A DNA stretch of 28,389 bases from a virus, in the IMG/VR virus record IMGVR_UViG_3300047488_000113, positions 1 to 28,389 of that record. One strand, 5' to 3'. Numbering within the stretch: position 1 is the stretch's first letter; each line of letters opens with the position of its first letter. The position numbers and the translations under genes are program-made. The notes beneath the pieces were generated by a model that was given only the letters and a program-made list of their open reading frames with translations, was not told the origin of the DNA and made no database searches. Positions 1 to 28,389 of the stretch are shown piece after piece.

Positions 1-21
1 ACCATAACGAAAGGATACACA

Positions 22-375
22 ATGGCTAGTCGAACAGAGCATGGGTTTAAAATCGTAAAGGACAAGGAAACCAAGCACAAGTATTTTGCCGAGCTTGTGC
101 TATGCGAGGTGGCCGGTACACTGGACGGACAAGTCGCAATCGTGTGCGTTGGCGAGGTTAAGAAGCAGCGCACCTCAGGCAAGCCAATCGTAACATTCCC
201 AATGTCATCAACTCCACAGGAAAAAGAAGCCCAGTGGCTTCTGGCCAAGGCTATTTGCGAATGGCTAAATCTTATCCTGCCTGATACCATGAGAACCATG
301 GCTGTCGGTAGCCAAATACCTGACGGGTTTGGGGAGAAGTATGTAACAGTAAGAAGGGTCAGGGATGACGAATGA
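22..375 (+). CDS. Hypothetical early phage protein (117 aa)
   Basis: I do not recognise this protein. It is a soluble 117-residue protein without membrane segments or a signal peptide. A beta-rich first half (residues 20-60) is followed by an Ala/Trp-rich helix (about 68-85). The ATG at 22 is preceded by GAAAGGA at 9-15, a good ribosome-binding site, so the start is well supported. The stop overlaps the next start as ATGA (372-375), which implies translational coupling. It is the first complete gene of the + strand early operon that ends in the recombination genes. Function cannot be assigned; a small early DNA-metabolism accessory protein is a guess from context only. Confidence 0.8.
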   Translation: MASRTEHGFKIVKDKETKHKYFAELVLCEVAGTLDGQVAIVCVGEVKKQRTSGKPIVTFPMSSTPQEKEAQWLLAKAICEWLNLILPDTMRTMAVGSQIPDGFGEKYVTVRRVRDDE

Positions 376-911
376 AAATCAACATGAACACAGACAAGAC
401 ACTGAATTCGTGGTTCAGATGCTGCAAGAAAAAACTTCTCAGGCATAAGAACAATTACGGTTACAAGGTGGTAGTCAACATCAACATTACTGGAACACCT
501 GACGAGCAGATTTGGAAATGCGTATTTGATGGGTACAACAAAAGCGTTGAGCATTGGATAACGCTTGACAAAAGCTGCCTAGATGACGACACCGGGTCAA
601 ACAGTGCGCTGGACAAGTTGTCTAATGCAGTGCTAAACAAAAGAATAATTACGACCCAATGGCTGGAGCATGACATAGATCGCAATGGTGCGTCAGGCGT
701 CATAGGTTCGTGCGTTGAGAAGTATAGCAGCGTGTTTGATTTTATTTGCGAATATAACAACATGAGGGAGACAATCGACAGCAAGTCGCAACTAGCATCA
801 AACATAATTTACCGGACTGCAGGTGTTTATGGTGACGCTGTGATCATTGGTTTTAGTGAGAAGAATATCACTGAAAAGTTGGAGTTGGAAACTATAAAGT
901 TATTCTCTTGA
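372..911 (+). CDS. Hypothetical early phage protein (179 aa)
   Basis: Unrecognised 179-residue protein. It opens with a basic, Cys-containing stretch (Arg-Cys-Cys-Lys-Lys-Lys, residues 16-21) followed by a beta-rich core and a charged C-terminus. There is no membrane segment and no catalytic motif I can name. Its ATG overlaps the stop of the upstream gene by four bases and there is no clear Shine-Dalgarno of its own, so it is probably translated by coupling. The next gene's ribosome-binding site (AAAGGAG, 911-917) begins at its stop codon. Co-transcription with the recombinase and recombination genes is likely; no function is inferred. Confidence 0.78.
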   Translation: MKINMNTDKTLNSWFRCCKKKLLRHKNNYGYKVVVNINITGTPDEQIWKCVFDGYNKSVEHWITLDKSCLDDDTGSNSALDKLSNAVLNKRIITTQWLEHDIDRNGASGVIGSCVEKYSSVFDFICEYNNMRETIDSKSQLASNIIYRTAGVYGDAVIIGFSEKNITEKLELETIKLFS

Positions 912-923
912 AAGGAGATTACC

Positions 924-2069
924 ATGGGGAAAGTTTACGGATATGTCAGGGGTAGCACCAGCAAGCAGGAGCTTACACTGCTTGCGCAGACCGAGTGTCT
1001 GCAACGGTTCTATGATTACAAGTTTAAATCCACACATGAATTCGAGATCGTTGAGGACGCAGCAACCAGCGCAACCAAGTCGTTTGAGAACAGGACTGGC
1101 GGGGCTAGGATCCTCAGGATAACCAAGCCGGGTGACGCAGTGATAGTCACCAAGCTTGACCGTGCGTTCCGCAATATGCGGGACATGGCGCACACCATGG
1201 AGATACTCAAGGAGCGTGGGGTCGCAGTGCATTTGTTGGACATCAATGTCTCCACGGACTCAGATGTCGGCAAGCTTATGGCTGGAATCCTAGCGTCAGT
1301 CGCAGACTTTGAGAGGTCGCGGATTGTGACTAGGACAAGGGAAGTGCAAGGTGTCAGAAAGAAATATGTCGAGGAGTTTTTCGTAGGACAGAAACCTTTC
1401 AACACCGAGGCTTCTCTTGGGTATCGCAACACCCCATACTGCTGGAGATGGAGCAAGGAACACAAGCGTGGGTTTGAGATGCCAGAAGAAAAAGCTATTG
1501 GGGAACACATCTTCAAGGTGTACCTCAGGACATTGGCGCAGGTCAAGGCTTCAGGGTACGAGGGCAGGATGAAACGCCACCCTGCCCAGCGCCAAAAGAA
1601 ACGCAATCTTCTTCAGCAGATTCGCAGGACTTTGCTTTCAAGAAGAATGAAGAAGTCAAAGGAGCTAGAGAGTATCAGGCAGATGGCTGGAACATGCGAC
1701 CCAAAAATAATTGCCACCTGCCGTGTGACTGCGATCAACAAGATCAAGGAGGAGATCAGCAAGAAGATTGGTTACGCCAAGGATGTCAGGGTTGGGCCGT
1801 CACCTGAGAATGTCGCAACAGGAATGGTTGACAACCATCAGTACACCAAGAGAACACACATCACTTATCGCCTTGTACTTGAAGAGCTTGAACGCACCGG
1901 GTTCGAGCTTCCAGAAACTGTCGCCAATCAAAGGTGCTGGACTCACGGGCGAAAACAAATCAGAAACGGCAAGTCAGGCTGGACTCTTAAGCTTGTAAGT
2001 TTGTATGTCAGGAATGAACTCAAACTTTTGAAGGGAGGTTCCAATGGCAAGGTTGCCACAGCCCGATAG
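924..2069 (+). CDS. Serine recombinase (resolvase/invertase superfamily), mid-sized
   Basis: Site-specific recombinase that would cut and rejoin DNA through a phosphoserine link. The N-terminal catalytic domain (about residues 3-145) shows Tyr-Val-Arg-Gly-Ser at 7-11, with Ser11 the expected nucleophile and Arg9 beside it. Lys-Leu-Asp-Arg (77-80) with Arg83, and Phe-Glu-Arg-Ser (129-132) before the long helix, complete the active-site signature. The 381-residue length lies between small invertases/resolvases (about 180-200) and large serine integrases (450 or more). The C-terminal 230 residues are basic, with many Arg/Lys at about 205-245, and I do not recognise a standard zinc-ribbon domain. 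AAAGGAG at 911-917 supports the start. It could be an integrase, a resolvase or an invertase; the family is secure, the role is not. Confidence 0.9.
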   Translation: MGKVYGYVRGSTSKQELTLLAQTECLQRFYDYKFKSTHEFEIVEDAATSATKSFENRTGGARILRITKPGDAVIVTKLDRAFRNMRDMAHTMEILKERGVAVHLLDINVSTDSDVGKLMAGILASVADFERSRIVTRTREVQGVRKKYVEEFFVGQKPFNTEASLGYRNTPYCWRWSKEHKRGFEMPEEKAIGEHIFKVYLRTLAQVKASGYEGRMKRHPAQRQKKRNLLQQIRRTLLSRRMKKSKELESIRQMAGTCDPKIIATCRVTAINKIKEEISKKIGYAKDVRVGPSPENVATGMVDNHQYTKRTHITYRLVLEELERTGFELPETVANQRCWTHGRKQIRNGKSGWTLKLVSLYVRNELKLLKGGSNGKVATAR

Positions 2070-2346
2070 GGTTCCGAGTGCGAACGAGGTTTTGTTTTGC
2101 GAGGTGATGAAGGTTTATGTCAAGGCCGGGTACACAAAGCCTATGGAAAAGCAAGCCCTTGAGCTGGCAAGAATTCTCCTGTTTCCAAAGCAATCCAACG
2201 CCTTTGCCATTGCCATGGAGTACGGGAACCACACGCTGCTTAGTGCAGCAAAGGTTTCCGTACTCATAAACCCCGGAAAGGAACCGCTTCCTGTGGCTGA
2301 TGTCACACAGGCAAAGGATATTTACGAGGAGTATTTCGATGACTAA
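2044..2346 (+). CDS. Hypothetical early phage protein (100 aa)
   Basis: Unrecognised, mostly helical and mildly acidic protein of 100 residues. It overlaps the 3' end of the recombinase gene by 26 bases. Its own ribosome-binding site, AAGGGAGG at about 2031-2039, lies inside the recombinase coding sequence five bases before the ATG, so the start is well supported. Its last codons supply the GAGGAG ribosome-binding site (2326-2331) for the next gene. The tight packing shows that it belongs to the same operon. No motif points to a function. Confidence 0.75.
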   Translation: MARLPQPDRVPSANEVLFCEVMKVYVKAGYTKPMEKQALELARILLFPKQSNAFAIAMEYGNHTLLSAAKVSVLINPGKEPLPVADVTQAKDIYEEYFDD

Positions 2347-2629
2347 GAGCTTGTTTGGTCAGGTGTCAAAGACTATAAGGGAGCGTGGTAAATACTACGG
2401 GAAACCTGAGGACAACTATCGGAGGACTGCAGATCTGTGGTCTGAGATCCTAAAGACAAAGGTTAAACCTAAGGATGTGCTGCTGTGCATGGTGGCGACA
2501 AAACTGTGCAGGGAAATAGCTAGGCACAAGAGAGACAACATAGTGGACATGGCAGGATACCTAACACTTTACATAAACATGGAGGACAAGTCGTGCAAAA
2601 GATTTACGAAACGGAAAAAAATAAAATAA
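2339..2629 (+). CDS. DUF6378-like phage protein
   Basis: A 96-residue helical protein. The pattern Arg-Gly-Lys-x-Tyr-Gly followed by Glu-Asn-Tyr-x-Arg-Thr-Ala-x-Leu-Trp (about residues 16-34), then a Met/Leu-rich helix and Lys-Arg-Asp-Asn-x-Val-Asp-x-Ala-Gly-Tyr (about 64-74), matches what I remember of DUF6378, a small domain widespread in phages whose function is unsettled. The start at 2339 is preferred over an upstream in-frame ATG at 2300 because GAGGAG lies at 2326-2331. It overlaps the upstream stop by 8 bases, and its 3' end overlaps the next gene by 37 bases. The Lys/Arg-rich tail (residues 83-96) could bind nucleic acid. Confidence 0.75.
   Translation: MTKSLFGQVSKTIRERGKYYGKPEDNYRRTADLWSEILKTKVKPKDVLLCMVATKLCREIARHKRDNIVDMAGYLTLYINMEDKSCKRFTKRKKIK
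2581..2585 (+). promoter_or_regulatory. Ribosome-binding site deciding a GTG start
   Basis: GGAGG lies seven bases before the GTG at 2593. No ATG occurs in a usable position until residue 25 of the same frame, so this site fixes the start of the nuclease-like gene. Confidence 0.7.
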
Positions 2630-3063
2630 ATGAGAAAACTATTGCTGCTCGCATCGAACAATATATGGATTGCGAAATGATTGAGGCTCCACGCAAATGG
2701 GAGATTGACTACATCGCACGGCGTGGTGACAAGATTGCTGCGTGGGTTGAAATCAAACAAAGAAACTACACCATGGCAGAAATTAATATGTTCGGCGGTT
2801 ACATGCTGTCACTTAAGAAGTGGATGTTCGCCAAGACTTTGTTTGACATGACAGGCGTGAAGTTTGCCTTGGCGATAGGAGCCAAGGACGGGATATACAT
2901 AGGAAGCTTTGATTGTTTTTACAATCAAAACATAATCTTGGGAGGCAGAAAAGATCGCAACGACATTGAGGATATTGAACCGTGCGTGTTGATACCTACT
3001 ACTAAATTTTATAAGATCTCTGAAAGGATTAATTATGGACAGGAACGAGTGGCTCAAAGCTAG
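2593..3063 (+). CDS. Predicted PD-(D/E)XK nuclease-like protein
   Basis: A 156-residue protein with the layout of a small restriction-fold nuclease. Asp39 sits on a predicted strand (Glu-Ile-Asp-Tyr), thirteen residues intervene, and then Glu53-Ile-Lys55 in Trp-Val-Glu-Ile-Lys gives the D...ExK metal-binding set. A helix with Tyr-Met-Leu-Ser-Leu-Lys-Lys-Trp follows (about 70-77). Phage proteins of this shape are usually annotated as hypothetical. The start is GTG at 2593, chosen because GGAGG at 2581-2585 is correctly spaced. It overlaps the YqaJ exonuclease gene by 29 bases, which links it to recombination. It could be an Endo VII-like or replication-fork nuclease; the fold is moderately sure and the substrate unknown. 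Confidence 0.68.
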   Translation: MQKIYETEKNKINEKTIAARIEQYMDCEMIEAPRKWEIDYIARRGDKIAAWVEIKQRNYTMAEINMFGGYMLSLKKWMFAKTLFDMTGVKFALAIGAKDGIYIGSFDCFYNQNIILGGRKDRNDIEDIEPCVLIPTTKFYKISERINYGQERVAQS

Positions 3064-3919
3064 GAAGCGTGGGGTTGGTGCCAGTGACATGAGCGCATTG
3101 GCCGGAGTTAACCCATACAAGTCTGCGTTTGAAATTTATCTGGACAAGACATCGGACGAAGTCAACGAATTCTCCAACCAGTTTACCCATTGGGGGAACA
3201 TCCTTGAGCCTGTGGTAGCTGACGAGTTCGCACGGGTGACCGGTGCTGTGGTCAAGGCTCCACCTCAGCAGATCATGCAGCTTGCCGAACATCCCCACAT
3301 CATGGCGTCACTGGACAGGGTCGCTGTCATGCCTGACGGAGAGGAGGTTGTGGTTGAGATCAAGACCACATCGTCACGCAACGCCAGCAAATGGGGCGAG
3401 CAAATGACAGACCAGATACCGATTCAGTATTTGGTGCAGGTGCATTACCAGATGGGTGTCAGCGGACACAAGACTGCGTATGTACCAGTGTTGATTGACA
3501 CTTCAGATTTCAGGATATACAAAGTCGAAAGAGATGATGATGTCATCAAGAGCTTGCAGGATTTGGCCCATGAATTTTGGGACAGGGTGATCAACAAAAA
3601 CCCGCCACCACCTGACACTACAAGTCCGGCTGGCAGGGAGTTAATAAAGAAATTCAAAGCAGTATCAGGCAAGAGCGTTGACTTGCCAGTAGAGAGCGTC
3701 ACTTTGCTGCAGACTTACCTTGACAGCAAGGAGAAAGAGGCAGCAGCAAATGAGGAGAAGGAGAAGGCGCAAGCTGACATTATTCTCCTGATGGGTGACG
3801 CAGAGATCGGAAGGTTTCCAACAGGTGGCGTAATAGAAAGGCGGTTGGTAGAACGCAAGGAGTTTACAGTTAAGCCCGGTACATTTTACAAAACTACATT
3901 TAAATTGAAAGAGGATTAG
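3035..3919 (+). CDS. YqaJ-like (lambda-type) phage recombination exonuclease
   Basis: Phage exonuclease of the YqaJ/lambda Exo group, which resects one strand of double-stranded DNA so that a partner annealase can load. The N-terminal motif Gly-Val-Gly-Ala-Ser-Asp (13-18) with Gly-Val-Asn-Pro-Tyr (24-28) is the family signature. Gly54 and Leu57-Glu58 follow. Catalytic metal ligands are Asp94 (Ser-Leu-Asp-Arg) and Glu108-x-Lys110, with Tyr132, Gln135, His137 and Gln139 in the bridging helix. The C-terminal 80 residues include a charged helix (about 230-250). AAAGGA at 3023-3028 supports the start. RecT follows two bases after its stop, giving the classic exonuclease-annealase pair. At 294 residues the length is normal. 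Confidence 0.93.
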   Translation: MDRNEWLKARKRGVGASDMSALAGVNPYKSAFEIYLDKTSDEVNEFSNQFTHWGNILEPVVADEFARVTGAVVKAPPQQIMQLAEHPHIMASLDRVAVMPDGEEVVVEIKTTSSRNASKWGEQMTDQIPIQYLVQVHYQMGVSGHKTAYVPVLIDTSDFRIYKVERDDDVIKSLQDLAHEFWDRVINKNPPPPDTTSPAGRELIKKFKAVSGKSVDLPVESVTLLQTYLDSKEKEAAANEEKEKAQADIILLMGDAEIGRFPTGGVIERRLVERKEFTVKPGTFYKTTFKLKED

Positions 3920-3921
3920 CC

Positions 3922-4776
3922 ATGAGTACAGAAATAGCAACTACATCAAACAAGACCAAGGAATTGAGGACATTCCTAAATGACCCTAGGGTCAAGGAAC
4001 AGATATCCTTGGCATGCGCAGCCACTGTGAAGCCTGACAAGCTGATACGCACAGCCATGACACTGGTGCAGACAACCCCTGACTTGATGGATTGCTCACA
4101 GGCCAGCATTCTAGCAGGGATAGTCAAGGCAGCTGAGCTGAACATCGAGTTGACTGGCGCCCTTGGACAAGCTTACCTAGTACCGTATCGTGGGAAGGGC
4201 GGGGCGGTGGCCAACTTCCAGATAGGATACCGGGGCTTGGTTGAGCTGGCGTACAGGTCGGACAAGATCCTCAGGTTTGACGCACGGGTAGTGTACTCAA
4301 AGGATAAGTTTAGCATCAGCTATTCAGACAACCCGTGCTTTAGTCATCAGCCGTATCTTGGCGGTGACCCCGGTGACATCATTGGGTTTTATAGCAGCGT
4401 GTTCTTCAAGAACAACGCCAGTGATCTTGAGTACATGAGCTTGGCCCAGATCATAGATCACAAGGAAAGGTATTCCAAGGCTGGAGCGTTATCCCCATGG
4501 AACACGGCGTTCACGGAGATGGCCAAAAAGACTGTGATCAAAAAGCTGGCAAAGCGTTTGCCTTTATGCACTGAACTCCACAGTGCAATTGACGAGGACG
4601 AAAGACCATATCACGGCGTTGGCTTTTCGGTTCCACCAATGGAAATTCCTGTTGATATTAAAGCCATTAAACAGGATGATACACCTAGGCGAACCAAGAC
4701 CAGCATGCTTAAAGAAACACTAAGCAAGCCGGATAGCTCTGAGATTCTGGAAGGCACGGAGGGCGATTCTAAATAG
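3922..4776 (+). CDS. recT: RecT family single-strand annealing protein
   Basis: Phage annealase that coats resected single strands and pairs them, working with the exonuclease encoded just upstream. Residues 30-80 carry the helical N-lobe; Gly-Gln-Ala-Tyr-Leu-Val-Pro-Tyr (82-89), Phe-Gln-Ile-Gly-Tyr-Arg-Gly-Leu (99-106), and Pro-Trp-x-Thr with the Lys-rich helix ending Lys-Arg-Leu-Pro (192-214) are RecT hallmarks. The tail after 235 is acidic and variable, as is usual, and probably docks host or partner proteins. The 284-residue length is typical. GAAAGAGGA (3907-3915) sits before the ATG. An intrinsic terminator 32 bases downstream of the stop closes this transcription unit. Confidence 0.94.
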   Translation: MSTEIATTSNKTKELRTFLNDPRVKEQISLACAATVKPDKLIRTAMTLVQTTPDLMDCSQASILAGIVKAAELNIELTGALGQAYLVPYRGKGGAVANFQIGYRGLVELAYRSDKILRFDARVVYSKDKFSISYSDNPCFSHQPYLGGDPGDIIGFYSSVFFKNNASDLEYMSLAQIIDHKERYSKAGALSPWNTAFTEMAKKTVIKKLAKRLPLCTELHSAIDEDERPYHGVGFSVPPMEIPVDIKAIKQDDTPRRTKTSMLKETLSKPDSSEILEGTEGDSK

Positions 4777-4807
4777 CGTGTTCAGGTTAAATGACATGCG
4801 ACAAGCA

Positions 4808-4838
4808 CAGGGGTTACATAAGTGACCCCTGTTTTTTT
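4808..4838 (+). terminator. Intrinsic (rho-independent) terminator
   Basis: A ten-pair stem (4808-4817 with 4822-4831; nine Watson-Crick pairs and one G-T) closes a four-base loop, ATAA, and is followed directly by seven Ts (4832-4838). This is a textbook terminator on the + strand after recT. It lies only four bases before the AGGAG ribosome-binding site (4843-4847) of the next gene, so it may act as an attenuator as well as an end point. Confidence 0.87.
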
Positions 4839-4853
4839 AGACAGGAGTTATTA

Positions 4854-5219
4854 ATGGCAGACCTTCTTTACTTCAACAAACAAGACAAGTCAATTGACAA
4901 AGAGGAATGGTCTAATCTTATCAGGGATCCGTCTTACACTAACGAGGGATACTACAGCAAGCACGACCTAGAGCTGAACCTCAGCTGGATAGGCGTTTGC
5001 TGGGACGAGGAGAAGAATCCAAAGACTTGGTGTTTGAGTCTTGAGACAGTGGACGAGCTTGGCTATGTGCAGTCAATCAGGAATTTTGTGAACGGGAAAG
5101 ACAAGGCTGTTAGCGAATTCATAAGAGTAAAGAAAATGATGGATGATGGCTCGATCTTTCAAGTCGGATTTAAGAAAGAGCGTGAGAAAAAAAAGCGGAA
5201 GAACAATGAAAAGAAATAA
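4854..5219 (+). CDS. Hypothetical early protein with Lys-rich tail (121 aa)
   Basis: Unrecognised 121-residue protein. The core contains several Trp residues (Trp-Ser-Asn-Leu, Leu-Ser-Trp-Ile-Gly, Lys-Thr-Trp-Cys) and the last 20 residues are nearly all Lys, Arg, Glu and Asn. The start at 4854 is chosen over an in-frame ATG at 4791 because AGGAG lies at 4843-4847 and because the longer version would run through the terminator hairpin. The gene can be transcribed only by read-through or from an unseen promoter, since its leader is the terminator itself. A run of eight As (5187-5194) near the 3' end lies where this frame and the DUF1064 frame are both open. Confidence 0.72.
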   Translation: MADLLYFNKQDKSIDKEEWSNLIRDPSYTNEGYYSKHDLELNLSWIGVCWDEEKNPKTWCLSLETVDELGYVQSIRNFVNGKDKAVSEFIRVKKMMDDGSIFQVGFKKEREKKKRKNNEKK

Positions 5220-5523
5220 GTACAACAACCGTATTGTGGTGGTGAACGGAATCAAATTCCACTCACAGAAGGAGGGCAAACGGTATGCTGAACTTTTACT
5301 TCTTTTAAGAGGGGGGGTGATCTCAGATCTAGCGACACAGGTGCCGTATCTGATCACCGTCAACGGTAAAAAGATATGTCGATATGTCGCTGACTTCGTG
5401 TACCGTGACCTGCAAACTCACGGTACCGTAGTCGAAGATGTCAAGGGATACAGGACTGAGATTTATAAATTAAAAAAGAAATTGGTAGAAGCTATTTACG
5501 ATTTTAAAATCACTGAGATATAG
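5206..5523 (+). CDS. DUF1064 family predicted phage nuclease
   Basis: A 105-residue protein of the DUF1064 family, small phage proteins usually found among recombination genes and thought to be restriction-fold nucleases. Visible signatures are Phe-His-Ser-Gln-Lys-Glu-Gly-Lys-Arg-Tyr (18-27), Tyr60-Val-Ala-Asp63-Phe, and Val-Glu77-Asp-Val-Lys80-Gly. Glu23, Asp63 and Glu77-x-x-Lys80 are the likely active-site residues. The ATG at 5206 overlaps the upstream gene by 14 bases and has only a weak ribosome-binding site (GCGGAAG), so coupling is likely. Seven Gs at 5311-5317 form a possible indel hotspot. The last 14 bases overlap the end of the large late gene on the other strand. Confidence 0.85.
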   Translation: MKRNKYNNRIVVVNGIKFHSQKEGKRYAELLLLLRGGVISDLATQVPYLITVNGKKICRYVADFVYRDLQTHGTVVEDVKGYRTEIYKLKKKLVEAIYDFKITEI

Positions 5524-8500
5524 GTTTCTTATACAACTCTGGGTGCTTCTTCTTGTATAGCAGTGCGTTGTTTTCCATGTTGCGCTGAAGCCTAAGCAAC
5601 TCTATCTGCTCCCTGTTTAGCTCATTGATTTTGTCAGGCCGTGCATAGATTTTTTCAAATGTTCCTATGCCGTTGGTGCCAGTCAGCTGTTCTTTGATCA
5701 GCTCCTTGGCCCTGAGGTTCATCCACTTCTGCGTGTCCACATCGGTGAACCTTCCACCAAGAGTAAGGTTAAGCGCCTTAGTCAGCGGGTCTTTCCTTTC
5801 ATCGACAAGCGTCTTGCCCATGCTTGCAATCCTCGACAGCGGGGAATTCATCAGCAGCTGATCCAGAATCCTGCTCCCTGTCGGACTGTAAAGGTCATCC
5901 AAGTTTCGATGCCCGAAGAATTGCCTGTTGGTAGCCAGCTCCAACGGGCCTTTAAACAATGGATTGGTTGCTCCAAGAATACTTTCCAACCCTCGGAACG
6001 CTTGGTTCTGAGAGAACGGATTGCTTGCATACTGGGCGACAACATCCACCGGAAGATCAAGACCAGTAAAGAAAGTCCTAGTACCTTCAGGCTTGACACC
6101 ACCTAGCATTTGGTTTAGCTCTGTAGTGTCGTACAACATCGAGCTTCCAAGGTGAGTGGGAAGCAGTGCGGTGTTCTCATCCTGACTACGCATCCTGCCA
6201 GCGGTCTTGGCGTACTGCGCCATCAAACCACCGGGATGTTCGGTGATATCCCGAACGACAAACGGCGCCATGTTTTTGGTGAATGTGTAAAATGGTATCG
6301 CCCTTTTCATCACATTTTTTTCAAAGCTTGTGAGCGCAGAGTAATCCACATGGCTCTCGTTGACCATCCTAGCTGCTTGCTCCGGTGTGTACCCCTGCTT
6401 GAGAAACCCCAAGAAAGCACCGCCTCGGTTTGCCCCTTCAATTTTCTGGTTGACATCACGCCCCCAAGTGAACGGCGCAAAGTTATCCATGTTGGATCTT
6501 AGCTGGCCGTTTTCAACAACCATTGGCAAAAGATTTTTGAAGTTTGTTTCTAAGTTTCCTGTCGCAGCATTTGGTTTTGCCACATCCCAGAATCCTTTAG
6601 CCAAGCTGGAAGCTGACCTCACTGGTACTTCACCCGGTATCTGCTTGGCAATTTTCTCTGCGAGCTGAGCTGGCTCGACAACTAAATCACTTGTTGTATG
6701 TGGAGATATGACTCCGTACTCATGCAGCAACTCGTTGAATCTTTTTGTTGCAGCAACATCGTCATACAGTCCAAGCCCGTTCTTGGCTCTTTCGCTATTA
6801 ATTTGTTTAAACAAAGGAAGATTAGTAATGCCTTCAATCACCCCTCCTGACGCAGCCTTGTCAGCTTGATAGGCGTTATTGACTACTTCCCATGGTCTTG
6901 TTCCTGCGCTTCCTGACGCTATGTTTGTGGTCAAACCTGATATAAGATTCCTTCCATGGAAGCCGGGAGCTATGATAGTAAGGCCACCCTTGGTAAGATT
7001 GGTATATTCATCGAACATTTTCATTATAGGGCCAAGAGGCTTAGGCAGTTTAAAGCTTATAACCTCAGCGTTTATGTTGTTGACTGTTGATTGTGGAACC
7101 CTAAGGTCACTAAATACTTTCTTGAAAGCCAATTGATTGGCGTATCTTTGAAGCTGTTTGTCAGTCGGGCTAAGGTTTCCAAGTTCTTCAAAATCATCTA
7201 AAAGCGATTGCCTTCTGTTCACAAGCAAATCATCTGCGTGAGCCTGAATCTCAGCTCTAACTGTGGCTGGCAAAGGATTGGTTGCAACATCAGCGAATCT
7301 GTTTGTGTCGTAATATCTGTCTGCATAACTCGCTATCGACCTGTCAGCGTTTATCCCTGTTGACTTTAGAGCATTGCCAAAAGTTGTTGTGCCTTGAACA
7401 TCAGTGTTCTTAAGGCCAGTGTTAAGCAGCTCATCAAACACAGCCTTGGTTTTAGTTGCTCCTGTGTTTGAGGCAAGTATCCTGCTTTCGAGCGAGTCCA
7501 ATATGTGTCCATAGAAAGGCGCACCTTTTGGAACATCCAACGCACTAGTCAATGATTTACCAGCTGGCATAGTCACACCTGCTGGAAGATGAGCGACACT
7601 TTGCTTGGCCATTGTCTCAGCTATATTGGCAGCATTGTCTGCTGCTAAAATCTGAGATCTTGTTGTTGGATTAATTTCTGGAAGTGCAGATATAAGTTGA
7701 TCTGAAGCATTGCTAAGTTTTTTAGACGACCTCAAGTTTAACGCCGGGTCAATCAATAGGTCAACTCTAGGGTCAGCATAGCCTGAAAAATATTTTGGAA
7801 TGTTGTATCTAGCTGGATCTTTGAGCGCATCTTTAATAATAATGTTGCTTGGCGTATACCTCTGAAGCCAATCGTCAGCTGTCAGCCCTACCTTTGCGCC
7901 TTCTTGTCTGGCTATTTCCTTGGTTACAGCATTGGCATCTTTGATTATGTCGTAGGTATCTTTGCTTAAAACTCCAAGCCTGTTTTGTTTAAGGTCGTCA
8001 ATGGCATTATCGCCAAACATTTTTTTAATTTCGTACAGATCATTCTTAGATCTAGCGTAAGTTGCAGCGTCAGGAAATTTTAAATAATTAAGTGCAATTT
8101 TTTCTGCTGACTTGTCGATGTCAGCTGCCACAGTTCTAGGATTGCTGGTGGTGTATAGCCCAGTTATCTCTGGATCCTTGGCCATTCTTTCTATGTCGGT
8201 TGCACCCTGCGGTAAACCTTTCAATGTTCTTTCAGTTGACAACGCAGCTTCGGTCGCAGCGCTTGCGTCAACTATTCTTGCTGGAGCTGTCAGCCTACCG
8301 TTTGAAACCGGATTGGCATACCTAGGGAAATACGGCTTTATTATTTCCGATCCGTCACCCATATGCACAACATCGTCAAGAGCGTAAGTGCCTGATCCAC
8401 CAAGGCTGTACCTTAGACTGTCTGCGCTGGTCAATGCGTTTGATTGCTTAGCAGCATAGCTCGGCCTTGCAATCATTCCAATTCCGGTTGTTTCATCTGA

Positions 8501-9688
8501 CACTTTGACAAACGGTTTGGCTTTGTTATAAATGTTTTCAGCTTTTAATAACAGCTGTGAATCGGTAAGCCCAGCCAAGTCTTGATGAGAACTCTTGATG
8601 TCTCTTAGCGCATCGTTCATTGACGCAGCAAGGCTGGTGTTAAGAGAAAGCATGGCAGGATTTCTGTTGAAAGTTTTAATTTCCGGGCCACTTTCAACCG
8701 CCCAACGCAACAGCTCTGGGTATTTAACATCCGCACCAAGCTCATTCCTTAATAAATTTTTATCAATCCTTGACATGGCAAGGTTTGGCAACTCATCAGC
8801 CGTTGCCACTTTCATTATGCTCTGGCCTTCTGGAGTCACGGCGTTGTTGTATCTGCTATTAAACATCCCTCCTAATCCACGACTAAGTACCCCGGCTTTT
8901 TCTCCAGTTGCCTTAACTATATCGCCAATCACTGGCAAACTTTTGGCGTAGCTGTACGCCCCGCTTGCAGCATCACCAACGCTTGCTGCTGCGTTGGCAA
9001 GCTTTTTGCCAGCCTCTCCGGTCAGCGCCCACCTATCTTTCATAAAAGGGATCTTTGCTCCAATTGGCCCACCCAATGGTTGGTTTAAAAACTGAGAAGC
9101 TATTTCAGCAGGGTCTTTTATTCCAGCCTCAGTCAGGTTTTTGTAAACATTGCCATTGTCCAGCCATTTTAATTCGTCTAGATTTTGTAAACCTTTGGTG
9201 GCTTGAATGACATTCTTTGCAGGATTGTAACCATACTTTGAAAGTTTTGCCCCGGCTTTGGTTAAAGCCGAACCGCCAAGCGTAAGGTAAGTTGTTGGAT
9301 CTAGTAGTATCTCCGTACCTATACCGCCCAAGGTGGACATAAGGCCGTCATCAGAACCGCCAAAAAACTGCTTGTTTAATTGCTCACCTGACACTGCGTT
9401 TTCAGGTTTGGTTAATCCAGCCATATCAGAAAAGGGGATGATTGACAAAGCCTCCTCAGGCTTACCGCCAAGTATCCCCCTTACGGCTCTTGCTCCACTG
9501 TATTTGTCAAGGGTGCTACCCACCAACGCCAAACCTGACAATGCGTTTGCTCCAAGATTTCTAAGCGCAGAACCTTCGTCCTCCTGAGGTATAAGAGTCT
9601 TATACTCAGGAGTCGTGCCGTTCATGCGGTCACGCCTCCGCTTGTCTGGATCGTCATCGTCAAAGAATGAGTTGGTGAATATACCCAT
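5510..9688 (-). CDS. Giant internal virion / ejection-type protein (1392 aa)
   Basis: The last and largest gene of the late operon. The N-terminal 100 residues mix Gly/Ala/Leu-rich helices (Ala-Leu-Ser-Gly-Leu-Ala-Leu-Val, Arg-Ala-Val-Arg-Gly-Ile-Leu) with Ile-Pro-Phe-Ser-Asp and Asp-Pro-Thr-Thr-Tyr-Leu. The middle is long and helical. The C-terminal third has Ala-Pro-Gly-Phe-His-Gly-Arg-Asn-Leu (about 905) and Phe-Glu-Lys-Asn-Val with Ile-Pro-Phe-Tyr-Thr-Phe (about 1125), motifs I associate with very large polyvalent virion proteins of short-tailed phages. I see no nuclease, lysozyme or polymerase motif. Its ATG shares one base with the upstream stop (TAATG). By position and size it is probably injected with the DNA, like T7 gp16, but no homology to that protein is visible. 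Confidence 0.72.
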   Translation of the reverse strand: MGIFTNSFFDDDDPDKRRRDRMNGTTPEYKTLIPQEDEGSALRNLGANALSGLALVGSTLDKYSGARAVRGILGGKPEEALSIIPFSDMAGLTKPENAVSGEQLNKQFFGGSDDGLMSTLGGIGTEILLDPTTYLTLGGSALTKAGAKLSKYGYNPAKNVIQATKGLQNLDELKWLDNGNVYKNLTEAGIKDPAEIASQFLNQPLGGPIGAKIPFMKDRWALTGEAGKKLANAAASVGDAASGAYSYAKSLPVIGDIVKATGEKAGVLSRGLGGMFNSRYNNAVTPEGQSIMKVATADELPNLAMSRIDKNLLRNELGADVKYPELLRWAVESGPEIKTFNRNPAMLSLNTSLAASMNDALRDIKSSHQDLAGLTDSQLLLKAENIYNKAKPFVKVSDETTGIGMIARPSYAAKQSNALTSADSLRYSLGGSGTYALDDVVHMGDGSEIIKPYFPRYANPVSNGRLTAPARIVDASAATEAALSTERTLKGLPQGATDIERMAKDPEITGLYTTSNPRTVAADIDKSAEKIALNYLKFPDAATYARSKNDLYEIKKMFGDNAIDDLKQNRLGVLSKDTYDIIKDANAVTKEIARQEGAKVGLTADDWLQRYTPSNIIIKDALKDPARYNIPKYFSGYADPRVDLLIDPALNLRSSKKLSNASDQLISALPEINPTTRSQILAADNAANIAETMAKQSVAHLPAGVTMPAGKSLTSALDVPKGAPFYGHILDSLESRILASNTGATKTKAVFDELLNTGLKNTDVQGTTTFGNALKSTGINADRSIASYADRYYDTNRFADVATNPLPATVRAEIQAHADDLLVNRRQSLLDDFEELGNLSPTDKQLQRYANQLAFKKVFSDLRVPQSTVNNINAEVISFKLPKPLGPIMKMFDEYTNLTKGGLTIIAPGFHGRNLISGLTTNIASGSAGTRPWEVVNNAYQADKAASGGVIEGITNLPLFKQINSERAKNGLGLYDDVAATKRFNELLHEYGVISPHTTSDLVVEPAQLAEKIAKQIPGEVPVRSASSLAKGFWDVAKPNAATGNLETNFKNLLPMVVENGQLRSNMDNFAPFTWGRDVNQKIEGANRGGAFLGFLKQGYTPEQAARMVNESHVDYSALTSFEKNVMKRAIPFYTFTKNMAPFVVRDITEHPGGLMAQYAKTAGRMRSQDENTALLPTHLGSSMLYDTTELNQMLGGVKPEGTRTFFTGLDLPVDVVAQYASNPFSQNQAFRGLESILGATNPLFKGPLELATNRQFFGHRNLDDLYSPTGSRILDQLLMNSPLSRIASMGKTLVDERKDPLTKALNLTLGGRFTDVDTQKWMNLRAKELIKEQLTGTNGIGTFEKIYARPDKINELNREQIELLRLQRNMENNALLYKKKHPELYKKPISQ

Positions 9689-10296
9689 TACCGTTTCCTT
9701 CTGTCATTGCTTGGTGGAGCAGGAGGTGGTGGAGGAGGTGGAGCTTGCTGCTCAGGAGGTGCGCCCTGAGGTGGCATTGGTGGAGGAGGTGGCATCATTC
9801 CTCCCGGTGGCATCCCTTGCGGTGGCATTGGTGGCACAGGTGGAACCATCATGCTTGGATCCATTAGCTGAGATGGGTATTGCTGCATCTGCTGCATCAT
9901 CTGCTGCTGAATCATAGGCCCAAGCAACTGCTGCAAAAGCTCCATGTTTTCCTCCTGCTTTTCCGCAGCAGGAGATGTACCCATGGAGTTTGGCCCTTGT
10001 CCTTCGGATGTGTACATGGATGACAGAAGCTGATCAATCGCTTCCTGAGGAAGATTAAGCTGCTGCAACAGGCTCATTGCTTCACCGCTGTCGTAATCCC
10101 CTGTTGACTTAGGTTGCATCATGCTTGGATCTGCACCCATGGGTGGCTGCATCCCGCTGTCGTCATCAGTAGATTGATCAACCCCGGTGGCTGCGTCTAT
10201 AGCATTGTCCTGTTCCGGGGTCATGCCATTTGACTGTTGAATCAAATCCATGATCTGGTCTGGGTTCATCTGTGGCATTGAGCTGGACTGTAGCAT
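9688..10296 (-). CDS. Pro/Met/Gln-rich low-complexity virion protein (202 aa)
   Basis: A compositionally extreme protein. Residues 1-110 are acidic and Gln/Met-rich with short amphipathic helices (Leu-Leu-Gln-Gln-Leu twice), 118-145 are Gln/Met repeats, and 148-197 are mostly Pro, Met and Gly with runs of five and seven Pro, ending in a basic Arg-Arg-Lys-Arg. AAGGAG (10304-10309) precedes the ATG. The stop overlaps the start of the 1392-residue gene as TAATG, so the two are coupled. Asp-Pro-Ser-Met occurs twice here and once in the 1112-residue neighbour. Likely disordered; a scaffold-like or injected accessory protein is inferred from position only. Confidence 0.75.
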   Translation of the reverse strand: MLQSSSMPQMNPDQIMDLIQQSNGMTPEQDNAIDAATGVDQSTDDDSGMQPPMGADPSMMQPKSTGDYDSGEAMSLLQQLNLPQEAIDQLLSSMYTSEGQGPNSMGTSPAAEKQEENMELLQQLLGPMIQQQMMQQMQQYPSQLMDPSMMVPPVPPMPPQGMPPGGMMPPPPPMPPQGAPPEQQAPPPPPPPAPPSNDRRKR

Positions 10297-10323
10297 ATAG
10301 ATACTCCTTGGTTAGTGTGACTT

Positions 10324-13300
10324 TTAATAAGGTAATCTTCCGTGGCCCTTGTTTGAATACCATGCCTCAAAATTCTTTGGGTCGGCCAAAGCGTTTAAAA
10401 GCTCGTACTGACGGGTTTTTGCTGCATCTCTCCAGATAGTTCCATATCCTCTGTTCGTGGAAAGATCAGCAACATGTTTTAAATAATCCGGGTGTTGATT
10501 TTTCTTGATCAACTCAAAAGCTATTGGGCCAAGATAAGATTTTGACGGATCATTGTGAATAAGAGTAGCTATGTTCTCAATAAATGCTTCTGGTTTCATT
10601 AACGCTCTTGGCTCAGGCTTACCGTCAGGCAGGTTCTTTTGTGGCATGAACATCATGTTATAGACCATGTCAGCGCCATTAAGAACTTTGGCTGCGTTAT
10701 ACTGTTGCACTGCTTTGCTTTGGTGAGCAGCTTTATTGTTGATTAGTTTTGCAATACCTTCGTTGTGGCCGTCATCTTTAAGAACATTGTATGCAAGATC
10801 TTTGGCTGACTCTAAACTTTGGATGCTATTTAAAAATTTTGCTGCGTTAATTCCATGCTGGTTATCAGCTGGATCCACTCCAAGGTTTCCGCTAAGTATG
10901 CTTTGTATTATAGGAAATTTTATTTGAGCCAAAGGTGTAAGACCGTCAACCGGATTGTTGGCTGCGTCTTTCCTGCTGTTTAAATAAGGCACAGATTTTT
11001 GCCAAGCATATTTGACATTAGGCTGCATGTTTTCAATGTGATTTACATAATCAGACAAAGAGTTGGACATGCTTGGATCAAGAGCTTTTGTTGCCAATTT
11101 GAAAGGAGCTGCATCTTTGGTTCCAATTGGAATCAAATCGTTATTGTCATTCTCTGCCTTGATGTTTTTAGCCATAAGGTCAGCTCTATCAAGGTATGGC
11201 TTTATTATGTCTTTGTATGAATTTTTTACAGCCCCAACTTTTTGTTCGTAATCAAGCATCATATTATGGACTTGCTCACGGTCAGTGTCGCCAAGCGCTT
11301 TTAAAACTGCCATCCTGTTGTCTCTAGTTTCACTGCTACCTCCTTTAGTGTTTGCTACCGAATTAGAACTGCCTTCTGTTTGCGAAGCGTTTGACGATGA
11401 GCTTTTCCCACTTGATTCCCTAGAACCTTGAGACACTGTGTTTGAATTTGAATTGCCAAAATTCTGATTGAACCCCTGACTTGAACCTTGATCAGAAGAT
11501 GAACCAAACCTAGAACTAGAGCCTGAATTTTTATCAGAATATCCAACAGAGGAATCATTACCACTACGCATATTTGAGTTGTTCTGAAATCCAAAGCTTT
11601 GGTTTGAACCTGAAGTTGAGCTTTTTTCTGAAGATAAACTTTTATCTGCTGATTCAGAAGCAGATTTCCCTGACGATCTAGATAATGAATTTTCTCTTTT
11701 TACAGAATTAGACCAGCTTTCAACTTTATCTTTCAATGAATCCAAAGCGCCAGAATTAAGAAGGTCTGATCTCTCAGACAAATTTGCTATAAATGGCTGG
11801 AAGTTTGGCGTTGGTATTTTATTAATGTCGTCCATCATTTTTTCATTGATGGCTCGAACAGAATTTTCTGCGTCAAGCGATGTTCTTATTTCTGAATATG
11901 GTTTAATTTCTTTAAACGCCAACTGCCCAGATGGATTTACAAATGGAATCCTATATCCTCCACTTGGCATGCTTATGATTGGGCTTGTAGTTTGGGGTTT
12001 GCTGTTTAAATCAACTCCAGCGTCTGCAGGAGTTGTGACATATGACCCACCGGGCCTTCTTGCCAACGCCTCTTTGACATGCCTGTTAACTTCTATGTTA
12101 AAAGGCCCAATCACTTCGCCACCTCCCGGCCTAAGCGCATCTCCGCTTTCTGGCAACAACTTCACTTTCCTAGTCACAGTCTGCCCATTTTTAAGTCTTG
12201 CCATGTCAGCTTCTGTCAATGGCTGCAATCTTGATTCAAGCATGCTGTCTTGAATAGCTTGGTATTGTGCGCTACCCGGCTTAGAGTTTGTTATCCTGTC
12301 AAGCAGATTCTCTGTACTAAGATCTCCTTGTCCGGCCCTCTGCTCCAAAGGAGTTGGTTTTTTACTTGGGTCTTTGGCAGCTGCTATAGCGTCAAGTATT
12401 TTCTGCTCTTGCTCTACTGCAATCTGACTGTCAATATCGCTTTGCTTCTTTGCGTTTTTCTCAGCTTCATAAGACATAATTCTGGAATTTGCTAAATCAA
12501 TATCAGATTGAAAAATACTCTTTGCTCCTAAGGGAGTTGCAAACCTGCTTTGATTTATAAGATCCAAATCTTTTTGATATTGATTGTCTTTTGCAAATTG
12601 AGCTTGCATCTCACGCCTTATCCTTTGCTCGACAGATTCTGCTGGAGCAAGAGGGTTTACAGGCGCTGGCGCCGTGGAAGCTTGAGCTACCTGACTGGCT
12701 GGCGTTACTGAAGGAATTACTGAAGGCGCAGCTGCCTGAGTGTCAGCAACCAATTCGCTTGACGGGCTGGCACCGCCAGCTCCTGAGATCATCATAGCGT
12801 TTTTATTTGCTTTGTCTTTTTTATCTTCTGATGTTTTTGGTGAGCCAACAGCAAATGTTGCGTATTTAGAAATTGGAGCAGCTATACTTACTGGCGTTTC
12901 AGTAGATGGCTGAGCGTCAACAAATATAGGGTCAATCGAAGGTGTTTGCAAATCAGAAATGTAGTTGTATTCTCCAAGTGACGAAGGTGCTTCTTGAAGT
13001 GCTGGCTTTAAATTATATGAAGCCAAATCTTTTGAAGGTTCTTGCAACCCTGATAAGTAATCGTAGCTTCCAATGTCTTGGCCTGTCAATGGGCTAACAC
13101 TGTCAATTGATGTTGGATTGCTGTCAGATACAATGGTAACGCTTGGAGTTGGCTCGGTGTATACGGATGGCTGCTCAGAAAACCTACCTTTTCTTCCAAA
13201 CAGAAAGTCTCTCACCGGAGTCCTGACGCTTCCGTCCTGTCCACCACGCAATGGCGTTCTTCTGGCGTTTTCAAAATTTGATGTGCTTACTGTGGTTTCA

Positions 13301-13662
13301 CCAGAGCTTGGGGCTACAGGCTCAGTCAAATAGTCGTTGCCAAATCCATAGTCATACCCGCTAAGATCTATTGGTTCGTTGCTGTAATAATCTGAAGTGT
13401 CAGTTACTAGCGATTGATCTGGCAAATCAAAGCTTATGGGAATAGAGCTGGTTCCAGAAAAATCGTCAGTGATAGAGCCACCCAAATTGCTTGATACTAC
13501 CGGGCTATCTTGCACCGGAATATAACCGTCATCACTGTTGACATCGTTTTGCACGACAACTACAGGAGCAGATTCGTGCTGAGGCTGAGCATTATCTTCA
13601 GCGCTGTAGTCAAATTCACCGTCATCGTATGGGTTGCCGTATTCATCGTATCGTATAGTCAT
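10324..13662 (-). CDS. Large virion protein with disordered N-half and Ser-rich linker (1112 aa)
   Basis: Three zones are visible. Residues 1-340 are acidic, Tyr/Ser/Pro-rich and probably disordered, with three degenerate 16-residue repeats at about 197-244. Residues 340-440 form a charged helical stretch. Residues 655-785 are a Ser/Gly/Asn/Gln linker that separates the middle from a folded helical C-terminal domain (790-1112). I recognise no enzyme motif. AAGGAA upstream of the ATG supports the start. It lies between the paralogous Ala/Gln-rich proteins and the 202/1392-residue pair. That position, after the tail hub in a short-tailed phage, is where ejection proteins are usually encoded. 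The role is inferred. Confidence 0.75.
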   Translation of the reverse strand: MTIRYDEYGNPYDDGEFDYSAEDNAQPQHESAPVVVVQNDVNSDDGYIPVQDSPVVSSNLGGSITDDFSGTSSIPISFDLPDQSLVTDTSDYYSNEPIDLSGYDYGFGNDYLTEPVAPSSGETTVSTSNFENARRTPLRGGQDGSVRTPVRDFLFGRKGRFSEQPSVYTEPTPSVTIVSDSNPTSIDSVSPLTGQDIGSYDYLSGLQEPSKDLASYNLKPALQEAPSSLGEYNYISDLQTPSIDPIFVDAQPSTETPVSIAAPISKYATFAVGSPKTSEDKKDKANKNAMMISGAGGASPSSELVADTQAAAPSVIPSVTPASQVAQASTAPAPVNPLAPAESVEQRIRREMQAQFAKDNQYQKDLDLINQSRFATPLGAKSIFQSDIDLANSRIMSYEAEKNAKKQSDIDSQIAVEQEQKILDAIAAAKDPSKKPTPLEQRAGQGDLSTENLLDRITNSKPGSAQYQAIQDSMLESRLQPLTEADMARLKNGQTVTRKVKLLPESGDALRPGGGEVIGPFNIEVNRHVKEALARRPGGSYVTTPADAGVDLNSKPQTTSPIISMPSGGYRIPFVNPSGQLAFKEIKPYSEIRTSLDAENSVRAINEKMMDDINKIPTPNFQPFIANLSERSDLLNSGALDSLKDKVESWSNSVKRENSLSRSSGKSASESADKSLSSEKSSTSGSNQSFGFQNNSNMRSGNDSSVGYSDKNSGSSSRFGSSSDQGSSQGFNQNFGNSNSNTVSQGSRESSGKSSSSNASQTEGSSNSVANTKGGSSETRDNRMAVLKALGDTDREQVHNMMLDYEQKVGAVKNSYKDIIKPYLDRADLMAKNIKAENDNNDLIPIGTKDAAPFKLATKALDPSMSNSLSDYVNHIENMQPNVKYAWQKSVPYLNSRKDAANNPVDGLTPLAQIKFPIIQSILSGNLGVDPADNQHGINAAKFLNSIQSLESAKDLAYNVLKDDGHNEGIAKLINNKAAHQSKAVQQYNAAKVLNGADMVYNMMFMPQKNLPDGKPEPRALMKPEAFIENIATLIHNDPSKSYLGPIAFELIKKNQHPDYLKHVADLSTNRGYGTIWRDAAKTRQYELLNALADPKNFEAWYSNKGHGRLPY
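12931..13074 (-). repeat. Three degenerate 48-bp (16-residue) tandem repeats within the 1112-aa gene
   Basis: The protein reads three adjacent units: Ile-Gly-Ser-Tyr-Asp-Tyr...Leu-Gln-Glu-Pro-Ser (13074-13027), Leu-Ala-Ser-Tyr-Asn-Leu...Leu-Gln-Glu-Ala-Pro (13026-12979) and Leu-Gly-Glu-Tyr-Asn-Tyr...Leu-Gln-Thr-Pro-Ser (12978-12931). Tyr at unit position 4 and Leu-Gln at 10-11 are kept in all three, with exact 48-base spacing. Confidence 0.7.
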
Positions 13663-13671
13663 GGTTTTTCC

Positions 13672-14490
13672 TTATAGACCTTTGCCAAGTAGACCAAGCA
13701 GAGCGCTGTTGCCTTGCTGAGTGCTTGATTTTAAATCTGCCAGCGTACCAATCCTTGAATTTAAAAGCTTGTTTGAATCCAATGCGTATTGCTGGTTATT
13801 TTGTTTTGTGTCAGTGTAATTTTTCTGAGCCGTGCCTTCCTGCATGGTTCTTGACAGGCCAGCCTGAGAGTCCATAAGACCTGAAAGAAGCGGACTGTCG
13901 GATGAATACCCTTGATCTTGATATTTTTTAGCAAGATTATCAGAAGCTCTTTGCAATGATCTTGAATAGGTATTGCCAGCTACATTGTTCATGTTGGCTA
14001 TTTGACTTCCTGAGTGCATCTGATCAGCAAGCCCAAGAGATGATCTTGTGACAGGCTTGTCTCCACCAAGGGCGTTGTACATGGCGTAGTTTTCGCCTGA
14101 GTCACTTATTGCCTGAAGTATCTTGGGGTTTATCTCGTTGTACTTGTCCTCCTTAAATTGAGGATCAAGCATTTTGCTTCTGGAATTAATACCAGCAATA
14201 GCAGCAGACTGTTGCGATCTGATGGCTGATATCTGAGCTTGCGTAGCAGCGTCAAGCTGAGCTTGTGCAGCTGCTGCCTCGGCTTTGATTTTGGCTATGT
14301 TCTGAGATTCAATGTAATTTTTGTTTTGCTGTTGATAAGAAAAATCTTTTGCTTGCTTTTGGTTGTTAAGTTCCCAGTTTTGTTTGTTAATTTTATAAGC
14401 TTGAGCAGCAGCAGCTGCCCTTCGATCTTGCTCAGCTTGCCAAGCTTGCATTAAATAATTGTTTAAAGAGCTTGCGTTGTTTTTTCCCAT
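13672..14490 (-). CDS. Ala/Gln-rich helical virion protein, paralogue of its neighbour (272 aa)
   Basis: Residues 20-105 are Ala/Gln/Lys-rich and probably one long helix or coiled coil. The remainder has Pro-Val-Thr-Arg-Ser-Ser-Leu-Gly-Leu (about 145-153) and Ser-Asp-Ser-Pro-Leu-Leu-Ser-Gly-Leu (about 198-206). The same two landmarks with similar spacing occur in the upstream protein, so the two look like a tandem duplication. AAGGA before the ATG supports the start; the stop is ten bases before the 1112-residue gene's start. In short-tailed phages, helical Ala/Gln-rich proteins at this point are often ejected proteins that build a trans-envelope channel; that is inference here. Confidence 0.76.
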   Translation of the reverse strand: MGKNNASSLNNYLMQAWQAEQDRRAAAAAQAYKINKQNWELNNQKQAKDFSYQQQNKNYIESQNIAKIKAEAAAAQAQLDAATQAQISAIRSQQSAAIAGINSRSKMLDPQFKEDKYNEINPKILQAISDSGENYAMYNALGGDKPVTRSSLGLADQMHSGSQIANMNNVAGNTYSRSLQRASDNLAKKYQDQGYSSDSPLLSGLMDSQAGLSRTMQEGTAQKNYTDTKQNNQQYALDSNKLLNSRIGTLADLKSSTQQGNSALLGLLGKGL

Positions 14491-14499
14491 GGTTAGTCC

Positions 14500-15144
14500 T
14501 TAAATCAAATTAGCCAGCAGACTGGTATAATTGTTGACCGCATTTTGCCTAGCCTTTTCAGCTCCAGCAACACCTGCGACATTCTCCTCAACAGCTTGTT
14601 GCCCAGCCAGCTTGTACCCGGCGTTAGCTTGTTGCGCTGCAATTTTAGATCCGCTTGACGCAAGGGCATTGGCGTTTGCTTGTTGCATATTGGTGACGCC
14701 ATTTAGCGTGTCAAGCAGTGGGCTGCGATAGGATATCCCCCTGCTAGTTAAACCTGCTGCGTTCTGGTTTCTTTCGGTAGCAGCCCGTGTGCTGTTCTGC
14801 GCTATGGCCCTGTTTGCCTGAACCTGCCTGTCGCCTTCTGATATTGCGTCACCACCAAGACCTAAAGATTCCCTAGTGATTGGGTTCTGTGCGTAGTAGT
14901 CAGCTTGGCTACGCATGTTTGGGTCGTTGTTAGGATTGTTTGCCAACAGGTTTTTGTAAGCGTTTCTGTACCTGCCTATGTTCATGTTGTTGATGTCAAC
15001 ATCAGTTTTGTACATTCTGTTGGCTGCGTTAATCGAATCCCGTGACGCAGCAGCAGCAGCAGCAAGCTGAGCTTGCGCTGCAACCTTGGCGTTATACAAA
15101 GCCATATCAGCCTGATACTTGGCCATGTCCTCGTTGTAACCCAT
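14500..15144 (-). CDS. Ala-rich helical virion protein, paralogue of its neighbour (214 aa)
   Basis: An Ala-rich helix with eleven Ala in about 20 residues near the N-terminus, an Asn/Asp/Tyr-rich middle, Pro-Ile-Thr-Arg-Glu-Ser-Leu-Gly-Leu, then Tyr-Arg-Ser-Pro-Leu-Leu-Asp-Thr-Leu and an Ala/Gln/Asn-rich tail. These landmarks match the next gene downstream. The ATG at 15144 is preferred over a TTG at 15162 because AGGAGGAG (15147-15154) is directly upstream of it and the TTG has no such site. That site overlaps the stop codon of the preceding gene, so re-initiation is probable. Candidate internal virion protein by position. Confidence 0.75.
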   Translation of the reverse strand: MGYNEDMAKYQADMALYNAKVAAQAQLAAAAAASRDSINAANRMYKTDVDINNMNIGRYRNAYKNLLANNPNNDPNMRSQADYYAQNPITRESLGLGGDAISEGDRQVQANRAIAQNSTRAATERNQNAAGLTSRGISYRSPLLDTLNGVTNMQQANANALASSGSKIAAQQANAGYKLAGQQAVEENVAGVAGAEKARQNAVNNYTSLLANLI

Positions 15145-15146
15145 AT

Positions 15147-15154
15147 CTCCTCCT
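15147..15154 (-). promoter_or_regulatory. Ribosome-binding site overlapping the upstream stop codon
   Basis: AGGAGGAG begins inside the TAG stop (15153-15155) of the 198-residue gene and lies just before the ATG at 15144. It decides the start of the 214-residue protein and suggests termination-reinitiation. Confidence 0.7.
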
Positions 15155-15749
15155 ACAACCAAACAGGGAACAGAGCATAGGAACTAAGAAACACTATAGT
15201 CTCAGTCCCTACTGGCACCTTAAAACTTTCATTTCCATTTAAAACTTTTAAATTTTTAAGCACGGCTGACGATGTCGGGCTATAAATAACCTGAACATCC
15301 ACCCTCCCCGGAACTGCATGGTCTGCGCCATCGCTAAGCACCACGGATCCATAAGCTACGGCTGCATCAATCTTGACATCAATTGCTCCGCTACCTATAC
15401 CGCCACCAACATTCCCGGATGGAACAGTTGTATTCATATTAAGCTTTTGTTTGACAGGAAGCGGTGGGACTTCAGGGTAGTTAGGGTCTGTCGGGTTTTT
15501 TAGGCCGTGAAAATTTACCCGGCTTGTGTTTTTAAATGATTCAACATTGCTTGGGTAAGATGATTTAGGTTCTTTGTTTGCTTCAGGATACGATGGAGAC
15601 ACCAGCTTTGATGCTGTGCCGTACGCACTGCTAGAACCAGAGTTTGCCAGCAACGAATACAACTCCTGCGACAACTCGGTAGGAGATGACCATTCCTTTT
15701 TGACAATTCTGGAGCTGGACGCAACTAATTCTTCAAAAGTTTTCGCCAT
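15153..15749 (-). CDS. Hypothetical virion protein with Gly-rich hinge (198 aa)
   Basis: Unrecognised. Residues 1-100 are polar and Ser/Pro/Tyr-rich. A Gly-rich hinge (about 108-118) leads into a beta-rich C-terminal domain with Ile-Asp-Val-Lys-Ile, Val-Asp-Val-Gln-Val-Ile-Tyr and Glu-Thr-Ile-Val-Phe-Leu, ending in Pro-Val-Trp-Leu. This beta domain could be a trimerising or binding module. The ATG at 15749 is chosen over GTG at 15758 because AAGGTGG is well spaced from the ATG. A 44-base gap separates it from the Cys-motif gene upstream, and nothing convincing is in that gap. Confidence 0.72.
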   Translation of the reverse strand: MAKTFEELVASSSRIVKKEWSSPTELSQELYSLLANSGSSSAYGTASKLVSPSYPEANKEPKSSYPSNVESFKNTSRVNFHGLKNPTDPNYPEVPPLPVKQKLNMNTTVPSGNVGGGIGSGAIDVKIDAAVAYGSVVLSDGADHAVPGRVDVQVIYSPTSSAVLKNLKVLNGNESFKVPVGTETIVFLSSYALFPVWL

Positions 15750-15793
15750 TTGCCCCACCTTCAGGCTGATGAATATTAACCTTTTACTGGTAA

Positions 15794-16108
15794 TTATTCA
15801 ATGGAATAATCCGGGCAACCAAAGCATGAATGAAGGCTATCAGAATTAGGGCCAATGGTACACTTGCCATGAATTTCACATTCGTGAACAAATTTAAATG
15901 GACAGTTGCAATTCCTGCGCTCTGTCACTTTGCCAAGATAAAAGCACGGACTTCTAGGCTTGTATTCTTTACCCATAGCTTCTTGAATTTCCAGCGAGTT
16001 TGGATGTTGTTTGTCATATATTGCTTTCATATGTGGGTAATCTGCATACACTGCACATATTGGGCAAGTAGTAGGGGTCATTGGAACATGTCTGCATGGG
16101 GTAGCCAC
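15794..16108 (-). CDS. Small cysteine-motif protein (104 aa)
   Basis: Ten Cys in 104 residues: 5, 15, 18, 55, 67, 69, 77, 83, 95 and 98, with His80. Cys15-x-x-Cys18 and Cys95-x-x-Cys98 suggest metal binding. The block Cys55-Phe-Tyr-Leu-Gly ... Cys67-Asn-Cys69 ... Cys77-x-x-His-Gly-x-Cys83-Thr ... Cys95-x-x-Cys98-Pro-Asp resembles, from memory, a short Cys motif frequent in Planctomycetes and environmental phage contigs whose function I do not know. The start is GTG at 16108, overlapping the stop of the 979-residue gene by one base (TAGTG), so translation is probably by re-initiation. Zinc or iron-sulphur binding is a reasonable inference. Confidence 0.7.
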   Translation of the reverse strand: MATPCRHVPMTPTTCPICAVYADYPHMKAIYDKQHPNSLEIQEAMGKEYKPRSPCFYLGKVTERRNCNCPFKFVHECEIHGKCTIGPNSDSLHSCFGCPDYSIE

Positions 16109-19047
16109 TACTCTTTGTACCCTCCGGCAACATCTGGCGTGTCAGTTTGCGGATCAGAAAATTCGTGCAATATAAAATCAGCCAACGACTTTTTGCTTGA
16201 AGCCATTGGTGTGTTTTCAAATGTGGTGTTATAGCAATTAAAAAAAACATTTGGCAAATTCTTGGATGACTGTTTCATGGCTAGGCAATTAGTGCGCTGC
16301 AAAGAACTGGCGCTTGTGCTACTGTTTATCTCCGCATGGTCTTTGCCACTGTCCGGGTCACTAGGGAAATGATGATATGAAACTGTGTTGTACCTGCTGG
16401 CGTATTTTTCCAGCAAAGCAAGATCCAAGGCAACCGATGTCATGTCTACGCCCCAGTCGTAATTGTCTTTAATTGGGTTATTGGAACCGTCCAGTTTCTG
16501 CGTCAGCTTCATGTAATCTACGCCAGCGTATGGATGACACTTAATGTGAAAATAAAAATACCTTCCACCTTGGAAATCTTCAGGTTTTACAAATTTGTTA
16601 TATTGACTAGTTTTATCTGACAGCTCCTCTTTGATTCTTCGCATCCCTGAAACTTTTGTTTCTTTTATATCCTTTGCGTATTTTACTATTTCGTCTATGG
16701 TCGCTATGTTACTTGTGCTTAACTTTGACACACCTGATCCGGGAGCGCCATCTGCTTTAATGTGCGCACATCCTGCTGGTTCAATCATCGGGACAACGCA
16801 GTAATACTGAAATCTACCATGATATTCTCGTCCGTTCCAATACCCTTCTTCTAGCTGAATGCAACCCTTTTCGAGATTGTTTAAATCTTTGCTACGAATT
16901 TTTTTTGTGTAACCTTTAGGATATTCGATGCACCTACCATGATTAAACATGTATCCGTTGTCGCCAACTTTATCTGCATCATGTTCCATAAGATTATTAG
17001 GGTCATAAGTTAATCTAGTGTCGGCATAAGCTGCAGGTATTTGAAAATAAGTGTATGACGGCACTGGTTCCTTGCTAGTTTTTTGTACGCTGCAAAAATG
17101 CAAATTAAAATGAGTGTTAAGCTTCCATGTGTAATCCGATATTGGGGCGTACGAATAAGAATAAATATCTGGGCTTGCAGTTTGAAATGAAAATTTGTCT
17201 GACCTAAGGACACCATAGGAAACATTTCTCCCGTTGTAAGCTATGTAGCTATGCCCAAACGATGTTGGATTCGGAAACAGGCTGACATCCAGCATTGCCT
17301 CTCTGGTTCGTGATGTGTACGGACAAAATGTTGTTCGTTTACCAGTGATCGGGTCAAGCAATCCAAACACATAACTGTACAATGTTCCGTCAACCCACCA
17401 TTGCGAATCTTCTTGAACCTGCGGGGAAAATCCAAAGTTGGTTATCGACATGGCCACAGTCAAAACAGATTCGCCCGTGGAAGGGTTTGTGCTTCTGGCC
17501 AAAGTGCATGGTATTTTTACATGCGTCATTTCTATTTGATCGTTTTGATTATTTTCATCCACAGATGGGCTGGCACAAGCCGGAAAAAATCCTTCGCATG
17601 GGAACGAACATATCTCCCTGTCGTATCCTGATTCATAATTCCTTATAATCACAGGAGCGATTGACGCAACATAGCTGTGTATCCCAATGTCGCCAGTTAT
17701 AGGCCACTCGCAATTAATTTTGTCCCTTCCTTCGGTTGATCCTATAAGCTGTTCTGGCCTGTTGTTCATGCACTCATATCTGTTTGGAGCGCACAGCATG
17801 ATGTCAAGTTTCTCGTAAACTGCAATGCACTCAGGAGAAAGAAACCTAGCAAGTATTTTTGGGTTTTCAAATGACCTGCTTGCCAAAACATTGTAAGGCT
17901 TGGTCAACGAACCATGAATGGAACAATGCTGTTTTGGAAGGTAGTAGATAGTTGGAGAATCATCCAAATCCAAAGGATAATAAAACGCACCAGCCGAGGA
18001 AAAGGTTGAGCTTATCGGATCAGGCGAATTGCTTTTTATGGCAGGGTTGTAAAGATCTACCCCTGCACCGTTTGCTGCCTGACCTGTCCACTTGTATTTT
18101 TCGCCAAGTCTGGTTATATCCTCAAGGATCATTGGACTGCCAAGCTTTGGTGGCGCAGCCGTTGTCTTTGCTTTTGGCTCCTCATAAGAAAAATTTATTT
18201 TGATATCCTTTGCGTCATAAATACCTTTACCGGGGAACTTAGAGTTGGATGTAACCTTAAAATTTCCTTGCCCGGCAGATTTGACAGCTTCCTTTACATT
18301 AAATGTCTTGTCAGCCAGCAGCTCAGGCTTTACAGCAAATGTAAAATTATTAAGAAGCGCACCACCCTTGTAATCAAAACAAAAACTTTTTGACCCGGTG
18401 TAGACCAAGAATGACGGAATACTAATTATTTCAATCAATGCGGTGGATATAACCGGCCATTTAGCGCAAGCAGCGTAAGACTTGTCGTCCATAGGGCTGA
18501 CGCAAACTTGATATTCTTTGACATTGTATCCGCTTATGTCGATGTCTATTTCGGTTAACGCATCTGAGCCTTCGCATTTTCTGACGCTAAGGTCAGCGTA
18601 GCATTTGTTTTGAACAAACTTGAAAGGAGCAGACAACACATCGGCGCCAAGGCCACTGAATCTAACAGTATAAGTGACAGCGAGCGTATCAACATCGTCA
18701 GCTTTTGGCAAATATTTCCAGCTGTATCCCATCCCAAAAGTTACCACCCCTGAAACAAACGCAGCGGTAACCGAAGTGACAACGCTGTTGTCCGGGAGTA
18801 TGAACCTTCCACCACCATCCATGGATATAGTGCAGTCTCCTGAATAGTCCGTGTCCAACTGTCCAAACATATTTAAAGCGTGAATTTCCCACCCATAAAA
18901 CATGGTGCCGTCTATGTCAGGGTCAGGATCAGGATAGCTTTTTTGATACAAGACTTTGTGCGTGTCGCCTTCAGGCTGTAAAGGATCTATAATTACAGGC
19001 AAAACCCCGTATGTAGCTATATACATATGGTCTGCTGGGTAAGGCAT
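16108..19047 (-). CDS. Cys-rich 979-aa putative tail/virion protein
   Basis: A large protein coded directly after the tail hub (TAATG overlap at 19047-19049), so almost certainly a virion or host-contact protein. I recognise no domain. It has about 24 cysteines spread over the whole length, many aromatic residues, and short segments such as Cys-Ser-Phe-Pro-Cys and Phe-Pro-Ala-Cys-Ala near the middle. The N-terminal 130 residues look beta-rich (Ser-Met-Asp-Gly-Gly-Gly-Arg-Phe, then Ser-Val-Val-Thr-Ser-Val-Thr). There is no signal peptide, no collagen-like repeat and no known depolymerase motif. It could be a tail fibre or spike, a hub extension or a capsid-surface protein. The Cys content is unusual for a protein assembled in a reducing cytoplasm. 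Confidence 0.72.
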   Translation of the reverse strand: MPYPADHMYIATYGVLPVIIDPLQPEGDTHKVLYQKSYPDPDPDIDGTMFYGWEIHALNMFGQLDTDYSGDCTISMDGGGRFILPDNSVVTSVTAAFVSGVVTFGMGYSWKYLPKADDVDTLAVTYTVRFSGLGADVLSAPFKFVQNKCYADLSVRKCEGSDALTEIDIDISGYNVKEYQVCVSPMDDKSYAACAKWPVISTALIEIISIPSFLVYTGSKSFCFDYKGGALLNNFTFAVKPELLADKTFNVKEAVKSAGQGNFKVTSNSKFPGKGIYDAKDIKINFSYEEPKAKTTAAPPKLGSPMILEDITRLGEKYKWTGQAANGAGVDLYNPAIKSNSPDPISSTFSSAGAFYYPLDLDDSPTIYYLPKQHCSIHGSLTKPYNVLASRSFENPKILARFLSPECIAVYEKLDIMLCAPNRYECMNNRPEQLIGSTEGRDKINCEWPITGDIGIHSYVASIAPVIIRNYESGYDREICSFPCEGFFPACASPSVDENNQNDQIEMTHVKIPCTLARSTNPSTGESVLTVAMSITNFGFSPQVQEDSQWWVDGTLYSYVFGLLDPITGKRTTFCPYTSRTREAMLDVSLFPNPTSFGHSYIAYNGRNVSYGVLRSDKFSFQTASPDIYSYSYAPISDYTWKLNTHFNLHFCSVQKTSKEPVPSYTYFQIPAAYADTRLTYDPNNLMEHDADKVGDNGYMFNHGRCIEYPKGYTKKIRSKDLNNLEKGCIQLEEGYWNGREYHGRFQYYCVVPMIEPAGCAHIKADGAPGSGVSKLSTSNIATIDEIVKYAKDIKETKVSGMRRIKEELSDKTSQYNKFVKPEDFQGGRYFYFHIKCHPYAGVDYMKLTQKLDGSNNPIKDNYDWGVDMTSVALDLALLEKYASRYNTVSYHHFPSDPDSGKDHAEINSSTSASSLQRTNCLAMKQSSKNLPNVFFNCYNTTFENTPMASSKKSLADFILHEFSDPQTDTPDVAGGYKE

Positions 19048-21317
19048 TACTGATCCTTTGCGTCAACTGGTGCGTGAAACACCCCTTCGAGCCTGATTCC
19101 ATATATGGTTTCTTCGCTGTCAGTTGTAAGCCCGTCAACCTCTATGGAAAGATACTTGACGCCGTCAACTGATGACTCACGGTGAGTGTCAAACCTCTGC
19201 CGTAATGATCCAAGCTCTTTGTTGAAATTTCCAACAAGACTTAGGCCATCATCAGAGACATAAAACTCTTGATCAGACTGCTTCCTGTAAGGTTTCTTGA
19301 ATGACAACTTCTGATTGCTCCTATCTCTGTAGAATTTCACATTAAACTGTGACGACAAACTAGTAGGCTGAAAATCTACTTCCAAGTTTCTGACTATATT
19401 TTTGTCGTTGCCGTCCATCCTGTAATTACCTGTTCTAAATACCCATGGCATGGATCCAAGCGTGTATTCAGCAGCGCCGATTCTCTCAATGATTGGACGG
19501 TCAAGATAAATTCTAGAGCCAACAGCTTTCCTTACAATTCTGTAAATAGATTTTCCTGATGCTGTCCTGATACCAACAGGATTGTTGACGCACTCTGCTT
19601 TTTCAAAATTTACAAGGCTATCTTCTATCCACATATGAGAGCTTGCCGTCACTGTTCCGCTTACAGAACTTAAAGACGAATCAAGTCCGTCAAGGTTTCC
19701 AAAAGGATAACGCAATACCCTATTGTTGTTGGTTCCAAGAAAACAGGTTGATGACGAAACATTAAAATCTTGGCAAGACGACATGATTGGAGTGGAAAAT
19801 TCTTCGACCCACCAAGCGTTAGTTTTATAGTTGTAGCAAAGTGCGTGTCTTGGGTACCTTCCTGCCCCCATTACCACAAACCATCTGATGGTGCTTTTAG
19901 AAGAGATATGAATCGCATGAAAAAATTCTGAATACGCCCAATTAATTGAATAGTATTTGTTTGTTCCTTCAAAGATTGAGTTGATTTGATAACTAAGCGC
20001 TTCTTCTTTTCCTTCGGAGTATGCGTATATCCCAAGACGATCAAGAGTAATTGCAGCAGATCCACGGGTGACAATACACTTTTGATTGACTGATCCTCTG
20101 GTGTATGACGCAGGATAAATGCTTCCATCGGTGTCAGGCGAATTACCGAATGTCAACCTAAACAATTTGTTCTTGCAGAATATCAACAGAAAAGTGTCGA
20201 GGTTTGCAAGCCCAACTATCTCGTCCTGTTCCTCTTGAAGCACAAGTCCACTTGTAGTCCGTATTTTTTTTGGCTGTCCAACTTCAGAGTAATACAAAGC
20301 TTTCTTTTCAAGGTATGGCGGTGATATGGTGTATGCGCTGTACGAATTTGTTTTGCCAACAAATGGCGAAGCTAAGGTTATAAGCTGGTTTCCTTCGTCA
20401 ACCTCCGCAATGATACCCGGTTTGATAGAGTCGTTTGTAAAAAACCTTCGCCCTACAAATGTTTTTTTCCAGTCGGTTCCAATCCCATAAACAAAAGCGT
20501 TCCCGTTTGACACCTTAGCCGAACCAACGGAATAAGATACGGATCCAGCGTAAAAAACCCTGTCATTTACTGAGGCAGCGTAAGGCTTCCAGTCAGGGAT
20601 CTCCGGAAAACCATTGGCTATCTGATTCATGTTATCATCGTAAAGAGGAACATCCTCGTTGTCGCTCAAAACCTCATCGGTAAGTGTCGAGTAAAACACC
20701 GTAGATGTAAGGTTGGTTGTCTCCACATCCACAAAAAAAACTTCCGTCTGGCCGTTGGTGTTCCTGAGTATCTGTCGTTTGACAATCCTAGGATCAGTAG
20801 GAACCTGCACATTCGTGTAAACAATTCGTTGCACCCCGGCGTACCATGTGCCACCTCCGGTGTACGAATACCCTGAATCAGTGGACGATCCAACCAATAT
20901 AAAAAAATCGCTGTCAATGACATCAACTGTAAAAATCCCATCAGCGTCAGGTATGCCACCAACCCCGCTAATGCTAACCGTCTGGCCATTTGCCAAGCCA
21001 TGAGCCGTACTTTCAATCACAATCGGTGTAGTTGACGCTGCGTCTTTGATGATGCCTGATTTGGAGCTTACAGTCGTGGACAGGCTTAATGGGCTAAGGT
21101 TTGAAGGACTGCCATCAGCGTCCACAAACCTTACATAACAGTAATACTTGCCTGTCAAAAGTCCAACTCCTGCACCTTCAAGTGCAGGTCTGGCGGTTAC
21201 TGATTCAACGCTGGCTGTAGCAGCCTGAGATTTAAGGCCATCCCAGCACAGAGCTTTATCTATCCCGTTGAGGATGTACAGCTCGCCAGTAGATGTTTTT
21301 AAAAATGTGTCTGGCAT
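19047..21317 (-). CDS. Podovirus-type tail hub/nozzle protein (P22 gp10 / T7 gp12-like), apparently lacking its N-terminal arm
   Basis: A 756-residue beta protein. Residues 41-80 hold Gly-Lys-Tyr-Tyr-Cys-Tyr-Val-Arg-Phe-Val-Asp-Ala-Asp-Gly-Ser-Pro-Ser-Asn-Leu-Ser, a fibronectin-like strand set often seen in these proteins. About residues 338-455 carry the propeller signature: Leu-Tyr-Tyr-Ser-Glu-Val-Gly-Gln-Pro, then Gly-Leu-Ala-Asn-Leu-Asp-Thr-Phe-Leu-Leu-Ile-Phe, and Asp-Arg-Leu-Gly-Ile-Tyr-Ala-Tyr. Tyr-Lys-Thr-Asn-Ala-Trp-Trp-Val follows. Such proteins form the tail nozzle below the adaptor. Unusually it starts close to Leu-Tyr-Ile-Leu-Asn-Gly, without the usual N-terminal stretch ending in Arg-x-Gly; that stretch seems to be the 59-residue ORF at 22749-22928. 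The start lies one base after the preceding stop. Confidence 0.75.
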   Translation of the reverse strand: MPDTFLKTSTGELYILNGIDKALCWDGLKSQAATASVESVTARPALEGAGVGLLTGKYYCYVRFVDADGSPSNLSPLSLSTTVSSKSGIIKDAASTTPIVIESTAHGLANGQTVSISGVGGIPDADGIFTVDVIDSDFFILVGSSTDSGYSYTGGGTWYAGVQRIVYTNVQVPTDPRIVKRQILRNTNGQTEVFFVDVETTNLTSTVFYSTLTDEVLSDNEDVPLYDDNMNQIANGFPEIPDWKPYAASVNDRVFYAGSVSYSVGSAKVSNGNAFVYGIGTDWKKTFVGRRFFTNDSIKPGIIAEVDEGNQLITLASPFVGKTNSYSAYTISPPYLEKKALYYSEVGQPKKIRTTSGLVLQEEQDEIVGLANLDTFLLIFCKNKLFRLTFGNSPDTDGSIYPASYTRGSVNQKCIVTRGSAAITLDRLGIYAYSEGKEEALSYQINSIFEGTNKYYSINWAYSEFFHAIHISSKSTIRWFVVMGAGRYPRHALCYNYKTNAWWVEEFSTPIMSSCQDFNVSSSTCFLGTNNNRVLRYPFGNLDGLDSSLSSVSGTVTASSHMWIEDSLVNFEKAECVNNPVGIRTASGKSIYRIVRKAVGSRIYLDRPIIERIGAAEYTLGSMPWVFRTGNYRMDGNDKNIVRNLEVDFQPTSLSSQFNVKFYRDRSNQKLSFKKPYRKQSDQEFYVSDDGLSLVGNFNKELGSLRQRFDTHRESSVDGVKYLSIEVDGLTTDSEETIYGIRLEGVFHAPVDAKDQ

Positions 21318-21318
21318 G

Positions 21319-21537
21319 CTACCTTCCTGTCCTGCCTACATAAAGGTAATGTACTTGAGGATAACTGCTGTTTGCGTCACCATCATCGACAGTAGTCAAA
21401 TAAAAGCTTGACCCTACACTGACATTGCTAACAAACGAATCAGCGCCAGCAACGGAAAATGTGCTGCCAGCAAAACACTGGGTAAAAGCGCTAGGCCCAA
21501 CCGTGAAATCAGATCCAATTGCTAGGTTGTTTTCCAT
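21319..21537 (-). CDS. Small beta-rich virion-associated protein (72 aa)
   Basis: Unrecognised 72-residue protein rich in Ser, Gly, Val and Phe, with alternating hydrophobic residues that suggest beta strands and a C-terminal Tyr-Leu-Tyr-Val-Gly-Arg-Thr-Gly-Arg. It begins eight bases after the previous stop, with TAGGAAA before the ATG, and ends one base before the hub start. The tight position between two structural genes makes it probably real and co-translated. A decoration or fibre-tip peptide is possible; nothing specific can be said. Confidence 0.62.
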   Translation of the reverse strand: MENNLAIGSDFTVGPSAFTQCFAGSTFSVAGADSFVSNVSVGSSFYLTTVDDGDANSSYPQVHYLYVGRTGR

Positions 21538-21544
21538 TGTTTTC

Positions 21545-22045
21545 CTAGGTCAAGCTTGTCTGGTAAGTGATGCTGATGGTCTGGCCAGTTATCAGGTTTT
21601 GATCGCTGACAAAAACCCCAGTTGCCCACAAGGATCCTGAGGTTGCACCTTTCGCAGAAGCCGTTGACAGGAACGCACCCTTGATCGACATGGATGTGGA
21701 AGCCGTAAACACTATAGACGCACTGCTTGTGACAGTGGTTGTTCCGGCAGATGACACAGGGGAACCGGGGTTCCACTGGCGCCGGGTGGATTCATTGTAA
21801 TCAGTCGCTTCAACCCAGCCACTGTGACTGGCTGCAGTATCCAAGGTTGACAAAGCGCTGAAAGATGTTGCGCTTATCAACCCTATGTACCAGTTTGCAT
21901 TTTGTGTTCCTGACCTGAACACATTGTCAAGCGCAAGAGTCCTGCCCTGATCTGTGGTGCCATTGGAGAATGTTTCCTCCCAAGCCACAGAGCCATCAGG
22001 GTTTTTGCAAACCATTTTGAACAATCCTTTGCTAACGCTTTTCAT
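21545..22045 (-). CDS. Phage beta-sandwich virion protein (fibre or decoration type, 166 aa)
   Basis: Residues 52-57 Trp-Tyr-Ile-Gly-Leu-Ile, 69-79 with Asp-Thr-Ala-Ala-Ser-His-Ser-Gly-Trp, Arg-Arg-x-Trp (88-91), and a C-terminal part with Gly-Ala-Phe-Leu, Gly-Ser-Leu-Trp-Ala-Thr-Gly-Val-Phe and a final Ile-Thr-Tyr-Gln form a pattern I have seen in many small phage structural proteins; I cannot give a secure family name. It is a soluble all-beta protein, probably on the virion surface. The ATG lies within the last 14 bases of the upstream gene. It is one of four small genes that separate the presumed hub arm from the hub body. Confidence 0.68.
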   Translation of the reverse strand: MKSVSKGLFKMVCKNPDGSVAWEETFSNGTTDQGRTLALDNVFRSGTQNANWYIGLISATSFSALSTLDTAASHSGWVEATDYNESTRRQWNPGSPVSSAGTTTVTSSASIVFTASTSMSIKGAFLSTASAKGATSGSLWATGVFVSDQNLITGQTISITYQTSLT

Positions 22046-22454
22046 TTAACCTACCCCTTATGATGGATCCAGAACTTAGTTGAGACACCACAAAATTTGC
22101 GTTTTCAAATTTGACGGCAATCATTGACACAGGATTGCCGTGACTGTCGCCAGTATCATAAACATCAAAGTAAATTGCATAAATGTAAGAATCAGGGTTT
22201 TTGTCGTAGGCTATTATCGCCGTGTATTTCCCGGCAGACAAATTTGACTTGATAAAATACTCAGCGCCAAAGTGATACGATTCAGTAATGTTACCTATCT
22301 TTGGCGCAGTGAATTGCTTTTCCAACAAACCAATCGAATTAAACAAAAGCACAATCGGAGCGTTGTCCGGGGAGATTTTATCCCCATTGCTTGCAGAGGT
22401 TATTATCGGAATAAAAACCTCGTCACCTTTTTGGTAATAACCTAGGTAGCTCAT
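22032..22454 (-). CDS. Small Ig-like/beta-sandwich virion protein (140 aa)
   Basis: Opens with Gly-Tyr-Tyr-Gln-Lys-Gly-Asp-Glu-Val-Phe-Ile-Pro and contains Leu-Ser-Ala-Gly-Lys-Tyr-Thr-Ala-Ile-Ile-Ala-Tyr (about 72-83), the edge-strand pattern of phage beta-sandwich proteins. The upstream gene has the same layout (Gly-Phe-Val-Asn-Asn-Gly-Ser at its start and Ala-Gly-Lys-Phe-Tyr-Tyr-Ile-Val-Val-Thr-Tyr near its end), so the pair may be diverged copies. The start overlaps the upstream stop as ATGA (22451-22454). No enzymatic motif. Likely a minor structural or fibre-base protein. Confidence 0.68.
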   Translation of the reverse strand: MSYLGYYQKGDEVFIPIITSASNGDKISPDNAPIVLLFNSIGLLEKQFTAPKIGNITESYHFGAEYFIKSNLSAGKYTAIIAYDKNPDSYIYAIYFDVYDTGDSHGNPVSMIAVKFENANFVVSQLSSGSIIRGRLNEKR

Positions 22455-22744
22455 ACCACCCCAAAGGTAAAGTTGGATATCTTGCTATGACCATTGACCG
22501 TGTAAGTAACCACAATGTAATAAAACTTTCCTGCCTCATAAAGATTTACTGACGACACAGGGATGGAAGCCTTGTACACGCCTTGCACAATTAAAGTCGA
22601 TGATCCTGAGGAGTTTGGCATAGTCTCACCTAAAGGGCCATAGACTACATAGGTTGATGATGCGACAACAGGCTCGCCATAATCACCAGTCACCGGGTAA
22701 ATAGCGGTAAATGTTGAGCCGTTGTTAACAAATCCCATAAACAT
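22451..22744 (-). CDS. Small Ig-like/beta-sandwich virion protein (97 aa)
   Basis: A short all-beta protein with Gly-Ser-Thr-Phe-Thr-Ala-Ile-Tyr-Pro-Val and a final hairpin Ala-Gly-Lys-Phe-Tyr-Tyr-Ile-Val-Val-Thr-Tyr. The ATG at 22744 is preferred over a TTG at 22762 because GAGGAG (22752-22757) is seven bases upstream of it. That site is formed by the last two Glu codons of the preceding 59-residue ORF, so the two are coupled. It resembles the next gene downstream. Probably a virion surface or fibre component; the function is inferred from fold and place only. Confidence 0.68.
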   Translation of the reverse strand: MFMGFVNNGSTFTAIYPVTGDYGEPVVASSTYVVYGPLGETMPNSSGSSTLIVQGVYKASIPVSSVNLYEAGKFYYIVVTYTVNGHSKISNFTFGVV

Positions 22745-22748
22745 ATTA

Positions 22749-22928
22749 TTACTCCTCGTCAAACACCACTTTTTTGTATCCGTTGCGAACCTGTATTTGG
22801 TTCTTTTTTATGCACACAACATTGCGCTGGTCAACCATTGCCCCGGCTGGCAGCAAGTCAGGGTTCACGGAATCTATGACACCCATGAAATTTTCAATCA
22901 GCGTTATGTCCTTGAAATTCTCAGCCAA
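22749..22928 (-). CDS. Short ORF resembling the N-terminal arm of a tail-hub protein (59 aa)
   Basis: A 59-residue ORF starting at TTG (22926-22928). An in-frame TAG (22938-22940) lies four codons upstream, so TTG is the only usual start before an internal ATG at residue 15, and AGGAGG (22934-22939) is five bases before it. The sequence holds Glu-Asn-Phe-Met-Gly-Val (12-17), Asn-Pro-Asp-Leu-Leu-Pro-Ala-Gly-Ala-Met-Val-Asp-Gln-Arg-Asn-Val-Val (22-38) and Val-Arg-Asn-Gly-Tyr-Lys (47-52). This is the usual opening of P22 gp10 / T7 gp12-like hub proteins. The hub body at 19047-21317 lacks such an opening, so this looks like its separately coded arm. It overlaps the adaptor gene by 8 bases. Confidence 0.7.
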   Translation of the reverse strand: MAENFKDITLIENFMGVIDSVNPDLLPAGAMVDQRNVVCIKKNQIQVRNGYKKVVFDEE

Positions 22929-24162
22929 TGTTGCCTCCTAACGGGAACGATGCAAGCCTTGGCCTGATGTATGTATCCGGGCTTGCGTTCCTTCTCTGGA
23001 TGATCTTGCTGTCAGCAGCCTGTGCGTTCCTGACTGAAGCCAAATAAAGCTGATAGAGATCCTGTGCGTTGGATTTACTTCGTAGCAAGCTAACTTGGTA
23101 CTCGCATCCACGCAGGAATGGGTCAAGCATCACGCCCTGCTCCACATCTATGGGATCGCTGATGGCGTACTTGCGAGCGCTGAATGTCGTATACAAAGGC
23201 TCATCGACAACCAGCTGTGTTGAGCTAATGACGCCAACGATCTGGCGCTCGTATTCGGCTATGTTGTCGCCGTCCAATCCTGTTGGGAAATCGGAGCTGT
23301 CAGGACTGATCCTTATGATTGATCCGGTAAGTGAGCTGGTGAAGTTTGCGCCTGTCGCCGTGATTGTGGTTGTTGGGCCATTGCTTGTGTCGGCTGCAAC
23401 CGTTCCAGCCGTGTACAATTCGATGGCTATTGGCCTTGCGCCTCTTTGATACAGGTAATCAAAAGACCTGTCTGTCGCAGGGTAAGGGTACACCCGGAAA
23501 CTAAGTCTACCTTGAAGCGAGGAATGTCCAGTAATCGTGTACATGTATGGATCGGCTGAATAGTTGTTGCCGTTTTCCACGCTGCTTAGCCATTCCCTAG
23601 GATGAACATAAGTAAGGTTTGTAAAGTTGCTTTTATTCAAGCCTTCGTCAGCAGACACGAAGTCAATAGGCAAAAGGTATTCGTCACAGAAAAGCCGATA
23701 GGTTGTGCCAGCAGGAAGATCTTGCCTAGGGCTTTGAGCTGAATCAAGAACAGCAAGGGTTGATGTCACAAGGTTGGCAATCTTGTAATTAGCATCTCCA
23801 AGCCTAATTGTTCCGTCAGAAGCCCAGCTTGGGAAAGTACCACCAGTCAAGGTCAGCATCCTTTCATACGCACCACCAGTGTAATCGTAAGTAACAGTGC
23901 CTTGTTGATACACGCCATTGGTGTTGATTCGACCATGGTTGTAATAATAAGTCCAGCGGTGAATCCTTGGAAAAGTCCTGAGCGTATTTTGAATAGCTCG
24001 TCTTACTGTCCTTAAAGCTTCTGTTCCAACATCAGCTCCAAGATAATCCAGCAAATGATTTATCGCATCTTGATAGGTGAACGCTATGCCACGAATGACA
24101 AACTGCTTTAGCGGTGCTGACGGAAGCGGTCTTGGATTGATATTGATGTTCGTGTTTGACAT
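22921..24162 (-). CDS. Head-tail adaptor protein (P22 gp4 / T7 gp11-like)
   Basis: A 413-residue adaptor expected to sit between portal and tail hub. The N-terminal helical part (30-75) has Asp-Ala-Ile-Asn-His-Leu-Leu, Arg-Arg-Ala-Ile and Phe-Pro-Arg-Ile-His-Arg-Trp-Thr-Tyr-Tyr-Tyr. A beta domain follows with Gly-Thr-Val-Thr-Tyr, Tyr-Glu-Arg-Met-Leu-Thr-Leu and Ser-Trp-Ala-Ser-Asp-Gly-Thr-Ile-Arg (88-120). Leu-Pro-Ile-Asp-Phe (164-168) and a Tyr-Gln-Arg-Gly-Ala-Arg-Pro motif come later. This architecture is common in short-tailed phage adaptors with inserted beta domains. The start abuts the stop of the upstream gene. Its position before the hub arm and hub supports the call; I recognise the pattern but cannot confirm a family number. 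Confidence 0.72.
   Translation of the reverse strand: MSNTNININPRPLPSAPLKQFVIRGIAFTYQDAINHLLDYLGADVGTEALRTVRRAIQNTLRTFPRIHRWTYYYNHGRINTNGVYQQGTVTYDYTGGAYERMLTLTGGTFPSWASDGTIRLGDANYKIANLVTSTLAVLDSAQSPRQDLPAGTTYRLFCDEYLLPIDFVSADEGLNKSNFTNLTYVHPREWLSSVENGNNYSADPYMYTITGHSSLQGRLSFRVYPYPATDRSFDYLYQRGARPIAIELYTAGTVAADTSNGPTTTITATGANFTSSLTGSIIRISPDSSDFPTGLDGDNIAEYERQIVGVISSTQLVVDEPLYTTFSARKYAISDPIDVEQGVMLDPFLRGCEYQVSLLRSKSNAQDLYQLYLASVRNAQAADSKIIQRRNASPDTYIRPRLASFPLGGNIG
22934..22939 (-). promoter_or_regulatory. Ribosome-binding site deciding a TTG start
   Basis: AGGAGG lies five bases before the TTG at 22926-22928, inside the 3' end of the adaptor gene. With the in-frame stop just upstream it fixes the start of the 59-residue ORF. 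Confidence 0.72.
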
Positions 24163-24822
24163 TTATGACACCGTTATGGTTGTAGGGTTGTTAGCCAAAT
24201 AAGCTTCGTCAAGAACCCATAGATAATAAGTCCCAACATCCAACAGGAATACAGCTTGACCAAAATTGTTTGTCCTGCCACTGGCAATCACATTGTCGCC
24301 AGCAAGATCAGTTGAAACCCATACGGCAGCAGCCACAACCGGCACATCTCCGGCTGTGCTATGAACAGTAACAGTGTGACTTTTTGCTCCAGCTCCAGCT
24401 GGATTTGTGAACGGCATGTCAAGGTGAACCAATACTTCTTCTTCAAGCGTACCGTTAAAGCTGACACTAACCAAAACATACAGTGCGCCAGAAAGAAAGG
24501 CTTGATTAGGAACATCGACCCGGTACAACCCACCGGCAACAGATTGATTTAATTCGATAAAGCCACCTGACACCCAAGAAGCAGCCGGTGACGCCAAGGA
24601 GACAAGGTTAAAACTTACAGGGTTAGCGCCTTCTCTAGTGTAACTAGCTGAAGCTCCCGGAGAATCAAATGACAGCCCCTTTTTAGACCTGCCAGTCAAG
24701 CCACGAATTTTCATCACCAACGATTTGCTGCTTGAATTAGGAGTGATTCTGTAAGCCATCGGATCAGCCTCATCGTCTATAATAGTGGCCAGACTGCTGG
24801 TGTTCAGAAACGGAAAACTCAT
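24163..24822 (-). CDS. Beta-sandwich adhesin-like virion protein (219 aa)
   Basis: Two beta domains. Residues 1-135 include Leu-Thr-Gly-Arg-Ser-Lys-Lys-Gly-Leu-Ser-Phe, Trp-Val-Ser-Gly-Gly-Phe-Ile-Glu-Leu (83-92) and Gly-Leu-Tyr-Arg-Val-Asp-Val-Pro (97-104). Residues 145-219 look like a carboxypeptidase-regulatory/Ig-type module (Ala-Val-Trp-Val-Ser-Thr-Asp, Thr-Asn-Asn-Phe-Gly-Gln-Ala-Val-Phe, Gly-Thr-Tyr-Tyr-Leu-Trp-Val). Such proteins are often head fibres or surface modules that bind cells or glycans. The ribosome-binding site is weak, with the upstream stop 13 bases before the start. It directly precedes the adaptor. No enzymatic motif is visible. Confidence 0.7.
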   Translation of the reverse strand: MSFPFLNTSSLATIIDDEADPMAYRITPNSSSKSLVMKIRGLTGRSKKGLSFDSPGASASYTREGANPVSFNLVSLASPAASWVSGGFIELNQSVAGGLYRVDVPNQAFLSGALYVLVSVSFNGTLEEEVLVHLDMPFTNPAGAGAKSHTVTVHSTAGDVPVVAAAVWVSTDLAGDNVIASGRTNNFGQAVFLLDVGTYYLWVLDEAYLANNPTTITVS

Positions 24823-24835
24823 AGCCTATGGTACC

Positions 24836-25162
24836 CTATTGCTCTATTTTTTCCACAGTTATATGGGGATCGGCGTTTAAAAGTTTTGATTCAATCATTC
24901 CTAGCTCTATCACTTCAAGGAATGAACCAATCGCCTTGGATATATCACGCCAGTCAACAGGCTTGCCATCTATGAACCAATCAATTATCTTGACCGCTAT
25001 CTCGATGTTAGGCACATCCAGAGATGAAGTTCTTGGCACTAAATTAAAAAATATTTTTGAAATTAATTTGATAGCTTGAATCTTGTCTGCGTCACTTCGC
25101 AGCATATTTTCCCTGTAAAGCTCAACTAAAAACTTGCAATCATCCCTTGCTTTCCATATCAT
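24836..25162 (-). CDS. Hypothetical helical protein (108 aa)
   Basis: Unrecognised. An all-helical 108-residue protein with alternating Leu/Ile and charged residues and Trp62 and Trp70, with no membrane segment. It overlaps the HNH gene's 3' end by 23 bases, with AAAAGG seven bases before the ATG inside that gene. The overlap ties its expression to the HNH nuclease. It could be a small packaging or regulatory protein, but nothing in the sequence says so. Confidence 0.66.
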   Translation of the reverse strand: MIWKARDDCKFLVELYRENMLRSDADKIQAIKLISKIFFNLVPRTSSLDVPNIEIAVKIIDWFIDGKPVDWRDISKAIGSFLEVIELGMIESKLLNADPHITVEKIEQ

Positions 25163-25478
25163 TTTTAAGCCTTTTGCTTATTTTTTCCAAGAAAGCTTTG
25201 GTGTCTTTAACGACATCCGGGTTCCAAGCTTTCCAGTCAAGCAAATGCCCCCATACAAAATGGCAGTTACCTGAGTTTTCGCACAGCACTATCAGGTTGC
25301 TTTCCTCCAGTTCGAGGGAAGCGTCCACATGATACGGGATTATATGGTGGCACTCAAGCTTTTTAACATTACCACAGGCTGCACAAGACGGATTTTTTTT
25401 AAGGAAAGCACTCCTTACTTTTTTCCAAGACCCGGATCTTGGTGGCATACCTAAGGAAAGTTTCTTATTCCAATACAT
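25140..25478 (-). CDS. HNH endonuclease
   Basis: A 112-residue HNH nuclease. Cys32-x-x-Cys35 and Cys66/Cys72 probably hold a zinc ion. His44-His45-Ile-Ile-Pro supplies the general base, Asn61 the central Asn, and His73 the metal-binding His of the beta-beta-alpha-metal fold. Upstream, Gly-Ser-Trp-Lys-Lys-Val-Arg (16-22) is a common leader in phage HNH proteins, and the Trp-rich tail Asp-Trp-Lys-Ala-Trp-Asn-Pro (81-87) is also familiar in environmental phages. Phage HNH proteins can aid packaging or be free-standing homing nucleases. Here no terminase is within view, so either is possible. The start ATG overlaps the preceding gene by 14 bases. Confidence 0.88.
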   Translation of the reverse strand: MYWNKKLSLGMPPRSGSWKKVRSAFLKKNPSCAACGNVKKLECHHIIPYHVDASLELEESNLIVLCENSGNCHFVWGHLLDWKAWNPDVVKDTKAFLEKISKRLKNDMESKG

Positions 25479-25779
25479 TCTTTAGGATCCTCAAGGCTAT
25501 CTCAATGATAATACCCCAAGGAACAATACCCTTAACAGGCTCATGGCTACCGCTTGCCATGGCAAGCAGAGCTTCAAGCGTAAGCGCATCGTCATCATCT
25601 GTTCTAGCGTCCAAGTTTTTGACAACAGGCTTGTCAGACTTTGAAACTTGAGCTATGGCATAACCAGCCAAATTCCAAGCAGCTTGATAAACCAAATTGT
25701 TATCAATTGTTTTTCCACGGATCTTGTCAATCAAGATCATCAATGCGTCTGTAGGTATGCTTTCAGGAAACTGGATCAT
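25465..25779 (-). CDS. Hypothetical protein with hydrophobic C-terminus (104 aa)
   Basis: Unrecognised. Residues 1-85 are a mixed helical, partly acidic segment with an Asp run near 62-65; residues 86-104 are hydrophobic (Gly-Ile-Val-Pro-Trp-Gly-Ile-Ile-Ile) and could touch a membrane or form an interface. The ATG at 25779 is preferred over a TTG at 25809 because AGGAGG (25785-25790) is five bases upstream. It overlaps the membrane-protein gene before it (15-17 bases) and the HNH gene after it. With its neighbour it could form part of a lysis or membrane module, which is inference from arrangement. Confidence 0.66.
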   Translation of the reverse strand: MIQFPESIPTDALMILIDKIRGKTIDNNLVYQAAWNLAGYAIAQVSKSDKPVVKNLDARTDDDDALTLEALLAMASGSHEPVKGIVPWGIIIEIALRILKNVLE

Positions 25780-26041
25780 TTTTACCTCCTTTTTTAAGTT
25801 TTTCGTCAAAAAGTTTTTCGTTTATAAGTTGAACCTTAGTGTCAATTGCTCCTTGGACTGTGACTATTTTTCCAATCAAATCCTTTAGCTCGTCAATGAA
25901 TGACATGTGCTTATCTTTTAGCGGAACAATTACATGGATTCCAAGCCAAACTACTATTTTGTAGAACCCAAAACCCATCCCAATCATCACGGAAACTGGT
26001 ATCCCTAACTTGTCAATCAAAACAACCCATTCTGATGGCAT
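25763..26041 (-). CDS. Small one-helix membrane protein, holin-like candidate (92 aa)
   Basis: A short N-terminal part, one strongly hydrophobic segment (about residues 12-40, rich in Val, Ile, Gly, Met and Phe), and a charged helical C-terminus from residue 41 with Asp-Glu-Leu-Lys-Asp and Lys-Leu-Lys-Lys-Gly-Gly-Lys. This topology fits small phage membrane proteins, including single-helix holins, but also unrelated envelope proteins. AGGAGG at 26047-26052 gives a strong start. It follows the papain-like peptidase gene after a 68-base gap that may hold a promoter. Holin function is a guess from size, topology and context. Confidence 0.68.
   Translation of the reverse strand: MPSEWVVLIDKLGIPVSVMIGMGFGFYKIVVWLGIHVIVPLKDKHMSFIDELKDLIGKIVTVQGAIDTKVQLINEKLFDEKLKKGGKNDPVS
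25785..25790 (-). promoter_or_regulatory. Ribosome-binding site deciding an internal ATG start
   Basis: AGGAGG sits inside the 3' end of the upstream membrane-protein gene, five bases before the ATG at 25779, and argues against the longer TTG-initiated version. Confidence 0.65.
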
Positions 26042-26065
26042 AGAAACCTCCTAGGAGCTTGTTAT

Positions 26066-26094
26066 TTTGTAGCAAAATAGGGAATAATTAACAA
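26066..26094 (-). promoter_or_regulatory. Weak promoter candidate in the longest late-block gap
   Basis: On the - strand TTGTTA (26094-26089) and TACAAA (26071-26066) are separated by 17 bases, resembling -35 and -10 boxes with four of six matches each. It lies in the 68-base gap between the peptidase and membrane-protein genes. The same stretch contains inverted repeats (26058-26064 with 26089-26095; 26063-26069 with 26073-26079). There is no T-run after the hairpin, so it is not an obvious terminator. Confidence 0.28.
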
Positions 26095-26109
26095 GAAAAT
26101 ATATTGAGC

Positions 26110-27102
26110 TTACATTCGCCAGCTTACATTTTGCGTAGGAAAACCGTTAAACTGCGAATACGCAAAACACTCGTCCCTGCATATCCAGTCCATGTCCGAA
26201 TCGGTAATCCAGAACCCGCCGGGAGGCTCGCCGTAGCTTCCGCATGGTTCACCGTGAACCTTGGTACCCCAGCTATTAAGGACATAATAGATCCAGCCAA
26301 GCTCAGGGTGCTTAACCACGCCAATTACGCACATTTGATGGCCCCAAGAATCAGTGCGTTTTGCCAACCTGACAGGAGGAGTTCCAACAATTTTTGGAAC
26401 CAGCGGGCTAGTGCCAAACATGCTGGCAATTGTCAACGGATAATAATTAAGTAATGCTTGGCGAGCTTCAGTGGAATTTTTCATTTGAGCTGCGCTTTTA
26501 ATAAGGTGTTTTCTACTTAGAGAAAGCCATTTTTCTTTGATGGCATCGCCGTCAGACCACTCCATTTCAGCGTGAGATCCCCAAGTAAGCCCATCAGACG
26601 ACACTGGCTGAGGAAGTTCTTGAATGTCGGCTTCGACAATTCCATCCACTCTCATAGCCTCAGCAATGGCGCTTCCAAACGACCCTTCTCCACGCCCGTG
26701 CATGCCAGCTATAGCTCTAGACCTTCCATATGGAAGCAGCCAGAATGGCGTCTTTACTAATTCAGCATCGCCAAGCCTGATTGACTCTACAGCTTGAAGG
26801 TACCACATTGCTTGCCCAAGACCGTTGCCAACGCACGAACCAGTTTGCTGATAAAAAGTCTCAAAATGCTGGCCTTTATTAGCTTTTTTAGAAAAGTCCC
26901 AGAGAAAAGCTTGCTCTCTAGCATCGTCATTTTCACCAGCCAGCTTAAATTCAACAAAATTAGCCTTAGCCATTTTGTCTATTTCTTTTTGTTTTTCATT
27001 CATATCCTCGGGAGCAATTCTTCCAAAATTCCAATTAGCTTCTTCTTGACCAAGAAATGGAATTTTACCGCCAACAGATTTAAAAAAAGATGCTTCGTTC
27101 AT
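26110..27102 (-). CDS. Papain-like (C1 family) cysteine peptidase
   Basis: A 330-residue protein with a papain-type active site. Gln85/Gln86 precede Thr-Gly-Ser-Cys90-Val-Gly, the expected nucleophile; Ser-Trp-Gly-His255 is the catalytic His; Leu-Asn276-Ser-Trp-Gly is the Asn of the triad with the family's NSWG signature. Residues 1-75 look like a short pro-region or linker, without a signal peptide. The C-terminal Gly/Trp/Cys-rich part completes the fold. The ATG at 27102 follows GAGG and is preferred over TTG at 27120. Uses could be virion maturation, an envelope-degrading virion enzyme, or host lysis. Its neighbours encode a secreted and a membrane protein, which favours an envelope target, but this is inference. 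Confidence 0.85.
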   Translation of the reverse strand: MNEASFFKSVGGKIPFLGQEEANWNFGRIAPEDMNEKQKEIDKMAKANFVEFKLAGENDDAREQAFLWDFSKKANKGQHFETFYQQTGSCVGNGLGQAMWYLQAVESIRLGDAELVKTPFWLLPYGRSRAIAGMHGRGEGSFGSAIAEAMRVDGIVEADIQELPQPVSSDGLTWGSHAEMEWSDGDAIKEKWLSLSRKHLIKSAAQMKNSTEARQALLNYYPLTIASMFGTSPLVPKIVGTPPVRLAKRTDSWGHQMCVIGVVKHPELGWIYYVLNSWGTKVHGEPCGSYGEPPGGFWITDSDMDWICRDECFAYSQFNGFPTQNVSWRM

Positions 27103-27109
27103 ACTTACC

Positions 27110-27829
27110 TCATTTAGCAAGTTTAGCTAAAGTTTCAGATATCATTTTAAATTCTCGGTAAAACAAGTCCCGATCATTTTTATTTATAACTTTTTCTGTT
27201 GATGTTGGGGCCAACGCATTGAGATAACTTCCAATAAAATCCCTGACATCCTGTATGTCATCAGGTGTCAAGGAAGCAAGCGAAAGCTTTATGCCATATT
27301 CGTACAAATCTTTGATGGTTTTGTACGATTCGTCCTGAGATGCCAAAGAAAGTTTTCCGTACACAGACGACAAAAGCTTTACGCAATCAATTTTCTTTGA
27401 TTCTTGGTTTTTATCAATGATTGATTTTAGCTTGGATTCAAAAGCTGAAACAGGGTCAACCGGAGTTGGAGGCACAGGCGCTGGCTGCTGGCCAGCTACA
27501 GTAACCAAGCACAGTTGAGGGTCTGTGGGAATGTCATTCATCGAAGTGTAGACAAACACACGGTAATCACCGGGTATTGTGGCACAAAATATGGCCCACA
27601 AACCACTGTCTGACACCACAAGGTCATTCTCGTCAGACGCCGAAAACCATTTAACTACTTTTCCATTGGTCTGCACTGACAATTTAACCAGTCTTCCCGG
27701 TTTAGCTTGAACCTTGTCGGCTATTTTTATATATGGTTCGTCTTTTACAACGGTTTTTTTTGAATCTTGAGCGTTGCAAGCAATACAAAACAAACACAAA
27801 AAAACAAATCCACTGAAAAACCTAATCAT
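27110..27829 (-). CDS. Secreted Ig-like protein with Pro linker (239 aa)
   Basis: Residues 1-20 form a signal peptide: Met-Ile-Arg, then a Phe/Leu/Cys-rich core ending Cys15-Ile-Ala-Cys18-Asn-Ala. Cys18 could be lipidated, but the position at -3 is Cys, so a lipobox is doubtful. Residues 35-112 are an Ig-like beta domain with Lys-Pro-Gly-Arg-Leu-Val-Lys-Leu (43-50), Trp-Ala-Ile-Phe (78-81) and Gly-Asp-Tyr-Arg-Val-Phe-Val-Tyr (87-94). A Pro-rich linker (115-126) leads to a helical domain (127-239). From memory, this layout is very common in Planctomycetes and phages linked to them. The start overlaps the preceding stop as ATGA (27826-27829). The function is unknown; the protein should be exported into the host envelope. 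Confidence 0.8.
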   Translation of the reverse strand: MIRFFSGFVFLCLFCIACNAQDSKKTVVKDEPYIKIADKVQAKPGRLVKLSVQTNGKVVKWFSASDENDLVVSDSGLWAIFCATIPGDYRVFVYTSMNDIPTDPQLCLVTVAGQQPAPVPPTPVDPVSAFESKLKSIIDKNQESKKIDCVKLLSSVYGKLSLASQDESYKTIKDLYEYGIKLSLASLTPDDIQDVRDFIGSYLNALAPTSTEKVINKNDRDLFYREFKMISETLAKLAK

Positions 27830-28383
27830 TGGATTGCCTCCACTTCTTCGATAGTTGTGGCTTCATTTACTGCACGGCGTTTGGCAGCAAAGTCATCAGA
27901 CATTTGCGACCTTGCTGCGCCATAGCGCAAAAGCAACAGTGTCATTTCTGATATGTCATTGAAATTAACCACGGAATTATTCATGGCTATGATTGACGGC
28001 ACAGGAAGGCTAGAAGCTACGGCTTCTTTGGCAAGCGTGTATGCTCCAACCAAAAGCGCCACATCAGCAGATGTTATCCCCAAGGAAAAACCTTGGCCTG
28101 AGTCCCATCCAGTTTGCTCCAATTTTATCCAATCATTATTTATTTTTAACAGTTTATAAGTTTTTGCTTGAGCTAAACTGTCGCCATCTGCTTCTGGTAT
28201 ATAATTATCTACTTGATTTATTATTGAAGTTAAATAGTTTCCTATTTCTGAAGAAACAGGCACTGGCATTGTTACATTTTTAGTTAAATTAAATTCGTTT
28301 TTTTTGTCTAATGTTAAATTATATATGTCTTCGTATTGATCATTTACAAGTCTTTTTGTTTTAAAAACAGCAAGGTGTATCAC
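27826..28383 (-). CDS. DUF4376-like virion protein, 5' end uncertain at the window edge (at least 185 aa)
   Basis: The frame is open to the window end, so the GTG at 28383 may not be the true start. The N-terminal half is beta-rich and polar. The C-terminal 90 residues, with Leu-Gly-Ile-Thr-Ser-Ala-Asp-Val, Leu-Val-Gly, Tyr-Gly-Ala-Ala-Arg and a final Lys-Arg-Arg-Ala-Val-Asn-Glu-Ala-Thr-Thr-Ile-Glu-Glu-Val-Glu-Ala-Ile, resemble DUF4376, a domain found in phage tail-associated proteins. It overlaps the secreted Ig-like gene by four bases and is the first late gene visible here. Upstream genes (beyond 28389) would be expected to include other structural genes. Confidence 0.62.
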   Translation of the reverse strand: MIHLAVFKTKRLVNDQYEDIYNLTLDKKNEFNLTKNVTMPVPVSSEIGNYLTSIINQVDNYIPEADGDSLAQAKTYKLLKINNDWIKLEQTGWDSGQGFSLGITSADVALLVGAYTLAKEAVASSLPVPSIIAMNNSVVNFNDISEMTLLLLRYGAARSQMSDDFAAKRRAVNEATTIEEVEAIQ

Positions 28384-28389
28384 AATTAT

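What the first reader, a model, noticed from the sequence alone, without database searches (positions are those of the whole stretch)
19047..22928. Tail-hub gene appears split: N-terminal arm coded 1.4 kb upstream of the body
The 59-residue TTG-started ORF at 22749-22928 looks like the standard opening of P22 gp10 / T7 gp12-like hub proteins (a Pro-Asp-x-Leu-Pro...Arg-Asn-Val-Val stretch ending near Arg-Asn-Gly-Tyr). The hub body at 19047-21317 begins where that stretch normally ends. Four small genes (21319-22744) lie between the two. Either the arm became a separate protein that rejoins by assembly, or a cassette was inserted and both parts were kept in frame with good ribosome-binding sites.
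Basis: partly seen in the sequence, partly recalled or inferred. Interest (0 to 1): 0.62.

Follow-up and report, generated by a model that had tools for sequence, protein, structure and literature searches.

The report
Phage tail hub split into two genes
In a small family of uncultured short-tailed phages the gene for the tail hub, normally one piece, is stably broken in two with four other genes in between; the two products probably come back together without a covalent link when the tail is built, which would be a natural split version of an essential virion part.

Summary
A 59-codon ORF (22749-22928, minus strand, TTG start, good SD) lies directly after the adaptor-like gene, where a hub gene normally begins. 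It matches the N-terminal arm of undivided P22 gp10/T7 gp12-type hubs: best of 482 window ORFs (E=7.5e-5, next 3.6) and better than all 20,000 shuffles. The 756-residue ORF matches the propeller of the same hubs (E=6e-9) and has no arm. All five related IMG/VR contigs keep the same split, TTG start and four intervening genes, and the arm evolves under purifying selection. In 86 other loci the arm is part of the long hub ORF; the only stand-alone arms belong to this family. Two relatives exchanged a block that begins exactly at the adaptor stop codon and carries arm, four genes and body together. Correction: body and arm do not abut; roughly 40 residues (first propeller hairpin) of undivided hubs are found in neither. 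In T7 gp12 these N-terminal strands complete the platform barrel (PMC6702177), so the arm most likely joins the hub in trans; that step is inferred. New variant of a known kind.

The parts
22921..24162 (-). 413-aa adaptor-like protein (tail tubular A position); its stop codon is the recombination breakpoint in relatives
   Evidence: Position directly upstream of the hub arm; 84-85% identical in relatives; adaptor identity inferred from position and sequence pattern only, no family hit
22749..22928 (-). 59-aa hub N-terminal arm as a separate gene (TTG start, SD GGAGG, 8-nt overlap with the 413-aa gene)
   Evidence: hmmsearch with undivided-hub N-termini E=7.5e-5 among 482 window ORFs, next best 3.6; hhalign 1.2e-5; none of 20,000 shuffles as high; conserved in 5 contigs
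22451..22744 (-). 97-aa protein of unknown family, beta-rich by eye
   Evidence: 78-80% identical in relatives, same place
22032..22454 (-). 140-aa protein of unknown family, beta-rich by eye
   Evidence: 60-79% identical in relatives, same place
21545..22045 (-). 166-aa virion structural/fibre-type protein
   Evidence: phrog_8123 E=2e-16; profile hits solved 'Structural protein' 26la_U E=1.8e-13; weak Pfam Gp80 (GP4 fibre I), below cut-off
21319..21537 (-). 72-aa protein directly upstream of the body; least conserved of the set
   Evidence: 51-69% identical in relatives; no significant match to the missing first hairpin of hubs
19047..21317 (-). 756-aa hub body (propeller plus C-terminal part), without arm
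   Evidence: Profiles of undivided hubs E=6e-9 and 6e-6; hhalign 2.4e-7; phrog_3287 2e-4; blastp to L005 hub 6e-6 starting at body residue 12
16108..19047 (-). 979-aa downstream gene; the second end of the exchanged block lies inside it in relatives (about window 18040)
   Evidence: Change point at L009 14122 (support 14115-14136)

Best explanation
The locus encodes a tail hub (P22 gp10/T7 gp12 type) as two polypeptides. The hub gene was broken between its N-terminal arm and its propeller by a block of four small genes, at least one of which is a virion structural (fibre-type) protein. The arm kept its place and start site right behind the adaptor gene and ends at its own stop codon; the body acquired its own start and SD. 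[quoted passage not shown] Shown: the two-gene layout, its conservation, homology of both pieces to one undivided protein family, and inheritance of arm, four genes and body as one block. Inferred: translation of both pieces, the docking in trans, insertion as the origin, and that the four genes encode hub-bound parts.
For: Arm matches hub N-termini; body matches the rest of the same hubs and has no arm; the hub family is a tail nozzle by profile (9k09 Tail tubular protein B, E=3e-11) and by model of an undivided relative (SU10, Pa223, VP1, GP4, P22 gp10, crAss001 muzzle, T7 among the matches). Same split in five contigs from five datasets. Arm under purifying selection with fixed TTG and SD. 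One arm per record. Arm inside a long hub ORF in 86 other loci. Recombinant block in L009 versus L007/L008 starts at the adaptor stop codon (9243, support 9237-9244): upstream 94-95% identical, arm 76%, four genes 59-76%, body 69%, so the arm is inherited with the body and not with the adaptor. [quoted passage not shown] PMC9509320).
Against: No complex could be modelled: the body alone folded badly (mean pLDDT 31, four near sequences), and in the model of the undivided relative the arm itself is low-confidence. Arm homology rests on about 50 residues with moderate E-values. Roughly 40 residues of the first propeller hairpin of undivided hubs appear in neither piece. No proteomics. Only three distinct lineages carry the split.
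Confidence: 0.68

Rival explanations
1. The hub is in more than two pieces: the missing first propeller hairpin is supplied by one of the four genes, most plausibly the 72-aa protein directly in front of the body, so arm, 72-aa protein and body together make one hub subunit.
For: Arm plus body lack about 40 or more residues found in all undivided hubs compared; the 72-aa gene sits exactly where that piece would be encoded and moves in the same block.
Against: No significant similarity of the 72-aa protein, or of the other three, to that region; the region is poorly conserved, so the test is weak.
Confidence: 0.13
2. The arm derives from a hub N-terminus but no longer joins the hub: it acts as an adaptor cofactor or assembly factor, and the body manages without it.
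For: Its start overlaps the adaptor stop codon, so it may be made in step with the adaptor.
Against: In the recombinant relatives the arm was exchanged together with the body and away from an almost unchanged adaptor.
Confidence: 0.12
3. The 59-aa ORF is an unrelated small protein and its similarity to hub arms is chance.
For: Short query, moderate E-values, no significant PHROG or Pfam hit of its own.
Against: Best of 482 window ORFs, beaten by none of 20,000 shuffles and by no unrelated one among about 5,000 short ORFs (only its own orthologues); it lies exactly where hub genes begin; the body lacks an arm.
Confidence: 0.05
4. Arm and body are rejoined at RNA or protein level (intron, ribosomal bypass, trans-splicing), or the split is an assembly error.
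For: Both parts are kept.
Against: No Rfam match in 18000-24500; both parts have their own start, SD and stop; four conserved genes lie between them in six contigs.
Confidence: 0.02

Closest known systems
P22 gp10 / phage stabilization protein (TubeB), e.g. PDB 8eap; relatives in phages C75C1, Pony, CRP-13, API480
   Same: Arm at the N-terminus, propeller body, gene behind a tail adaptor-like gene (seen directly in CRP-13)
   Different: One undivided gene in all of these
T7 gp12 / SU10 gp17 nozzle
   Same: Seven-bladed propeller hub with a platform built from both chain ends (PMC6702177, PMC9509320)
   Different: Arm and body in one chain
Cyanophage A4 Tail tubular protein B (PDB 9k09)
   Same: Best solved sequence relative of the undivided-hub profile (E=3e-11), arm included
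   Different: One 1015-residue chain

Membership tests
P22 gp10/T7 gp12-type tail hub | Propeller body related to known hubs by sequence | tested here: met
   Body hit by undivided-hub profiles at E=6e-9 and 6e-6, hhalign 2.4e-7
P22 gp10/T7 gp12-type tail hub | N-terminal arm present in the protein set | tested here: met
   Present, but as a separate 59-aa ORF
P22 gp10/T7 gp12-type tail hub | Arm and body in one polypeptide (usual, not known to be essential) | tested here: not met
   Separate ORFs in the window and all five relatives
P22 gp10/T7 gp12-type tail hub | Seven-bladed propeller fold of this body | tested here: inconclusive
   Model of the body poor; undivided relative matches hubs
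P22 gp10/T7 gp12-type tail hub | Hexameric hub in the virion, bound to a 12-fold adaptor | not testable with these tools
   Needs virions or complex prediction
P22 gp10/T7 gp12-type tail hub | Gene order adaptor then hub | tested here: inconclusive
   Arm directly follows the 413-aa gene, but that gene's adaptor identity has no family hit

The most novel reading that the evidence does not exclude
A podovirus hub subunit made of three or more separately encoded chains (arm, 72-aa hairpin piece, body), with the other inserted genes encoding permanent hub parts such as fibres, so that one transcript order lays down platform, appendages and propeller.
Probability: 0.13. Interest if true: 0.75.

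Novelty: new variant of a known kind. Interest (0 to 1): 0.5.

Why it matters
[quoted passage not shown] The T7 authors suggested a circular permutation because the platform barrel takes three strands from the N-terminus (PMC6702177). A lineage that encodes those strands as a separate gene suggests that the connection between arm and propeller can be given up, gives a natural fragment-complementation system for a gate protein, and offers a direct test of whether the arm must be covalently linked. It also warns annotators: the 59-codon TTG ORF is easy to miss and the body is easily called an N-terminally truncated hub.

Tried and rejected
Direct tblastn of body, adaptor-like protein, arm, 166-aa protein, 979-aa protein and the 336-aa protein against 50,697 phage records: no match. 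Body in genome contigs: none. Further scans with alignments of body, arm and adaptor found only the same contigs. Body structure with four sequences: unusable. Undivided relative: good enough for the propeller, arm uncertain. Rfam introns: none. Hub profile on whole relatives with the genome search: nothing rang, without a positive control, so uninformative. Pairwise comparison of the four intervening proteins with each other and with the 219-aa protein: no detectable kinship. Idea that the 72-aa protein is the missing hairpin: no support by profile. Stand-alone arms elsewhere: none among about 5,000 short ORFs of all fetched loci except this family. Weak hits of the arm to phrog_21745 and phrog_20025 (E about 0.2) could mean other separate arms, but the members could not be inspected. 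Papers on a split hub or nozzle gene: none found in the searches made.

Full report
What is there. On the minus strand the window reads: 219-aa protein, 413-aa protein, 59-aa ORF (22928 to 22749), 97, 140, 166 and 72-aa proteins, 756-aa protein (21317 to 19047), 979-aa protein. The 59-aa ORF starts with TTG behind a strong SD (ttaggaggcaacaTTG), overlaps the stop codon of the 413-aa gene by 8 nt and ends in TAA a few bases before the next gene. The window is a 28,389-base virus record.

Conservation. Five other IMG/VR contigs carry the same region: one essentially identical (3300042112), two that are alike to each other (2199352005, 3300042526) and two more (3300013372, 3300024346). All have the genes in the same order; against the window, the four non-identical contigs have the arm at 69-71% identity, the body at 69-81% and the 413-aa protein at 84-85%. 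The TTG start, SD and overlap are unchanged. Arm substitutions lie mostly at third positions; dN is 0.16-0.22 with dS saturated or above 1. Each record has one arm. This is a real, maintained gene, and the layout is not an assembly error.

Homology. The body found one distant relative (L005, 27% identity) with a 907-aa undivided hub-like protein. From that protein I reached hubs of phages C75C1, Pony, CRP-13, API480 and two Manatee Spring phages, some annotated head closure or phage stabilization protein, and some 80 more loci. The compared ones start with an arm. A profile of 18 such N-termini, built without the window, scores the 59-aa ORF at E=7.5e-5 among 482 window ORFs; the next ORF is at 3.6. 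None of 20,000 shuffles and no unrelated short ORF of about 5,000 scores as high; the only ones that do are the orthologous arms. Profiles of whole undivided hubs pick out the body (E=6e-9 and 6e-6) and, second, the arm (weakly on its own in that search, 0.07 and 0.01), at separate non-overlapping positions (profile 13-60 against 180 onward). hhalign gives 1.2e-5 (arm) and 2.4e-7 (body). The undivided family hits PDB 9k09, Tail tubular protein B of cyanophage A4, at 3e-11, and the arm profile hits the start of the same chain at 0.003 (source named). A model of an undivided relative (mean pLDDT 61, pTM 0.42) matches hubs of Pa223, SU10, VP1, GP4, P22 (gp10), crAss001 and T7.

How unusual. In 86 loci the arm lies in an ORF of 400 aa or more; the only stand-alone arms are those of this family. 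Most of these loci come from one hub family, so they are not 86 independent cases.

A recombination test. L009 and L007/L008 are 94-95% identical through the 413-aa gene, then drop at one point: the change point is L009 position 9243 (support 9237-9244, or 9230-9244 for L008), while the 413-aa stop codon ends at 9242. Downstream, arm 76%, the four genes 59-76%, body 69%; identity recovers inside the 979-aa gene near 14122 (profile). So arm, four genes and body were exchanged as one block and the adaptor-like gene stayed. This ties the arm to the body.

What does not fit a clean cut. Undivided hubs have 60 or more residues between the arm's R-x-G-Y and the motif corresponding to LYILNGIDKALCWDG at body residue 13. 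Arm and body together have about 20. The first hairpin of the propeller, roughly 40 residues, is missing from both. None of the four intervening proteins matches it, though the region is too variable for a strong test. Either it was lost, or the body rebuilt it, or a third chain supplies it.

Mechanism. In T7 gp12 three strands of the platform barrel, which binds the adaptor, come from the 45-residue N-terminus, the rest from the C-terminus (PMC6702177). [quoted passage not shown] The arm here has the length and position of those strands. The simplest reading is that it completes the platform from outside. The 166-aa protein resembles a solved structural protein (26la, E=1.8e-13), so the inserted genes are likely tail parts. 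Docking and stoichiometry are not shown.

Verdict. Confirmed as a conserved two-gene hub; mechanism likely but inferred; a new variant of a well-known part.

Noticed in passing
L009 9243 to about 14122; window about 18040 to 22920: A whole tail block (arm to the first third of the 979-aa gene) has been exchanged between close relatives, with one end exactly at a stop codon.
   Followed up: yes
window body residues 100-157 and 261-342 (about 20847-21020 and 20292-20537): Two domains shared with other phage tail proteins sit inside the body: an E1_FCCH-like stretch (below Pfam cut-off; also in undivided hub L005) and one matching phrog_28473/24607 tail fibre families.
   Followed up: partly
PDB chain 26fb_K (398 aa), residues 11-53: A solved 'Structural protein' starts with an arm-like stretch (E 0.03) but showed no propeller match to the hub profile; 26la_U, with a neighbouring code, matches the 166-aa protein. 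Possibly one phage with an unusual hub.
   Followed up: no
window 22752-22928: Weak hits to phrog_21745 (143 aa) and phrog_20025 (72 aa), both short and of unknown function: possible other separate arms.
   Followed up: no
window 26110-27120 and 924-2069: By eye a papain-like cysteine protease gene next to the tail genes and a serine recombinase at the other end; no phage record matches the former.
   Followed up: no
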